From Deltaproteobacteria bacterium (GTDB lineage: Bacteria > Myxococcota > JACPTQ01), in the NCBI GenBank assembly GCA_016192705.1, contig JACPTQ010000074.1, positions 1 through 64,000 of the forward strand: 64,000 nt of DNA. The letters are read 5' to 3'. The notes beneath the pieces are model-generated. The model was given only the letters and a program-made list of their open reading frames with translations. It did no database searches and was not told where the DNA came from. How positions within the stretch are numbered: position 1 is the first letter of the stretch; each line of letters starts with the position of its first letter. The translations under genes were made by a program, and so were the position numbers. Positions 1 through 64,000 of the stretch are shown piece after piece.

Positions 1-1
1 A

Positions 2-307
2 CCATCGCTCATTCGCCCAAGCGCCGTGGCGTCCCTTTCGCCCGTTGCAACAAAAGTCGGGGCGGGGGCGGTCGAGCTGAGTTGGTCAAAGCCCATGGAT
101 GCTGCGCTCCCGACGCGCCTTGAAATCGCGACGGACCCCGCGTTCATTGCGCCCGTCGAGATTCGCCACAATGCCGACGAAAAAACGCGCGTCACGTTGA
201 AACCTGGTCCGTACTTTTGGCGCGTCGTTCGGATCGGCGCGGACGGAATCTGGTCGTTCCCTTCGCCGATTAAAACGTTCACGATCGCCGCGGAGTCGCC
301 ACCGTGA
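2..307 (+). CDS. C-terminal fragment of a surface protein, fibronectin-III-like end
   Basis: The frame is open to the left edge of the window, so this is the 3' end of a longer gene; the internal GTG at 26 need not be a start. The visible residues form a beta-rich module with the WSKP, YFWRV and WSFPSPIKTF signatures of fibronectin type III-like domains found at the end of FecR or LysM envelope proteins of Myxococcota. That assignment is a family resemblance only. The TGA stop overlaps the GTG start of the next lipoprotein gene (GTGA), so the two are translationally coupled. Confidence 0.6.
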   Translation, partial: PSLIRPSAVASLSPVATKVGAGAVELSWSKPMDAALPTRLEIATDPAFIAPVEIRHNADEKTRVTLKPGPYFWRVVRIGADGIWSFPSPIKTFTIAAESPP

Positions 308-864
308 GCTGCGCGCACGAAAAACCGCCCGCAGGGCCGGCATCGAACAACCGACGCTCCTTTGCTCTCATCACGTTGGTCACGCTTCTTGGAGCCGCCG
401 GCTGTGGTTCCATGGAGTCGCTGCCCTCGCGGTATCTCAAGCTGCGCGGCCTTCAGCGATTCGAGCCGACGCCTTCCAATCTCTACGATCGCGGCAAGTA
501 TTTCTTGAGCGCCGGCGCATTCCACAATGCCATCCGCGACCTCAAAGAGGCGCGTCGCCTGAGCCCGACGTGTGACGTGACCACGGGGTATTTCCCAACG
601 CGGGCGCTCGCCACAGCGACGATCGCACTTGCGGAGCAAACGTTTGACGAAGCGATGTCCGATGTCGGCGCTGCGGCGGATCGCACGACGCGTCGCGACT
701 TATTCGCTTTTCGAGTGAATCGCGCGCTCGGCCTCGCGCATCTCGCGGCACATTATCTTGGAGGCGTTCGAGCACCCTGCGAATCCCCGTCCCACGCGAA
801 CATCCGAACGCGCGTGAGAGCCTTTCAGGCCAGAGTCCGCGCTCAATTCACGAACATCCGATAG
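304..864 (+). CDS. TPR-like lipoprotein
   Basis: The 186-residue product starts with a basic then hydrophobic stretch ending in a lipobox (LGAAGC, lipidated Cys about residue 34), so it should be a lipoprotein. The rest is helical with one recognisable TPR-like unit (about residues 62-90, LYDRGKYFLSAGAFHNAI) followed by Ala-rich helices. The GTG start overlaps the preceding stop by four bases, which fixes the start. It probably works with the upstream surface protein. No enzyme motif is seen and the function is unknown. Confidence 0.65.
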   Translation: MSCAHEKPPAGPASNNRRSFALITLVTLLGAAGCGSMESLPSRYLKLRGLQRFEPTPSNLYDRGKYFLSAGAFHNAIRDLKEARRLSPTCDVTTGYFPTRALATATIALAEQTFDEAMSDVGAAADRTTRRDLFAFRVNRALGLAHLAAHYLGGVRAPCESPSHANIRTRVRAFQARVRAQFTNIR

Positions 865-898
865 CGGCCCTGAATCGGCGCCGCACGGCGAACCGTTC

Positions 899-3220
899 TC
901 ACCGGCCTGGCTTCAATTCACGATTCGCGAGAACGTTGCTCAAATTCAGCTCGACGGCGCGTTGAAACATTGTTCGCGCCTTGTCTGCGATCCCAAGCCG
1001 CCGATAAACCTGACCGAGGTAGTAGTACGCCATGTCGTTTTTCGGATCGAGCTCGATGGCGCTCTTCATGTGGTCAATCGCCTCACGCGCCACACTCTCG
1101 CGCGGGTCAGCCTGGTACATGGCGAGTCCCAAAAAGAGGTGGGCTTCGGCAAAATCTGGTCGCACCTCGAGGGCGCGCCGAAACGCCTCGCCCGCGCCAG
1201 CAAAGTCTTCGAGCGCGATGAGGTTTTTCCCGCGCGCGAACTGAACCTCGGGGTCGATTTGTGGAACGGCGAGCGGCTGTGAGCCCGACCGATCCACCCG
1301 ACGATCATAAATCGCACGGAATTCCGCATCCGCCACAGCTCCAAAGGCCGCCGCGCCGCGCTCAAGTATTTCCCACGCCTTCTCGCGCGCCGATTCGTTT
1401 CGAAGCGCCTCCATCCGAAGCGGGTCAAACTTGAGCAACAGTCGCCTAAACGCGCGCGACAACGCCAGAGGATCGGCTTCGCGTTCAACGCCCAGCACAT
1501 CAAAGTGGTTGAGCCGCGCCATCCGTAACGACTCGCTCCAAACCTCGTCTTCGGTCGCGGCATCTGGAACATCGTCGATCGGCGCAGCCGCCCCGCGTTC
1601 CGCCGCGACGCCAACGCGTCCGAAGCTATGTGTTCCCGCACCCCACGTTACTTCCTCGTCATTGTCCGCACTGGTCTCATCGGTCCCGATCTCAGGCTCT
1701 CGGCCACGTTCGCCGAGTTGAATCGCCCCGACAACCTCGAGTAATTTTACCGCCCGACGACATTCGACACCTTTGGGCCCCAGAATGTCCGCCAACGCAT
1801 GCACGGCCGTCCGCCCGTCCCAGAGCGCGCGCCACAAGCTCTCGACAAACACCGGCTGCACCTTCTCGATGACGCGATCTCCACCCCGAACTCGCACGAG
1901 AAACTTCCCGCGCGCACGTTCCAATTCACTGCGGAGCACCGAATCGCCATAGACGCGTCCAATCCCCTCGAGCGCCGCCCCGATTGCGTCGATGCGCACG
2001 CGCGACGCCCCGACGTGTGATGGCGACGACGACGGCTGGACCGCGACGTCACCTGATTTCCACGCAAAGGCGCTCGCGAACAAATCGATCTTGTATGACA
2101 GCGTTAAAGACACGACTTGCGCCGGCGCGAGAAGCCCGAGGTGAACGGTCGATTCGTCAACGGAACAACCGTGCGAAATCATGTGTTCGAGGCAATCGTT
2201 GTACTCGGCCTCTGTGATATCGCCACGCAACATCATGAAAGTTCCAAGATTCTCGTGGCGAAAGTGCGACATCACATCGACCGGCTGACCGCCCGAAAAC
2301 GAAACGACACGATGGTACTCACCACGCGACACCGATAAATCGGACGTCGCGCGTCCGATAACTTGCTCGAGGTACGTCCGCGCAAGTCGGGCCATCCATT
2401 CCGACGGCTCTCGGGGCGCACCGGCTCCACCCTCGAGAGCATCGGGAATCGCCGGCTTGTTTTCGTGGAGACGCGTTGTTTCGTCCGACTCTGTGGACTC
2501 CTCCGCTTGTTCGTCGAGATGATCAAGGTCGGCTGACGCGACGATCACGTCCGTCCGGCGCTCTGCAACGGCGCGGCCCGGTTTGGGGGCTGGCGTCGAC
2601 ACGCGATCTTGCAGCGACGGCGGCGGCGCGGGCTGCGCGACCACTCGGGCTCTCAACAGCGTCGGCCGAGGCTTCGTCGCAGCCCCCGCACTTTGCGCAA
2701 CCGTTAAGCTCTCGGGCTCGTGAGACGACACGACCGGTGGACTTCCCGCCTCCACGAGCGTTTTGTCCGAAGCCGTATCTGCCGCTGCGGGCGGCACCGC
2801 CGACGCGCGCGCCCCTGCGACCAAATTCGCATCCTCCGGTGTGGCCGCCTGCGTTACGCCCTCGCCGAGATACGGAAGCAAACTTTGAAGCTGAAACGGC
2901 TTCGCGAGAAATCCGTCGGCTGGGCACTGAAAATTCTTTTGAAGCTCCTCAAGCGTCGTCTTGCAGACCGCGCTCATCATCAGAACTGGCGTTTTCGCTC
3001 CCTCCGAAAGCGCCTTGATTTTGCGACAGACCTCGAACCCGATCGCGCGCGGCAACAAGATATCGAGAAGCACAACGTCGGGGCGAACTTCCTGAAACCG
3101 CGTGATCGCCTCAATGCCATCCGCTGCTTCCGCGACATGACACCCCTTCGACTCCAGAAATCGCTTGAGCAGTCCGCGAACTCCCGCGTCGTCGTCGATG
3201 ACGAGAAACTTGCGTGGCAC
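899..3220 (-). CDS. Response regulator with DUF4388-like, J-like and TPR modules
   Basis: From the N terminus: a receiver domain (acidic pair in VIDDD, phospho-acceptor Asp in LLDILLP, conserved Lys in AKPF); a long Pro/Ala-rich linker; a DUF4388/PATAN-like region (VSFSGGQP to LGLLAPAQV); a J-like helical module (HFDVLGVERE to FRAIYDRRV); and about three TPRs at the C terminus. An ATG at 3307 gives 29 extra residues that do not look like a receiver domain. The GTG at 3220 lies two codons before the first receiver strand and just after a promoter-like sequence, so it is preferred. The J module has FDP where HPD is expected and may not stimulate DnaK. Probable role: a signalling scaffold; the output is unknown. 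Confidence 0.8.
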   Translation of the reverse strand: MPRKFLVIDDDAGVRGLLKRFLESKGCHVAEAADGIEAITRFQEVRPDVVLLDILLPRAIGFEVCRKIKALSEGAKTPVLMMSAVCKTTLEELQKNFQCPADGFLAKPFQLQSLLPYLGEGVTQAATPEDANLVAGARASAVPPAAADTASDKTLVEAGSPPVVSSHEPESLTVAQSAGAATKPRPTLLRARVVAQPAPPPSLQDRVSTPAPKPGRAVAERRTDVIVASADLDHLDEQAEESTESDETTRLHENKPAIPDALEGGAGAPREPSEWMARLARTYLEQVIGRATSDLSVSRGEYHRVVSFSGGQPVDVMSHFRHENLGTFMMLRGDITEAEYNDCLEHMISHGCSVDESTVHLGLLAPAQVVSLTLSYKIDLFASAFAWKSGDVAVQPSSSPSHVGASRVRIDAIGAALEGIGRVYGDSVLRSELERARGKFLVRVRGGDRVIEKVQPVFVESLWRALWDGRTAVHALADILGPKGVECRRAVKLLEVVGAIQLGERGREPEIGTDETSADNDEEVTWGAGTHSFGRVGVAAERGAAAPIDDVPDAATEDEVWSESLRMARLNHFDVLGVEREADPLALSRAFRRLLLKFDPLRMEALRNESAREKAWEILERGAAAFGAVADAEFRAIYDRRVDRSGSQPLAVPQIDPEVQFARGKNLIALEDFAGAGEAFRRALEVRPDFAEAHLFLGLAMYQADPRESVAREAIDHMKSAIELDPKNDMAYYYLGQVYRRLGIADKARTMFQRAVELNLSNVLANRELKPGR

Positions 3221-3225
3221 GTGCG

Positions 3226-3255
3226 AATAAAACCAGAGGGCAACCGGTGGGTCAA
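3226..3255 (-). promoter_or_regulatory. Putative promoter for the REC/DUF4388/J/TPR gene
   Basis: On the minus strand TTGACC (3250-3255), an 18-base spacer and TTTATT (3226-3231) are followed five bases later by the GTG at 3220. No Shine-Dalgarno sequence is present, so the transcript would be leaderless or nearly so. This is a consensus match by eye only. Confidence 0.35.
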
Positions 3256-3320
3256 ATTGAATCGCCGAGTCGACCGTCGACAACTTGCGTCGAGAACCCA
3301 GCGCCATCTAAAGTCAGAGT

Positions 3321-4235
3321 GTGGGGATAGCCGAACAATCGCGAACGCAGGGATGGGAGAGAGCGGAGTTTTTCCTGCGCCGCGCGACGGCGATTCTGAC
3401 CTTCTTCGCAATCCTTGTTTCATTGATCGATAGCGCGGGCGGCGGCGGCACCGCTATCTTCATGACGTATGCAATCGGCATGGCACCATGGAGCGCCGTC
3501 GCCACCGGGTGGGTAACGGCCTTTCTTTTCGCGACTCCGCACGGCGGTTGGCGACGATGGCTGTTATCGCTTATCGGTTATGGCAGCGTCGGCTTTCCGC
3601 TTCTCCGCTTGGACCTGGCTTTGACGAGCGACATCGTCGACCGCATTTTCATCAACCTCGCGGGGCCCATCATCTTGATCGGACTCCTTTGGGTTGCGCC
3701 GCGTGTCCTCGCACGAATCGCCGCCAAGCAATCGCGCGGCGATCAATCGTTCGAGCCAATTCACGGCGGTCGGCGCACGGCAGTTCTGGTGTTACTGGCC
3801 GTTGGACTCCTCTGCAATATTGCCGGTTCCGTTATTCTCTTGGCCCCTCCGGAAGGCAATCTACCATTCATGAATCACGCAACGTTCCTCGGCCGATTTT
3901 CCACCATTGCGTTGTCCACATTCGTCCTAATTCCACCAAGTATTATTGTGCTTGACGCCCTTGTGATCGTGGTCGCCCTTACCGGAGTTTTTCGTGGCCG
4001 GCCGTATGGCGAAACTGCGGCGCAATGCTACGGTTTCTTCATGCTTGGTTTCCTGTTCACGAGTGTGGTGCCGATTTCTCTGTACTTCGTCACGATGGGA
4101 CACGAGATCCCGTCGCGAGCCATCCCAATCTTCTTAGGCTTCGCCCCGGCGATCATTTTCGCCCTTTCAATCCTCGCCGTTTCGCGTCCACGACGAACGG
4201 TGCCTCACACCGCCGCGCCAAGCGCGCAAATCTAA
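3321..4235 (+). CDS. Polytopic membrane protein of unknown function
   Basis: The 304-residue product has about seven or eight hydrophobic segments (for example [72 protein letters not shown]) separated by short basic loops and no soluble domain. I do not recognise the family. The GTG start lies 7 bases after a TAAAGT -10-like box (3308-3313) without a Shine-Dalgarno sequence. Codon choice looks less GC-biased than in the neighbours. The stop overlaps the 3' end of the convergent secA gene by four bases. Confidence 0.7.
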
Positions 4236-7075
4236 CGTGACGTATAACTCGGTGCGTCCGACGCTCCGTGGCACTTTTTGTATTTTTTGCCGGAGCCGCA
4301 CGGACATGGATCGTTGCGCCCCACCTTTTTTCCATCGACACGCGGCGCCGCCGAGCGCGCGGGTCCCGATGACGACGATCCATCGTCTCCGTTCCCACCA
4401 TGCGACATCGTCATCCGTTGTTCGCGACGCGGTCGCTGCTCCTCGACATTTGAACTCTCCGAGAGCTGAATCGTGAACAACTTCCGCGCGACGTCCTGGC
4501 GAATCGCCGTCATCATCGCCTGGAACATTTCGTAGCCCTCGCGCTTGTACTCCTGCTTTGGGTCCTTTTGACCATAGCTTCTGAGGTGAATCCCCTCGCG
4601 CAGGTGGTCCATGCCAAGGAGGTGGTCTTTCCAAAGCACGTCGATCGCATTCAAGTAGAGCCAGCGCTCGACATGGCGCATTCGCCACGCACCCCACTCG
4701 GTTTCGCGCTCGTTGTAGCGCGCCTCAATCGCAAAGTAGACAGCCTCCTCAATGTCGCCCACTTTCCAAGCGACCTTGTCGAGGTCGATCGCGACACCAA
4801 AGAGACCCTTGATCTCGACCGCAACCGCCGGCACGTCCCAGTCGTCGATCGGCCGGTGCTCTGGGCAGCGCGTGGCGACAACGTCGCGAACAATCTGTTC
4901 GATCACGTCGAGAATCATTTCGCGCGTGTCGAGTCCATCCGCTTTAATCAGCGCCTTCAGCTTTTCGCCGTCGACGCGCGAATCAGCGCCAAGACAACCC
5001 AAAGTCTTTTCTCGAACCGCCGGGTCGACGCTCCGCAACAGGTAACGCGCCGCCTCAACCGGAACGTCGTGCCCCTCTTTCGCGTGGTGCTCGAGCCGTT
5101 GCAGGACTTCGCCAAGCAAGACGCGCTTTCGCAACTCGTAGACCGCCTTCCGCTGCTGGTTCATGACGTCGTCGTATTCGAGCGTGTTCTTGCGCATTTC
5201 GAAATTATTCCCCTCGACGCGCTTCTGGGCATTCTCGATCGACTTCGTCACCATCCGGTGCTCGATCTGCTCCCCCTCCTCCATTCCGAGGCGCTCCATG
5301 ATCGCGATGAGCCGATCGCCACCGAAAATCCGCATCAAGTCGTCTTCGAGCGACAAGAAGAATCGGCTCGACCCCGGATCCCCCTGGCGCCCCGAACGCC
5401 CGCGCAGCTGGTTGTCGATTCGGCGCGCCTCGTGCCGCTCGGTCCCTAAAATGTGAAGCCCCCCAGCCGCCACAACCGACTCGCGCTCCTTTGCGCACTG
5501 CTCCGCGTATTTCGCAAGCGCCGCCTGGAATTCCGGCGTCGTCTCATCGCGACCCGCCTCGGCACGCGCCATCGCTTCCGCGTTTCCGCCAAGAACGATA
5601 TCGGTTCCGCGGCCCGCCATGTTTGTCGAAATCGTGACCGCCTTGTATCGGCCCGCCTGCGCGACAATTTCCGCTTCGCGCTCGTGATGCTTTGCGTTCA
5701 AAACGTTGTGCGGCACACGTTTCCCGAGCATCCGCGCCAACAACTCAGACTTCTCGATCGAAATCGTCCCGACGAGAACCGGCTGCCCCCGTTCGTTGCA
5801 CTGCTGGATCTCGCGAATAATCGCATCGAACTTTTCGCGTTCCGATTTGAAAATGATGTCGTGATGGTCCTTGCGCACCATCGGTTTGTTCGTCGGAATC
5901 GCTGCCACTTCGAGGTTGTAGATCTTCGCGAACTCCGTCGCTTCCGTGTCCGCCGTTCCCGTCATGCCGGCAAGCTTCTTGTACAGCCGGAAGTAATTTT
6001 GAAACGAAATTGTCGCGAGCGTCTGATTCTCGTTTTGAACGACGACGCCCTCCTTCGCCTCAACCGCCTGATGCAGCCCATCCGACCATCGCCGGCCCGG
6101 CATCAGCCGACCCGTAAACTCGTCGACGATGATCACCTCGCCCTCTTTAACGACGTAATGCACTTCGTTCTTGTAGAGCGTGTGCGCCTTCAGCGCCTGA
6201 TTCACGTGGTGGAGCAGTTCGATAAACTTCGGATCGTAAAGGTTGTCGCAACCGAGCAGCTTCTGAACCTTTTCGGTCCCCTCGTCGGTTAGCGTTGCGG
6301 AGTGATGTTTCTCGTCAACGTTGTAATCCACGTCCCGCTTTATTTTTGGAATGATTGTGTTCGCGCGCTGATACTTTTCGCTCGACTCTTCCGCGGGTCC
6401 AGAAATGATGAGCGGCGTACGCGCTTCATCGATCAAGATCGAATCGACTTCGTCGACGATCGCAAAGTTGAGGTCGCGTTGAACGTAATGTTCAAGCGAC
6501 TCTTTCATGTTGTCGCGCAAATAATCGAACCCGAATTCGTTGTTTTGCCCATAGACAATGTCAGCGTTGTACGACTGGCGGCGCTCGGCGTCCGACTTCT
6601 CGTGAACAACGACGCCAACCTCCATCCCCAAAAACCGGTAAAGGCGTCCCATCCACTCTGAGTCACGTTTTGCGAGGTAGTCGTTGACCGTGACAACGTG
6701 AACGCCTTTGCCCTCGAGCGCGTTCAGGTAAACCGGCAACGTCGCAACGAGTGTTTTCCCTTCGCCGGTTTTCATTTCGGCGATCGCGCCGCGGTTCAGG
6801 ATCATTCCGCCGATGAGCTGAACATCGAAGTGGCGCATTTTCAGCACGCGCCACCCCGCCTCGCGCACAACCGCAAACGCCTCGTGGAGCAACGAATCAA
6901 GCGGCGCACCATTGGCGAGGCGCTGCCGAAAATCGGCGGTCTTCGCCTTGAGCTCTTCGTCCGAGAGCTTTTTCAACTCGGACTCATGGGCGCCAATCGC
7001 GTGAACGCGCGGCCAAAGACGCTTCAGCTCGCGTTCGTTTTTGGTCCCAATAATTTTTTTGACGAATCCAAACAT
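4232..7075 (-). CDS. secA: Preprotein translocase ATPase SecA
   Basis: SecA is the ATPase that drives proteins through SecYEG. The 947-residue protein is full length. It has the N-terminal helix ([19 protein letters not shown]), Walker A ([11 protein letters not shown]), the DEAD-like [15 protein letters not shown]2 motifs ([28 protein letters not shown]) and a C-terminal SEC-C zinc motif ([18 protein letters not shown]). It starts at an ATG with no good ribosome-binding site, 9 bases after a -10-like TAAACT. It appears to be a single-gene unit convergent with the preceding membrane protein gene. Confidence 0.98.
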
Positions 7076-7084
7076 GGCGGGATG

Positions 7085-7113
7085 AGTTTACAAGAACGAC
7101 GTGTCGGTGGAAA
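7085..7113 (-). promoter_or_regulatory. Putative secA promoter
   Basis: On the minus strand TTTCCA (7108-7113), a 17-base spacer and TAAACT (7085-7090) end 9 bases before the secA ATG. The expected transcription start falls 2-3 bases before the start codon, so secA may be translated from a nearly leaderless message. Confidence 0.35.
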
Positions 7114-7137
7114 CAGCGCCCTAAACGACCCTCGCGG

Positions 7138-7485
7138 TCAGCGCCCCATACCCTGAAACAGAGCCCCGAACTTCCCCTTGTCGAGCTTGGCCATAACTTC
7201 GCCACACTTTGGGGCGTTCGCAAGCATGTACTTCATGTCCATGCAGTCGACAGCGTCGTCGGGAAGCTCCTTGCACAAGTTCACGAAAAACGACTCGCCA
7301 ATCTCCGGGGTCGCCTCTCGCGCGCCTCCCAGCTTCCCGCCCATCGCACGCGCGATTTCCATCCCCATCTTGACGGTCGTGTTGAAGACTTCCTTACACT
7401 TCTTCTCTTTCGCGCCGCCGCTCGAGCACGCCAAAAAGACGCACGGCGCCGCGAAGACGAAAAAAACGAACGGTCTTTTCAACAC
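7138..7485 (-). CDS. Small Cys-containing lipoprotein (paralogue 2)
   Basis: The product is 115 residues with an N-terminal signal and lipobox (FLACSS). The mature part has regularly placed cysteines (KKCKEVF, NLCKELP, VDCMDM, PKCGEV), matching those of the protein encoded just upstream at 7490-7789. The two genes are an old tandem duplication separated by only four bases and are probably co-transcribed. The GTG start gives an N terminus (MLKRPF) aligning with MLKGIG of the paralogue. Function unknown; the paired cysteines suggest disulfides in the periplasm. Confidence 0.7.
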   Translation of the reverse strand: MLKRPFVFFVFAAPCVFLACSSGGAKEKKCKEVFNTTVKMGMEIARAMGGKLGGAREATPEIGESFFVNLCKELPDDAVDCMDMKYMLANAPKCGEVMAKLDKGKFGALFQGMGR

Positions 7486-7489
7486 GGAG

Positions 7490-7789
7490 TTACCGCCGCA
7501 TGAACTGCTCGGCCATCTTCTTCTCGACGTCCGCGCACTTCTCTTTGTTGGCCTTCTTGTATTCCTTCGACATGCACTCGACCTTGTCGGCCGGGAGCGT
7601 CTTGCAAATATTCATCGCCATCGGCTTCATCGCCTCGACGAGGCCGCGCATCTCCGCCGGCGCGCTCGCCATCTCCTTCGAGATGATCTCGTCGCATTTC
7701 TTCTCGACATCGCTCTTGCAACCAACGACACCCGAAAAACCGAGACCGAGTGCCCCTACGACCACAAACCGACCAATTCCCTTCAACAT
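7490..7789 (-). CDS. Small Cys-containing lipoprotein (paralogue 1)
   Basis: The product is 99 residues from the ATG at 7789, with a signal peptide ending in a lipobox (GVVGCKS). The start is chosen because GGAGG lies 9 bases upstream and because the N terminus MLKG aligns with MLKR of the adjacent paralogue; the ATG at 7798 abuts the same GGAGG and is less likely. The mature part carries the pattern EKKCDEI, NICKTLP, VECMSKE, EKCADVE shared with the downstream paralogue. Function unknown. Confidence 0.7.
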   Translation of the reverse strand: MLKGIGRFVVVGALGLGFSGVVGCKSDVEKKCDEIISKEMASAPAEMRGLVEAMKPMAMNICKTLPADKVECMSKEYKKANKEKCADVEKKMAEQFMRR

Positions 7790-7906
7790 CGCTTTCATCC
7801 TCCGAATCAAGACCGTTTCCTTCCTACCCGCGCGACACATGACCGCATCGCGAAACGCACAGTCCCACAATTGCTATGCACGATCAAGCGCAGAGATTTC
7901 GAGTCC

Positions 7907-9097
7907 CTACAGCGCGGCCAAACCCGCCGCGAGCCGCCGAACACCTTCCGCGATCGCCGTTCGACTGGTCGCGTACGAAAGGCGCAGATGGCCTTCCGCG
8001 CCGAAAGCTATCCCGGGCACCGTCGCGACGTGATGCTCTTCGAGGAGATAGGCGGCGAGATCGATTGTGCCGCCGAGAACCCGACCACCGGCCGCGCGTC
8101 CCAGAAAACGAGACACATTGGGAAACGTGAAGAATGCGCCGGGCGGCGTCGCGCAAGAAACGCCCGCAATGCCGCGGAGCCGGTTCACCATGTCGTCGCG
8201 ACGCGCCTCAAATTCGTCGCGCATCGCCAAAAGCTCATTCTGCGGTCCCGTGAGCGCCACAAGTCCCGCGTGCTGCGCAATCGACGTTGGGTTCGACGTT
8301 GTCTGCGAAAGAAATGCGCAAAGCGGCTCGATGAAAGGACGCGGCCCGGCCATATACCCGAGCCGCCAACCCGTCATCGCGTACGCCTTCGAAAACCCGT
8401 TGACGACGATCGTGCGCTCGTAAATCTCACGGCCAAGCGACGCGAGACAAACGTGCTTCACCCCTCCATAGATCAGCTTCTCGTACAGCTCGTCCGTCAC
8501 AACCCACAGGTTTCGCCGGCACGCCACCTCGGCGATTCGCTCAAGCTCCGCCACTCCATACGCGGCCCCCGTCGGGTTCGACGGGCTGTTCAGAATAACA
8601 GCGCGCGTCCGCGACGTTACGGCGGCGTCCAGCGCCTCCGCGTTGAACCGAAACCCGTCTTCCTCGCGCGTCCGCAAGTAGACGGGCCGTCCCCCCGCGA
8701 GTTCAACCATCGGCGGATACGAGACCCAGTATGGCGAGGGAACGATAACCTCGTCGCCCGGATTGACGAGCCCCTGAAGCGCCGCGAACACCGCGAACTT
8801 TCCACCCACGGTCACCGCGACTTGATTCGGGTCGTAGACCGCGCCGTTGTCCGACGCGAGTTTCTCGGCGACCGCTTCGCGCAACGCGGGAATCCCCGCT
8901 TCCGCCGTGTATTTCGTGTAGCCCGCGTCCAGCGCGCGTTTCGCCGCATCCTTGATGTGGGCCGGCGTATCAAAATCAGGCTCTCCGGCTCCCAGCGAAA
9001 GGACGTTAACCCCGGCCTTTTGAAGCGCCGCCGCGCGTGCCGCCACGGCAAACGTCGCGGATGGCTTGAGGGCTCGAAATCGCTCAGAGAGATTCAT
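7907..9097 (-). CDS. PLP-dependent aminotransferase, aspartate aminotransferase family
   Basis: This is a fold-type I class I/II aminotransferase of 396 residues, close to the prokaryotic aspartate aminotransferase subgroup (AspB/AspC type) that moves the amino group between aspartate and 2-oxoglutarate. Key features are GAGEPDFDTP, the SPSNPTG loop, DELYEKL with the PLP-binding Asp, the PLP Schiff-base Lys in NGFSKAYAMTGWRLGY, and the C-terminal substrate Arg in LRLSYA. It lies 9 bases downstream of coaD and probably shares its transcript. The substrate could be another amino acid of this subgroup. Confidence 0.9.
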   Translation of the reverse strand: MNLSERFRALKPSATFAVAARAAALQKAGVNVLSLGAGEPDFDTPAHIKDAAKRALDAGYTKYTAEAGIPALREAVAEKLASDNGAVYDPNQVAVTVGGKFAVFAALQGLVNPGDEVIVPSPYWVSYPPMVELAGGRPVYLRTREEDGFRFNAEALDAAVTSRTRAVILNSPSNPTGAAYGVAELERIAEVACRRNLWVVTDELYEKLIYGGVKHVCLASLGREIYERTIVVNGFSKAYAMTGWRLGYMAGPRPFIEPLCAFLSQTTSNPTSIAQHAGLVALTGPQNELLAMRDEFEARRDDMVNRLRGIAGVSCATPPGAFFTFPNVSRFLGRAAGGRVLGGTIDLAAYLLEEHHVATVPGIAFGAEGHLRLSYATSRTAIAEGVRRLAAGLAAL

Positions 9098-9106
9098 CGC
9101 TCCGTC

Positions 9107-9601
9107 CTACTTTCCCTTCCGACTGAACCGTTCGCGCAATCGCCGGGAAACTCCCGGTGGAACAAGCCCGTCAACAGAGCCTCCCAGCGCAACGACTTCC
9201 TTCACCGTTTGCGAGCTCACGTAAAAATGTCCTTCGCCCGTCATCACAAAAAACGTCACAACATCCGGCTCAAGCTTACGGTTCATGTTCGCCATTTGAA
9301 ACTCGTAGTCAAAGTCGGACACCGCGCGCAGACCGCGCAAAATCGCCCCTGCCTTCTTCGACTTCGCATACTCGACGAGGAGCCCGTCAAACGCGTCGAC
9401 TTCGATCCCCGTTCGCCCAGCCATCGCCTCGCGAATCATCTCCATCCGCTCTTCGACCGTGAAGAGCGACGTCTTTTTTATGTTCCCCGCAACAGCGACA
9501 ATCACTTTGTCGAAAACCGTTGCGCACCGATTGATGACGTCGATGTGACCATTCGTTAATGGGTCAAACGACCCTGGATAAATAGCGGATGCCACAATCA
9601 T
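9107..9601 (-). CDS. coaD: Phosphopantetheine adenylyltransferase
   Basis: This is the fourth step of coenzyme A synthesis, making dephospho-CoA from 4'-phosphopantetheine and ATP. The 164-residue protein has the nucleotidyltransferase T/HxGH motif (YPGSFDPLTNGHIDV), the central GLRAVSDFDYE, and the C-terminal VSSQTVKEVV matching the ISSTxVR motif. Size and motifs are typical. The ATG overlaps the rsmD stop (ATGA) behind a GGAGG, the common rsmD-coaD arrangement. Confidence 0.96.
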   Translation of the reverse strand: MIVASAIYPGSFDPLTNGHIDVINRCATVFDKVIVAVAGNIKKTSLFTVEERMEMIREAMAGRTGIEVDAFDGLLVEYAKSKKAGAILRGLRAVSDFDYEFQMANMNRKLEPDVVTFFVMTGEGHFYVSSQTVKEVVALGGSVDGLVPPGVSRRLRERFSRKGK

Positions 9602-10167
9602 CCTCCTCGCTCCCTGCGATCGCTCTTACCATAAATCGATAAGACGGTGTCACCATACCGTCGACGCAAGAGAAGCGCGAGCGGGCCGATGACGTCGGGC
9701 GGCACGACGCGCGTACCGTGTTCGATAACAATGCGCGCGTTCTCAGATACCAAGTTCGCTTCGAGGAGCGCGACGAGATAGCTGACGTCGCCGGCAATTC
9801 TGTAAGGCGGATCCGCGATCACCAGTTGGAAAGGCCCGAGCGTTTCGTTGAAGCACGCCGATCGACCGAGCGAGCCACCGACAATCGTTGCGCGATCGAG
9901 AGCCCCTGCGGTCCCCACGTTTGCGCGAAGCGTTTTCAACGCTTGTGCGGACCGCTCGACGAACACAACATGAGACGCACCCCGAGACAGCGCCTCAAGC
10001 CCGATCGTTCCGACCCCAGCAAAAAGGTCGAGGACGCGAACGCCCGACAAATCCTGGCCGACAAGATTAAAAATCGCCGCGCGAACGCGTGCCGACGTTG
10101 GGCGGACGCCGCTCTTTGGAACCGCGCGAAGCCGTCGCCCTTTATCGCCACCGCCTGTCAACCGCAC
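9598..10167 (-). CDS. rsmD: 16S rRNA (guanine966-N2)-methyltransferase
   Basis: RsmD methylates G966 of 16S rRNA with S-adenosylmethionine. The 189-residue product from the GTG at 10167 begins VRLTGGGDKGRRL, matching the MRIIGGxxKGRxL start of the family; longer upstream in-frame sequence is Arg-rich read-through and is not included. SAM motif I is VLDLFAGVGTIGLEALSRGA and the catalytic motif IV is IADPPY. It overlaps coaD by four bases. Confidence 0.93.
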   Translation of the reverse strand: MRLTGGGDKGRRLRAVPKSGVRPTSARVRAAIFNLVGQDLSGVRVLDLFAGVGTIGLEALSRGASHVVFVERSAQALKTLRANVGTAGALDRATIVGGSLGRSACFNETLGPFQLVIADPPYRIAGDVSYLVALLEANLVSENARIVIEHGTRVVPPDVIGPLALLLRRRYGDTVLSIYGKSDRRERGG

Positions 10168-10211
10168 ACGTGGGACGTACCACGCGGCGCGTGCCGACGA
10201 CAATCCAGCCG

Positions 10212-11060
10212 TCACAACACAACGACGCGATCGAGCAAAGATTCGGCGACATTCGCGCGCACGAGAGTCGGGATGTCGTCCTCTTTGTAGCGCAACGAAT
10301 AATGCGTCAAGAGGAGCCGCGTGACGCGAAGGTCGTTCGCGACATCGGCGTAGTCGTTGAGATGGAGGTGCGACATCGGGCGCGCGAGATGGGCGTGATC
10401 GGGCGAAATGTAAGTGCACTCGCCGACGAGCGTTTCAGCCGTCGCCACTTCCGGTGCGCGATCAAACGGCAACCGCGTGGTGTCGCCCGTAATGGCAAAC
10501 ACAACGCGCGTGACCGGCTCCGTAATCGCCTGGCCCTCGCGCTTCAGCCGGCCCACTTCGAGCGGCGGCAACTTTGCGAACTCGGGACGAATCTTTTCCT
10601 TCTTCTCGATGACCATGTAACCCTGCGATGGCACGCTGTGCTCGGTCCGAAACGCGCGCACCGAAATCCCGCGCTGGATCTCGACGACGTCTGTGTCGCC
10701 CATCGCAACGACCTCGCAGTTGTATCGCCCGCGCGGACCCTGCATCACCGCCCAACTCGTCAAGACCTTCTGCATTCCCTCCTCGGTCCCGGCCGGCACG
10801 AAAATCGTCCCACCCTTCATGCGCATCATTTGACGCTGCGCGGCCCAATACACGACACCCATCGCGTGATCGAGGTGACAGTGCGTGAGGAACACCCGCG
10901 ACGCACCGATAAACGCCTGCGGGCAGTGGCCCATGTCAAACACAATGTCGAATTCCTTGAGCCGCCAATAGGAGGCCGCCGTCGCGCGCGACGCGCCTTG
11001 CAGCGTCAGCGCCCCGAGCGAAATCTCGCGCGGCACAAGGGCCGGTGTCGCCGGAATCAA
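10212..11060 (-). CDS. RNase Z-like metallo-beta-lactamase-fold hydrolase
   Basis: The 282-residue protein has the metal motif THCHLDHAMG (HxHxDH), a later GDTT aspartate, and a final THYSLRY histidine. The middle segment (AFRTEHSVPSQGYMVIEKK, then LKREGQAITEP) resembles the short RNase Z / TRZ1 group that trims tRNA 3' ends, but the substrate is an inference. It is encoded between the secreted unknown protein (TTGA overlap) and rsmD in one run of minus-strand genes. Confidence 0.8.
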   Translation of the reverse strand: MIPATPALVPREISLGALTLQGASRATAASYWRLKEFDIVFDMGHCPQAFIGASRVFLTHCHLDHAMGVVYWAAQRQMMRMKGGTIFVPAGTEEGMQKVLTSWAVMQGPRGRYNCEVVAMGDTDVVEIQRGISVRAFRTEHSVPSQGYMVIEKKEKIRPEFAKLPPLEVGRLKREGQAITEPVTRVVFAITGDTTRLPFDRAPEVATAETLVGECTYISPDHAHLARPMSHLHLNDYADVANDLRVTRLLLTHYSLRYKEDDIPTLVRANVAESLLDRVVVL

Positions 11061-11821
11061 CGTTTCTTCCCAGACAGCTCGTCGTAGGCGTCGTCCGTGG
11101 TTGATGCCGCAGGCGCGGCTTCACGCCCAAGGGACGCGGCCCGTTCTCGCTCGTCTGCCAACACCACCAGGTACGCCAAAAAGACGTCGCTCTTATCGCG
11201 CGCAATGAGGCGCGTCGCGCCGTCCGACCATTCGGCCGCGGTAATCTCCGACTCATCGGCGCCCGCATATTCAAACTGTCTCGGCTTTCCGTAAACGCGT
11301 TTCAACCCGTCGATGAACTCGGTGAAAGCGAGCCGCTTGGCGCGCTCACCCAGTCGATGAACGACCACCACCTTGAAAAGCGCTTGGTGGCGAAACAAAA
11401 AATAGTTTTGGGTCGCCTCAATCACGGGCGCGACAAAAACCTCCTCGCCGTTGTTGAGCCGAAACTCCCCTTCGATCGCCGAAACCGCGTAACGGGTTCG
11501 CGCACCGTCGAGCTTGACCACGCGCTTCGCGAGCAACGCGATTTCGTCGTCGCGGTCGCGCCGAATTCGGTCCATCGTCAGTGGGTCGGAAATCCCCGCG
11601 AGGCGCTTTGCGTACGACGCTTCTATCTGCCCCTGATACCGCGCGAGAATCCCCGTCACCGTCGCGCCCCACTTGAGCCCCTTCAGCTCCGACGACACGC
11701 GCGCCGTGCCAGCTCGCACCTTCGCGCTCGCTTCCGGCGTTCCGAAACACGCGGCCAGAGCGCCAATCGCCAACAACAGAGCAGACGCCCTAAACCGCCC
11801 TCGTTTTCTTCGTGTGTTCAT
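11057..11821 (-). CDS. Secreted protein of unknown function
   Basis: From the ATG at 11821 the product is 254 residues with a basic, hydrophobic signal sequence (RFRASALLLAIGALAACF; the AAC could be a lipobox). The mature part contains GLKWGATV, an Arg/Asp-rich helix and a beta-rich middle (EGEFRLNNGEEVFVAPV, ATQNYFLF). I do not recognise a family. It is 32 bases downstream of the HD-GYP gene and overlaps the RNase Z-like gene by four bases. Confidence 0.65.
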   Translation of the reverse strand: MNTRRKRGRFRASALLLAIGALAACFGTPEASAKVRAGTARVSSELKGLKWGATVTGILARYQGQIEASYAKRLAGISDPLTMDRIRRDRDDEIALLAKRVVKLDGARTRYAVSAIEGEFRLNNGEEVFVAPVIEATQNYFLFRHQALFKVVVVHRLGERAKRLAFTEFIDGLKRVYGKPRQFEYAGADESEITAAEWSDGATRLIARDKSDVFLAYLVVLADERERAASLGREAAPAASTTDDAYDELSGKKR

Positions 11822-11853
11822 GGAAACCACTTTTTCTTGACGGATTGTCGCGC

Positions 11854-12996
11854 CTACCGCCCGCCCAAATCCCGAAGCAGCCGCGACGCCGCGATCGACG
11901 AGCCCCACCGAATCCCGTCGGCCCCTTCTTGCGGATTATCCGGCAACATGTCGCGAATCGCGCGAAACTCGTTTTCCGGTATCGAGCAAAACGCCTCCAC
12001 CACGCGCGGATCGAGCTGCGTCCCCGCGCACCGAATAATCTCCTGCTTTGAAACGTCAAAGTCGACGGCTTTGCGGTACGGCCGATCCGACGTCATCGCG
12101 TCGAGCGTATCGACGACCGAAAAAATCCGCGCACCGAGCGCAATTTCGTTTCCGCGCAGCATCGACGGATAACCGCTTCCGTCGAATCGTTCCTGATGGT
12201 GCAGCACGATGAGCCGCGCCGAATCGAGGAACCGAATCCCCTCAAGCAGCTTGTACCCATAATCCGGGTGGCGCCGCATCTCGACCCACTCCTCGGGCGT
12301 CAACTTACTCGGCTTCAGCAAAATCGAATCGCGCACGCCAATCTTCCCGATGTCGTGGAGGAGCGCGCCGCGTTCAATGTCGATGAGGTCCTGGCCGTTG
12401 ACGTCCATGCGTGTCGCCAGCAACTTTGCGTAGAGCGAGACACGGCGCGAGTGCCACTGCGTTTCAGTGTCTCGTAAATCGAGCGCGCAGATGAGGCCGT
12501 TTAAGAGATCCGTCGTGCGCTGATCAACTTCGCGGTCAAGCCCGAGGTTGATTTCGTTGAGTTCACGGTTCCGCTCCTCGACAATCCGCGACAACTCCTC
12601 GTTCTCGAGTTTCAGCTTTATCTGATCGAGCGCGGACGAAACAGACGACCGCAAATCGTCGTTGTTCCACGGTTTTGAAATAAACCGAAACACTTTGCCG
12701 CGGTTGATCGCGTCGACCGCCGCTTCAAAGTCACACATTCCCGTAATGAGAATCCGCATCGCCTCGGGCGCAAGCTGACTTGCCTTCTCCAAAAACTGAA
12801 TTCCATCCATCACTGGCATTCGGTAATCGGACGCGATGACATGGAACTCCTTGTCGTTCAACAACTTGAGCGCCTTCTCGACGCTCTCGGTGGTTGTGAC
12901 GTTCACCTTCTCGGCGCGGAAGATGCGCTGGAAGGCGCTGAGAAGATTCACCTCGTCGTCGACGTAAAGGAGATTAAAAGGTTGTTCAAGCAACAA
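11854..12996 (-). CDS. Response regulator with HD-GYP cyclic-di-GMP phosphodiesterase domain
   Basis: The 380-residue protein has an N-terminal receiver domain (YVDDE, phospho-acceptor Asp57 in IASDYRMP, Lys in ISKPW), a coiled-coil linker (about 125-160), then an HD-GYP domain with HD at 214-215 (LLHDIGKIGV) and the signature HHQERFDGSGYP at 266-277. The key catalytic residues are present, so it should hydrolyse c-di-GMP when phosphorylated. The start is the TTG at 12996, with GGGGAGGA about 13 bases upstream. No cognate kinase is adjacent. Confidence 0.92.
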   Translation of the reverse strand: MLLEQPFNLLYVDDEVNLLSAFQRIFRAEKVNVTTTESVEKALKLLNDKEFHVIASDYRMPVMDGIQFLEKASQLAPEAMRILITGMCDFEAAVDAINRGKVFRFISKPWNNDDLRSSVSSALDQIKLKLENEELSRIVEERNRELNEINLGLDREVDQRTTDLLNGLICALDLRDTETQWHSRRVSLYAKLLATRMDVNGQDLIDIERGALLHDIGKIGVRDSILLKPSKLTPEEWVEMRRHPDYGYKLLEGIRFLDSARLIVLHHQERFDGSGYPSMLRGNEIALGARIFSVVDTLDAMTSDRPYRKAVDFDVSKQEIIRCAGTQLDPRVVEAFCSIPENEFRAIRDMLPDNPQEGADGIRWGSSIAASRLLRDLGGR

Positions 12997-13147
12997 AGAC
13001 CGCCGTTCCTCCCCGCGGACTAATTATAGAGGTTTGAGGTCGAATGTGAAACCCGCGAACGATGACGCACCCGCCTTTCAGCACATGACAAGAGTACGCG
13101 CGGGTCGTTTCTTGAGCAAGTCCGGGCGCGCGGCTCATAATGGGCGG

Positions 13148-13642
13148 GTGAACCGATGGTTGGCAGCCGCAGTCGTCGGCGGATTGGGTTGCGCGGCGAG
13201 CATCGATCGCCACCAAGACACGTGGGTGACGGGCGCGACGGTTCAAAAGCCTGACCACGACGGGCGGCGCATCGATGCCGGTCTTTCGTCGTTTAGGCGC
13301 GCTGTGCCGTCTCCGCCTCGGCGAACGCTTGTGCGATCGGAGATGGATGCTGTTTTGTCGCGCGGTCTTCAGTCGTTCGTCGCGTCGATCGAAGTCGAAG
13401 CGCTGCTCATTGAGCGGCGATTCGTCGGCTGGCGGCTGGTGCGTCTACCGACGGGTGACCGGCCGTCGCCCATCGATGTTGTCGAGGAGGACATCGTAAC
13501 GCGCATCAACGACTTGCCGGTCGAACGCCCCGGCGACTGGGTGAAAATCTGGGACGAGTTGCGACGCGCGCCTGAGCTCAAAATCGAAATCATGAGAGGC
13601 GGCGAACTACAGCTGCAACGATTTCCGATCCTTCGCGACTGA
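13148..13642 (+). CDS. Lipoprotein with a PDZ-like C-terminal domain
   Basis: Starting at the GTG at 13148 the product has a short signal with a lipobox (VVGGLGCAAS) and 164 residues. The C-terminal half (EALLIERRFVGWRLVR through IVTRINDLPVERPGDW to ELQLQRFPI) has the strand order of the PDZ-like domain of GspC-type secretion proteins. The frame is open back to 13034, but that extension has no signal peptide at its start. It is divergent from the HD-GYP gene. The 150 bases between them hold no obvious gene. Confidence 0.6.
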   Translation: MNRWLAAAVVGGLGCAASIDRHQDTWVTGATVQKPDHDGRRIDAGLSSFRRAVPSPPRRTLVRSEMDAVLSRGLQSFVASIEVEALLIERRFVGWRLVRLPTGDRPSPIDVVEEDIVTRINDLPVERPGDWVKIWDELRRAPELKIEIMRGGELQLQRFPILRD

Positions 13643-13663
13643 GAGCCTCTGAATTCTGATTTT

Positions 13664-13692
13664 TTGACGCCCAGCTTGGCATCCGCTACGGT
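13664..13692 (+). promoter_or_regulatory. Putative promoter for the two small ORFs
   Basis: TTGACG (13664-13669), a 17-base spacer and a weak TACGGT (13687-13692) lie 32 bases upstream of an ATG with a strong AAGGAGG. The -35 match is good and the -10 match is poor. Confidence 0.35.
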
Positions 13693-13724
13693 GTAAGGGC
13701 ATGTAGGACAATAAGGAGGCCGAG

Positions 13725-13973
13725 ATGAAACAGCGTTGTGAACCTCTTCAGTGGCGTGAGATTGACAGAACGGCTGGCGACGAACGTGACTTGCCGTTCA
13801 CCAACCTTTTGCGAGAGGCAGCGGGGGCTGGGCTGGTCCACGAATGTCCCAATGGACCGCCATCGACCCGATTCCATCGAGAGCCGAAACGCGGACTTCT
13901 TCGTTTGGCGAAGGCACAGTTCCGAGATTGGTTTGATTTGGCGCGACGTCCTCTGCCGGTTCCGCGAGGTTAA
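13725..13973 (+). CDS. Small protein of unknown function
   Basis: This 82-codon frame is the one opened by the best ribosome-binding site in the area (AAGGAGG seven bases before the ATG). The product is Arg-rich with no signal peptide and no recognised motif (central DLPFTNLLREAAGAG). Its third-position GC is low for this genome. An overlapping frame (13738-14058) has higher third-position GC but no ribosome-binding site of its own. The true coding frame, or a frameshift between the two, is therefore unresolved. It ends two bases before the next small gene. Confidence 0.4.
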   Translation: MKQRCEPLQWREIDRTAGDERDLPFTNLLREAAGAGLVHECPNGPPSTRFHREPKRGLLRLAKAQFRDWFDLARRPLPVPRG

Positions 13974-13975
13974 CA

Positions 13976-14164
13976 ATGGCGAAAACCGCAAGACGAGCCC
14001 TCATCGAATCGGTCAAGGCCGACGTTTCCGAAGCCGGTGCGAACCTACGCGAGTCTGAAGTCCCGTTTTCGGCGGAGTCGTTTTTTGACGGACTCAACGT
14101 TGACGAGCTTTTTGGAGAGTCGTTCGAGGTGACGATCGACGAGGCGAGCGAACAAAGCGGCTGA
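13976..14164 (+). CDS. Small acidic protein of unknown function
   Basis: This 62-codon ORF begins with an ATG six bases after GAGG and has normal third-position GC. The product has a basic N terminus (MAKTARRALIESVKAD) and an acidic, Phe-containing C-terminal half (FFDGLNVDELFGESFEV). It probably shares a transcript with the 82-codon ORF. No family is recognised. The basic head and acidic tail recall a small regulator or a peptide precursor, but no maturation enzyme is nearby. Confidence 0.5.
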   Translation: MAKTARRALIESVKADVSEAGANLRESEVPFSAESFFDGLNVDELFGESFEVTIDEASEQSG

Positions 14165-14181
14165 CACACGCGCGCGACCGT

Positions 14182-14210
14182 TTGACGTCCCGACGTCGAT
14201 TCACCACAAT
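14182..14210 (+). promoter_or_regulatory. Putative promoter for the ComEC-like hydrolase
   Basis: TTGACG (14182-14187), a 17-base spacer and CACAAT (14205-14210) lie 7 bases before the ATG at 14218, which has GAGG immediately before it. Confidence 0.35.
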
Positions 14211-14217
14211 ACAGAGG

Positions 14218-15390
14218 ATGCGGCAGCTTACACGGTTGCTCGTGATCGCGATGGCGCTCACGCCGTCGGCGTTTGCGTGCGCGCCCGTCTCGGCGAAATC
14301 GACAGAGCCGTCTGCCGAACCAAACGCAGGCGCCGACCGAAAAGACACGGCGACTCCCGACGCCGGGGATGAAAAACAGCACGCCCCCCACGTTCAGAAA
14401 ACCGATGCCCGAAAGCTGGTCGTCACATTCTTCGATGTTGGCCAGGGGGACAGCGCGCTCGTGCAGACGCCGAGCGGCAAGACGATTCTAATAGACGGCG
14501 GCCCACCAGAAGCCGGTCCCGTTCTCGTCGAAAAACTAAAGGCAATGGGGATCGAGGCGCTCGACCTCGTCATCGCCAGCCACCCGCACGCCGATCACAT
14601 TGGGGGTCTTGTCGATGTCGTTCGCGCGTTCAAAGTGCGTGCATTTCTTGATTCGGGCGTGGCCCACACGACGCCCACGTTTCGCGACTACCTCGCGGAA
14701 GTCGAGCGGCAAAAGGAAAAAAACGGCGCCAAGTTCTGGGTTGCGCGTAAGGGACGAACCATCCGTCTCGACGAGGGCGCCGTCGTCGTCGAGGTGCTCG
14801 CGCCCGAAGAACCACTCCTCTTTGGAACGCGAAGCGACGTGAATTCCAACTCCGTTGTCGTTCGACTCACCTATGAATCTGCGGCGTTCTTATTCACGGG
14901 CGACGCCGAGGCGGGGACCGAGGAGCGCCTCGTCAAACAGTCCGACAAGCTGCGCGTGTCTGTACTGAAAGTCGCGCATCACGGCAGCCGGCACAGCACG
15001 ACCCCCGAATTTCTGCGGGCCGTCCAACCCGATGCAGCGGTCATTTCGTGCGGCCGAGGCAATTCGTATGGGCACCCGAAGCCGAAAACGTTGAAGGCGC
15101 TCGAAGCGGTCGCGAAGGTTTATCGCACGGACCGCGATGGGACCGTGATTGTGACGACCGACGGGAAGGCACTTGAGTATAAGCGCTTGGGCGTTGTTGA
15201 ACGGCCGCAAGAGGGAACACCCATCGTCATTAAGGGTGCGGCGTACGTGGCAAGTCGCAGGGCGAAGACGTTTCACCGAAGCGACTGCCCGGGAGCCGCA
15301 AAGATTCGCGCCGCGAACCGTGTGAATTTTGGGTCGTGGGGAGAAGCGGCGGCGAGCGGAAGAAAGCCGCACCGGGGGTGCATGCCATGA
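14218..15390 (+). CDS. Secreted ComEC-like metallo-beta-lactamase hydrolase with Ada-like C terminus
   Basis: The 390-residue product has a signal peptide (LLVIAMALTPSAFACAPVSA), a low-complexity linker, and a ComEC/Rec2-type MBL domain (FFDVGQGDSALVQTPSGKT, metal motif SHPHADHIGG, FTGDAE, KVAHHGSRHSTT, GHP). No competence membrane domain is present. The last 45 residues (TFHRSDCPGAAKI, ending GCMP) resemble the small Cys metal-binding module found at the end of secreted nucleases and related to the Ada N terminus. Probably an extracytoplasmic nuclease or phosphodiesterase; this is inferred from the fold. The next gene overlaps by four bases. Confidence 0.85.
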   Translation: MRQLTRLLVIAMALTPSAFACAPVSAKSTEPSAEPNAGADRKDTATPDAGDEKQHAPHVQKTDARKLVVTFFDVGQGDSALVQTPSGKTILIDGGPPEAGPVLVEKLKAMGIEALDLVIASHPHADHIGGLVDVVRAFKVRAFLDSGVAHTTPTFRDYLAEVERQKEKNGAKFWVARKGRTIRLDEGAVVVEVLAPEEPLLFGTRSDVNSNSVVVRLTYESAAFLFTGDAEAGTEERLVKQSDKLRVSVLKVAHHGSRHSTTPEFLRAVQPDAAVISCGRGNSYGHPKPKTLKALEAVAKVYRTDRDGTVIVTTDGKALEYKRLGVVERPQEGTPIVIKGAAYVASRRAKTFHRSDCPGAAKIRAANRVNFGSWGEAAASGRKPHRGCMP

Positions 15391-15647
15391 AAAAAACGAA
15401 ACCGCCGCGAACCGCCGCAACGCAAGTTGTGATCGATCGACTGGACGAGCGCCTCGCGACAATCGTAATTCGCGGTCAGACCCATACGCTTCCTCGCTCT
15501 TTGTTGCCGGCCGGGACAAAAGAAGGAGACGCCCTCCGTGTCTCGATTGCGCGCGACGACGAGGCAACGGATAAACTGAAGCGTGAAATTGGGACGCGCC
15601 TCGGGCGGCTTCGCGAAAATGATGGGGACGGCGACGAATCGCTTTAA
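15387..15647 (+). CDS. DUF3006-type small protein
   Basis: The 86-residue protein starts at an ATG that overlaps the stop of the hydrolase gene (ATGA). It has the DUF3006 pattern: VVIDRLDERLATIVI, then LPRSLLPAGTKEGDAL, then a charged helix. In Gram-positive bacteria DUF3006 genes are known next to ComEC-like hydrolase genes, and the same coupling is seen here. It has no signal peptide and so should stay in the cytoplasm. Confidence 0.75.
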   Translation: MKKTKPPRTAATQVVIDRLDERLATIVIRGQTHTLPRSLLPAGTKEGDALRVSIARDDEATDKLKREIGTRLGRLRENDGDGDESL

Positions 15648-15665
15648 CAAAAAAGGAGAACGGTC

Positions 15666-16028
15666 ATGAAGTGGATTCTACTGGCTTTGGTGTTGGGCTA
15701 TGGGATCGGCTGCGACAAGTCGACGACGATGATGGGGACGGTCGGTGGAATGTGCAGCGGAATGTCGACTGGGTGCACGGGCAGCGAGTACTGCTTAACG
15801 ATGATGTCCGGCGGTTACTGCACCGCGGACTGCCCGACCTCCGGAACAACGGCCGGGTGCCCCGAGGGGGCGATCTGCGACACAGTCAGCAACATCGCCG
15901 ACGGCGGAACGGGAACCGCCATCATGTGCATCAAGAGCTGCACGCAGCAGTCGGACTGTCGCGCCGACGCCGGCCAAACCTGCAACGGCGTTTCCGGCGG
16001 CAGCGGCAAAGGCTGTCGCCCGACCTGA
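15666..16028 (+). CDS. Cys-rich lipoprotein
   Basis: The 120-residue product has a clear signal and lipobox (LGYGIGCDKS) and eleven cysteines after the lipidated one, in a pattern (GCTGSEYC, GGYCTADCP, GCPEGAICD, MCIKSCTQQSDC) typical of the disulfide-rich lipoproteins that Myxococcota carry in large numbers. The start is supported by AAGGAG 7 bases before the ATG. Function unknown. Confidence 0.75.
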   Translation: MKWILLALVLGYGIGCDKSTTMMGTVGGMCSGMSTGCTGSEYCLTMMSGGYCTADCPTSGTTAGCPEGAICDTVSNIADGGTGTAIMCIKSCTQQSDCRADAGQTCNGVSGGSGKGCRPT

Positions 16029-16086
16029 CGCGCTTTCGAGATTCCCACCTTCCTCATTCGACGTCATCCGCGATACTCTTCGCGCG

Positions 16087-17364
16087 GTGAAGCGCCACTC
16101 CAACATCGCGGTCCTCATCGGCCTCGTCGCCGGCGCCGTTCTCGGCATCACCGCCAACGCGACGCTCGCAGGAACCCCATTCCTCGCGGGTTTCATCGAA
16201 TCGTTCGCCGATCCCGCTGGAAAAATTTTTCTTCGTCTCCTTCTCATGCTCGTCATCCCGCTCGTTTTCGCCGGTCTCGCGAACGCCATCGCATCGTTCG
16301 AACTGCGCGACCTCGGCAAGCTCGGCCTGAAGACGCTCGCCTACACCGTTGTCGTCTCGACCATCGCCGTCCTCATCGGCATCGCCTTCGTCAATCTCTT
16401 CCAGCCCGGGGTTGGCCTGTCGGACACCGCGCGCGCCGCACTCACCGAAGCCGCCGCAAAAAATAAGGCCGCATTCGCAAGCGCCGCCGCGCCTCCTTCC
16501 GGCATCGCGATGCTCATCTCGATCGTCCCCGAAAACCCGTTCAAAGCCGCGGCAACGGGCGACATGCTCGCCGTCATGTTCTTCGCGCTCTTCTTCGGCA
16601 TCGGTCTCGCGCTCACCCGCACCGCATCGTCCGAGAAACTCCGCGAAGTCCTCGAAGGCCTCTTCGACGTCTCGATGCGCCTCATCGGCGTTGTGATCCG
16701 TCTCGCCCCCATCGGCGTCGGCGCCCTCGTCTTCACGATGACGGCACGCCTCGGCACCGACATTCTCGCCGCACTCGCGAAATACGTTCTCGTGGTCGTC
16801 GGCGCGCTCGCACTCCACCAATTCGGTGTCTACTCGCTTTCGGTCGCGCTCCTCGCTCGCCGCTCGCCGCTCCGCTTCTTCGCCGACATTCGTCTCGCGA
16901 TGCTCACCGCCTTCTCGACCGCGTCAAGCAACGCAACGCTCCCAACCGCCATCGACGTTGCCGAAAAAAACTTGCGACTCCCGCCACGCGTCGCGCGCTT
17001 CGTCTTGACAATCGGCGCCATCGGAAATCAAAACGGTACCGCGCTCTTCGAAGGCGTGACCGTCCTTTTTCTCGCACAGCTCTACGGCATCGACCTGTCG
17101 CTCTCGCAACAAATCACCGTCGTCGGCGTCGCGATATTGGGCGGCATCGGCACCGCGGGCGTCCCCGCCGGCTCGCTCCCCGTCGTGATGATGCTCCTCG
17201 GCATGGTCGGTGTTCCGGCCGAGGGCATCGGCATGATCCTCGGCGTCGATCGCTTTCTCGACATGTGCCGCACAACGCTCAACGTGACGGGCGACCTCGC
17301 GGCGGCCGTCGTCGTCGCACGCGGCTACGAGCCGCCTACTGAAAAAACGGAACCGGCATCATAA
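16087..17364 (+). CDS. Dicarboxylate/amino acid:cation symporter (SDF/DAACS family)
   Basis: The 425-residue protein has eight or nine hydrophobic segments and the family motifs: Ser-rich hairpin loop STASSNATLPTA (for the SSSxxTLP motif), IGNQNGTALFEG (for NMDGT) and a C-terminal re-entrant loop GTAGVPAGSLPV. These proteins take up glutamate, aspartate or C4-dicarboxylates with H+ or Na+. Gln and Asn replace Met and Asp in the NMDGT-like motif, so the substrate or coupling ion may differ. The GTG start follows a -10-like GATACT by nine bases. Confidence 0.92.
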   Translation: MKRHSNIAVLIGLVAGAVLGITANATLAGTPFLAGFIESFADPAGKIFLRLLLMLVIPLVFAGLANAIASFELRDLGKLGLKTLAYTVVVSTIAVLIGIAFVNLFQPGVGLSDTARAALTEAAAKNKAAFASAAAPPSGIAMLISIVPENPFKAAATGDMLAVMFFALFFGIGLALTRTASSEKLREVLEGLFDVSMRLIGVVIRLAPIGVGALVFTMTARLGTDILAALAKYVLVVVGALALHQFGVYSLSVALLARRSPLRFFADIRLAMLTAFSTASSNATLPTAIDVAEKNLRLPPRVARFVLTIGAIGNQNGTALFEGVTVLFLAQLYGIDLSLSQQITVVGVAILGGIGTAGVPAGSLPVVMMLLGMVGVPAEGIGMILGVDRFLDMCRTTLNVTGDLAAAVVVARGYEPPTEKTEPAS

Positions 17365-17581
17365 CGCGCACCGGGTTCGAACGCAGGGACAACCACGTGC
17401 CGTCGCCGAGTATTCCGTTCGGGTTGTTACCCCAACAATAAGGTGCGCCGCCGTCAACCATCGCACACGTAAACCATCCCACGGCGTCGACAGAGACAAT
17501 TCCGTCGAGCGCCAAAACTCGAGACGAGCCCATTTTCTTGTCGCAAGGGGCGCCATTCCATAAGTCAATGAATCGCCTCAG
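17336..17581 (-). pseudogene. Remnant of an RCC1-repeat protein
   Basis: The frame between two stops contains one RCC1-type repeat: VDAVGWFTCAMVDGGAPYCW, then GNNPNGILGDGT and SNPVRV. It is preceded by a partial one (WNGAPCDKK, GSSRVLALDG). Full RCC1 proteins of this kind have many such repeats and a signal peptide; neither is present. The 3' end runs 29 bases into the end of the convergent symporter gene. It is most likely the eroded C terminus of a larger surface protein. Confidence 0.6.
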
Positions 17582-17586
17582 TTATT

Positions 17587-18849
17587 CTATTCGGCGTCAA
17601 CCCACCGACAGTCGCCCATCGTCTTCCATGTAAACTGCAGCTGCCCCGCAGGCAAATCAGTTACCACCGTGGTTTCAAAATTCTTCAGATTAACGCGGGC
17701 TTTTCGAAAAACTTGCCCGAGGTTATCCAGGGTCTTTTGATTCCGGCTGAAGGCCGTGATCGAAAGAGTCGGGTTCTCATCCAGGGCCAACTTCACGCTG
17801 GCCAACACCTGCACTTCGTCTCCGAGTCCGGCGTATGCCGACGCCCGCTGCCTCCGCAAGTTAAGCCGGACGCACCGCTCGACCGTATGAATCTCCATCG
17901 CCGCCAAGTTCTCGCGCAGAGACTCGTCAAAGCGGCGGGCGAGATTCAGAGCGTGGACATAAGCTAAGCGCGACTGTGAACTAACGGGATTCACACTTAT
18001 CGCCTTCTGAAAATGCGAAGCCGCACTCACGGAAATTGGTTCGTCAGTCCGCCGCGCGAGGCAATACCCCGCGATGTAGTAGAGACGATGCACGTCGCTC
18101 GAGACCCACACCACAGAATGCCCAACCAGTTTGGCATTCCTTCGAAGCAAGGTGAGGGCATCAAAAAAGCCGCGGCGATTGTCAGCGCTGATCGGCCGCT
18201 CTTTAAGTGATGCCGCGAGATCCTCCCACCGTTGAATGGCGGGCAAAACGCTCTTCATAACTGAATCGCAACTTGCCCGACCCTTAAAGACGATCGGAGT
18301 GCGAACGGCACCGAGCGCCCTCGACGCGACCTTTTCGCGACGCGTCCAAACCGGAATCTTGTACTCCCGTTGCTTGAGGTTCGCCGCGACCCATTTATTG
18401 AACGCCTCGAGTCGAACGTTGAAAACCGTCTTCCCTGGGATCGTCCACCCGGGAGCGGCAAAGGTGCGAATGAGAAGTTCTGTGAAAAACCCAGCCGCCT
18501 GAGCCTTTGCCAAGTTGTCAAGGAGCGGCTCGGCGACGAAACCAGGCTTCCCCCGATCTTTTTCTCGGATCGCCAGCAATCCCAGCATCGCATTGTGTGT
18601 CTCTTGAAAACCGTAAGGGCGGACCGCCACACGATTATTACCGTCGGCCCCCTCCCGAAGAGGGGTCCGAAGAGCGGCAAAAACCAGCCAATAATGCGCC
18701 GCGCCGTGCAACGGACCGTCGACGTATTCTCTGCTCAATAGGATCTTGTCAAGGCCGTCATCGCCCTTGCCAGCTTTGTTTTGCGCGACCGCGCATCCAA
18801 CGCAGACCCCCAACGCCGCGACAGCGGCACACGTCAACTTCGCGTCCAT
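17587..18849 (-). CDS. Exported TPR-like protein of unknown function
   Basis: From the ATG at 18849 (GGGGAGGGG a few bases upstream) the product is 420 residues with a signal sequence that may end in a lipobox (VCVGCAVAQ). The C-terminal half has weak TPR-like helices (HFQKAISVNPVSSQSRLAYVH, RFDESLRENLAAME, YAGLGDEVQVLASVKLALDE). The N-terminal half (SREYVDGPLHGAAHYWLVF) is not recognised. Codon use is less GC-biased than in neighbouring genes, which together with the adjacent RCC1 remnant suggests a variable locus. Confidence 0.65.
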   Translation of the reverse strand: MDAKLTCAAVAALGVCVGCAVAQNKAGKGDDGLDKILLSREYVDGPLHGAAHYWLVFAALRTPLREGADGNNRVAVRPYGFQETHNAMLGLLAIREKDRGKPGFVAEPLLDNLAKAQAAGFFTELLIRTFAAPGWTIPGKTVFNVRLEAFNKWVAANLKQREYKIPVWTRREKVASRALGAVRTPIVFKGRASCDSVMKSVLPAIQRWEDLAASLKERPISADNRRGFFDALTLLRRNAKLVGHSVVWVSSDVHRLYYIAGYCLARRTDEPISVSAASHFQKAISVNPVSSQSRLAYVHALNLARRFDESLRENLAAMEIHTVERCVRLNLRRQRASAYAGLGDEVQVLASVKLALDENPTLSITAFSRNQKTLDNLGQVFRKARVNLKNFETTVVTDLPAGQLQFTWKTMGDCRWVDAE

Positions 18850-18894
18850 CGAACCCCTCCCCAAAAAACAGGACGACTCTGGCGTCAGAGGGCA

Positions 18895-20553
18895 TTACGG
18901 CCCAGCGTCTACGATGATTCCGCCGTCTGTCCCTTCGCCGCGGCATTCGCCCTTCTCGTCGCGCGTCGGCGCCGAGCAGTTAAGCCACTGGCCATACACG
19001 CAAACCTCTTCGCCCGACCCGCAATCGGTCTGACAGGGCCGCTTCAACCCCTCGTCGATTTTGTTGTTGCAATCGTTGTCGAGCCCGTCGCAAATCTCGT
19101 TTCCAACGTTTCGCCCGATCGCATCGAGCGCCGCCGTGAGGCTCGTCGGGTCGTCGGCTTGGTAGTAACAGTTGTTCGTCGCCGTCGCGCTCGTCGAATT
19201 GGGGTTACACCCCGCGCGCGCCGTTCCGCCCGCGTTTGCCATCTTGTTGAGCGTTGTCGGAGACACGGCGCCCCCGAACCCAACGACAAACGTCTTGATG
19301 CCGTCATTCGCGAGCGCCGTTACCGCCGTGACCGGCCCGTTCGTTGAGTTCGATGCACACGACTCTTGGCCATCCGTGAGCAGCACGACGAAGTTCCGAC
19401 GCGCCGCGAACCGCAAGCTCGGCAACTGAATCGCCGCGTTCAGCGCTGCGATCATCGGCGTCGCGCCCGTGGTTCGAAGCGCCGACAGCGCGGTTTGAAT
19501 CGGAGACCAATTGTTTGGCGCCACATCCGCGTGGAGCTGCGCAACGCTACACGACCCCGTCGTTCCAGGGAAACTCATCAAGCCAAACGAAATCTGCGCC
19601 TGGCGCGCCGAGACGATCGAGTTGATCGCCGCCTTCGCAATCGTAAATTTCGATTGCGAGGTCGACGACGACGGCGCGGTATCCATGCTCCCCGATCGAT
19701 CGAGCAGAATCATGACGTTCGGATATTCGCACCGCGACTGGTCCTGCGGCACGCACACCCCCTGCTCGCACCGATTCGCGCCAACGCAAACGTCGGTTGT
19801 CGTCCACGAGTAACATCCGGCCGCATCGCGCGCGCACGTTTCGATCGATTGCCCGACGCACCGCTTGTGGTTCACTTGGCACTGACTCGCGCAGGGCGCC
19901 TCGCACCGCCCCAAGACGCACGATTGCCCGCTCGTCGCGCACACCGCACCCGCAACCCAACCGAGACAACCCGTCAGCCCGCGCTGGCACGTCTCAACCA
20001 CATCCCCCGCGCACCGCACCGCCCCGTCGCTGCACGACGTCGCGCATGTGCCACCCGTCGACGGCCCGCCCACGAGCAGCAGCTTCAATCGATAAACCCC
20101 CGGCACCCCAATCGCGGCGCATCCCCGCGGAACCAACGTGAAGAGTCCCGACGCCGCAACCGTGAATCGCAACTTTGTCGTCAACGGCAAACTCGCCTCA
20201 TCGACCCCGCGCGCAAGCGACTCACCCGGATTCGCGCGGTCAACTTGCGGTGGTGCGAAAAGCGCCAAGTTCTGGGCCGACGCGCCATCGTCCGACGTCA
20301 GCGTCGCTTCGATCTCATCTCCGGTGTCCGCGTGAAACACCCAAACGGCCGGCCGCGAATAGGCGCCTGTTCGCTCGAGGCCGTACGCCGTCGTTGCCGT
20401 TGTCGCACTCGCCGAAATTGGACCCGCAAGCACGCATTCGCCCGGAGGAAGCTCGCTCGCACCGCCGCCGCCGGGTCCGTTTCGCCCGGTGTTTTCAGAG
20501 CAGCCGAAAAACGCGATGAGCGTAAAGCCCGCTGCGAACCGTCGCTTGGTCAT
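18895..20553 (-). CDS. Lipoprotein with von Willebrand A domain and MopE-like metal motif
   Basis: Starting at the ATG at 20553 behind GGAGGAGACACG, the 552-residue product has a lipobox (FFGCSEN) and a beta-rich domain. Two Cys-rich repeats follow (CSDGAVRCAGDVVETCQRG and CQVNHKRCVGQSIETCARD). Then come a VWA domain with its MIDAS (LLDRSGSMD, later LLTDGQESC) and a C-terminal ICDGLDNDCNNKIDEG, the putative metal-binding motif of the MopE type. It is a surface protein likely to bind metal and protein ligands. The gene for the coiled-coil envelope protein lies upstream on the same strand. Confidence 0.85.
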   Translation of the reverse strand: MTKRRFAAGFTLIAFFGCSENTGRNGPGGGGASELPPGECVLAGPISASATTATTAYGLERTGAYSRPAVWVFHADTGDEIEATLTSDDGASAQNLALFAPPQVDRANPGESLARGVDEASLPLTTKLRFTVAASGLFTLVPRGCAAIGVPGVYRLKLLLVGGPSTGGTCATSCSDGAVRCAGDVVETCQRGLTGCLGWVAGAVCATSGQSCVLGRCEAPCASQCQVNHKRCVGQSIETCARDAAGCYSWTTTDVCVGANRCEQGVCVPQDQSRCEYPNVMILLDRSGSMDTAPSSSTSQSKFTIAKAAINSIVSARQAQISFGLMSFPGTTGSCSVAQLHADVAPNNWSPIQTALSALRTTGATPMIAALNAAIQLPSLRFAARRNFVVLLTDGQESCASNSTNGPVTAVTALANDGIKTFVVGFGGAVSPTTLNKMANAGGTARAGCNPNSTSATATNNCYYQADDPTSLTAALDAIGRNVGNEICDGLDNDCNNKIDEGLKRPCQTDCGSGEEVCVYGQWLNCSAPTRDEKGECRGEGTDGGIIVDAGP

Positions 20554-20592
20554 CGTGTCTCCTCCGATGGCGATCCCACAGTCGAATCGCAC

Positions 20593-20621
20593 ATTATACA
20601 CAATGGTAGGGATTTACACCA
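20593..20621 (-). promoter_or_regulatory. Putative promoter for the VWA lipoprotein
   Basis: On the minus strand a perfect TATAAT (20593-20598) lies 39 bases upstream of the ATG at 20553. The best -35 candidate with a 17-base spacer is TGGTGT (20616-20621), which is weak. Confidence 0.45.
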
Positions 20622-20658
20622 CACCAAGATGAGGAGCGCTCATGGTGACGTCACATCC

Positions 20659-21522
20659 TTAGAACCGCAGATTTCCGCCAGCGGCAAACGACCACGTAAA
20701 ACGTTGAACATCGTCTTTGAACGCGAGAATAAAACCGGGCCCCGTATCAAACCAAAACCCAAACTTTCGCGTCTGGTCGACCTCGAGGCCTATCGCTGCC
20801 CGCGGGTGGATTCCGAAATTCGAGCCGCTTCCAAAAATGAGGCCGCCATTCCACGCGAAGTACGGTTTCAATTTTCCCTTCAGAAAGTAGTAACGCATCC
20901 CGTACCCGAGCACGAATTCGGTCGTGTCGACATAAAAGTTGCCGCCGATGCCGAGCTGGAATAGGTGCTGCCACGTTTTCCCAAAGCCGACCATGATGGC
21001 CGGCACATATCCAACGCTGCTGTTGTTAGGCGGCGTCACGCGCGACCCCATGAGGTACGCGATGTTAAAAAGCTCGAGACCGAGGAAGATTTGCCCAGCG
21101 TGGGAAAAATCGGCTGGCTCCGCGGTCGGCCCTGGCGGCGTCGGTTTCGCCGCGGGATCGGGCCCCGGCCCCTTTTTGTCGGTGGGTGACCCTTTCGCAG
21201 GATCGACCGCGGGCGGTTTCTCGCGCGTGTCGGGGAGCGGCCCTTTTCCCGGCTCGACCGGCGGCAGCTTGTCCCCACTCGTCGGGGGCGTCTGCGAGGG
21301 CGTCGGCGCGGCCGGTGACGGCGCTGGCGGCTTTTCGCCACCCCGCTTCGCCTTCTCCTCCTCGAGTTTCTTTTTCTCCTCCTCGAGTTTTCGCCTATCC
21401 TCTTCGAGTTTCTTTTTTTCTTCTTCGAGTTTCCGCTTCTCCTCGTCGACCGATTGCGCGAACAGGTTCGTCTGGGACGCCATCGACGCCGAAACAATCA
21501 AAGCTGTTAACCACCAACGCAT
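20659..21522 (-). CDS. Outer-membrane-type protein with coiled coil and Pro-rich linker
   Basis: The ATG at 21522 (GAAGGGGG about 8 bases upstream) opens a 287-residue product. It has a signal peptide (LIVSASMASQTNLFAQS), a charged coiled coil of repeated KLEEEKK units (about 27-62), a Pro/Gly/Lys-rich linker (about 63-140) and a C-terminal beta-rich domain. The strands alternate in character and the chain ends in a Phe (FAAGGNLRF), as in small outer-membrane barrels. The coiled coil and linker could span toward the cell wall. Function unknown. Confidence 0.7.
   Translation of the reverse strand: MRWWLTALIVSASMASQTNLFAQSVDEEKRKLEEEKKKLEEDRRKLEEEKKKLEEEKAKRGGEKPPAPSPAAPTPSQTPPTSGDKLPPVEPGKGPLPDTREKPPAVDPAKGSPTDKKGPGPDPAAKPTPPGPTAEPADFSHAGQIFLGLELFNIAYLMGSRVTPPNNSSVGYVPAIMVGFGKTWQHLFQLGIGGNFYVDTTEFVLGYGMRYYFLKGKLKPYFAWNGGLIFGSGSNFGIHPRAAIGLEVDQTRKFGFWFDTGPGFILAFKDDVQRFTWSFAAGGNLRF
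21355..21446 (-). repeat. In-gene short tandem repeat encoding KLEEEKK units
   Basis: About five degenerate copies of an 18-21 base unit (core CTCCTCGAGTTTC on the plus strand) encode the coiled-coil units. Copies differ mostly at third positions. Confidence 0.7.
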
Positions 21523-21536
21523 TCGCAAACCCCCTT

Positions 21537-22346
21537 CTATAGATCAACCCGCGCGATTCGCCCCACGGAGTCTCCAAAAAACCGACGAGCGGTTTCGGCA
21601 ACGCCCATCGCCCGATCGGTCACAAGAACTTCGATGTGCGCCCGTGCCCGCGCGCGCGAAGCCGTTACAGCTCCGAGCGCCAACGCAACATCCGCGGCCG
21701 TGGCGCTCGCCGAATCGACAACGCGTCGGCCGCGTCCCACGGTGCGTCGAATAACGCGATCCAAGAGTGGGTAATGCGTGCACCCAAGAATCACCGTGTC
21801 GACGTCCCGCGCGGTTCCATTCACGATAGGATGAAGGTAACGCTCAGCCACTAGGCGTGCAACGTCATCGTCAACCCAGCCGGCCTCGGCGAGCGGAACA
21901 AAGAGCGGACACGCAATCCCAAAAACGCGCACGCGCCGATCCAGCGCATGAATCGCGTGTTCGTACGCGCGACTCGCGATGGTCGCGGGCGTCGCAAGTA
22001 CCGCGACCCGGCCAACGCGTGTCGCCGCAACCCCAGCCGCTGCGCCCGGTTCAATGACGCCAAACACGGGAACGGCGAGCGCGGACCGCAACGCGTCGAG
22101 CGCGACGGCCGACGCCGTATTGCACGCGACAACCAACGCGCCAAGTTGCGCCCGATCCGCGAGAACGCGCGCCGCACCGAGTGCATACTTCACGACGGTC
22201 TCCGCAGATTTTGTTCCGTAGGGGACCCGGGCCGTGTCGCCGAGGTAAACAAACCGTTTCCCCGGAAGCGCACGCACGAGCTCGCGCAAAACCGTAAGGC
22301 CACCGACCCCCGAATCGAAAACGCCAATATGATCGGCGGTCGTCAT
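21537..22346 (-). CDS. murI: Glutamate racemase
   Basis: MurI makes D-glutamate for peptidoglycan. The 269-residue protein shows FDSGVGGLTVL, YLGDTARVPYG, the first catalytic Cys in ACNTAS and the second in LGCTHYP. The gene overlaps the preceding ArsA-like gene by four bases (ATGA), so the three genes 24468-21537 form one translationally coupled unit. Confidence 0.96.
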   Translation of the reverse strand: MTTADHIGVFDSGVGGLTVLRELVRALPGKRFVYLGDTARVPYGTKSAETVVKYALGAARVLADRAQLGALVVACNTASAVALDALRSALAVPVFGVIEPGAAAGVAATRVGRVAVLATPATIASRAYEHAIHALDRRVRVFGIACPLFVPLAEAGWVDDDVARLVAERYLHPIVNGTARDVDTVILGCTHYPLLDRVIRRTVGRGRRVVDSASATAADVALALGAVTASRARARAHIEVLVTDRAMGVAETARRFFGDSVGRIARVDL

Positions 22347-23515
22347 CCCGATCGCGCGGGCGTTGAATCGATAAGCGCCGATCGAATCTCCGCAAGCCCA
22401 ACAAGGTCGTGGACGTCCTCCGTCCGCGCCGGCACCTCAACGACGGGGCAAGCCCCAACGGCGCGCCGCACATCGTCGATCCGCTCGCGCTCCGCGGCCG
22501 CGAGTCGGTTCAAGTCGTCGCGGTGATCGCGAAGCCGCTTCACGAGGTGCGTGATGGAGTCTCGCGAAATCGTCTGGAGCGCCCCGGCGTGCTGCAGCGC
22601 GCGAACGATAGCGCCGTCGTCGATCTCGCCATCGACCGGCCGATGCACGCGATTGGCGACAATGGCGCCGACCGGCATTCCCTCGCTCGCGAGGCGCCGA
22701 TAAAGCACGAGCGCCTCGTCGGTCGCATTCGCGCGCGGCGCCATCACGATGACGAAAGCGACGTCGCCCCCTTTCAGCTCGCGGTAAACGGTCTCCGCGC
22801 GATCGCGAAAGCCGTCGAACATCGCGTTGAAGTTGACGAGGTAACCGGCGAGATCCTGGAGCATATCCATACCGGTAAACGACTTCGCGAGTCGTGACAA
22901 AATAAAGCTCGACCCAAAGAGGAGGCGCTTCGACGTTTTCGACCCCGACAGTATCGGGCGAAGAAACGTCCGAAGCACCGGGCTCTCCATGATGGTGACC
23001 ATTTTTTTCGGCATCTCGAGAAAATCGAGGGCGTTTGCGGTCGGTGGCGTATCAAGCACGACGAAGTCGTAATCGCGCTCGCGCGTCACTTCGAGCAGTT
23101 TCTCCATCGCCATCTGCGACTGCGACCCCGAAAGCTCATCCGACACGTGCCGATAGAGGTGGTTCCCGAGAATCGCATCGCGCACCTCGCGACTCGGCGC
23201 GTGTTTTGCCACCACGGCGTCAAACGTCGACTTCGCATCGAGCATCATCGCGAAGAGGCCCCGCGCCGCCGTGACGTTAATTCGCGCGAGAACGCCGTCG
23301 TCGATGCGCTTTTCCTCATTGCCGATCTCGCTCAAACCAAGCGCGTTCGCGAGCCGCCGCGCGGGATCGATCGTCAGGACGAGCGATTTTCGCCCAACCG
23401 CAGCCCCGGCCAGCGCGAGCGCCGCCGACACGGTGGTTTTGCCAACGCCGCCGGCACCAACGGAGACGAGGATTCGCTTCGACGCGATGACTTCAGCCAA
23501 ACCGGGCGACATCAT
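22343..23515 (-). CDS. ArsA/Get3-type ATPase, P-loop-competent partner
   Basis: The 390-residue protein belongs to the ArsA/Get3 branch of deviant-Walker ATPases. The P-loop is GAGGVGKTT (20-28): the P-loop Lys26 is present, but the signature Lys at the second position is Ala21. Switch I is IDPARRLANALG and switch II is DTPPTANALDFLE, both ArsA-like. No Cys arsenic site is seen, so arsenite transport is unlikely. The gene is downstream of, and overlaps by four bases, a second ArsA-like gene whose P-loop has the opposite substitution. Confidence 0.88.
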   Translation of the reverse strand: MMSPGLAEVIASKRILVSVGAGGVGKTTVSAALALAGAAVGRKSLVLTIDPARRLANALGLSEIGNEEKRIDDGVLARINVTAARGLFAMMLDAKSTFDAVVAKHAPSREVRDAILGNHLYRHVSDELSGSQSQMAMEKLLEVTRERDYDFVVLDTPPTANALDFLEMPKKMVTIMESPVLRTFLRPILSGSKTSKRLLFGSSFILSRLAKSFTGMDMLQDLAGYLVNFNAMFDGFRDRAETVYRELKGGDVAFVIVMAPRANATDEALVLYRRLASEGMPVGAIVANRVHRPVDGEIDDGAIVRALQHAGALQTISRDSITHLVKRLRDHRDDLNRLAAAERERIDDVRRAVGACPVVEVPARTEDVHDLVGLAEIRSALIDSTPARSG

Positions 23516-24468
23516 GCGAGCGGCTTCTCGTTCACTTGCTGTTCAATCTCCGCGGAAATTGCGTCGATCTCGCGTCGGCCCATCTCCCCCCCAAAGCGCC
23601 GCGCGACCTTGAGGTGCGGCATCGACAACTCGCGCACGAATTTGTCAACGTGCCCGCGCTCAATTCGGTGCCGAAAGTGCTTGGCATCATGCGCCGCAAC
23701 GAGCGCCGCCAGGCCCGGCACATCGGTCGCGTGCGACCTTAGCCGACGAAAATCCTCCTGCTCGCGCTCACTGAGCGGACTGTCGGTGTACGCGTTAACG
23801 ACGCCGTATCCAGCCGGGATGTGGATTTTCGCGTCGTTCAATCGGCTAAAATCGATCGCCTCATTGACGGGCATCTCCTCAGGCAACGCGACCAGAACGA
23901 GCGCGGTCTTCCGAGGGTCGGTCACGAGGGCCCGCATCTCTTTGGCCTTCTCGACGAGCGGCCCGACTCGGATCGCATCGACCATCACGTGCGGCAACCG
24001 AAAGAGGTACGACGCATTCCCGGTCGGCGGCGCATCGACCACGATCGCGTCGAAACGCGGTCGCCCGGCCTTATCGCGCTCGCCCTCGTGAAACCAAATC
24101 TTTCCGAGAATATTCAAATCGTCGAGCCCGGGGAACGCATTCAAAAATCCACGCACAAGGCTGTTCTCAAAAACACGGTTGTAAATAAACTCGTACCGAA
24201 GGACGAGAAGGCCGTACTCCTTGCGCGCTGCGTGCGGCTCGATGTTAACGGCTTGTAGGTTCGGCGCCAGATCGACGATCGACGCACCGATCGGCGGTCG
24301 CCCAAAAAGCGCGCCCACGCGGTCGGGTACGTTAATCTCAACAAGCAGTGTTCGCTTTCCACGGCGCGCTAACGCGAGGGCAAGCGCAAGCGCAACGGTC
24401 GTCCGACCAACGCCCCCCTTTCCCGCAACCACAATGAGGCGCCGGTTCCATAAGGCACGCGATTCCAC
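23512..24468 (-). CDS. ArsA/Get3-type ATPase, signature-lysine partner
   Basis: The 318-residue protein has the P-loop GKGGVGRTT (16-24): signature Lys17 is kept while the P-loop Lys is Arg22. Switch I is altered (EINVPDRVG, with no DPA), whereas switch II is kept (DAPPTGNASYLF). It is likely a poor ATPase alone and probably pairs with the product of the next gene. The GTG start has no close ribosome-binding site and lies 8 bases after a good -10 box. Confidence 0.85.
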   Translation of the reverse strand: MESRALWNRRLIVVAGKGGVGRTTVALALALALARRGKRTLLVEINVPDRVGALFGRPPIGASIVDLAPNLQAVNIEPHAARKEYGLLVLRYEFIYNRVFENSLVRGFLNAFPGLDDLNILGKIWFHEGERDKAGRPRFDAIVVDAPPTGNASYLFRLPHVMVDAIRVGPLVEKAKEMRALVTDPRKTALVLVALPEEMPVNEAIDFSRLNDAKIHIPAGYGVVNAYTDSPLSEREQEDFRRLRSHATDVPGLAALVAAHDAKHFRHRIERGHVDKFVRELSMPHLKVARRFGGEMGRREIDAISAEIEQQVNEKPLA

Positions 24469-24476
24469 GCGCGTCG

Positions 24477-24505
24477 TTTATCACAAAATCGACCTCCTTT
24501 GACAA
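24477..24505 (-). promoter_or_regulatory. Putative promoter for the ArsA-like pair and murI
   Basis: On the minus strand TTGTCA (24500-24505), a 17-base spacer and GATAAA (24477-24482) are followed 8 bases later by the GTG at 24468. On the plus strand the same site reads TTGACA, a consensus -35 for the divergent aminopeptidase gene, so the two promoters may share it. Confidence 0.4.
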
Positions 24506-24575
24506 TCGCTTGGGAGATATGACAAAACGCTTCCTTCCTGAAACCGACGATGAGGGGACTGTGGGGACAACGATC

Positions 24576-27305
24576 ATGATGCTTTTGACATTCGCTGGAG
24601 CAACCGGACATGGGACGAGGGCGCCCGCGAAAACGGCCCTTCCGAAGGGGCTCGACAAGAACGGCCGCCTCGTGGGCTCTGCGACGCCGGTCGCGTACGA
24701 CCTCGCGCTAACAATAGATCCGCGCGAGGCGCGCTTTTCCGGGCGGACGCGAATCAGCGTGAGGGTTGCGCGGGCGACGCGGGAAATCACGCTTCATGCG
24801 CGGGCCATGACGGTCACCGCGGCCTCGGCCAAGGTGGGCAAGAAGGTTGTGCCGGCGTCGACCACAGCGGCGTACGCACCCGGCGAGCTCGAGGAGCCGT
24901 CGCTCGTGACGCTCGCATTCGCCGAGCCGCTCCCGCGCGGCCTGGCGGTTCTCGAACTTGCGTACAACGCGCCGTTCGATACGAAGTTGTCGGGGCTGTA
25001 TCGCGTTAAGGACGGTGCCGAGTGGTACGCGTTCACGCAGTTCGAGGCCAACGACGCACGGCGAGCGTTTCCGTGCTTCGACGAACCGGCGTTCAAGGTG
25101 CCGTTCGCGATTTCGCTCACCGTGCCGAAGGGTCAGCTGGCGTTTGCGAACAACATCGAGAAAGCGCGGTCGGACAGCGCCGACGGGAAATGGACAACCG
25201 TGACGTTCACGAAATCGGAGCCACTTCCAACGTACCTCGTCGCGTTCGCGGTTGGACCGCTCGACGTGCGCGATGGCGAACAGGTCGGGAAAATCCCGGT
25301 TCGGCTCATCGCGACAAAGGGCAAGGCCGCGCTCGGCGCAATTGCGCTCGACGCAACGGTCGCTCTGCTTAAGGGCCTCATCGCCTATTTCGGTTCGCCG
25401 TATCCTTATAAGAAGCTGGATATCGTCGCGGTGCCGGAGTTTGCGGCGGGCGCGATGGAAAACTCGGGTCTCATCACGTTCCGCGAGGAGCTTGTCCTCC
25501 TTGATCCCAAGCAGACGGGCGAACAGGCGATGCGGCGCGCGGCGAGCGTCATTGCGCACGAACTCGCGCACCAATGGTTTGGGAACTGGGTCACGATGAA
25601 GTGGTGGAACGACCTTTGGCTGAACGAGGCGTTCGCGACGTGGATCACGAGCAAGATCGTCGACAGCTGGAAACCCGCGTATCGATTGGCGATGGAGGAC
25701 ATCGTCGATAAGGGGCACGCCATGGCGACCGATGCGCTCGCGGCGGCCCGGAAAATTCGGCAGCCGGTCTTAAATGGGTCGGACGCGGAGGAGGCGTTCG
25801 ACGCGATCACGTACGAGAAGGGCGCTGCGGTGCTCGGGATGGTTGAGAGTTGGGTGGGCGAAGCGGCTTTCCGAAACGGCGTGCGCGCGTATTTGAAAAA
25901 GCACGCGTGGGGGAACGCGACGGCGGAAGACCTGCTCGGCGCGCTGTCGAAAGCGGCGAAGAAGGACGTCGTCGCGGTCGCCGAAAGTTTCATCGACCAG
26001 TCGGGTGTTCCGCTTGTGAACATCGAACCCATTTGCGACAAGCGGGGCGTCAAGCTCAAGGTCAGGCAGGCTCGGTATCACGCGCTCGGCGCTGGCGAGC
26101 CGCGCGAGAAGCGGAGCGGCAGCAAGCGCTGGGCGGTGCCTGTTTGCGCGCGCTTGGAAGGGGCGGAAAGCTCCGCCGGACACACGGTCTGCGGAGTCGC
26201 GTCGCACGAAACATCGACGCTGGAGGTCAAGGGCGCGGCGTGTCCGGTGGCGGTCGTTCCGAACGTTGGCGAGAAAGGCTACTACCGATATTCGTTGCCA
26301 GCGGAGTGGATGCAAAAGCTCGTGGGCGCAAGGCTGTCTGCGGCCGAGCGGCTCGGTGTCGTCATGAACGCCGCCGCGCTGCTCAAATCGGGCGCGCTGA
26401 ACTCGGACGACTTTTTCAATCTGCTCCAGGGTTTCAGCGGTGACCAAGACCGCTTTGTCGTTGACGCGGTCGTGGGTGGGCTTCGGCTTGCCGACGTTGC
26501 GCTCGTCGACGACGCTTCGCGCGCCGGATACCGCGAGTTGGTACGACGAACGCTGGGACCGGTTCTCGCGCGCCTCGGCGTTCGCGCGCCGACAGCCCCC
26601 GAGGACGCCGACACGAAGCTCCTTCGGCGCACGGTATTTGCCGCGCTCGGTTCACTCGCGGAAAGTCGGGAGGTTCTCGATGAAGCCGAACGGGTCGCGG
26701 ACCTTTACTTAGCCGACCGAACATCGGTCGATCCGGACCTCGCGATTGCGGCGGCGAACCTTGCATCGCGGCGCGGTGGAGACGCGCGATTTGACGGCTG
26801 GGTGAAACTCATTGAAGGGTCGGAGAACCCGCAGCAGCGCCAAGTCGCGCTATACGGGCTAGGCGGCTTCTCCGAAAAGGGGCTCGCCGCGCGTGCGCTC
26901 GATTTTGCGCTCACCGACAGCGTCAAGAAGCAGGACACGTTTTATATCCCGTCGATCATGTTTAGCCATTACACGACGCGGGATTTGGCGTACCAGTGGC
27001 TCAAGGACAACTTTGAGAAACTAAAGAAGCGGATTCCCGAAAGCCACATCGGCCGCCTTTACGGTGGGTTCGGTGTCTTTGCGTCGCCGGATCGCCGCAA
27101 GGACGCGGAAAAGTTCTTTGGCGCCCCCGAACGAAAACTCGAAGGAGGCGAGCGTCGACTCGCCGAGGGCCTCGAGCTTCTCGATTTGTCGATCGCGCTC
27201 CACCGCCGCGAAGGCGAGCGCGCCCGTCGCTACCTTACGTCGCTCACACCGCAAGGCGCCCCGGTCAAGCGCGTCTCAGAAGCGGAAAAACGGTCCGCGA
27301 ACTGA
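24576..27305 (+). CDS. M1 family aminopeptidase
   Basis: This zinc aminopeptidase removes N-terminal residues from peptides. It has the exopeptidase motif GAMEN, the zinc motif HELAHQWFGNWVT and the third ligand Glu in LNEAFATW, followed by a large helical ERAP1-like C-terminal domain. The frame is open from 24510 (TTG), with in-frame ATG codons at 24519, 24576 and 24579. The one at 24576 follows GTGGGGAC at a good distance and fits a divergent consensus -35 at 24499, so it is preferred with low certainty. A hydrophobic start (MMLLTFAGATG) may be a short signal. Length about 909 residues. Confidence 0.93.
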   Translation: MMLLTFAGATGHGTRAPAKTALPKGLDKNGRLVGSATPVAYDLALTIDPREARFSGRTRISVRVARATREITLHARAMTVTAASAKVGKKVVPASTTAAYAPGELEEPSLVTLAFAEPLPRGLAVLELAYNAPFDTKLSGLYRVKDGAEWYAFTQFEANDARRAFPCFDEPAFKVPFAISLTVPKGQLAFANNIEKARSDSADGKWTTVTFTKSEPLPTYLVAFAVGPLDVRDGEQVGKIPVRLIATKGKAALGAIALDATVALLKGLIAYFGSPYPYKKLDIVAVPEFAAGAMENSGLITFREELVLLDPKQTGEQAMRRAASVIAHELAHQWFGNWVTMKWWNDLWLNEAFATWITSKIVDSWKPAYRLAMEDIVDKGHAMATDALAAARKIRQPVLNGSDAEEAFDAITYEKGAAVLGMVESWVGEAAFRNGVRAYLKKHAWGNATAEDLLGALSKAAKKDVVAVAESFIDQSGVPLVNIEPICDKRGVKLKVRQARYHALGAGEPREKRSGSKRWAVPVCARLEGAESSAGHTVCGVASHETSTLEVKGAACPVAVVPNVGEKGYYRYSLPAEWMQKLVGARLSAAERLGVVMNAAALLKSGALNSDDFFNLLQGFSGDQDRFVVDAVVGGLRLADVALVDDASRAGYRELVRRTLGPVLARLGVRAPTAPEDADTKLLRRTVFAALGSLAESREVLDEAERVADLYLADRTSVDPDLAIAAANLASRRGGDARFDGWVKLIEGSENPQQRQVALYGLGGFSEKGLAARALDFALTDSVKKQDTFYIPSIMFSHYTTRDLAYQWLKDNFEKLKKRIPESHIGRLYGGFGVFASPDRRKDAEKFFGAPERKLEGGERRLAEGLELLDLSIALHRREGERARRYLTSLTPQGAPVKRVSEAEKRSAN

Positions 27306-27308
27306 AGG

Positions 27309-27686
27309 TTATTTTTGCTGAATCGGCGGTGACGCCACACGAAGGTTGATCTCAGCTTCGACAAAACTCCCAAACGTAACGATCTCTTCTCTCGGTGCCG
27401 CTTGACCCTCGAGCCGGTCGTACGCGGACCACAACTGCCGAATCGACATTGTTTCTTCCCACTTGAGACTCGTCAAATCGAAAACGCGCAGAGCCGCACC
27501 CTGCGCGGTCGGCAAATCCGCGCGGTGACACGACCCGCATCGACTCTCGAGAATCCCACGCGCTTCGTCGCGATGGGGGTTGACGGCAGAAACTGCAACC
27601 CGCGTCGGGTCCGGTGGTCGCGCAGTGCAACTCCCGAAAAAGACAAAAAACGCGGCGCCTGCGACGATGCCCGCAGCAGAACGCAT
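27309..27686 (-). CDS. Monohaem c-type cytochrome-like lipoprotein
   Basis: The 125-residue product has a signal with a lipobox (FFGSCTARP) and one CxxCH haem site (ESRCGSCHRADLP) near residue 50. A distal Met ligand could be the one in EETMSIRQL. It starts two bases after the M23 peptidase stop, so the two are co-transcribed, and it ends next to the convergent aminopeptidase gene. The role in electron transfer is not evident. Confidence 0.75.
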   Translation of the reverse strand: MRSAAGIVAGAAFFVFFGSCTARPPDPTRVAVSAVNPHRDEARGILESRCGSCHRADLPTAQGAALRVFDLTSLKWEETMSIRQLWSAYDRLEGQAAPREEIVTFGSFVEAEINLRVASPPIQQK

Positions 27687-27688
27687 CG

Positions 27689-29710
27689 CTAAAAATCGAT
27701 GTCGTTGGCCTTAAGCCACTTCTTGAACTCGTCGACTCCGTGGCGCAGTCGATAACGCTTACCGTTTCGGTATTCGTGGTGCTCGAGGTGGATGTGCGGA
27801 CCCGCGCTTCGGCCTGAGCTGCCGACAAATCCGATCAACTGGCCTCTGCGCACGCGCTCACCAATCTCAACGGGAGGATCGTCGAGCTGGTGCGCGTAAT
27901 AAAGGAGCTTGTAATTGTCGGCGTTCCCTTCATTCGTTCGAACGACAACGTAATTCCCGAACCCACCGTTATAAGCCTTCTTGACGACAACACCATCGTA
28001 CAGCGACTGGATCGGCGTCCCAAGATGATCCAAGTAGTCGACGCCATGATGAGTCCCCGTGAGTCCGCGGCTCTGATACCCATCCGGCGAAACCTTCAAA
28101 TTCCCACGAAAATCTCGCCCATACTCGGGTGGACGCCCAATCTCCGACTTCATCTTCTCCATGACGAGCGGCTGCACGAGCTCGCGAAACACGCGCCAAT
28201 ACTCCTCGAGCACCGCCGCATTGCCCTTCGACCGCCATCGCCAAAGCTTCCGCCCAAAATTGGGCATCTCGCCGTGCGGCGGCCACAGCTGAATCTCTTC
28301 AAGCGACGACTGCGGGAACTTGAGCCGCAAAACCGCGGTGGTGATGTCGTGCGCGTTAAAGACTCCGTTTCGCACGAGCTCATCCACAACCTCAAACTCG
28401 CGCGTTGGGTTCGACCCCTCCCCTTCGGGATCGTCTTTCGATGGCCGCCAATCGAGCTTCGGCGCGCTCTTCGACGCGTCCTCGCCAATGGGCGCCGCAC
28501 CCGCAAACGAAGACACCGCGCCCACCGCTCCGATTTGCGCAACACTCGGTGTATCGGAGAGACTCCCCTTGACTGTTTCCCGAAAGAAAAGCCCGCCGCG
28601 CTGCCAATAATAAATGTCGATCTTCGGGTCAGGCCGCGACGGAACACCACCTTCATACGCCACGCGAACTTCCGCTATCTCGTCGTGATCGATGTCTTTG
28701 AAGTCGATCCCACGAATCGCGTTCCGATGGTTCTCTGGCAATACGGTGTAACAACCAAAAACCTGCTCGCCCGCAAGTCGACCCCCGACATACCGCGCCG
28801 TCCGAGCCTTTCCATCGAGCGTCACGATCGATTGGACGACCTTGCCTCCTTCGCCCTCGCTCGCAATGAGAAGTTCTTTCATCCCCTCAAATCGAACATC
28901 AGCCGCCTGCAGGTACAGCGTCGCGCCCGCGCCCTCGCAAATTCGTCCGCGATACACGAGGCGCATATCGCCTTTCTTCTCGGCGATAACCGCGACCCCG
29001 CGCGTTTCCAGGCTGTCTCGAAAAACCGGACCAACGAGAATCGTCTCGGGCGACGCATCGTCGACAACATCAACGCGATGAACTTCCATCATGCGGCCAG
29101 CTTTAAGCCGCAACAGTTCCGCGAGTTTCCAGTCGAGCGGAACAAGCTCGGCCTTCTTTCGCACGCGCGGCGCGACCTTCGCCACACGATGGGCCGTCGG
29201 GGTGGTGCGCAGAGTCGGCTTCGTAACCGATGACGAAACCGCCGTCGTCAAAGGAGGAAACTCCTCGCGCGTCGAAAACCCCAAAAGCCGCTCTCGAAAC
29301 GCAACTTCCCGGACGCCAAAAACCCACCTGTGTCGCCCCTTGGCCTTCGAATTCTCTTTACCAAGGCGCTCGCGCAGCGCCGGGAGTACACCCTTCACGC
29401 CACGTTTGTCGGCGAATCGAATCGTGACATCGATGAGGCGCGCATCGCGAAACGTGTATAACGCGACCGCGCTGTGCCCCCCGACTTTAATCTCCTCCGA
29501 GAACGCGCGATAGGTTTTCGAAGCAGAAGCGGCGATGTGCGCGCTGTCCTCGCGAAGCCCGCGTGCACGCATTCTCACCTTTTCGACCGGTGCGCCCCAT
29601 TCGATTCGAAAGAGGTCGTCGAAAGCGACGTTGCGTGCGGCGGCGCTCGCGGCACCTTCCCCGAGAAGGCCACCACACACGATCGCGACGACGCTGAATA
29701 ACCGGCTCAA
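27689..29710 (-). CDS. Secreted M23 (LytM) peptidase with large N-terminal region
   Basis: The 673-residue protein has a signal peptide and an N-terminal region with FRIEWGAPVEKVR and a DVTIRFADKRG strand, like other exported proteins of this genome. A long middle beta domain follows, and then a C-terminal LytM domain with GTHHGVDYLD (zinc His and Asp) and HIHLEHHEY (HxH). It should cut peptidoglycan cross-links, or act as a divisome activator if inactive. The start is TTG 29710 with GGGGAG about 8 bases upstream. Confidence 0.88.
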   Translation of the reverse strand: MSRLFSVVAIVCGGLLGEGAASAAARNVAFDDLFRIEWGAPVEKVRMRARGLREDSAHIAASASKTYRAFSEEIKVGGHSAVALYTFRDARLIDVTIRFADKRGVKGVLPALRERLGKENSKAKGRHRWVFGVREVAFRERLLGFSTREEFPPLTTAVSSSVTKPTLRTTPTAHRVAKVAPRVRKKAELVPLDWKLAELLRLKAGRMMEVHRVDVVDDASPETILVGPVFRDSLETRGVAVIAEKKGDMRLVYRGRICEGAGATLYLQAADVRFEGMKELLIASEGEGGKVVQSIVTLDGKARTARYVGGRLAGEQVFGCYTVLPENHRNAIRGIDFKDIDHDEIAEVRVAYEGGVPSRPDPKIDIYYWQRGGLFFRETVKGSLSDTPSVAQIGAVGAVSSFAGAAPIGEDASKSAPKLDWRPSKDDPEGEGSNPTREFEVVDELVRNGVFNAHDITTAVLRLKFPQSSLEEIQLWPPHGEMPNFGRKLWRWRSKGNAAVLEEYWRVFRELVQPLVMEKMKSEIGRPPEYGRDFRGNLKVSPDGYQSRGLTGTHHGVDYLDHLGTPIQSLYDGVVVKKAYNGGFGNYVVVRTNEGNADNYKLLYYAHQLDDPPVEIGERVRRGQLIGFVGSSGRSAGPHIHLEHHEYRNGKRYRLRHGVDEFKKWLKANDIDF

Positions 29711-29811
29711 AAAAGATCTCCCCTCAAGTTATTTACTGAAGCAACCCTTTTTTACCAGGATTTATTCCGACTGTCTAGAAAATAGGCCGGCGGGAATGTT
29801 GGAACAGCGGT

Positions 29812-29829
29812 CTCTTTCGTTAGAAAGAG
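29812..29829 (-). terminator. Possible terminator hairpin
   Basis: A perfect 7-bp stem (CTCTTTC/GAAAGAG) with a 4-base loop spans the stop codon of the P13-like gene. No T-run follows, so it may be a factor-dependent end or an RNA-stabilising hairpin. Confidence 0.35.
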
Positions 29830-30473
29830 CCCACAAGGCCGAGGCCAAAACCGAGCGTCCGCGGCGGTGCAAGGTCACCTCGCGATGGGCCGAGTACAAG
29901 TGGCGGAATAACCACAGGTGTGAATCGAACCGACGGCGGCGCGAGACGCATCGACTGGATAAAGTGCCCTTTCAACATCGTCCACCGCGGCGAATCGTAC
30001 ACCCAGGGCCGAACCCACGACATAATCCCGCCCGTCAGGTAGATCGACATCCCCACATAGAACGGCGTCTTGATTTCGTTGATGTCAAAGTAGTTGACCA
30101 TCCCCCAAATCAAAAGCGCCATTCCACCGAGCACAAACCCACCGATCACGATGCCCCAAACCGTGTCGCCCTGAATAATCGACCCAAGCCCAGGGAAAAC
30201 GAACACGTTAAGCGCGAAGTAACCCATGCGATGCCAGAACGGCTGGTCCATCGCTTTGAGAAGCGCCTGCTTCTGCAGTCCACTCAACCGCGCAAGTCGC
30301 TTTTCGGTCTTAAGGTAGTCATCGAACGAATCGACTGGCGCAAGCTTCAGCGCAAAGACGAGATCCTGATACTCGGCGTGAGTAAGACCCGTTGCCGCGC
30401 GGACATTTGTTCCGGCGACGGCGAAAACCGCAAACATCGCGAAGACCGTTGAGATTCTCTTGATGAATCGCAT
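29820..30473 (-). CDS. Membrane protein resembling P13-family porins
   Basis: Starting at the ATG at 30473 (GGGGGT 7 bases upstream), the product is 217 residues with a signal peptide and three or four hydrophobic segments. The stretch NVFVFPGLGSIIQGD followed by GIVIGGFVLGG resembles the core of the spirochaete P13 membrane protein family. This is a resemblance from memory and needs a profile search. It follows the OPT transporter gene by five bases and is probably co-transcribed. Confidence 0.5.
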   Translation of the reverse strand: MRFIKRISTVFAMFAVFAVAGTNVRAATGLTHAEYQDLVFALKLAPVDSFDDYLKTEKRLARLSGLQKQALLKAMDQPFWHRMGYFALNVFVFPGLGSIIQGDTVWGIVIGGFVLGGMALLIWGMVNYFDINEIKTPFYVGMSIYLTGGIMSWVRPWVYDSPRWTMLKGHFIQSMRLAPPSVRFTPVVIPPLVLGPSRGDLAPPRTLGFGLGLVGSF

Positions 30474-30478
30474 TTCGC

Positions 30479-32920
30479 TTACCCCCGCGCTTTCAAGAAC
30501 CACCCGCGCCCAACCGCATAAAGCGCAAACACCATAAACGCAAACGGAATGAGCGGTGTGATGTTGCTGTCCGCAATCGTCGGGCCAACGGCGCCCGAAA
30601 AGTCGAGCGCCTTCTCAACGCCGGGGCTTAGCGCGACGAGCGCGAGCAATATCCCCGCGATGCTGCCGCCCGCGATGTAGCCGGACGACATAAGCACAGC
30701 CGGGCTCGATTCGGCCTCCGCGGCGGTCTCTCCCTTTCGCCCACGGTCGACAAACCACCGAACGAGGCCACCAATGAAGATGGGCATCGATGCGGAGAGC
30801 GGCAAGTAGACGCCCACCGCGAAGGCGAGCGACGAAACACGGCAAAGCTCGAGAACAATGGCAATGAAAACGCCGAGCAGCACCAACGCCCACGGGAGTT
30901 TCTGCGTGAGGATGCCGTCGATGATGAGCGACATGAGGCGCGCTTTCGGCGCGTTGTACTTGACGACGTTTGAGCCGTCGTCTCGCTCGGGAACGACGCC
31001 GTTAATTCCGGGGTCGGCGAGGTAGGCGATGTTGCCATCACCATCGACGAGGTATTTTCCGGGCGCCGTGCCGTTCGTCGGCTCGGTCAAGCGAAGCACG
31101 AAATATTCGTTCGCGTCCGCCTTCGCGTCGGGGCCTGTGAGGCGCTGTTTTTCCGCGCTCGCCGGCATCTTGAACGCCGCCGCCGAAACGCCCGGCGTCA
31201 CGGCGTACTGAATCTTGCCCGCATCGTCGACGAGGTATCTGCCCGCAGGGATTCCGTCTTTCTTCTCTTCGACCTTATAAACAAAGTACTCGGCGGAATC
31301 TGTTTTTGCGGCGACCCCGAACAACTTCTGGCGCTCCTTGAGCGTCGACGTGTCGATCTTCGCGTCGTAGCTGCGTTTGACGAACGGTCGCGCATAAACC
31401 GTCGACGCGTCATTCAAAAGGAGAAGAATGCCGCCGATGACAAGGGCCGATGTCAGCGCCCCAATGAGAATACTCGTTTGTTGAAAGCGCGGCGTTGCAC
31501 CAACAAGGAACCCCGTCTTGAGGTCCTGCGCCGTCGTGCCGCCATTCGATGCGGCGACACAGACAACCGCGGCGATCGAAAGCGCCGTGACGCGGTATTC
31601 GGGCCCTGTCCAGCCGAGCGCCAGAAAGATGAGGCACGTCAAAAGCAGCGTCGCGACGGTCATTCCCGAGATGGGATTCGACGATGATCCGATTTCGCCC
31701 GTCAGCCGCGACGAGACCATGACAAACAGAAAGCCGAACGCGAGGATGAGCATCGCGCCCAGCACGTTGAGCCTCAGCATGGGGGCTGCGGTGATCGCGA
31801 CCACCAGGAGGGCACACCCGCCCGCAACGAACTGCCACGGCAAATCGCGCGACGTGCGAAAAACCACCGCCGGCGCCGAGGCGACCATTTCGCCTTTGAT
31901 GGCCTTAACCGACGTGCGGATGAGGCCCATTCCCGACAAGCCGCGGTAGATCGCCTTGGCGATCGTCGGAAACTCGCGAATGAGGCTAATGATGCCGCCC
32001 GCTGCCACGGCGCCCGCGCCGATGTAAAGGACGTACGCGCCCCAAATGCTGTTTTTGCCGTGCGTCGCCATCTCTTTAATGGGGATCGTGCCGGGGAAAA
32101 GCGGCTCCGTGAGCCCGTCGCCAAACAGCTTGATCGCCGGAATGAGGACCAGCGACGCGAGAACACCGCCCGCGACCATGATGCTCGCGATGCGCGGTCC
32201 GATGATGTACCCGACGCCGACGAGTTCCGGCGCGACTTCGCACGACACCGTCCCACCTCTAAAGAACCCGAGCGCGTAGTCGACCGTGTCTTTCCAAACG
32301 CGCGTCCCCGACATCAAAAACTTGTAAGCGACCGCGATGCCGAACCCGGTGAAAACGGTTTTTGCCTCGGTGCCACCCTTCTCGCCCGCGATGAGAACTT
32401 CTGCGCAGGCCGTCCCCTCTGGGAACGCGAGCTTGCCGTGGTTTTTGACGACGAGCCCGCGACGAAGCGGAATCATCATGAGGATGCCGAGGAGACCGCC
32501 GAGCGACGCGACCACCATGACGCGCGCGAGTTCGAGGTCGTACCCAAGAATCATGATGGCTGGCATCGTCACGGCGACGCCGAACGCGATCGACTCGCCG
32601 GCTGAGCCCGTCGTCTGGACGATGTTGTTTTCGAGGATGGTCGCGGGGCGCACGTTAAACGCTTTCGCGAGCCACCGGAAAATCGTGATCGAGAGCACGG
32701 CGACGGGAATCGACGCAGAGACGGTCATGCCGACCTTGAGTGCGAGGTAGAGCGATGAAGCGCCGAACACGATGCCGAGAACGACACCGACGATGAGCGG
32801 CCCGGGCGCCAGCTCGGGGAGGATTCGTGACGGCGCGACGTAGGGGTGATGGCCGACGGCGGCGAACTCTGGGTCGACGGCCGGGTCGCCTTTAATAATC
32901 TGGTCAGCGGTTGATGACAT
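30479..32920 (-). CDS. OPT family oligopeptide transporter with internal soluble insert
   Basis: OPT proteins import small peptides or metal chelates. The 813-residue product has the family N terminus (GPLIVGVVLGIVFGASSLYLALKVG region) and about 14 membrane segments with NNIVQTTGSAGESIAFGV. Between membrane halves, at about residues 515-655, is a hydrophilic insert made of two related units: YFVYKVEEKKDGIPAGRYLV and YFVLRLTEPTNGTAPGKYLV, each followed by a short IQYAVTPGV/IAYLADPGI strand. It starts 30 bases after carA with AAGGAG before the ATG, so the pyrimidine operon may continue into it. Confidence 0.9.
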   Translation of the reverse strand: MSSTADQIIKGDPAVDPEFAAVGHHPYVAPSRILPELAPGPLIVGVVLGIVFGASSLYLALKVGMTVSASIPVAVLSITIFRWLAKAFNVRPATILENNIVQTTGSAGESIAFGVAVTMPAIMILGYDLELARVMVVASLGGLLGILMMIPLRRGLVVKNHGKLAFPEGTACAEVLIAGEKGGTEAKTVFTGFGIAVAYKFLMSGTRVWKDTVDYALGFFRGGTVSCEVAPELVGVGYIIGPRIASIMVAGGVLASLVLIPAIKLFGDGLTEPLFPGTIPIKEMATHGKNSIWGAYVLYIGAGAVAAGGIISLIREFPTIAKAIYRGLSGMGLIRTSVKAIKGEMVASAPAVVFRTSRDLPWQFVAGGCALLVVAITAAPMLRLNVLGAMLILAFGFLFVMVSSRLTGEIGSSSNPISGMTVATLLLTCLIFLALGWTGPEYRVTALSIAAVVCVAASNGGTTAQDLKTGFLVGATPRFQQTSILIGALTSALVIGGILLLLNDASTVYARPFVKRSYDAKIDTSTLKERQKLFGVAAKTDSAEYFVYKVEEKKDGIPAGRYLVDDAGKIQYAVTPGVSAAAFKMPASAEKQRLTGPDAKADANEYFVLRLTEPTNGTAPGKYLVDGDGNIAYLADPGINGVVPERDDGSNVVKYNAPKARLMSLIIDGILTQKLPWALVLLGVFIAIVLELCRVSSLAFAVGVYLPLSASMPIFIGGLVRWFVDRGRKGETAAEAESSPAVLMSSGYIAGGSIAGILLALVALSPGVEKALDFSGAVGPTIADSNITPLIPFAFMVFALYAVGRGWFLKARG

Positions 32921-32950
32921 CTGTTTCTCCTTGAATGGCGTTTCGGGGCG

Positions 32951-34084
32951 TCAGCGCCGCATCAATGCGACGAACCTTTCGAAGTAGACGTGAGCGTCGT
33001 GGGGTCCCGGTGACGCCTCCGGGTGGTATTGAACCGCGAAGGCCGGGCGATCGTTCTGCGCAAGGCCCTCGCAGCATCTGTCGTTGAGGGAGACGTGTGT
33101 GACGCGCGCGCGGCCCGTGATCGAGTCGGGGTCGACGGCAAAGCCGTGGTTCTGCGAGGTGATTTCGACCACGTTTGTTTCGAGGTTCAAGACGGGGTGG
33201 TTTGCGCCGCGGTGCCCAAACTTGAGCTTGAACGTGCGACCGCCGAGCGCGAGCGCCATGATTTGGTGGCCGAGGCAGATGCCAAACGTCGGCACGCCCG
33301 ATTCGAGAATTGCGCGCGTCGCGTCGATGGCGTGGGTGAGCGCCGCTGGGTCACCGGGCCCATTCGACAAGAAGACGCCGTCCGGCTTCAACTGCAGCAC
33401 GTCGCGCGCGGTGGCTTCGGCGCGCACAACCGTCACGTCGCACCCGACCCGTTCGAGCCGCCGCAAGATGTTCCACTTCGCACCAAAGTCGAACGCCACA
33501 ACGCGATGCCGACGCGCGGCGTGTTCGGTCATCGTGCCGTCCGCTGCCGCGTTCGACGATTTCCATAGGGCCGCGGCGCCCGTCACCTCGCGCACCAAGT
33601 CGCGCCCCACGAGGCCCGGCGACGCCTTCGCGCGCGCCACGGCTTCGCGCGGATCGGCGTCAGGCCCCGAGAGGATGCACCCCTCAATGGCGCCCTCGTC
33701 CCGAAGGCGGCGCACGAGGACACGCGTGTCGATTCCATCGATGGCAACGACGCCATGCCGCTCGAGAAACGACGCAAGCGACTCGCGCGCGCGCCAGTTC
33801 GACGGTTCGCGACAAAAATCGCGCGCGACAAACCCCGCGAGGTGCGGGCGCGTCGACTCCATGTCGTCGGGGTTCGCGCCCGTGTTGCCGATGTGAGACG
33901 CCGTCATCACAACGATTTGCGCGCGATACGACGGGTCGGTGAGCACCTCCTGATACCCCGTCATCGCGGTGTTGAAGCAAACCTCGCCGACCGTCGCGCC
34001 GCACGCCCCAAACGCGCGTCCCTCAAAGACCGTTCCGTCGGCAAGCGCCAGGAAGGCTTGTTTCGGCGCCGCATCACGCCTCAT
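32951..34084 (-). CDS. carA: Carbamoyl-phosphate synthase small (glutaminase) subunit
   Basis: CarA hydrolyses glutamine to supply ammonia for carbamoyl phosphate. The 377-residue protein has the CarA N domain (ALADGTVFEGRAFG) and a class I glutamine amidotransferase domain with the catalytic Cys in FGICLGHQIMALALGG and His-x-Glu in YHPEASPGPHD. The ATG at 34084 lies inside the end of pyrC (11-base overlap). The large subunit gene carB is not in the window. Confidence 0.95.
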   Translation of the reverse strand: MRRDAAPKQAFLALADGTVFEGRAFGACGATVGEVCFNTAMTGYQEVLTDPSYRAQIVVMTASHIGNTGANPDDMESTRPHLAGFVARDFCREPSNWRARESLASFLERHGVVAIDGIDTRVLVRRLRDEGAIEGCILSGPDADPREAVARAKASPGLVGRDLVREVTGAAALWKSSNAAADGTMTEHAARRHRVVAFDFGAKWNILRRLERVGCDVTVVRAEATARDVLQLKPDGVFLSNGPGDPAALTHAIDATRAILESGVPTFGICLGHQIMALALGGRTFKLKFGHRGANHPVLNLETNVVEITSQNHGFAVDPDSITGRARVTHVSLNDRCCEGLAQNDRPAFAVQYHPEASPGPHDAHVYFERFVALMRR

Positions 34085-35363
34085 AAACGACCTTACCCCC
34101 GACGAGCGTCGCACGAACGCGCCCCGTCATCGTCGCGCCCATCCACGGCGAATTTCCTGACTTTGAGCAGAGCGACGACGCCGACACGGTCCATTTCTCG
34201 TTGGGGTCGAAGACGACGACGTCGCCCGGCGCACCGGGCGTTAGCGTTCCGCCCGGAAGACCGATCACGTCGCACGGCCCTTTCGACAAGAGGCGGATCG
34301 CGCGGCCCATTGAAATCGTCTTTTGCCGAACAAGGGCGAGTGTCAGCGGCAGCGCCGTTTCGAAACCGACGATTCCATTCGCCGCCTGATCGAACTCAAC
34401 CTCTTTCTCCACGAGGCTGTGCGGCGCGTGGTCGGTCGCGATCGCGTCGATCGTCCCGTCTCTCAGGGCGAGAACGACCGCATCGCGATCCGAGTCCCCG
34501 CGAAGGGGCGGCGCCATTTTGAAGTTTGAGTCGTAACCGCGCACCGACTCGCTCGTCAGCGAAAAGTGGTGCGGGGTCACTTCGCATGTGACGCGCACAA
34601 CCCCGCGCGCACGAGCGGCGCGTACAGCCCGAAGCGCTGCGGCCGTCGAAATGTGCGCGATGTGAAGCCGCGCCCCGGGCCCCGCGAGTTCCGCGAGCGC
34701 GATGTCGCGCACAACCATCACCTCCTCGGCTGCCCCCGGATTCCCGCGCATCCCGAGCGCCGTCGAGAGCGGTCCTTCGTCCATCACGCCGCGCGCAAGC
34801 GTTCGGTCCTCTTCGTGCGCGATAACCACGAGGTCGAGCCCGCGCGCATATTCGAGCGCCGCGCGCATGACCGCCGCGCTCATGATCGGTTGCCCGTCGT
34901 CTGACACGGCAACGCACCCCGCGCGCTTGAGGTCGCCCATCTCCGCGAGCGATTCGCCGATAAGCCCTTTCGTGACGGCGCCGATTGGATAGACGCGGCA
35001 GTGCCCAACTTCCTTCGCCCGCGCGAGAATCAGCTCCGTGACGCCTCGGCTGTCGTTCACTGGGCGCGTGTTTGCCATGCAGCAGACCGCTGTCATGCCG
35101 CCCGCGACCGCGGCCCGTGTTCCCGTTTCAATGTCTTCCTTCCACTCCTCGCCCGGCTCACGCAGATGCGCGTGGATATCGACAAAGCCCGGCGCGACGA
35201 CAGTGCCACGTGCATCAATGACGCGGTCGGCGCCGGTCGCAGCGCCACTCCGCTTTTGCGGTGCGCGCGCGATTCGCCCCGCATCGTCGATAAAAACGTC
35301 GCCAACTTTGTCGACACGGTTCGCGGGGTCGACGATGCGCCCGCCCTGAATAAGTGTTGTCAC
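34074..35363 (-). CDS. pyrC: Dihydroorotase
   Basis: This enzyme cyclises N-carbamoyl-L-aspartate to dihydroorotate. The 429-residue, type I (amidohydrolase-fold) protein has the metal motif [10 protein letters not shown], later histidines ([18 protein letters not shown]) and the catalytic Asp in IATDHAPHS. It overlaps pyrB by four bases and carA by 11. It is encoded in the order pyrR-pyrB-pyrC-carA. Confidence 0.96.
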
Positions 35364-36295
35364 GCCGCCGCCTCCCCTCCTCCGAGCACCAAGTAGAGGA
35401 CCGCCATCCGAACCGCAACGCCGTTTTCGACCTGCTCGAGAATGACCGACTGCGCGCCGTCGGCCACCTCGGGCATGATTTCGACACCGCGGTTCATCGG
35501 CCCCGGGTGCATAACAATCGCACTCTTCTTAGCCAGCGCGAGCCGCCGCGCGTTGAGCCCCCACAAAATCGCGTACTCGCGAAGCGACGGGAAAGCCTGG
35601 TCGTCGGTCATTCGTTCGCGCTGAATCCGAAGCATCATGACGACGTCCGCATCGCGAACAGCGTCATCCGCGGAGTTCGCAACGGTAACGCGCGCCCGCC
35701 CTCCGAGGCGCTCAATCCCAGGTGGGATAAGGGGCGGCGGCCCCGCGAGTCGCACGTGCGCACCGAGCCGCGCGAGCGCGAGAATATTCGAGCGCGCAAC
35801 GCGCGAATTGCGGATGTCCCCAACGATGGCGACTTCAAGCCCTTCCACGCGCCCGCACTTGTCGCGCATCGTGTACGCGTCAAGCAGCGCTTGCGTTGGG
35901 TGCTCGTGCGCGCCGTCCCCCGCGTTAACAATCGATGCCGCCACGTGCCGCGCGAGGAGATGCGGCGCTCCCGCGCTTGCATGGCGCACCACGATGGCGT
36001 CGGGGCGCATCGCCATCAGGTTTTTTGTCGTGTCGATGAGCGTTTCGCCCTTCGATACGCTTGACGTCGATGACGCGAAGTTGATGACGTCCGCCGACAG
36101 ACGTTTTTCCGCGACTTCGAACGACGTGCGCGTACGCGTCGACGCCTCGAAAAAGAGATTCACGACCGTCCGCCCGCGGAGCGTCGGCACTTTGCGGATG
36201 CGCCGGCCGCCGACTTCCTTCATCGATTTCGCGGTGTCGAGAATCCGCTCAATCTGCGCGCGACTCAAATCTTCGATTCCGAGGAGGTGTTTCAT
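35360..36295 (-). CDS. pyrB: Aspartate carbamoyltransferase catalytic subunit
   Basis: PyrB makes N-carbamoyl-aspartate from carbamoyl phosphate and aspartate. The 311-residue protein has [19 protein letters not shown], the carbamoyl-phosphate site [11 protein letters not shown] and the aspartate loop ([10 protein letters not shown]). No pyrI regulatory gene is adjacent, so it probably works as a trimer or as a complex with the dihydroorotase encoded next to it. Confidence 0.97.
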
Positions 36296-36885
36296 CGGAC
36301 GTAGACGCCTTCGTCCGCAACGACGACGTTGTCGCGGCGGTCCGTAACGATGGCCCGCCCCACAAAATCCGCAGCGATGGGGAGCTCGCGATGCCCGCGA
36401 TCGATAAGCACAGCGAGACGAATGGAGCGCGGGCGGCCATAATCCAAAACGGCGTCGATCGCCGCACGCACTGTGCGCCCGGTAAACAGCACGTCGTCGA
36501 CCAAAACGACCGCTTTGTCGTCGAGCGATACTGGAATCTCGCTGGGCCCCACGAGCGGGTCCGCGAGGCGCCCGATGTCATCGCGATAAAGCGCGATGTC
36601 GACCGTGCCGATGACCGGGCGAATCCCCTCGGTCGCCTCAATCTCGTCGGCGATCCGATTCGTGAGCGCGACGCCGCCGTTTCTTATCGCGACAAGCGCC
36701 AGCGAACCGAGCGCGGGTTCGCCACCGCCCAGTCGCTCGACGATTTCGGTCGCCATCCGCCGTGTCGCGAGCCGAATCGCCGTGGCGTCAAGAATCGGGC
36801 GCGCATTCGTCTGCGCGACTAAACTCGTCGCGACGGCGCCCGGTTTTCGCACGTTTCGCCGGCCCCTTTTATGCCCCGCGCTCAT
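36292..36885 (-). CDS. pyrR: PyrR-type regulator / uracil phosphoribosyltransferase
   Basis: PyrR binds pyr mRNA in Gram-positive bacteria and has uracil phosphoribosyltransferase activity. The product from the ATG at 36885 is 197 residues. It has a 25-residue basic leader ([16 protein letters not shown]), then [30 protein letters not shown] and the PRPP loop [17 protein letters not shown]. The longer upstream reading of this frame is antisense-like sequence over the preceding gene and is excluded. It overlaps both neighbours by four bases. Confidence 0.93.
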
Positions 36886-37313
36886 CCGCACCCCTTCTTG
36901 TCCCAATTGATCCGCGTCAAATCTTTCGACACACTTGGGTTCATGCGAAGGACCAGCCTTGCCGACAAAGGCCAGAAGCGAACCACCTGTTCGTAGCGAG
37001 TCGCGAGTGTCAGCGATTTCTTCTCGGGTCCCCACGCAATTTCGATTTGTTCGTCGCTCAAGGTGATGTCGGTTTCGTCGCGCACGCGGCGTTTCAGCGC
37101 TTCGCGAAGGGCGGCGTCGTCCTTTTGGCGGTACGCGTTGTTCCCGGACTCGTGGAGCGCGTTGTTGACCTTGTGGTTTCGCCAAAGCACCGGCACAAAG
37201 AGAACGCCGGCATAAACAACAGCCGCCCCGATTGAATAAAGAACGACGGTGCGAACCCAGTTCTTCTCTTTTGAGAATCCGCTGCGACGGTGTGATTGAT
37301 ACAAAGTGGCCAT
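36882..37313 (-). CDS. Single-pass membrane protein preceding the pyr genes
   Basis: The 143-residue product has a basic N terminus, one membrane segment (VVLYSIGAAVVYAGVLFVPVLW) and a soluble C-terminal domain (about 50-143, with TDITLSDEQIEIAWG and VVRFWPLSARLVL). The layout recalls small pilin-assembly or DUF4845-like proteins, but the match is weak. It is the first gene of the pyr operon (ATGA overlap with pyrR). Its ATG follows a -10-like box by one base, so either the message is leaderless or the promoter call is wrong. Confidence 0.65.
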   Translation of the reverse strand: MATLYQSHRRSGFSKEKNWVRTVVLYSIGAAVVYAGVLFVPVLWRNHKVNNALHESGNNAYRQKDDAALREALKRRVRDETDITLSDEQIEIAWGPEKKSLTLATRYEQVVRFWPLSARLVLRMNPSVSKDLTRINWDKKGCG

Positions 37314-37314
37314 T

Positions 37315-37342
37315 TCTATACCGCGTCGACAAAAGGCGTCAA
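37315..37342 (-). promoter_or_regulatory. Putative promoter of the pyr operon
   Basis: On the minus strand TTGACG (37337-37342), a 16-base spacer and TATAGA (37315-37320) lie directly before the ATG at 37313. The transcription start would fall at or inside the first codons. The -35 is part of a 13-base sequence (GTCAATTCAACCC on plus, 37338-37350) that recurs at 37771-37783. Confidence 0.3.
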
Positions 37343-37400
37343 TTCAACCCCAATCCCCGGCTAGGCGGTTCGTTCGCTCGTGAGCGTGAGGGTCGACAGG

Positions 37401-37720
37401 AGCCCGCTTCGGCGCGCCGACGTCCTCGGGTCTGATCTGAAAGGGGGAACTCTTGTCCAAAATAGCCTTTGAGAATAGCGTTCCCAACTCTTACTCGTCC
37501 TCCTCCTCGTACTCGTTGTCGTCGTCGTGCTCATAAAACGCGCACGAATCACGATCCTCTTCGCCATACCGATTTCATTGCCACGACTCTCGGACAGCCG
37601 ACGACCTATCAAACGAGGTGTCGACGGGGCGTGGAATTGCCGTTCTCATGATGCTTGATTAACTTCGTGCAGACTCACATTTCAAATCAGACCTGAGGAC
37701 TTTTGCGAGCCGGAGCGAGC
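37401..37720. repeat. Gene-free stretch bounded by long imperfect inverted repeats
   Basis: The left arm 37401-37442 and the reverse complement of the right arm 37679-37720 match at about three quarters of 42 positions. The inner 21 bases (37422-37442 against 37679-37699) match at 19. A 13-base direct repeat (GTCAATTCAACCC) lies 50 bases outside each arm, at 37338 and 37771. Between the arms no convincing gene is seen. A minus-strand frame from about 37650 runs 24 codons to a TGA and then continues in frame to a very acidic tail (EHDDDNEYEEEDE, stop near 37490). It looks like a decayed small mobile element or a broken short gene. Confidence 0.5.
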
Positions 37721-37814
37721 CCAGACGCCGCCCGCCCGACGCAAATGTTGCCCGTTATCCGGGAATCAGGGTCAATTCAACCCGCTAATCGTTTCTGGTA
37801 CCATTCGCGGCTCG

Positions 37815-39068
37815 ATGGTGATGACCCGTCTCAATCCGTTCGAGCGATTGCGCACGTTGCCGCACCCCGTCCTCCTGGAGAGTGGCGGCAATTTTGACGC
37901 GGATGGGCGACGGACGATCGTGGCGGCCGATCCTTTCGCGGTGCTCACGGTTCGTGGCGGAGTCGCGACAGTAACTCGGCGCGGACAAGGTGCAACACGA
38001 TGCTTGGCGGCGTCGTGGGATGCGCTTCGCGATTTCGTCGACGCGCACACCGCTCGGGCCGCCATCGTCATTGGGATGACGACCTACGAGGCCGGACTCG
38101 AAATCGAAGGGATTCGGTCGCGCCACGAGCAAAGTCGGTTCCTTCCCGAAGTCCATTTCGCCGCGTATGACGATTTCGAGGAGACGCCCGTTGCTCATCG
38201 AACGTGCGCAAAGTCGTCTCACGATTCGCCTTCGCCACGCGGCATACCGCACGGTCTTCCTCGGATCATTTCGTCTAACTTCGATCGAGATGGGTATTTG
38301 AGCGCGGTCGAGCGCGTTCTTGCGTATGAACGCGCGGGCGACATTTATCAAGCAAACCTCTCGCAACGGTTCGAAGCGCCTTTTCGCGGCGATCCGTTTC
38401 GGCTTTTCGATGCGCTGCAGACCGTCAACCCCGCGCCGTTCGCGGCGTACCTTGAGACGCCCGAGTTCGCGGTCGCGTGCAATTCACCGGAACGGCTCGT
38501 GAGCGGTCACATCCGATCGCGCGAAATCGAATCGCGCCCCATCAAAGGAACCGCACGAGACGGCGAAACGCTCGTTGCGAGCGCGAAGGACCGGGCCGAG
38601 CACTTAATGATCGTCGATCTCGTTCGAAACGACCTCGGGGCAGTCGCCGAGACGGGCAGCGTCGTGGTCGGAGACTTTGCGCGAATCGTTCAGTACCCAA
38701 CGCTCTGGCATTCGGTGTCGACGGTGCGTGCTCGGATGCGCGAGGGAACCGGAGCCGTCGAAGCGTTGCGCGCGCTGTCGCCGGGAGGATCGGTCACGGG
38801 GTGCCCGAAGGTTCGCGCCATGGAAATCATCGACGAGCTCGAACGGGCGCCGCGCGGCGTCTACTGTGGGAGCATCGGCTATATCAAGCACACGGGCGAA
38901 TTTGATTTCAACATCGCGATTCGAACGGCTGTCGTCGCAGGCGGGCGCGCGCATTACGCGGCGGGCGGCGCCGTCGTCGCGGACAGCGACCCAGCCGCGG
39001 AGTACGATGAAACGCTCCTCAAGGCGGTCGCGTTCTTTGATGCCATAAATTCTTTTTACCCGCGGTAA
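37815..39068 (+). CDS. pabB: Aminodeoxychorismate synthase component I
   Basis: PabB converts chorismate to aminodeoxychorismate in folate synthesis. The 417-residue protein has a poorly conserved N-terminal half and the chorismate-binding half with PIKGTARDG (the Lys is typical of PabB; anthranilate synthases have Ala), DLVRNDLG, SPGGSVTGCPK and GSIGYI. The start is the ATG at 37815 or 37821. No pabA or pabC is adjacent. The 3' end overlaps the convergent aldehyde dehydrogenase gene by 13 bases. Confidence 0.93.
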   Translation: MVMTRLNPFERLRTLPHPVLLESGGNFDADGRRTIVAADPFAVLTVRGGVATVTRRGQGATRCLAASWDALRDFVDAHTARAAIVIGMTTYEAGLEIEGIRSRHEQSRFLPEVHFAAYDDFEETPVAHRTCAKSSHDSPSPRGIPHGLPRIISSNFDRDGYLSAVERVLAYERAGDIYQANLSQRFEAPFRGDPFRLFDALQTVNPAPFAAYLETPEFAVACNSPERLVSGHIRSREIESRPIKGTARDGETLVASAKDRAEHLMIVDLVRNDLGAVAETGSVVVGDFARIVQYPTLWHSVSTVRARMREGTGAVEALRALSPGGSVTGCPKVRAMEIIDELERAPRGVYCGSIGYIKHTGEFDFNIAIRTAVVAGGRAHYAAGGAVVADSDPAAEYDETLLKAVAFFDAINSFYPR

Positions 39069-40579
39069 AGAAACCGCATCGCACGCTTCGTAAGGTCGAT
39101 CGTTTTTTGCGAATACGGGTACCACCAAAGTTCTTTTTTGGGCAGCCCCACGCGATCGATGTTGACGTGGCGCTTGTCACAAAGGTCACGAAGCCCGTCG
39201 TCCGAATGGACGCGGCCCAAACCGGACTCCTTGACGCCGCCGAACGGGGTCTCGGGCATTCCGTAAACCGAGAGGACGTCGTTCACCATGACGCTGCCCG
39301 CCTCAATCCGCACCGCCAGCTCTTCGCCCCGACGGCGGTCGGCGGTAAAAACGTACGCGTTCAGCCCGAGATGTGAATCGTTGGCGAGGCGCATCGCTTC
39401 ATCGACGGATGACACCTTGCATATCGGCAAGACCGGACCAAACGTCTCCGCGCGTACGATTGGCATGTCGGGGGTGCAATCGACGAGAACGGTCGGAGGA
39501 TAAAACCGCCCGCGCCCATCGCGCCGCTTCCCGCCCGTGAGAGCGCGCGCGCCAAGCCGTATCGCTTCATCGACTTGACGTTCGACGGTGTCGATCTGGC
39601 GATCCCACGTCATCGCGCCGACATCGACCTCGTCGTGTCCGTCCCCCTGGCGCAGCTCCAGGGTGAGCGCGACGATGCGGTCAACGAGCGCGTCGTGAAT
39701 CGACTGCGGGACGTAAGCACGCTCAACGGAGACGCACACTTGCCCCGAGTTCGCAAAAGCGCCCCAGACAAGCGCGCGCGCTGTTCGTTCAAGCGGTGCA
39801 TCGTCGCAAACCACCGCGGGCGCCTTTCCCCCAAGTTCCATCGTGCACGGGATAAGTTTTGCGCCGCAGGCCGCAGCGACGCGCTTCCCGGTGGCAACGC
39901 TGCCGGTGAAGATGATTTGGTTGACACCACTTTCAATGAGGGCCGCGCCCGTCTCGCCACGGCCCGTGACCACCTGAAAGAGATCCTTGGGCAAGCCGGC
40001 TCGATCCCAAAGTTCCTTGGCCTTCTGCGCAATGAGCGGCGTAATCTCCGACGGCTTGAGCACGACCGCATTGCCCGCAATGAGCGCCATGAGCGTCTCA
40101 CCAAGCGGAATCGCGAACGGAAAGTTCCACGGCGAAATAATCCCGACGACGCCGCGCGGAACGTAATGAACCACGCTCCGCCTGTGGAGCATTAGGTGAA
40201 GACGAATCGGCTGCGGCGCTAAAATTTTCGAGGCGCGCTTTGCGAAATACGTGACGAGATCGCAGACGGGAAAAATCTCCATACCGAACGCTTCGTTTCG
40301 CGTTTTGCCGTTTTCGCGAACGAGCAGGTCAGCCACATCATCCGCTTGCCGAACCAGCTCGCTGCGAAACTTTAGAACCTCTCGCGCGCGGTCCGCCACC
40401 GATCGGGCGGCCCATTCTCGTTGCGCCAGGCGCGCACGCGAAACCGCTGCCGCGACCGCGCGGGCGTCCTCGACCGGAACCGACCCAATCTTCTCGCCGG
40501 TCGCCGGGTTGTGAACATCGATCCGTTCAGCGCCTCGCGACGGCGCCTTGTCTGGACGTATATGGGTAGGTGTTTCCAC
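39056..40579 (-). CDS. NAD(P)-dependent aldehyde dehydrogenase
   Basis: The 507-residue protein oxidises an aldehyde to the acid. Motifs are the N-terminal HNPATGEKIG, GIISPWNFPFAIP, catalytic Glu in MELGGKAP, catalytic Cys in NSGQVCVSVERAYV and ETFGPVLPI. The last 35 residues (LWWYPYSQKTIDLTKRAMRF) form a tail seen in a subgroup near succinate-semialdehyde and coniferyl aldehyde dehydrogenases; the substrate is unknown. The GTG start follows AAGGAGG by seven bases. It is downstream of, and probably co-transcribed with, the membrane phosphoesterase gene. Confidence 0.92.
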   Translation of the reverse strand: METPTHIRPDKAPSRGAERIDVHNPATGEKIGSVPVEDARAVAAAVSRARLAQREWAARSVADRAREVLKFRSELVRQADDVADLLVRENGKTRNEAFGMEIFPVCDLVTYFAKRASKILAPQPIRLHLMLHRRSVVHYVPRGVVGIISPWNFPFAIPLGETLMALIAGNAVVLKPSEITPLIAQKAKELWDRAGLPKDLFQVVTGRGETGAALIESGVNQIIFTGSVATGKRVAAACGAKLIPCTMELGGKAPAVVCDDAPLERTARALVWGAFANSGQVCVSVERAYVPQSIHDALVDRIVALTLELRQGDGHDEVDVGAMTWDRQIDTVERQVDEAIRLGARALTGGKRRDGRGRFYPPTVLVDCTPDMPIVRAETFGPVLPICKVSSVDEAMRLANDSHLGLNAYVFTADRRRGEELAVRIEAGSVMVNDVLSVYGMPETPFGGVKESGLGRVHSDDGLRDLCDKRHVNIDRVGLPKKELWWYPYSQKTIDLTKRAMRFLYRG

Positions 40580-40597
40580 GGTTTCGCCTCCTTAGCT

Positions 40598-42226
40598 CTA
40601 TGCAGTTTGCCCCGTGGATTGTTCCGCCGCAATAGCACCACGGGACGGAATCGCGTAACCCCTGATCGCCACAATCGCCAACGCCACGCCCCATAGAACC
40701 GAAACGCCTGATGCAAGTGAGAGCGCCAGCAGCGACGAAAAGATTATTGTCGGCGCCGGATAGACGATCGCAATCGAAAACCCTTGAACGATGTAAGCAG
40801 CCGCAACGGCCATCGCCGCGAAAAAAACGCTCGCGGTTCCAAGCGATAAGAGCGACCGTTGCCGCGCTGCGAGGTCGGCGCGCCGATTGAGAACCCACCA
40901 CGCCCCGCTCTGAGTGCCCACGACGATCGTTGAAATCAAAACCCCGACGACGATGAAATCGCCCCGCTCTCGGACCGCGGAGAACGTTGCCGGCAGTCCC
41001 GACACCGCGAGCGTCAGAACGGCGACGACGGCACCGAGGATGCCAATCCCTACGGCAGCGCCCGCGAAGAGCCTCCTTGGATCAAGGAGGAGCGCGAAAA
41101 CAACAATGAAGGGAAGCGCGACCGCGAGCCTCGACAAAATGTTTGCGTCCGCCCACACCTCCAAGCGAGCTCGGACAGCGCCCATCATTGCAGGAACTGA
41201 GCGGTCAGGCTGAAGCGTCACGCCAAGTTCTCGAGCCCACGTTTCGACGAATGCCTTCACCCCTTCGTCGGCGGCTGCGTTTCGCCTTGCGCGATCCTCG
41301 TCACCCAGCTGAAACGCCGACGTGAGCGGCCGCCCAACACTTGCCCTCGGCGGCTCCACTCCCAACGCCAGCGCCAGCGTCGGCGCAACATCGTGCGGTT
41401 GTGAATCACCGTGGTCACCCGGCCGAACATTCGCACCCACAAGTACGACGGGCGTCCGCGTCACCTCTCGCTCATCCCCACCGTGTCCGCCGCGGTCGGT
41501 GTGCCCGTGATCCGCCGTAATCAGCAAGAGATCCCGCGACAAATCAAGCGCCCGCACGATCTCTTCGATTCGTCGTCCCGTGTCGGCGATCGCCGCTCGG
41601 TACACGCGACTCGCAGCGCCGTGGTCGTGCCCTTTATCGTCAACGGCAAGAAAATGAAAGACCGCGAGCGCCCTTTTCTCGCGACGAAGCGCCGCGAGCG
41701 CGATCCGCAACTCCGGCGTATGCTCGCCGACGGCTGACCCAAACTGCTCGAGCCACCACTCAATTTTCGGTTTGTAGAGAATGCGGGCAATTCCGGCGTC
41801 ACCCGCACGCGCGAAAATCGTGTCGACCGTCAGCTCGCGCTTTTGCGCGTTGGACGCAATTCCGTGAACAAGGACCCCGGCCCCCGTCCCAAGCGTCGCG
41901 TATTGCGTCCGCGACCAACTGGGCGGTTCAACGGTGCTTGTGAAATACGCTCCACGCTTTAGGGCCTCGCGAAGCGCGCCGGGAACCATAATCTCGGAAA
42001 AATGGTCCGCGCCAAGTCCATCGACAACAACAAGCACGACCCGCTCTGCGAGCGCAGGCCCCAGAATGGGCCGTGCAGGCGCGATGAAGCGATACGCTGG
42101 CAACTCGACGGTGTTGGGCAACCCCGACCCCGCGACACCCGAGAAACCGGCAAGTCCGAACGCGAGCGCAGCCGTCGCTCCAAGTCGGAGTCGGGAAACG
42201 GCCAGTGGAGCACGGAAAAGAGACAT
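40598..42226 (-). CDS. Membrane-anchored alkaline-phosphatase-superfamily phosphoesterase
   Basis: The 542-residue protein has an N-terminal signal/anchor and a periplasmic metal domain (VVVDGLGADHF, the nucleophile region WSRTQYATLGTG, DDKGHDHG, LLITADHGHTDRGGHGGDE). About five C-terminal membrane helices follow. The DHGHTDRGGHGG signature and layout resemble GPI-ethanolamine-phosphate transferases (PIG-N/O type) and type I phosphodiesterases. The likely role is cutting or transferring phosphoryl groups on lipids or glycans at the outer face of the inner membrane. It lies between a CAP lipoprotein gene (14-base gap) and the aldehyde dehydrogenase gene. Confidence 0.85.
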   Translation of the reverse strand: MSLFRAPLAVSRLRLGATAALAFGLAGFSGVAGSGLPNTVELPAYRFIAPARPILGPALAERVVLVVVDGLGADHFSEIMVPGALREALKRGAYFTSTVEPPSWSRTQYATLGTGAGVLVHGIASNAQKRELTVDTIFARAGDAGIARILYKPKIEWWLEQFGSAVGEHTPELRIALAALRREKRALAVFHFLAVDDKGHDHGAASRVYRAAIADTGRRIEEIVRALDLSRDLLLITADHGHTDRGGHGGDEREVTRTPVVLVGANVRPGDHGDSQPHDVAPTLALALGVEPPRASVGRPLTSAFQLGDEDRARRNAAADEGVKAFVETWARELGVTLQPDRSVPAMMGAVRARLEVWADANILSRLAVALPFIVVFALLLDPRRLFAGAAVGIGILGAVVAVLTLAVSGLPATFSAVRERGDFIVVGVLISTIVVGTQSGAWWVLNRRADLAARQRSLLSLGTASVFFAAMAVAAAYIVQGFSIAIVYPAPTIIFSSLLALSLASGVSVLWGVALAIVAIRGYAIPSRGAIAAEQSTGQTA

Positions 42227-42240
42227 GCGACCCGCCTACC

Positions 42241-42750
42241 TCACAGCGGAAACCTTGCGAACAGCTGCGTCACGAAAAGCTCGCGCCCCTTCCAGTAGAA
42301 CCCAATCCCAATGTCGGTCACGTCGCGATCGAGAATATTCTTTCGGTGGCCGGGACTGTTCAGCAGATTAACGTGTGCATGACGTATATGCTCCTCCATC
42401 GTCCACGGCGCCGACGCCCAGTGGATGTTCTCCGTCACGCGGCGATACCGAATCCCTGCTCGCTTCACGCGATCGACCATCGTTCCCGTCGCTGGCGATT
42501 CGTGCGAGAAGAACCGATTTGCAAACATGTCTTTCGAATGCCCCCACGCAACGCGGGCAAGGCTGTTGTTCCAGTTCAGTGCTGGCAGCTTGTACTCCGC
42601 GCGCGTTCGATTCACGAGATCCACCATCGCAAGCTCAGGAACGTAATCGCCCTCCGACGAAACGAGTGACATCGTTCCGCCTGAGCTTCCCGTCCCTTCC
42701 GCGCAACCCAGGGCCACCAACATCAACACAAGACATAACGTGGTTCGCAT
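42241..42750 (-). CDS. CAP/SCP-domain lipoprotein
   Basis: From the ATG at 42750 (GGAGGG just upstream) the product is 169 residues with a lipobox (LVALGCAEG). A bacterial CAP domain (YkwD type) follows: VDLVNRTRAEYKLPALNWN, SHESPATGTMVDRVK, TENIHWA and LLNSPGHRKNIL. The His and Glu of the putative metal cavity are present. CAP proteins are secreted and their biochemical role in bacteria is unsettled. It is the first gene of a three-gene run. Confidence 0.9.
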   Translation of the reverse strand: MRTTLCLVLMLVALGCAEGTGSSGGTMSLVSSEGDYVPELAMVDLVNRTRAEYKLPALNWNNSLARVAWGHSKDMFANRFFSHESPATGTMVDRVKRAGIRYRRVTENIHWASAPWTMEEHIRHAHVNLLNSPGHRKNILDRDVTDIGIGFYWKGRELFVTQLFARFPL

Positions 42751-42906
42751 AAACCCTCCGATGGCCAAATCGCCGGTCCCTTCTTAGAGTAAAGGCAACC
42801 TCCGTTCCCACGCAAACCGACGAAATCTCGTGTGCGCACGCACCCCGGCTCGGCGCCGGTGTCGAATAGGACCGACAGAGGCGCAGGGCTTTTCATTCGG
42901 TCTTGC

Positions 42907-43323
42907 TCACCGCCTCGGCGCCCCTCGTGCTTCTCGCCCCGAGGCCGAAGGGACGGCCCCGCGCGAGGTGGGACCATTCCCAACCGTCACGTGCGCTTGC
43001 AACCGCTGAAACGTCTTCGGACCGATTCCACGAATTCTGCGAAGCTCCCGCGTCCGCGCAAAACGATGACGCTCACGATAGGCGACGATCGCTCGCGCGC
43101 GTTTTGGCCCAATCCCCGGTAGCGTCGATAACGCCTCCGCGGAAGCCTCATTGAGATCAAGTTTGGGCTGCAATGCCGTGGTTGCATTCTCATCACGCTT
43201 CCCGATCGTGTCGCGCTCGGTTGGCTGCCCACGCGCCTTCAACGACGCCGCAGCCACGAATTCGCCGCTGCCAATAACGACGAGCCCTACGACCAGTGAC
43301 GCCACAAAGATTCTCGGATTCAT
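42907..43323 (-). CDS. ComEA-like helix-hairpin-helix protein
   Basis: From the ATG at 43323, which follows the near-perfect Shine-Dalgarno GGAGGTGATC, the product is 138 residues. It has a signal/anchor (IFVASLVVGLVVIGSG), a short linker and a double HhH domain (LDLNEASAEALSTLPGIGPKRARAIVAYRE, RRIRGIGPKTFQRL). ComEA binds incoming DNA in competence systems. Small HhH proteins of this type also occur without competence genes, and none are visible here apart from the ComEC-like hydrolase 28 kb away. Confidence 0.88.
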   Translation of the reverse strand: MNPRIFVASLVVGLVVIGSGEFVAAASLKARGQPTERDTIGKRDENATTALQPKLDLNEASAEALSTLPGIGPKRARAIVAYRERHRFARTRELRRIRGIGPKTFQRLQAHVTVGNGPTSRGAVPSASGREARGAPRR

Positions 43324-43401
43324 TCGATCACCTCCACATTGTTTTTCACGGCACCGCGCCGCGCCCTCTCGCATCGCAACGGCCGTGCCATCAATGTTCG
43401 C

Positions 43402-43476
43402 CGAGAAACGCGGCGATATTGATTCTCGAACGTGCGCGTTGAGCGAAATACGCTCAGCCGTGAGCGAATATCGCTC
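43402..43476. repeat. Cluster of three short palindromes
   Basis: CGAGAA/TTCTCG (43402-43428) is followed by two near-identical palindromes, GAGCGAAATACGCTC (43441-43455) and GAGCGAATATCGCTC (43462-43476), spaced 21 bases apart. They lie between the EamA transporter gene and comEA, both on the minus strand. Either an operator array or RNA hairpins at the end of the transporter message would fit. Confidence 0.55.
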
Positions 43477-43485
43477 GGCCACCGA

Positions 43486-44397
43486 CTAAGCGCGCTCGGC
43501 AATTGCGCGTCGCCACTCCGACACAACGACCGTTACTGCGCCGAAAAGAACCATTGCCCCACCCAAAAGTGCCGACACGTGGGGCTCTTCACCGCGCAAC
43601 CCAACAGCGATCGCCACGCCAAAAACCGGTTGCAAAAAAATCGACACCGCAAGCCGCGACGCTTGAAACCGCTCCAGCGCAACAAACCACACCATGTAGC
43701 CCGCCGCCGTGCAGACGACACCCAAGTAAAAGAGCGCGAACAGCGTCGCCCCACTCCACGGAACCTTCGGCAAGTCGCTCCACGCGACCGGCAACGAAAT
43801 GACGCTGCCCACGACGAGCCCCCACGCCGTGATCGTTAGCGCCGAATACCGCTTGAGGAGCGAACGCCCCACGATCGAACACCCCGACTCGACCGCAACC
43901 GACAAAAAGATGAGAAGGTCGCCCACTTGCCACCGTCCCGACAGCACGCGCACCGGGTCCATGATGAGAAAGATCCCCCCAAACCCCAACGTCGCAGCAA
44001 CGACAACCGCCGGTGTAATTCGCTCGCGCAAAAAAATGGCGGCGTTCACCGCGATGAGCACCGGCTCAAACCCACGAATGAGCACACTGTGCGACGCGCT
44101 CGAATCGGGAAGCCCCGCGTAGCCCAAATGCAAATTGACGCTGAACCCCGTCACCGCGAAGAGCACGACGCGCGCCACATCGCCCCACGTGCGCGGCACG
44201 CTGCGCGCGCGAACGGCGAAGGGAACGATAATCATGGCCGCGACGAGAAACCGAATGAACGTGAGCGCCGCCGGTGGGATGTACGCCGCCGACCGCGGAT
44301 CGACGACCGCCGCCGCGACCGAGTCAGACCCGCCCCAGAGTGCCGTCAGAAGGAGGACCAGCGCAATCACCGCGCTGTTTGAAAGCCTGCGAGCCAT
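43486..44397 (-). CDS. EamA/DMT family transporter
   Basis: The 303-residue protein has ten hydrophobic segments in two EamA halves (LVLLLTALWGGSDSVAA to FLRERITPAVVVAATLGFGG; then VAVESGCSIVG to FLQPVFGVAIAVGLRGEE). This family exports metabolites or takes up solutes; the substrate cannot be told. The ATG has no Shine-Dalgarno sequence and lies 10 bases after a good -10 box (TGTAAT on the minus strand, 44408-44413). Confidence 0.9.
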   Translation of the reverse strand: MARRLSNSAVIALVLLLTALWGGSDSVAAAVVDPRSAAYIPPAALTFIRFLVAAMIIVPFAVRARSVPRTWGDVARVVLFAVTGFSVNLHLGYAGLPDSSASHSVLIRGFEPVLIAVNAAIFLRERITPAVVVAATLGFGGIFLIMDPVRVLSGRWQVGDLLIFLSVAVESGCSIVGRSLLKRYSALTITAWGLVVGSVISLPVAWSDLPKVPWSGATLFALFYLGVVCTAAGYMVWFVALERFQASRLAVSIFLQPVFGVAIAVGLRGEEPHVSALLGGAMVLFGAVTVVVSEWRRAIAERA

Positions 44398-44487
44398 GTC
44401 GGGAAAGATTACAGCGGAAGCGGAACCAACGCGAACACCTTACGATTCAACCTCGGGCGAGATACCGGCGCACCCGCCCCCTTTTTC

Positions 44488-45495
44488 TTAGGTTCCGCAG
44501 ACGTCGTTCGACCCGCACGACAAGCCGTTCGAACCACCTCCACAGCGCGCCGCGCACTGGTCTATCACCATACACGTTGCGCAACACCTCCGCGTGCAAA
44601 GATTACCAACGCACGCGTACTCGGCCCCACCGCAATCGGTGTCCCGAATACAGCCTCTCGTGCAGTGCGATGAAGGCGGAGTCAGCGTGTTGATGCAGAA
44701 AAGCCCCGGCCCGCAATCGGCGAGCGACGTGCAGGCATCGAGAATCCCCTTCACGCACCCGGCGTCGACCGTCGGCGGCGGCTGCCACCCTGCCTCTTCG
44801 CAACGCCCATTCGACCAGCGACACCTCGTCGGGTGCTGGGCGCAGTCGTTCCAACTCGTAAGGCCGCTGCAAGGCTCACATGTCTTTTTTGGGCACTCAT
44901 ACGGCGGCGTGTCGTTGCACTGACCCCACTGCATCTCGCAGTACTCCCCGCTCTGGCAATCGGAATCCCAGGTGCATTCGTCGCACGTCCCATATTTGGC
45001 GACCGGCTCGTTCGCCATCGCGGCGTAACACGAGGTCGGGTATGTGTTGCCGCGGCAGCCGCACACGCGCATCCGCGAGTCGCCGTCCCAACGACAACCG
45101 GTCGGCCGAGGCTCGCACGTCCCCTGTGAACCAGGTGCGGAGCACGCACCAACCGGAAACTTGCAATACTCGGTCGATGACGCGCAGCTGGGCCGACTCG
45201 GCGTGCCGCACGTCCTGTCAATTCCTGCGTCAACAACCGCGGCTCCACCATCTCGCACCCCGGCATCGGCGACGGCCGTCCCTGCGTCGCTTCCGACCCC
45301 AGCGTCGATCGGCAAACCGGCGTCACGCGGGTTCGTCCCGGCGTCCACAGGCGGGAACGCCCCGCCACCACCCGAAGTCTGCGATCCAGCCGCCGGATCG
45401 AGAGGCGTCGACCCACACGATGCGACGAGCAGCCCCGCGCAGACGATGAACGAGCGTTTGACTCGCCGCAACCATGCCTCGATGAATCGCTCCAT
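44488..45495 (-). CDS. Cys-rich lipoprotein with Kazal-like domain
   Basis: From the ATG at 45495 (GGAGGA about 10 bases upstream) the product is 335 residues: a lipobox (LLVASCGST), an Ala/Asp/Gly-rich spacer with repeated VDAG/DAGV units, then more than 30 cysteines. A Kazal-like inhibitor signature is visible (VCGCRGNTYPTSCYAAMANE, then YGTC), followed by Cys knots of the type CTWDSDCQSGEYCEM. It may inhibit proteases at the surface; the inhibitory loop is not conserved enough to name a target. The 238 bases upstream (45496-45733) hold no gene that I can support. Confidence 0.8.
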   Translation of the reverse strand: MERFIEAWLRRVKRSFIVCAGLLVASCGSTPLDPAAGSQTSGGGGAFPPVDAGTNPRDAGLPIDAGVGSDAGTAVADAGVRDGGAAVVDAGIDRTCGTPSRPSCASSTEYCKFPVGACSAPGSQGTCEPRPTGCRWDGDSRMRVCGCRGNTYPTSCYAAMANEPVAKYGTCDECTWDSDCQSGEYCEMQWGQCNDTPPYECPKKTCEPCSGLTSWNDCAQHPTRCRWSNGRCEEAGWQPPPTVDAGCVKGILDACTSLADCGPGLFCINTLTPPSSHCTRGCIRDTDCGGAEYACVGNLCTRRCCATCMVIDQCAARCGGGSNGLSCGSNDVCGT

Positions 45496-45733
45496 AGATA
45501 ACGTCCTCCGCCTCAACCGAACGCAACTTGTGCGCCATCGAATGCGCTAAAAAAAACTCTCTGATTCCTTCATTCACGCGATCAGCAGCGTCAAAAAGCG
45601 CCAGCGCTCCTTCAAGGGGGCGTCGAAAAAACCGGCGCTGCACTCCCGCGCGCCGCCTTATATATAGATGTAGCGACGCACGAATCGGCCAAATGCAGGG
45701 CGCTCATCGACTGAGTCGCGGGCGAAGTCCATC

Positions 45734-47466
45734 CTAAAGACCGCTGGAGAGCCCCCAGTTCGCCGTGATCGCCCTCACGTCGAAGTCGTCGACATTGCCG
45801 TTTCCGTCGACATCGGACATCTCGTCGAACGCCGCACCGCCCCGCTCTTCGCCGTAGCGCGCCGCAAGGTCGAGCAGATCGCTGCCGTCGACCCGGCCCG
45901 AGGCGTTCACGTCGGCCGGCACGCCCGGTTGCACGAGCCGGAGCGCCTCATGCCCCTCGTCCAACCGCACCGCCATCACCGGTGACGGCACGGGCAAGTC
46001 AAACGACTGCGACGCCTTATCGACCAACACGTCAACCTTCGCGACGCCGCCTTCGTGGAGCACCTCGAGCGGCATCCGCATTGGAAACGCCCGTCCGCTC
46101 GGCTCAGACACCGTGATGCGCGCCACAAGCCCGCCCGCGGTCGATACCGTTTTGCTTGCGAGCACAAATTTCGGGTACCCGGTTTCGCGGAGCCACGCAT
46201 TAAAGAAGGGCGTCAAATCAAACCCCGAGGTCGCCTTCATCACGTCCTCAAACGTTTTGATCGACACGCGCTCGCCGCTCTGTTGCGCAAGGAAGTTTCG
46301 CACGCCCGCAAAGAACGCCGCGTCGCCAACGGTGCGTCGAAGCATATGCAAAACCGCCGCGCCTTTTTGGTAAACAACACGGATATATTGCTCCGCCCCT
46401 GGGCCATCGATCGGCCCGTCGGCGCCTGGCCCAACGCCACCGCGGTATTCTTCTTGCGACGTGTGGAGATGCGCCCACGTTCCTGTGCGCGCGTTCGAGT
46501 GCAAAACCGCAAGATACTCTGCGAACCCTTCGGAGAGCCAATTCGATTCGAAGGTCGCCGGCGCCACATGAATGCCAAACCACTGGTGCGCCGCTTCGTG
46601 CGAGAAGACCTCGAACGCGGTCTCGTTGAAACCCTCGTCCCGATCCTCGAAAAGAAACTCGGCGATAAAAAAAGTCGACTGCTGGGCTACCCCACCCGAG
46701 AATGCCGAGTTGAGCATCGCCGCGTCGAGCTTGCCATACGGGTAATCGACGAACAGCCTCGAAAACAGTTCAACCGCTGACACCGTATGGTTCAAAAATT
46801 TGTCGTGCGTCGACTCGTAGCCTCCCATCGTCGCGATTCGAACGGGGACATTCTTTGTCGCGACGCGCGCGGTCGCCTCTTTCGTCACCATTTGGCCGAT
46901 CGACAACAAGATCCAAGGCGTCGGCTCAAACGAGACGAAGCGGTGGCGCGCCCGTCCGTTTGCGGTTGTGACGCCCACGCGGTCGCCGAGGGCGTTTACG
47001 AGCAGCGATTCGGGAACGTCGACGGTGAGGTCGATGTTGAAGCGATCGGCCCACGGGCCATTGTACGAAATCGGGTAGAAATAAACGCCGAGAAGGTGCG
47101 AGAGGCGGCTCTGGACAACACAGTACGCGGACTGGACGCCGCACGAAATCGGGCCCTTGGCCTCGACGACAAACGTGACGGTCTCGCCAGCGCCGAGCGT
47201 GCGGCCGTATGAGACGACGAGCACGCCGTTTGAATGCGCATACGCGACATCGGCACCGCCCGGTGTATGGACCGAGCTAACCGTTACGTGTGTCTGTTGC
47301 CTTTCATGAAAGCCGCGGTGCGCTTCATCGCCGAGTGCGCGTGCTCCGCCGCAAAGAACTCGGCTTTAACGCGCTGCCGATCGACCGCCGCGGCCTGCGC
47401 TGACAGAGGCGCCGTCTCCATGAGCGACGCAAAAACGACAACAGAAAAGGCTTCGCTCCGCGTCAT
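45734..47466 (-). pseudogene. Frameshifted second copy of the M1-dockerin protease
   Basis: This is a tandem paralogue of the gene at 47486-49354. Its first 60 codons (signal peptide, then VDRQRVKAEFF to AAFMKGN) end at a TAA at 47284-47286. A second frame resumes with VTVSSVHTPGGADVAYAHS and is open to 45734, with the zinc motif HEAAHQWFG, SEGFAEYL and a complete dockerin. Compared with the intact copy, 136 bases are missing at the junction, which shifts the frame. A GTG at 47224 could start a 496-residue product, but without a signal peptide it would stay in the cytoplasm. Confidence 0.8.
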
Positions 47467-47485
47467 CGTGACACCCTTGAATCGG

Positions 47486-49354
47486 CTATTGGCCGCTTGA
47501 AAGCCCCCAGTTCGCCTTGATCGCGTTCACGTCGAACTCGTCGACATCGCCATTCCCGTCGACATCGGACATCTCGTCGAACGCCGCGCCGCCCCGCTGC
47601 TCGCCGTAGCGCGCCGCAAGGTCGAGCAGATCGCCGCCGTCGACCCGGCCCGACGCGTTCACATCCGCGGGAACACCCGGCTGCACGAGCCGAAGCGCTT
47701 CGTGCGCCTCGTCCAACCGCACCGCCAACACCGGCGACGGCACCGGCAAGTCAAACGACTGCGACGCCTTGTCGACAAACACGTCGACCTTGGCCGCGCC
47801 ACCTTCGTGGAACACCTCGAGCGGCACGCGCATCGGAAACGCCCGACCGCTCGGCTCGGACACTGTGATGCGCGCGACGAGCCCGCCCGCGGTCGAAATC
47901 ATTTTGCTCGCGAGGACAAACTTCGGATAACCGGTTTCGCGCAGCCACACATTAAAGAAGGGCGTCAAATCAAACCCCGCGGTCGTCTCCATGACGTCCT
48001 CAAACGTTTTTATCGGCACGCGCTCGCCGCTCTGCTGCGCGAGGTAGTTTCGCACGCCCGTAAAGAACGCCGTCTCACCCACGTAGCGTCGAAGCATGTG
48101 CAAAACCGCCGCGCCCTTTTCGTAGACGACGCGGAAATAATCGCCCGGCCCCGGTCCATCGATCGGGCCATCGGTGCTCGGCCCCACGACGCCGCGGTAG
48201 TCCTCTTGCGCCGCGTGTAAATGCGCCCAGGTCGCCGTGCGCGCGTTCGAGTGCAGCACCGCGAGGTATTCCGCGAACCCTTCGGAGAGCCAGTTCGAAT
48301 CGTTCGTCGCGGGCGCAACGTGATTGCCAAACCATTGGTGCGCCGTTTCGTGCGAGAAGACTTCGAGGATGAGCTCGGTCCAGCCCGCATCGCCAGACTG
48401 GAACAGCACTTCGCCGATGTAAAACGTCGCTTGCGGCGCCATACCGCCGCTAAACGCCGAGTTGGTCATCGCCACGTCGAGCTTGCCGTAAGGGTAATCG
48501 AGAAACAGATTCGAAAAGAGTTCGATCGCCGCGACCGTGTGGTTCAAGAATTTGTCGTGCGTCGATTCGTAGCCGGTCATCGTTGCGATGCGGACGGGGA
48601 CGTCTTTTGTTGCGACGTGCGCGGTCGCCTCTTTCGTGACCATTTGGCCAATCGACAGCGTGACGAACGGCGTCGGCTCGAACGACACGAAGCGATGCCG
48701 CGCGCGCCCATTCGCCGTGGTGACGCCCGCGCGATTGCCGGGTGCGTTCACGAGGAGCGCGTCGGGAACGTCGACGGTGAGGTCGATGTTGAAGCGGTCG
48801 GCCCAGGGGCCGTCGTACGAAATCGGGTAGAAGTAAACGCCGAGAAGGTGCGAGAGGCGGCTTTGCACGACGCAGTAATCCGACTGCCCGCTGCACGAGA
48901 GCGGCCCTTGCGCGGCAACAACAAACGTGAACGTCTCGCCCGTGCTGAGCGTGCGGCCGTACGAGAGGATGAGGACGCCGTTTGAATGCGCGTACGAAAC
49001 CCCAGCGCCACCGGGCGTTTGAACCGATGTCACGGTGACGTCAGAAAGAATGAAGGACGACGTGCTGATGGGGCTTCGCGCGGCGATTGAGACGGTCGCG
49101 GTCACGCGAAAATCGCCGGTTGACGGTGTCATGACGACTTCGAGCCGTTCGTCGGTGATGTCGGTGCCGGACGTCGGCTCGGTGTTGCCTTTCATGAGCG
49201 CGGCGCCGCGGTTGACCGCCGTCTGCGCGCGCTCCTTCGCGAACAGCTCGGCTTTGGCGCGCTGTCGATCGAGCGCCGAAAGTTGCGCTGACGCGGGAGC
49301 GGAAATGCCGAGCAACATCGCAACCGATAAACAAGCGGCTCTGAACCGAGTCAT
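47486..49354 (-). CDS. Secreted M1-like metalloprotease with C-terminal dockerin
   Basis: The 622-residue protein has a signal peptide (SVAMLLGISAPASAQ) and an N-terminal M1 beta domain (about 55-240). The zinc site is HETAHQWFG (about 335-343) with the third ligand in LSEGFAEYL. A helical part, a C-terminal beta domain (VLASKMISTAGGLVARITV) and a type I dockerin (about 564-622) follow. The dockerin has two calcium loops, DVNASGRVDGGD and DVDGNGDVDEFD. The GAMEN exopeptidase motif of M1 is replaced by GGMAPQ, so the cleavage mode may differ. The ATG overlaps the cohesin gene stop (ATGA). Confidence 0.9.
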   Translation of the reverse strand: MTRFRAACLSVAMLLGISAPASAQLSALDRQRAKAELFAKERAQTAVNRGAALMKGNTEPTSGTDITDERLEVVMTPSTGDFRVTATVSIAARSPISTSSFILSDVTVTSVQTPGGAGVSYAHSNGVLILSYGRTLSTGETFTFVVAAQGPLSCSGQSDYCVVQSRLSHLLGVYFYPISYDGPWADRFNIDLTVDVPDALLVNAPGNRAGVTTANGRARHRFVSFEPTPFVTLSIGQMVTKEATAHVATKDVPVRIATMTGYESTHDKFLNHTVAAIELFSNLFLDYPYGKLDVAMTNSAFSGGMAPQATFYIGEVLFQSGDAGWTELILEVFSHETAHQWFGNHVAPATNDSNWLSEGFAEYLAVLHSNARTATWAHLHAAQEDYRGVVGPSTDGPIDGPGPGDYFRVVYEKGAAVLHMLRRYVGETAFFTGVRNYLAQQSGERVPIKTFEDVMETTAGFDLTPFFNVWLRETGYPKFVLASKMISTAGGLVARITVSEPSGRAFPMRVPLEVFHEGGAAKVDVFVDKASQSFDLPVPSPVLAVRLDEAHEALRLVQPGVPADVNASGRVDGGDLLDLAARYGEQRGGAAFDEMSDVDGNGDVDEFDVNAIKANWGLSSGQ

Positions 49355-50193
49355 GGCGCCACCTCGAGACGCCCGCCGATCCAGGTCACGGGTGTTGGTG
49401 TGTTGAGCGCATCCCGAACCTGACGGGATGTCGACATGAAGGCGATGTCGGTCGCACTCTTCGAGAGAACGTCAAACGTGAGGGTCCAAAGCGTGCGCCT
49501 TCCCGATAAGTTCGTGCCGCGGCCGTCCCAGCGCTTGAGCTCCGCGATTCCGGCGAGAATCAGTCCGGGCGCGGATTCGGCGGCGTGCGACAAAATCGGT
49601 GTGGTCAACGCGTTGCCGGGCGACGCGGCCCGAAGGCGAAGCACCGCGGGATCAAACCCGAGGTCAAAGGCGGCCCCCGACACGGTTCCAAGGTCCTGTG
49701 TCACGACGGTCAACTCGAGCGTGCCGGCCGATGCCGATGTCTTGGTGAGGCAGACGCGGCCACCGGTGCACGGCCCCGCGGGTGTGAATTCGCCCGGAAG
49801 GCCCGTGATGGGCGGTGGACCATCGGGGCGCGGTGCGGAAACGGCGCCGTCGGTCACGGCAAAAGTAAGGGGCGACGAGGCGCGCGTGTCGCGATGAACT
49901 TTGACTTGGCTCGTGCCAAAACCGGCCGACGACGGCACGAGCGCCACGACTTCGTTGGCGTTCCAGCGAATGATCGCGGCGGCGTAACCATTGAACGTGA
50001 CTTTGCCGCTGCCCGACGTCGCACCGAAGCCGACCCCCTTGAGCGTCACCGCCGTTCCCGCGGGACCCGACACCGGCGACAGCGTCGCGAGGACGATGTC
50101 GTCGCTCGAAACCGTCGAGCACGCGATCGGCGCGACCAGCGCGAAGGAGAACGCCACGCGTACCGACGTCAAATGGTGGCGTCGCAACGTCAC
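49351..50193 (-). CDS. Lipoprotein with TIG and cohesin-like domains
   Basis: The 280-residue product has a signal with lipobox (ALVAPIACS, Cys25) and an IPT/TIG immunoglobulin-like domain (about 33-115: LSPVSGPAGTAVTLKGVGFG). After a Pro-rich linker comes a C-terminal cohesin-like domain (about 140-280) with LTVVTQDLGTVSGAAFDLGF, DPAVLRLRAASPGNAL, GLILAGIAELKRW and LWTLTFDVL in the strand order of cohesins. Cohesins bind dockerins, and the next gene (4-base overlap) encodes a dockerin protease. It is therefore a probable membrane anchor for that protease. The GTG start overlaps the selD stop by four bases. Confidence 0.82.
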   Translation of the reverse strand: MTLRRHHLTSVRVAFSFALVAPIACSTVSSDDIVLATLSPVSGPAGTAVTLKGVGFGATSGSGKVTFNGYAAAIIRWNANEVVALVPSSAGFGTSQVKVHRDTRASSPLTFAVTDGAVSAPRPDGPPPITGLPGEFTPAGPCTGGRVCLTKTSASAGTLELTVVTQDLGTVSGAAFDLGFDPAVLRLRAASPGNALTTPILSHAAESAPGLILAGIAELKRWDGRGTNLSGRRTLWTLTFDVLSKSATDIAFMSTSRQVRDALNTPTPVTWIGGRLEVAP

Positions 50194-51236
50194 GCGCGCA
50201 CCTCGATCCGACCGTCGCCCGCGACAATCTCGCCAACCTCGACCGCGAGCGCGCCGTTCGAAACGAGCGCATCCGCGAAAGCGGCAACGCCCTTTGAATC
50301 GATCGCGACCAGAAGCCCACCGGACGTTTGAGCGTCGGCGAGCAGCGTTCGGGTCGCGCCGTCAACGCGCGCGTCAAAATCCGTGAACGATTCGGCTTGC
50401 TCGAGATTCGCCTTAGACCCGCCCGGAACAACGCCCTGCTCCGCGAGCGTTCGCGCGCCCGGCAGCAGCGGCACGGCGCCAGCATGAATCACAGCGCCGA
50501 CTCCCGAACCGAGCGTCATCTCGTGGAGGTGCCCGAGGAGCCCGTACCCCGTGATGTCGGTTGCGGCATGAACATGCGCGCGCACCCCCCGCATCGCATT
50601 TCCCGCGGCGCGGTTGAGTTCCTTCATCGATTGCACCGCGGTGGCCACAACGTCGGCCGGTGCGACGCCGCGCTTCACGGCGGTCGAAATGACGCCGGTC
50701 CCGATCGCCTTCGTCAACACAAGGCGGTCGCCCACGTGCGCACCGATGTTGCGGATAACTTCGGCCGGGTGAACGCGCCCAACGACCGACAACCCGTACT
50801 TTGGTTCGGGATCGTCAATCGTGTGGCCGCCGACGATTCCAACGCCGGCTTCGAGCGCCTTGTCGGCGCCACCGCGTAAAATCGCTGTAAGCCCGTCGAG
50901 CGGAAGCGTCTTCGTTGGGTACGCCGCGATGTTGAGCGCGACAAACGGCGTGCCCCCCATGGCGTAAACATCCGAGAGCGCGTTGGCGGCGGCGATGGCT
51001 CCAAAGTCGTAAGGGTCGTCGACGATCGGCGTGAAAAAGTCGGTCGTCAGGACGAGCGCCTCCGACGGACTTACTTGAACGACCGCGGCGTCGTCGGACG
51101 TTTCCATGCCGACCACGAGCCGCTCGTCATCCCAGCGAGGTAATTCGCGCAACACGTGCGCGAGGTCCGCCGCGCGGACCTTGCAGGCTCAACCAGCGCC
51201 GTGACTGAACGCCGTGAGCCGAAACGCCGAATCCAC
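50190..51236 (-). CDS. selD: Selenide, water dikinase, predicted selenoprotein
   Basis: SelD makes selenophosphate from selenide and ATP for selenocysteine and selenouridine synthesis. An uninterrupted frame from 51155 already gives most of the enzyme (MGGTPFVALNIAAYP, VGGHTIDDPEPKYG, HAATDITGYGLLGH). Upstream the same frame continues through one TGA (51189-51191) to a GTG at 51236 preceded by TGGGAG, and reads RLTAFSHGAG-U-ACKV. This aligns with the SHGAGCGCK active site of SelD, with the TGA at the catalytic Cys position (residue 16) and the essential Lys at 19. Many SelD proteins carry Sec here. Full length would be 348 residues. Confidence 0.93.
51164..51180 (-). promoter_or_regulatory. 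Candidate bacterial SECIS hairpin in selD
   Basis: Eight bases after the in-frame TGA the minus strand folds into a perfect 7-bp stem, GGTCCGC/GCGGACC, with a GCG loop. The position (apical loop about 16-18 bases after the TGA) fits bacterial SECIS elements, which lie just downstream of the UGA inside the coding region and bind SelB. Confidence 0.6.
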
Positions 51237-51446
51237 TCTTTACTCCCATCAACGAGACCCAAGACCGCACGCTCCTTTATTCTCTGGTTTGATGATGCGG
51301 GATCCCCCCCGGTAGGTTTCAAGGAACCGGCGAATGGAAACGCCGCACCTTGTCGCACCTTGGGGGTCTAAAAACTTGACGGGCCGCTTTTTCCGTGCAT
51401 TTCGGGGGATACGCTCAAAGGAGGATTTTCAACAGGTTATTTTTAA

Positions 51447-51452
51447 TATAAT
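51447..51452 (+). promoter_or_regulatory. Putative -10 box for the MerR-like gene
   Basis: A perfect TATAAT lies in an AT-rich patch (about 51430-51460) unusual for this genome, 24 bases before the TTG at 51477. No clear -35 with standard spacing is seen (TTTTCA at 51426 with 15 bases is the best). Confidence 0.35.
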
Positions 51453-51476
51453 TTTTTGAGTGCTCGTTTTTAAGAT

Positions 51477-52055
51477 TTGACTTCTCACGAGACTCCACTA
51501 CAATGCCTCTTAAGAGTGGAAGCTCGTGAATCAGAATCGCCCCTTCGTTTCGTCGCCGCGGAAGCGTGCCGCGACTTTGACCGCGAACACCCCGAGGGCG
51601 CGTCGTGCCAAGCGATCCTCGAATTCTTCGGCGCCCGTGGCGTCGCGCTGTCGGAGGCGACGTTTCGCCGCTACGTAAAGCTCGGCCTCGTTCCCCGAAG
51701 CGTCCGCGTTGGCCGCAAGGGGAAACACCGCGGCTCCTCGGGGCTCTACCCGGTTGGAACCGCCACGCAGGTCAACGACATCCGTCGCCTCACCCACGGT
51801 GACGTCACGATTGAAGATCTCGTGAACAGCCATTTTCTTTTCCAAAAGGAGATTGCCGCCGCGGGTCGACAGCTCGACGCAATCTTCGACGCCATGGTCG
51901 CTTCCATCGCCAGCGCACCGACCTCCGCGCGTTCACGCGCCGAACTCGCGAACGAAGAACGCGCGCTGAGAAAACTTTCGCGGGATGTTCTCAAGCGCCT
52001 CGGTGCCCTAGGAACTCGAATTTCGCCACTCAGACCGAGCGGGGTCGACGAATGA
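51477..52055 (+). CDS. MerR-like DNA-binding protein
   Basis: The 192-residue protein (TTG at 51477, or GTG at 51516) has a winged-helix core resembling the MerR DNA-binding domain: [52 protein letters not shown] helical C-terminal region ([32 protein letters not shown]) likely dimerises. No effector-binding domain is seen. The next gene, a sigma-region-4-like protein, starts 13 bases later, so the two are probably co-transcribed. Confidence 0.75.
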
Positions 52056-52068
52056 CAAGGGAGGATCG

Positions 52069-52548
52069 ATGAAAACCCATGAGCGTGAGCCGAAGCAGAA
52101 ACCTGCGGAGCCGGTTGATGATGAGTTCGATGACACCGGCGCGGGTAAGCGACGCCCTCGCACCATCCCTGCGCGGCGGCTGACGCGCGAGGAGATGCGC
52201 GTCGGGGCGGAGTTGCGACAATCGGTTCAATACCGACGGCCGCAGCTTCGCTCGGAGTGTCGCGAGGGGCAACGCCCGTGCCCGTTTGTGTCGTGCAAAT
52301 TCAACCTCTACCTCGACGTGAACCCTGAGACCGGCTCGATCAAACTCAATTTCCCCGACAAAGAGATTTGGGAGGTTGAGCAGTCGTGCGCGCTCGACGT
52401 CGCCGAGAAGGGCGGGTCGACGCTCGAGGAGATCGGCCTCATCATGAACTTGACGCGCGAGCGAATTCGCCAACTTGAAAACTCGGGGCTCACGAAGATC
52501 AAGGAAGGAACGACCGATATTCGGCTTAAGGATTTCGAACCGGGATAA
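52069..52548 (+). CDS. Sigma-70 region-4-like DNA-binding protein
   Basis: The 159-residue product has a charged N-terminal part, a [19 protein letters not shown] segment and a C-terminal helix-turn-helix [21 protein letters not shown]. The last matches region 4 of sigma-70, which contacts the -35 element. Regions 1-3 are absent, so it is not a full sigma factor. Such stand-alone region-4 proteins occur in Myxococcota. GGGAGG precedes the ATG. The end overlaps the convergent repeat-protein gene by 23 bases. Confidence 0.8.
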
Positions 52549-55078
52549 CGACCAAACGAAGTCCGCGCACCTCGTCGCCACGACGAATCTCGACTGTTTC
52601 CCTGCCGAGCGATTCAAAGTTCCGCGCTGATACCCGAATCGTCGCCGTCCCCATCGGAAGCCCGGTCAGCCGAAACCGCCCGACCGCATCGGTTCGCGCG
52701 ACGCGACCGCCCACATCGACCGTTGCCAGCGCGACGCCGCGCCCGTCCGCGTCGGACACCACTTCGCCCGATACCGCACCGCCTTCAACGAGATCGATCT
52801 CAACTTCACTCGCCTCCCCCACTTTGACGCTCACGACCTCTGTCGCCGAGACAAGCCCGTCCGCATCAACGCGAAGCTTGTGCAGACCGGCCGGCAGTGG
52901 CCCGAGCTCGAATCGGCCGTCCACGCCTTGAGCCGTCGCGCCCGACGGCGTCACCACCGTGAACGCGTCGACCAACCGAAAGCGGTCGCGCGTCACCCGC
53001 CCCACGATCCGCCCGCCCTCGACAAGCTTCAGATCAAACTCCGCATCCAGCGGAACGCCCGCCCGCACGATCGATGGAAACCCGTCCTTCGCCACGCGCA
53101 CGGCGTAACGCCCGTCGACAACCGCCTCGAAGCGAAATCGCCCCGTCTCATCTGATGTCGTGGTTCGCGGCGCCACGCGCACCCGCAGAGGCCCACGCTC
53201 AACTGTCAACGCCACCTCGGCACCCGCAACCGGCGCATCGGCGCCATCGAGCACGCGCCCTAAGACGCGGCGCTCCCCGGCGACGAGGCGCAACACCACG
53301 TCCTCCTTGAATGTGCGCGCCGTAACAACGACTTCGACCTCGCCCCCGCTGAAAGGCTCCTTGACCGCCTCCACCCGTTTTCGCCCGGGACCGCAGCGCA
53401 AACGAAACGCACCATTCTCGTGCGCGCGCATCACCGCCTCGTACCGCCGTGTCGCAACGTCGACGACCCGCACGAGGGCCCCACCCAACGCACGCCCCGC
53501 CGCATCTTCCACGACGCCCGCCACCCCGCTCGCGCGCGCCACCCGCACATCAAGCGTCACCAAACCGCCTTCTGCAAGCGACGCTTCCTTCGAATGACCC
53601 GCCGCAAAGAGAGGATGCGTCGCCCGAACGGCGATGGCACCGGGCGAAATCCCCGACACGTGAAAGCGTCCCGCCGCATCCGTCTTGAATGACCGCATCT
53701 CTTTGTACGGCACGCCAAGCTTTGCAAACGTCGCGGTAAGCGCCCGAACCGTGAGATCAGAAACAATGGTGACGCCCGTTTCACTCGACATCGACGTCAC
53801 TTCAATCGCCGCCGCTTCGATGGGCTCGTCGCTCGGCCCGGTTACGCGCCCCGAAACAGCACCCGTCGGCGGCAGTTCGATTTCAACACCTGCATCGCCC
53901 ACATCGACGCGAATCGATTTTGCGCGAACGGGGGGCTGCCCAGGTGCAAACACGGAAGCGAAAACGGATAAACCACCATCGGCGCGCGCGGGCCAAAGCG
54001 AACGCGAAAACCGGCCATCCGGCGCGGTGACGGAGGCGACAGGGAAAACGGACAGCTCCTCCTCCGAGAAGAGGACGACCGCCCCCAGAACGCCTTTTCG
54101 ATCTGAACCGACCACTTGACCCTTTATGCGTGGCGCGGGCTGGACATTCAGTGTCGCGGTGCGGTGCGGCGCCGCAGGACTGACTTCAACCGTCACGGAC
54201 CGCGACGCTTCGCCCGTTCGCGTTTCCGCACGGACCCAATAAATGCCCGGCGGAATGGGCGACAGCGCGAATTCGCCACTCCGCCCGCTCGACGTCACAA
54301 GCGGCGGAAACAGACCGCTCCCCGCGATCGTGACCGTCGCCTGGACGGGACCGGACGGCGATCGAACAACGCCACTCACCTCGCCGACCGGATCGAGCAC
54401 AACGTCCGCGCGATCGCCGGGCAACAGTTCGGAACGCCCTCCGGCTGCGTACCCCGCCTTCTCAACCACCAATGCGACGGGAGCCGCAGAAAGTCCGCGC
54501 AACCGAAAAACGCCGTCCGCATTTGTGAGCGCGAGCGACGGCACCGCGCCTTCACCGTCGAATCGCGGCTCGGCGCGAACAACGGCATGGGGAATGGGGA
54601 GTGAATCCGGCGTTGTCACGCGCCCTTCGAGAACCGACTCGCGCTCGAGCGCTGCGGCGCCCAATCGACCGCCAACAGAAATCCACCGCGACGCAAACCC
54701 GGGCAAGGCCGCGAAAACCCGCTCGGCACCTGATGTCGCGGGCGTAGCCAGCGCCGTGGCATCCAGGCGTGCATCGCCCTCCGCGCCCAAGAGACGGTAT
54801 CCCGTGCTCGCCGCCAAATCGCAGAGGGAAGACTCAACGTCAGCGACCAGACCGACGCCGAGCGCCGCCGTCATCATCGATGGCCCGAGTGTCCCCGCAA
54901 GCAGCGTCACACCGCGATGCGACACGTGCGTGCCGAGCGTCGCCAGCACCGCGTCGCGCCGAGCCGCGCCGTTCAACGACTCGTCGCTGGGTGCGGCAAC
55001 GGAAACCCGCAGCGTCACGCCTCGCTCCGCTCCTGGGATGAGCGCCGAGAAGAGAGCCGCTAGCCACGCGCCCCGCAA
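52526..55078 (-). CDS. Large exported protein with carboxypeptidase-regulatory-like repeats
   Basis: The 850-residue product (TTG start, AAGGA 7-8 bases upstream) has a short signal and a mixed N-terminal domain (about 20-150). A series of about seven CarboxypepD_reg/CnaB-like beta domains follows, recognised by repeated [50 protein letters not shown] and [10 protein letters not shown] patterns. These are Ig-like surface domains. It is the last gene of the kinase/TPR/sigma-54 activator operon and may be its envelope target or sensor partner. Confidence 0.85.
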
Positions 55079-55081
55079 ACA

Positions 55082-56884
55082 TCAATCCTTCGCGTCATCC
55101 GTTTTTTCCAAGAACCTAAAAATCGTCCGCGGGTCCACCCCGAGCTCCCGCGCCGTTTTCGTGCGATTCCCCTGGTTCCGGATGAGCGCCTCTTCGATGG
55201 TGCGCCGCCGAAACTTTTCCTCCGCAACGGCGAGCGTTTCGACATCACGCTCTGCGATTTTCGTCTCATCGAGCCCGAGATCGCCAACGCCGATGACGCT
55301 CGCGTCGGCCATCACGGCGGCCCGCCGCACGCGGTTTTCCAGCTCGCGAACGTTTCCGGGCCACGCATACCGGCGCATCGCCTCGATCGCCTGCGGCGAA
55401 AACCCTTCGGCGCGCACGCGGCCATCTTTCGCGGCCTGGCGCAGCAAATACTTCGCAATGACAAGAATGTCGTCGCCGCGATCGCGAAGCGGCGGCAAAC
55501 GCAGCTGCACAACGTTCAACCGGTAATAGAGGTCCTCGCGAAATCGGCCATCGCGGATGTCGTCCTCCAGCGGACGATTCGTCGCCGCAACGATCCGAAT
55601 GTCGATCGCGACCGGTCGCAACTCACCAACGGGCGTCACGGCACGGTCTTGAAGCGCATTCAAAATCTTGACCTGCAAGTGAATCGGCATCTCGCCGATT
55701 TCGTCGAGAAACAGCGTCCCGTGATTCGCCGCGACAAACCGCCCCATCCGCGCCTGCGTCGCCCCCGTGAACGCCCCGCGCGCGTGCCCAAACAACTCGC
55801 TCTCGAGCAGATTCTCAGGAATCGCGCCACAGTTGATCGACACAAACGGCCCCGCTTGGCGCGCACTGCGGTTGTGCAGCTCACGCGCAACGAGTTCCTT
55901 CCCGGTCCCCGTCTCGCCGGTCAACAGCACAGTGACATCCGTCGGCGCCACTTTCTCGACCTCGACGTACACGCGCCGCATCGGCCCGCAATCGCCGATG
56001 AGCTCACCAAATCGAACCGCCTTGAGCTGCGCGGCGAGCTCGACGTTTTCGCTTCGGAGCCGCCGCACGAGCATCGCGTTTTGCAAAATGAGCGACGCCT
56101 GCGACGCAAACACAGACAACACCTCGAGGTCGCTGTTCGTGAAAAGGTTCACGACGTTGTTGTTGCCGACATATATGAGGCCGAGAATCTCACCCTTCTC
56201 AAGAAGCGGTACACACATCACCGAACAAAGCGCGAGACTCACGACGGACAGCGAATTCTTGAGCTCGTCGTCGCTCTGAGCATCGGACACAATCACGGGG
56301 CGCCGCTCACGCACCACTTTCGCGAGAATGCTGTCCGAAACCTTCTCGACCGCGTCGACAATGTTCTCGCGCTGAAAGTTGCGCGCGACTTTCACGCGAA
56401 ACTGCCCGTCCTCGACGAGGATGAGAAAACCCTTATCGGCGTTCGAAATCGCGATGACCGCGTCCATGAGGCTCTCGAGCAAGCTGTCGATTTCAAACAC
56501 GCCGGTCAGCCGCGACGAAAACTCGAACAGTTTTTTTAGTCCCGCCAGCTCCGACTCAGGTCGCCGCGCGGACCGAGTTGTTGCTGGCTCATCATCAAAC
56601 AACCGAAACTCGAGCTCCACACCGCCCAACGAAATCCGGTCGCGGTGCGCGAGAAACGTCTCGCGAAGCTTCTTGCCGTTAACGGCGATCTCGAGCTTTT
56701 TATCAACCACGGAAACAGCAAAGCGCCCGCCATCGCAATAAACCTGCGCGTGCGTCGCCGCGATCGCTGGCGAATCGAGCACAATGTCGTTGTCGGGTGA
56801 CCGCCCGATCGACGTTAAATTCTTGCGCAACGAAAACGTCTGGGGCGGCGACACACCCGGGAGAAGGGCCTTAAGGAGCGGCAC
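55082..56884 (-). CDS. FHA-GAF-AAA+ sigma-54-dependent activator
   Basis: The 600-residue activator has an N-terminal FHA domain ([22 protein letters not shown]) that binds phosphothreonine and a GAF domain (about 140-290). The sigma-54 AAA+ domain has [14 protein letters not shown], the GAFTGA loop that touches sigma-54, LDEIGEMP and [12 protein letters not shown]-terminal Fis-type helix-turn-helix ([20 protein letters not shown]) follows. The nearby Ser/Thr kinase could supply the phosphothreonine. It is transcribed 12 bases after the TPR gene. Confidence 0.95.
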
Positions 56885-56896
56885 CCCTTTCTCATC

Positions 56897-57808
56897 TCAG
56901 AAAGGAAGCTCGATTGTCAAACCGGCGCCAGACCCTCTGCGCCCCGCGCCAATCCACGGCGTGAGCGTGCCCGACGTTCGCGCGGGCGGTCGATACCCTT
57001 TGGGCGGTTTGTCGAGCCGCTCGAACGTTGTCCGCGCGGGATTGAATCGCACAAACGCATCGATAACGCCGAAAAGCACGAGCGAGCCAAACACCGCGAC
57101 CGACGACAGCTGAACCACCTGCAACCCTTTCGCGCGCGTGACATCGGCCGCCGCAAACCGACCATCCGACCCACGCAGCGCTTCGATCGCAACGTACGAC
57201 GCGATGTTCGCCCCCAACGAAAGGACCTGTCCGACGAGGAGCGCCGCGCCCTTCCCAGTCTCGCCGTTTTGGAACTGCCCCGCGCCAAACGGGAGTATGT
57301 TGACGAACTTGCTTCTCGTCTCGACCCGCTGCACGACAAACTCGCGACGCGCCCGACGCCGCTTCTCTTCTTCCTCGCGCAGCCGTCGCTCGATCTCGGC
57401 TCGCCGCTTCGCCTCCTCCGCAAGGCGCACCTCCGCAGCCGCGCGCTTTTCCGCGAGCTCGTCCCGCAACTTATCAAACATCGCGATGACGTCCGGTGGA
57501 TAAACGAGAGGATCCAGCCGATGAGACGGGCGATTTTCGAGGAGGAGCCGCTCAAACTCCTCGCGAGAATTCGTGAAATCACGCGCCAAAAAATGACTGA
57601 CGCCGAGAAGCTCGCGGGCGCTCACAATGTCGTCTTCACGCTCGAGCCGGGGGCGCGGGTATAAAACGCCACGTAACGCGCGCGCCGCTTCTGCGAATTG
57701 GCCCTGAATAAACGCCTTTCGTGCGCGTCGAAGATCGTCCCGCGCGGACTCAGCCATCGCGGTTGTGGGGAGCACGAGAACAACGAGTGCGCGCACAAAC
57801 GACTTCAC
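56897..57808 (-). CDS. Exported TPR and coiled-coil membrane protein
   Basis: The 303-residue product has a signal peptide (ALVVLVLPTTAMAES), two TPR-like units (ARKAFIQGQFAEAARALRG, LGVSHFLARDFTNSREEFE), a charged coiled coil (KRAAAEVRLAEEAKRRAEIE, about 120-165) and two or three membrane segments (LLVGQVLSLGANIASYVAI, SSVAVFGSLVLFGVI). This layout is common next to Ser/Thr kinase genes in Myxococcota. The role is unknown. Confidence 0.75.
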   Translation of the reverse strand: MKSFVRALVVLVLPTTAMAESARDDLRRARKAFIQGQFAEAARALRGVLYPRPRLEREDDIVSARELLGVSHFLARDFTNSREEFERLLLENRPSHRLDPLVYPPDVIAMFDKLRDELAEKRAAAEVRLAEEAKRRAEIERRLREEEEKRRRARREFVVQRVETRSKFVNILPFGAGQFQNGETGKGAALLVGQVLSLGANIASYVAIEALRGSDGRFAAADVTRAKGLQVVQLSSVAVFGSLVLFGVIDAFVRFNPARTTFERLDKPPKGYRPPARTSGTLTPWIGAGRRGSGAGLTIELPF

Positions 57809-57837
57809 CGCGCGTCATCGTACCTCGAAGAACGGTG

Positions 57838-59787
57838 TTACGGCGAACTGAACTGAACGGTTGTCGTGGTCGCGAGGCCGGCCGTAACCTTCACGGTCTT
57901 GCGACCCTCAAGCGAGCCGCGCACAACGCGCACCTCGACGAGCCGATGCGGTGAACCCTCGGCCGTGTCCGCGATCTGAACGCGAATCGGGCGGCGCGCC
58001 GATTCCGACGTCGTGCCCTTGCGCGAGCCATTCACATAGACATCGGCCTCGTCGCCTGAATGAACGGTGAGGTAGGCCGGTAACCACGGGAGGCTACGCG
58101 TTACCGGAGGCATCGCGCCGTTCGAGGGGACCGACACCCAATCCTCCCACGGCGAACATCCCGCGGCCTCAAACCGAACCCGGTGCCGTCCCGGCCGCAA
58201 CGCAACAATCGCTCGCCCATGCCCCTTGAATTCGCGATTAACAAATATCTTAGCGGCGAGAGGAAACGCCACGAGCGACACTTCGCGTCGTTCGAGCTTT
58301 CCACGGAACGGTGTCCCATCGCGACGTGGCTCAACAAAGTGAACGCGCGTTTCGCGCACGTCACGCCGAGCCCGTGCGGATGCCCTCGGCAATCCGTTGG
58401 CATCATTCATGACGTGTGCGCTGGCAAGTTTCGTTTGACCGGCGTCGACGCCACCCCTCGCCGTTCTCGCCGCCGCATCCGCTCCCGCTCCCGCTGCCGC
58501 AACCGCTCGCGCTCCCGCTGCCGCAACCGCTCCCGCACCCGAATCCGCAACCGCGCGCGCATGCGCACCCGCACCCGGTCCCGCATCCGCTACCGCACCC
58601 GCAACCGCTCGCGCTTCCGTCCCCGCAACCGCTTCCGTCCCCACTCCCCTCCCCGACGAATCGATCCCGACAAGCGCCGCGACCGCCGCCCCGGCGCCCA
58701 CCGCAGCGACCGCTGCCGCCACCGCCGCCGCTTTCCACAAGCGACGAGCCGCCCCCACGCGCCGTACGGCCTGAAGAACGCTGGGGTTCGACGGCTCAAT
58801 CGACAACACGCGATCGTAATTCGCAAGCGCCAGCGCGACCTGTCCGCGTCGCCGCGCCTCATCGCCGCGCCGCCGAAGAACCCCAACGATCCGCTTTGCA
58901 AAAACCTGCGTGTAACCGCCAACATCCGCGAAAAAACGACAGAGCTCAGCCGGTGCATCGTCGATCTCGACGTCGTCAAGAATCGCCTTGAGCTCCGCGC
59001 GCATCTCGATCGCTGTTTGAAACCGCTCAGCCGGCTCGTGCGCAAGCGACCGCCGAATGGCCGCCGCGAGGCGATCCGACACTTGGCTGTTCATTCGCGC
59101 CGGGTCCGCAAAATCACCGTCCGCGATTCGTCGTAAAAGGGCGCTCGGGTTCGGCCCCGAGAAAGGCAAGTCGCCGACAACAAGCCAATAAAACACCGTT
59201 CCCAGCGAGAAGATATCCGACCGAACGTCGAGCGGCTTCCCTTCGAGCAGCTCGGGCGGCATATGCGCCGGCGACCCAATGAGAGCGCCCGTCGCCGTGA
59301 GCGTCTCAGCGTCGATCATCTGCGCGATGCCGAAGTCGGTCAGCTTCAAGACGCCGTCGTCGCGAATCATGATGTTCTCGGGCTTAACGTCGCGATGCAC
59401 GATCCCAAAGCCGTGCGCGTGCCCAAGCGCTCCCGCGAGTTCGTGCGCGATCATCAGGCCGATTTCTGGGAACGGAATTCCGTGCTGCTCGACAAACGTG
59501 CGCAACGTCTGCCCGCGAATGAACTCGGTGACGATAAAGCTGTCGGGCGAATCGGGCCCCGACGTGTCGTAGATTTCAAGGATGTTTGGGTGCGAAAGCC
59601 GCGCAACCGCCTGCGCCTCGCGCTGAAACCTGAGCTTCGACTCCGGGCGGTTTTGGAGGTGCGGGTGGAGCACTTTGACGGCGACGTCGCGATTGAGCAC
59701 CGTGTCGTGCCCGCGATAAACCGTTGCCATGCCGCCCTGGCCGATCTCCTCGACAACTCGGTATCGCGCAAGGACCTTGCCCAGCAT
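57838..59787 (-). CDS. Membrane Ser/Thr protein kinase with PEGA-like C terminus
   Basis: The start is taken as the ATG at 59787 (MLGKVLARYRVVEEIG), where the kinase fold begins; an upstream in-frame start adds 16 atypical residues. The kinase domain has IGQGGMATVY, DVAVKVL (ATP Lys), HRDVKPENIM, TDFGIAQ and PPELLEG. After it come a helical region, one membrane segment (AAAVAAAVAAVGAGAAVAAL), an Ala/Gly/Asp-rich stalk encoded by a hexanucleotide repeat, and PEGA-like beta domains (AAKIFVNREFKGHG, ADVYVNGSRKGTT). The product of the operon's third gene carries a matching FHA domain. Confidence 0.93.
   Translation of the reverse strand: MLGKVLARYRVVEEIGQGGMATVYRGHDTVLNRDVAVKVLHPHLQNRPESKLRFQREAQAVARLSHPNILEIYDTSGPDSPDSFIVTEFIRGQTLRTFVEQHGIPFPEIGLMIAHELAGALGHAHGFGIVHRDVKPENIMIRDDGVLKLTDFGIAQMIDAETLTATGALIGSPAHMPPELLEGKPLDVRSDIFSLGTVFYWLVVGDLPFSGPNPSALLRRIADGDFADPARMNSQVSDRLAAAIRRSLAHEPAERFQTAIEMRAELKAILDDVEIDDAPAELCRFFADVGGYTQVFAKRIVGVLRRRGDEARRRGQVALALANYDRVLSIEPSNPSVLQAVRRVGAARRLWKAAAVAAAVAAVGAGAAVAALVGIDSSGRGVGTEAVAGTEARAVAGAVADAGPGAGAHARAVADSGAGAVAAAGARAVAAAGAGADAAARTARGGVDAGQTKLASAHVMNDANGLPRASARARRDVRETRVHFVEPRRDGTPFRGKLERREVSLVAFPLAAKIFVNREFKGHGRAIVALRPGRHRVRFEAAGCSPWEDWVSVPSNGAMPPVTRSLPWLPAYLTVHSGDEADVYVNGSRKGTTSESARRPIRVQIADTAEGSPHRLVEVRVVRGSLEGRKTVKVTAGLATTTTVQFSSP
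58471..58642 (-). repeat. Degenerate hexanucleotide repeat in the kinase stalk
   Basis: About 170 bases consist of near-tandem six-base units (CCGCNN or CTCNCG on the plus strand) coding for an Ala/Gly/Val/Asp stalk (AVAGAVADAGPGAGAHARAV). The period of six means that unit gain or loss changes stalk length by two residues without a frameshift. Confidence 0.75.
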
Positions 59788-59893
59788 CAACGCTCCACGG
59801 CCGTAAAAGCGACCTTCTCGGAGGCGCAAAACCACCCGAGTGTGTCACATTTTATCTCCGCTTCGATCCGGTGTCACCGCCCTTTCACCGGCC

Positions 59894-59923
59894 TTGCGCA
59901 AAAGCCTGTGCGAACGCTATTCT
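59894..59923 (+). promoter_or_regulatory. Putative larE promoter
   Basis: TTGCGC (59894-59899), an 18-base spacer and TATTCT (59918-59923) lie 8 bases before the larE ATG, which has no Shine-Dalgarno sequence. The message would be leaderless or nearly so. Confidence 0.4.
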
Positions 59924-59931
59924 AGACTTCT

Positions 59932-60744
59932 ATGGTCGCTCACAAACTCGACGCCCTCGGCACCGCCATCGCACGTTACGACAGCGCGCTTGTCGCTTTT
60001 TCAGGTGGTGTCGACTCAACGCTCGTCCTCAAGGTCGCGTACGATATGCTTCGCGACCACGTCGTTGCCGTGACCGCCGTTTCGGCGTCGCTCTCAGAGC
60101 GCGAACGGAAAGCGACACTCGACCTTGCGGCTTCGATTGGCGCCACGCACCTCTCGGTCGATTCAAACGAGCTCAACGACCCCAACTACGCCGCAAATCC
60201 GACGAACCGATGCTACTTCTGCAAATCTGAGCTTTACGACATCTGCGCAAAGGTCGCGCGCGAACGGGGCCTCGCCGTGACTCTCGACGGTCTCATCACC
60301 GATGACCTCGACGACGACCGTCCGGGGCGCAAGGCCGCCGCCGAACATCGCGTCGTGAGCCCTCTACTTGACGCCGGTTTCACAAAAGACGACGTCCGCG
60401 CCGCAGCCCGCGCGCTCGGCCTTCCCAATTGGGACAAGCCAGCAACCCCATGCCTTTCGTCGCGCGTTCCGCACGGTCGCGCCATTACGCTCGCACTTTT
60501 GCGCGAGATCGAGCTTTGCGAGGAGTTCCTTCGCGATCGTGGATTTGGCGTGGTGCGCGTGCGGCATCTCGGCGACACGGCGCGGCTCGAGCTCGGCACT
60601 AGCGATCTCGCCCGATTCGACTCCGAAACACGCACGGCGTTCGAGCGTCACGCGACGTCGCTCGGATTCGCGAAAATTATTGTTGATGAAAACGGCTACC
60701 AGCGTGGCGGCGCCGATCTGTCCTTACCGGTTATTGCAAACTAA
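59932..60744 (+). CDS. larE: ATP-dependent sacrificial sulfur transferase LarE
   Basis: LarE adenylates and thiolates the pyridinium dicarboxylate precursor of the nickel-pincer cofactor of lactate racemase. The 270-residue protein has the PP-loop SGGVDSTLVLK, NRCYFCKSELY, TLDGLITDDLDDDRPG and the family motif PCLSSRVPHG, whose Cys corresponds to the sacrificial Cys of LarE. The larA, larB and larC genes are not in the window, so cofactor synthesis would need genes elsewhere. Divergent from the kinase gene. Confidence 0.92.
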   Translation: MVAHKLDALGTAIARYDSALVAFSGGVDSTLVLKVAYDMLRDHVVAVTAVSASLSERERKATLDLAASIGATHLSVDSNELNDPNYAANPTNRCYFCKSELYDICAKVARERGLAVTLDGLITDDLDDDRPGRKAAAEHRVVSPLLDAGFTKDDVRAAARALGLPNWDKPATPCLSSRVPHGRAITLALLREIELCEEFLRDRGFGVVRVRHLGDTARLELGTSDLARFDSETRTAFERHATSLGFAKIIVDENGYQRGGADLSLPVIAN

Positions 60745-60746
60745 AA

Positions 60747-61148
60747 CTAAATTACAGCGCCCTTGGAGGCGAGAAAACGCTTCGTCTCGCGCGAAAGCCC
60801 AACGCACTTCGAAAAAACAGCGCCGGCGACCCGGGCCTCTTCGAAGTTGACGTTCGCGAGCTTTGCCTTGTCGAGCCGCGCGCCCGAAAGGTTCGCGCCC
60901 GACAGGTCGGCGTCACGCAGATCGGCGCCCGAAAGGTCGCTGTCCATGAGGACCGCGCCTTTCAAATTCGAGGCTGCCATCTTCGTGTTGGTGAGATTTG
61001 CGCGATTGAGCCGCGCACCGTGGAGGTCTGCCTTCGTGAAATCGATTCCAGACAGGTCTGCGCAGTTGAGAAACAGGAAGCGCAGATCCGAAAACGCCAA
61101 GCTGTCTTTATCCTTGATGCGCTGGTAAACCGATTTTTTTGCCGCCAT
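60747..61148 (-). CDS. Pentapeptide-repeat protein
   Basis: The 133-residue protein (ATG at 61148 behind GAGGAGACGA) has about 14 pentapeptide units A(D/N)LxX from residue 24 on (ADLSGIDFTKADLHGARLNR, SDLSGADLRDADLSGANLSG), which fold as a right-handed quadrilateral beta-helix. A short helix caps each end. Some such proteins mimic DNA and protect gyrase; nothing here shows that role. It is convergent with larE, with two bases between stops. Confidence 0.9.
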   Translation of the reverse strand: MAAKKSVYQRIKDKDSLAFSDLRFLFLNCADLSGIDFTKADLHGARLNRANLTNTKMAASNLKGAVLMDSDLSGADLRDADLSGANLSGARLDKAKLANVNFEEARVAGAVFSKCVGLSRETKRFLASKGAVI

Positions 61149-61464
61149 CAATTCGTCTCCTCGATGTGTTAAGTGTCTAAGAGCCCTTGGTTTTCCTTCT
61201 CAATCTCTTCGCGCGGCACCCTGCCGCCTTCGACAAACAAGGTGAGCACCAATCGTGCCACAGTGCGGCAAAAACATACATGCCGCTGCAACTGAAATCA
61301 TTGTATTTTTCTTGGAATCGACCCACCGTGCGGCCAGCTGTCCCCACAAAAAAGGTGAATTCTCCAACATGTGTCAATTTTTTGAGCGGGGTTTCCAGGC
61401 TCCAGTGGGGTCGCTCGTCGGTTGCCGCGTGGCCCCGCGTCCGCCTCCGAACCCGATTGGGATT
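61149..61464. other. Gene-free stretch
   Basis: About 315 bases with no frame that has both a ribosome-binding site and normal codon use. The part next to 61148 should hold the promoter of the pentapeptide gene. Nothing else is recognised until the palindromic repeat that follows. Confidence 0.5.
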
Positions 61465-61533
61465 TCAACGCCGAGACGCAAAGACGCAAGGCATAAAGAC
61501 TTCTCGACTTGGCGTCTCCGCGCCTTTGCGTTA
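61465..61533. repeat. Dispersed palindromic repeat of the GCCGAGACGCAAAGACGC type
   Basis: The left arm AACGCCGAGACGCAAAGACG (from 61466) and the right arm TGGCGTCTCCGCGCCTTTGC (from 61509) form a large imperfect hairpin. The sequence matches a family of short dispersed repeats seen in many unrelated bacterial genomes, whose spurious translations read like QRRDAKTQ. Only one copy is in the window. Confidence 0.6.
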
Positions 61534-61548
61534 AGGTCCCGTTCCCGC

Positions 61549-61578
61549 TTTGCCTCGCGCGCACCTCCTGCGCTATAC
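61549..61578 (+). promoter_or_regulatory. Putative promoter for the small membrane protein and ctpA-like gene
   Basis: TTGCCT (61549-61554), an 18-base spacer and TATACT (61573-61578) precede the start codons at 61599 and 61605. This is one of the better consensus matches in the window. Confidence 0.45.
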
Positions 61579-61604
61579 TCCTATTGAAGTCGAAGCGATT
61601 GAGC

Positions 61605-61952
61605 GTGCCGGACAAAAAAAGTGACATCGATGTGGAAGCGCGGATGCGCGAACTCGAAGAAGAGATTCGCCGCACGGTGCCGCCAACCGTTCGCGCACCG
61701 GACGTTTCACGCGCCGTGACGCGCCACTCGACCCCCAGTCTCAACGACGACGCGAAACCCGGCTCGCGCGGGCTTATCCCGACGCTTGGCCTTGCGGCTG
61801 TGTTGGTCGTCGGGGGTGTCGTCGCCTGGACCCTCGTCAAACACGTCATCGTCACGTTGTTTTGGGTCGCGGCGCTTGGCGTCGTCGGATGGGCGGGCTG
61901 GAAGATTTGGCGCGGCAAGAAGGTTAAGAATAAAGGGAAGGAAAACGAGTGA
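61605..61952 (+). CDS. Small membrane protein with N-terminal coiled coil
   Basis: From the GTG at 61605 (or TTG at 61599) the product is 115 residues: a charged N-terminal helix (DIDVEARMRELEEEIRR), a polar linker, two hydrophobic segments (TLGLAAVLVVGGVVAWTLV, IVTLFWVAALGVVGWAGW) and a very basic tail (KIWRGKKVKNKGKENE). The upstream extension of the frame to 61509 is repeat sequence. It precedes the CtpA-like protease gene by 37 bases. Function unknown. Confidence 0.65.
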   Translation: MPDKKSDIDVEARMRELEEEIRRTVPPTVRAPDVSRAVTRHSTPSLNDDAKPGSRGLIPTLGLAAVLVVGGVVAWTLVKHVIVTLFWVAALGVVGWAGWKIWRGKKVKNKGKENE

Positions 61953-61989
61953 TTAAACCATGGGGCCGAGATGGCCGTCAGGAAGGTCT

Positions 61990-64000
61990 ATGAGAAACAC
62001 AGTTCGCCGATTGTCACCGCTCCTTGTTGTTGTTTCGACCTTCCTCGCGCTTCATTCGTACGTTGTTTCAAAGGTTTACGCCGACAACGAATCTCGCGAA
62101 TACAAACTCACCGACCTCGCGCTCTTCACGCGATCGATCGTCCTTGTGCGCGAATACTACGTCGAGCCTCAGCGCGTCGCGCCGCGCGCCATGTTTATCG
62201 CCGCAATCGATGCGATCCAGCGAACCGTTCCCGAGGTTCTCTCGACGCACGACGAATCGGCCAACGAGCTCACGGTTTCTGTTGACACCACAACCAAGAA
62301 ATTCGCAACCGACGGAATCGAAAGCCCGTGGGAGATGTCGTTTAAGCTGAAAGAAGTTTGCCACTTCCTCGACGAAAAACTCGGCGCGCACGTTGACCGC
62401 CGCGAGATTGAGTACGCCGCGATTTCGGGGATGCTGTCGACGCTCGACCCGCACAGCGTTCTCTTGCGTCCCGACTTCTATAAGGAGATGAGCGTTTCGA
62501 CGCGCGGCCATTTCGGCGGGCTCGGAATCGTGATTTCAAATCGCGAGGGGCAGCTCACGGTGATGAAGGTCCTCGAAGAGACGCCCGCAGCGCGGCATGG
62601 CGTCAAGGCGCTCGACCGCATCGTTACGATCGACGACGAGTCGACGATCAACTTGGCGCTGTCGGACGCGGTCAACAAGCTGCGCGGACCGGTTGGGACG
62701 CAGGTCGTCGTCGGGTTCATGCGCAAAGGGTGGACGGACGCCAAGAAAAAAACTCTCACGCGGGCGCGCATCGAGATTCGAAGCATCGAGTCGCGGTCGC
62801 TGGGCGATGGAATCGGCTACGTGCGCATCAAGAGCTTTCAAGCGAACACGTCGGGCGACCTCGTGAAGCACATCGCCGATCTGAAGCGAAAAAACGGCGG
62901 GCTGAAGGGGCTTGTGCTCGATCTTCGCGGAAATACGGGCGGACTTTTGCCGGCATCGGTGCGCGTGGCCGATCTGTTCTTGGAATCGGGTGTCATCACG
63001 ACAACCGTCGGAATGAGCGATAAGGTGCGCGAGCCGCACCGCGCGACTGGCGAAGGAACGGAGCGCGACTACCCGCTCGTCGTGCTTGTGTCGCCGGGAA
63101 GCGCGTCGGCATCGGAAATTGTCGCGGGCGCCATTAAGAACAACGACCGGGGGATCGTGCTTGGCGAAACGACATTCGGGAAGGGGTCGGTGCAAGTTCT
63201 CTACGACCTGCCTGAGATTGGGCGAAAGGCGGTGTCCGCCCTCAAGCTGACGATTGCGCATTATCTGACGCCCGGTGACGTTTCGATTCAATCGGTTGGA
63301 ATCACGCCGGATATTGGGGCGATGCCCGTCATGGCCGACAAGGAACGGATCGACATCTATAACATCGAGTCGGCGCCGCGTGAGAAAGACCTCGAGCGCC
63401 ACCTGTCGCATTCGTCAGCAAAGACGCAGGAGAAACCGACGCTCAGCCTCAAGTATCTTGTGGAGCGTCCCAAGGAAGGCGTCGACCGCGACGACCCAGA
63501 CTCGGGGCCGTTTGTTGTCGACACGCCGGTTTCGCTCGCGCGGGACTTAGCGAAGCAACTCGCCGAGGCGAAAATCATCACGCGGCAGAAGGGGCTCGAA
63601 AAGGGGCGGGTGTTGGTTTTGAAACGCGAGGCGCTGGAGCGCGGGAACATTGAGAAGGCGCTCGCGAAGCTGGGGATCGATTGGTCGCCGGGCGAGAAGA
63701 AGGACGGCGCGGATTTGGCGACGTCGGTTTCGGCGACGAATGCGGGGAAAATTGGGGCGGGCGATAAGGTTGAAATCGAGCTGTCGGTTGAAAACAAAGG
63801 GTCGGCGGCCGTGCACCAGCTGCGCGCGTCGGTGAAGAGCGAGAATTCGATTTTTGATAATCGCGATTTCTTGCTCGGTCGAATTCCGCCAGGAAAGCGG
63901 ATGTCGTGGCGCCAATCGGTCACCGTGCCGAAAGACACGATCACGCGACGCGACACGCTCACGTTCACGTTCAGCGAAGCAAACGGCGTCATCCCGGCGC
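61990..64000 (+). CDS. Carboxy-terminal processing protease (S41, CtpA type), 3' end beyond window
   Basis: The frame from the ATG at 61990 (AGGAAGG four bases upstream) is open for 670 codons to the right edge, so the gene is partial. It has a signal/anchor (LLVVVSTFLALHSYVVS) and an N-terminal helical region, then DPHSVLLRPDFYKEM. The PDZ domain (GGLGIVISNREGQLTVMKVL, AARHGVKALDRIVTIDD) and an S41 protease core follow, with the catalytic Ser in SPGSASASEIVAGA and Lys in TFGKGSVQVLYDLPE. After about residue 570 a beta domain of CARDB type begins (KVEIELSVENKGSAAVHQ). It trims or degrades envelope proteins. Confidence 0.93.
   Translation, partial: MRNTVRRLSPLLVVVSTFLALHSYVVSKVYADNESREYKLTDLALFTRSIVLVREYYVEPQRVAPRAMFIAAIDAIQRTVPEVLSTHDESANELTVSVDTTTKKFATDGIESPWEMSFKLKEVCHFLDEKLGAHVDRREIEYAAISGMLSTLDPHSVLLRPDFYKEMSVSTRGHFGGLGIVISNREGQLTVMKVLEETPAARHGVKALDRIVTIDDESTINLALSDAVNKLRGPVGTQVVVGFMRKGWTDAKKKTLTRARIEIRSIESRSLGDGIGYVRIKSFQANTSGDLVKHIADLKRKNGGLKGLVLDLRGNTGGLLPASVRVADLFLESGVITTTVGMSDKVREPHRATGEGTERDYPLVVLVSPGSASASEIVAGAIKNNDRGIVLGETTFGKGSVQVLYDLPEIGRKAVSALKLTIAHYLTPGDVSIQSVGITPDIGAMPVMADKERIDIYNIESAPREKDLERHLSHSSAKTQEKPTLSLKYLVERPKEGVDRDDPDSGPFVVDTPVSLARDLAKQLAEAKIITRQKGLEKGRVLVLKREALERGNIEKALAKLGIDWSPGEKKDGADLATSVSATNAGKIGAGDKVEIELSVENKGSAAVHQLRASVKSENSIFDNRDFLLGRIPPGKRMSWRQSVTVPKDTITRRDTLTFTFSEANGVIPA

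Follow-up and report, generated by a model that had tools for sequence, protein, structure and literature searches.

In the type I cellulosome of Acetivibrio (Clostridium) thermocellum, a cohesin fold receives a two-loop calcium dockerin located at the C-terminus of an enzyme, which is in this way carried on a cell-bound protein. The locus described here lies in a 64,000-nucleotide stretch of a Myxococcota genome (the window) and shares with that system the C-terminal two-loop dockerin and, by sequence profile, the cohesin, and it would share the placement of the enzyme on a cell-bound protein. It nevertheless departs from the cellulosome in having one cohesin per anchor, a single enzyme that is a peptidase and not a glycosidase, and no scaffoldin, and in carrying a putative lipid signal in a diderm host where cellulosomes use SLH or sortase anchoring. 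A cellulosome was rejected as an explanation of the locus: the single PF00963 cohesin of the genome lies in a single-cohesin protein, which leaves no multi-cohesin scaffoldin, and the two dockerins above the Pfam cut-off are both attached to M1 peptidases (one of the two genes being broken), which leaves no dockerin-bearing CAZymes. Cell-surface proteins with one cohesin are known in OlpA and OlpC of C. thermocellum and in ScaC of Ruminococcus flavefaciens; these anchor cellulosomal proteins in monoderms, whereas the anchor here belongs to a dedicated, translationally coupled gene pair.

Cohesin and dockerin modules outside cellulosomes were reportedly described by Peer et al. in 2009. Compared with the non-cellulosomal modules of Archaeoglobus fulgidus and of Clostridium perfringens glycosidases, the Myxococcota pair forms, within one phylum, a conserved module of two genes with a fixed architecture and, unlike those modules, has cohesins that fall mostly below Pfam detection. 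Passages of PMC9012536 and PMC2930009 document non-cellulosomal cohesins and dockerins, and a passage of the latter notes dockerins on peptidases of R. flavefaciens. Cohesin and dockerin proteins are likewise described, in passages of PMC9012536 and PMC10553843, from presumed non-degraders of cellulose, the ANME archaea and syntrophic sulfate reducers; those are scaffoldin-like multi-cohesin proteins, ABC binding proteins and adhesins, in contrast to the M1 peptidase and lipoprotein found here. Titles, abstracts and passages of the literature yielded no description of a conserved pair of single-cohesin lipoprotein and M1-dockerin. We propose that the locus encodes a dedicated clamp of one cohesin and one dockerin, probably calcium-dependent, by which a secreted M1 peptidase would be held at the envelope, and assign to this reading a probability of about 0.82.

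Organisation of the locus and its place in the genome

The assembly that contains the window comprises 5.21 Mb and is 96.65% complete. The original prediction had placed three open reading frames at this locus, two of them sharing four bases; all three are present where it put them and the shared bases are the ATGA listed in Table 1. A second overlap of 4 bp (50190-50193) joins the cohesin gene to selD, its probable operon partner. The start of selD lies upstream of the listed open reading frame, with an in-frame TGA in GAG-U-ACK (codon 51189-51191), and this SelD probably contains selenocysteine; the genome also encodes a tRNA-Sec above the Rfam cut-off. Elsewhere in the window, 52526-55078 of the minus strand encodes an 850-aa protein with about nine carboxypeptidase-regulatory-like repeats (Pfam).

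Table 1. Features of the locus, in window coordinates
Feature	Coordinates	Strand	Basis
Single-cohesin predicted lipoprotein, 280 aa (signal peptide with Cys25, TIG, cohesin)	49351..50193	-	ORF, Pfam, profiles
Signal peptide, putative lipidated Cys25 (APIA-C, imperfect lipobox)	50119..50193	-	sequence
TIG domain, residues 37-112	49858..50085	-	PF01833, 2.6e-12, above cut-off
Cohesin domain, residues 149-262 (Pfam match)	49408..49749	-	PF00963, 5.9e-7, 30.2 bits against a cut-off of 24.1; profile against PDB gives cohesins only
M1 peptidase, secreted, C-terminal type I dockerin, 622 aa	47486..49354	-	PF01433 (Peptidase_M1), 2.3e-25; PF00404; signal peptide ending ASA-Q by sequence
Zinc motif HETAH, residues 335-339	48338..48352	-	sequence, alignment
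Dockerin, two complete Ca loops (47630-47665 and 47531-47566)	47516..47668	-	PF00404, alignment
ATGA stop/start overlap of cohesin gene and M1-dockerin gene	49351..49354	-	ORFs
selD (selenide, water dikinase), upstream, 4-bp overlap with cohesin gene	50190..51236	-	AIRS/AIRS_C Pfam
Second M1-dockerin copy, 5'-broken, remaining frame without signal peptide	45734..47224	-	83% identity, deletion, dN/dS
N-terminal remnant of second copy, orphaned	47290..47466	-	matches copy 1 residues 1-59; reads into TAA

Two dockerin-tailed M1 protease genes had also been predicted, and here only one stood: 47486-49354 (copy 1) is intact, whereas 45734-47224 is broken by an out-of-frame deletion. Homology of this second copy to copy 1 extends from 47290 to 45740, beginning with a remnant that is 53% identical to its counterpart before the stop and continuing, after a deletion that is out of frame and has a net size of 136 nt (about 45 codons), into the remaining open frame, which is 83% identical to copy 1. 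The product of that frame matches Peptidase_M1 and Dockerin_1, the dockerin at 22.0 bits in Pfam (cut-off 22.9) and at 24.2 bits in a six-frame genome search. The dN/dS of the second copy against copy 1 is 0.10-0.17, which speaks for constraint on both copies during most of their divergence, and the break therefore looks recent. An assembly error is an alternative explanation of the break.

Within the whole genome, one PF00963 cohesin and two PF00404 dockerins exceed their cut-offs, and all of them lie within this 4.4 kb. If gene positions were random in a genome of several thousand genes, such an adjacency would be expected about once in a thousand. The position of the lone PF00963 cohesin among the only two over-cut-off dockerins of the genome, together with the recurrence of the pair at 11 other loci, strengthens and supports the suggestion that the two proteins may dock. 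A second TIG-cohesin lipoprotein of the same genome, 43% identical to that of the window, was found on another contig with a family-specific profile (L051:7068-7922, G000:C37); it scores 14.7 bits, below the PF00963 cut-off. No dockerin gene lies beside this paralogue, which counts against the clamp. Since this one genome has a second cohesin lipoprotein and a second dockerin gene, and since a role as intercellular adhesins has been proposed for cohesin and dockerin proteins of ANME archaea and of the sulfate reducers partnered with them (passages of PMC9012536 and PMC10553843), cohesin-dockerin binding could be real and the lipoprotein still serve several clients as a general anchor, or the enzyme be docked on neighbouring cells or matrix. 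We regard this as very unlikely, since a six-frame search of the whole 5.21-Mb genome gave no further dockerin above the PF00404 cut-off and an exact 4-bp overlap couples the lipoprotein and M1 genes in 9 of 12 loci; a dedicated pair is the reading that we retain.

Cohesin assignment of the partner lipoproteins

The reading of the lipoprotein product as a TIG domain followed by a cohesin, made originally by eye, was borne out by Pfam matches above cut-off for both domains, and comparison with the PDB pointed the same way. The lipoproteins were divided into group 1 (the window, its own paralogue L051, L032, L033, L034 and L035) and group 2 (L031 and L052-L055), and a group-1 profile searched against all PDB sequences returned cellulosomal cohesins only (10 of 10 chains, best E 5e-5). 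The AlphaFold2 (AF2) model of the window domain, for which the alignment consisted of six group-2 sequences, is poor (pLDDT 57), and the cohesin call for the window therefore rests on sequence profiles; those built without the window found its lipoprotein at 5.8e-9 and 1e-10. The window lipoprotein is the only one of the twelve found in pairs to exceed the PF00963 cut-off, with L032 at 17 bits and no match for the other ten.

No cohesin was found among PDB sequences with the group-2 profile, and a fold model of this group was needed for that reason. For the L093 domain (from the same locus as L053), AF2 with six group-2 sequences gave a confident, all-beta model with a pLDDT of 88.2 and a pTM of 0.85. 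The 27 PDB entries that match it best in fold are all cohesins, with a TM of about 0.6-0.7; among them are the non-cellulosomal ones of A. fulgidus (2xdh) and of C. perfringens (2jh2/2vo8), and those of OlpC, OlpA and ScaC. The alignments of the two groups matched each other in hhalign at 94.6% probability (E 6.6e-8), and hhalign of the group-1 profile against a single group-2 sequence gave no match. The group-2 profile finds L033 of group 1 with an E-value of 3.9e-7 and the window lipoprotein with one of 9.7e-4, and L090, which at that point stood outside all models, matches it at 2.9e-41.

In a leave-one-out test the lipoproteins were removed in turn, L034 and L035 together, and a profile of those remaining was run against 5,455 six-frame ORFs of the window and the fetched loci. 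Eleven of the twelve were recovered with E-values from 0.0066 to 1e-28 (window 1e-10, L032 1e-14, L033 2e-13, L031 1e-21, L052 4e-24, L053 4e-24, L054 9e-16, L090 1e-28, L055 7e-4, and 0.0066 and 0.0012 for L034 and L035, in either order), and all lipoproteins outranked the best unrelated ORF of their own search. The twelfth, L056, is only marginal at 0.033, which counts against the clamp. An early seed, the small lipoprotein L037a beside a vWA-cohesin-dockerin protein, gave an E-value of 9.1 with a profile that excluded it and was not counted.

Given that single profile scores are modest, with Dockerin_1 at its cut-off, and that the model of the window cohesin is poor, it might be argued that a beta-sandwich lipoprotein beside an EF-hand tail has, by chance or artefact, been over-read as a cohesin and a dockerin. 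This is barely credible in view of the PF00963 match above cut-off and the occurrence of twelve loci, and it is already contradicted by the confident cohesin fold matches of the relative L093 and by the leave-one-out recovery. All twelve lipoproteins have a signal-peptide cysteine. The window lipobox, A-P-I-A-C, has a proline at -3 in place of the expected [LVI][ASTVI][GAS]C, a further point against the clamp, and better lipoboxes are present in most relatives (e.g. LAGC, LGGC, VSGC).

The dockerin-bearing peptidase and the recurrence of the pair

Two complete calcium loops had been predicted in the dockerin of 47486-49354, and both the sequence and the alignment of relatives confirm them: D564-V-N-A-S-G-R-V-D572-G-G-D575 and D597-V-D-G-N-G-D-V-D605-E-F-D608. 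All 11 aligned members share D564, D572, D575 and D597. The M1-dockerin family as a whole keeps the dockerin calcium ligands in this alignment. Dockerin_1 scores 22.3 bits in the annotated protein (cut-off 22.9) and 29.2 bits in a six-frame genome search, and PF00404 is matched in 10 of 11 family members at E up to 1. The group-2 dockerins have a strongly conserved linker between the two calcium loops, RRxDGxYDPLYD, which is a candidate specificity element.

The enzyme resembles the M1 peptidases ERAP1, PepN and the short Deinococcus-type M1 in its HExxH...E zinc site, present in the window as HETAH with a downstream Glu in NWLSEGFAEY, and in its catalytic Tyr region. Unlike those enzymes, it is secreted, has a dockerin tail and lacks the GXMEN glutamate, which is absent from every pair member (SGGMAPQ of the window aligns to SGAMEN of ERAP1). 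Because this glutamate is missing, aminopeptidase activity is not to be assumed and 'protease' is to be read as a family call. In L032 (7503-9530), HExxH is replaced by HATSG while the dockerin and the cohesin partner are retained; this apparently dead peptidase counts against the clamp, in that a dead enzyme would be docked, if anything is docked.

Searches of 58 and subsequently 195 genomes from the phylum, with the intact M1-dockerin and with a family profile, gave another ten M1-dockerin genes in which the match runs into the dockerin. One further gene, L090, came from a scan of named genomes, in which loci of this kind were found only in Myxococcota and in unclassified Deltaproteobacteria or bacterium MAGs, the named records being Myxococcales, Myxococcaceae and Deltaproteobacteria MAGs. 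A scan of genome contigs with the window lipoprotein as single query gave no match. Each of the eleven M1-dockerin genes adjoins a same-strand gene for a product of 160-220 residues with a signal peptide ending in cysteine. The lipoprotein gene comes first in the window, L031, L052, L053, L054, L055 and L090, and the peptidase gene in L032, L033, L034, L035 and L056; L032, L034 and L035 have a gap of about 10-30 bp where the other pairs overlap.

This constant adjacency raises the possibility that the two proteins are partners without a cohesin-dockerin joint. The lipoprotein would then bind the M1 domain as its chaperone, inhibitor or activator, and the dockerin would be only an intramolecular calcium-stabilised tail. 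Such an explanation would also suit the group-2 cohesins, too divergent for Pfam and PDB sequence searches, and the many dockerins of the phylum that have no detectable cohesin (dockerins in 45 of 195 genomes, PF00963 cohesins in 6 of 195). Nevertheless, every pair found combines a cohesin-type lipoprotein with a dockerin, and in the same searches the M1 peptidases without a dockerin (L041, L042 and window 24510-27305) had no neighbour matching the cohesin profile, which makes a partnership of this other kind improbable. Docking of the dockerin in the cohesin is the reading carried forward. Over the 12 pairs, the distance matrix of the cohesin correlates with that of the M1 domain (r 0.84) and with that of the dockerin (r 0.78; permutation p about 2e-4), a matched divergence that fits partners and equally fits plain linkage or the common inheritance of neighbours.

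In L034 and L035, two binding-protein-dependent permease genes and a GH3 gene precede the pair (by Pfam in L034 and by gene order in L035), and we read the permeases as of peptide or oligopeptide type. An AraC-family regulator gene lies on one side or the other of the pairs of L052, L053 and L054 (Pfam) and of L055 (by sequence). These gene contexts hint at the use of nutrient peptides or muropeptides.

Proposed docking at the envelope and its wider meaning

It is suggested that the lipoprotein is exported and that its cysteine signal would lead to a lipid tether to a membrane, with the TIG domain as a stalk and the C-terminal cohesin as a single socket. The M1 metallopeptidase, secreted through Sec, would plug its C-terminal two-loop dockerin into this cohesin with calcium, so that one anchor would keep one peptidase at the envelope and prevent its release. 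Translational coupling through ATGA would cause the partners to be made together and may help their stoichiometry. We infer the physical binding, its calcium dependence, the lipidation, the membrane and face concerned, the localisation at the envelope and the substrate. Peptide scavenging, helped by the permease and GH3 genes just upstream of two pairs, is our guess at the function.

Other cohesin and dockerin loci were met in the phylum. One 4-Mb genome (G024, L077-L082) has sixteen dockerin matches and no PF00963 cohesin match, and is a candidate for hidden divergent cohesins. In a second (G017), a small lipoprotein gene precedes L037:2316-5904, which encodes a vWA protein whose single chain has a cohesin and, at the C-terminus, a dockerin-like region. 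A third (G052) has a row of lipoprotein genes at L036:5055-8983, with one PF00963 cohesin (5.9e-9) and two similar-looking neighbours, and its three dockerin matches lie away from this row.

Cohesins and dockerins outside cellulosomes have been puzzling, being scattered and seldom having an obvious partner; at these loci gene order names the partner twelve times. With a peptidase as cargo and a scaffold of one socket, two small proteins are enough for a direct test of what such a pair does, and about a dozen candidate new cohesin-dockerin pairs become available for protein engineering. Cohesins are under-annotated, as Pfam recognises only one in twelve in this family. More tentatively, at what we judge to be somewhat short of even odds, the Myxococcota may possess a hidden family of cohesins, small lipoproteins missed by databases and each serving one dockerin enzyme, in which case the pinning of single enzymes would be a general means of surface retention in diderms and many orphan dockerins would be partnered in this way.
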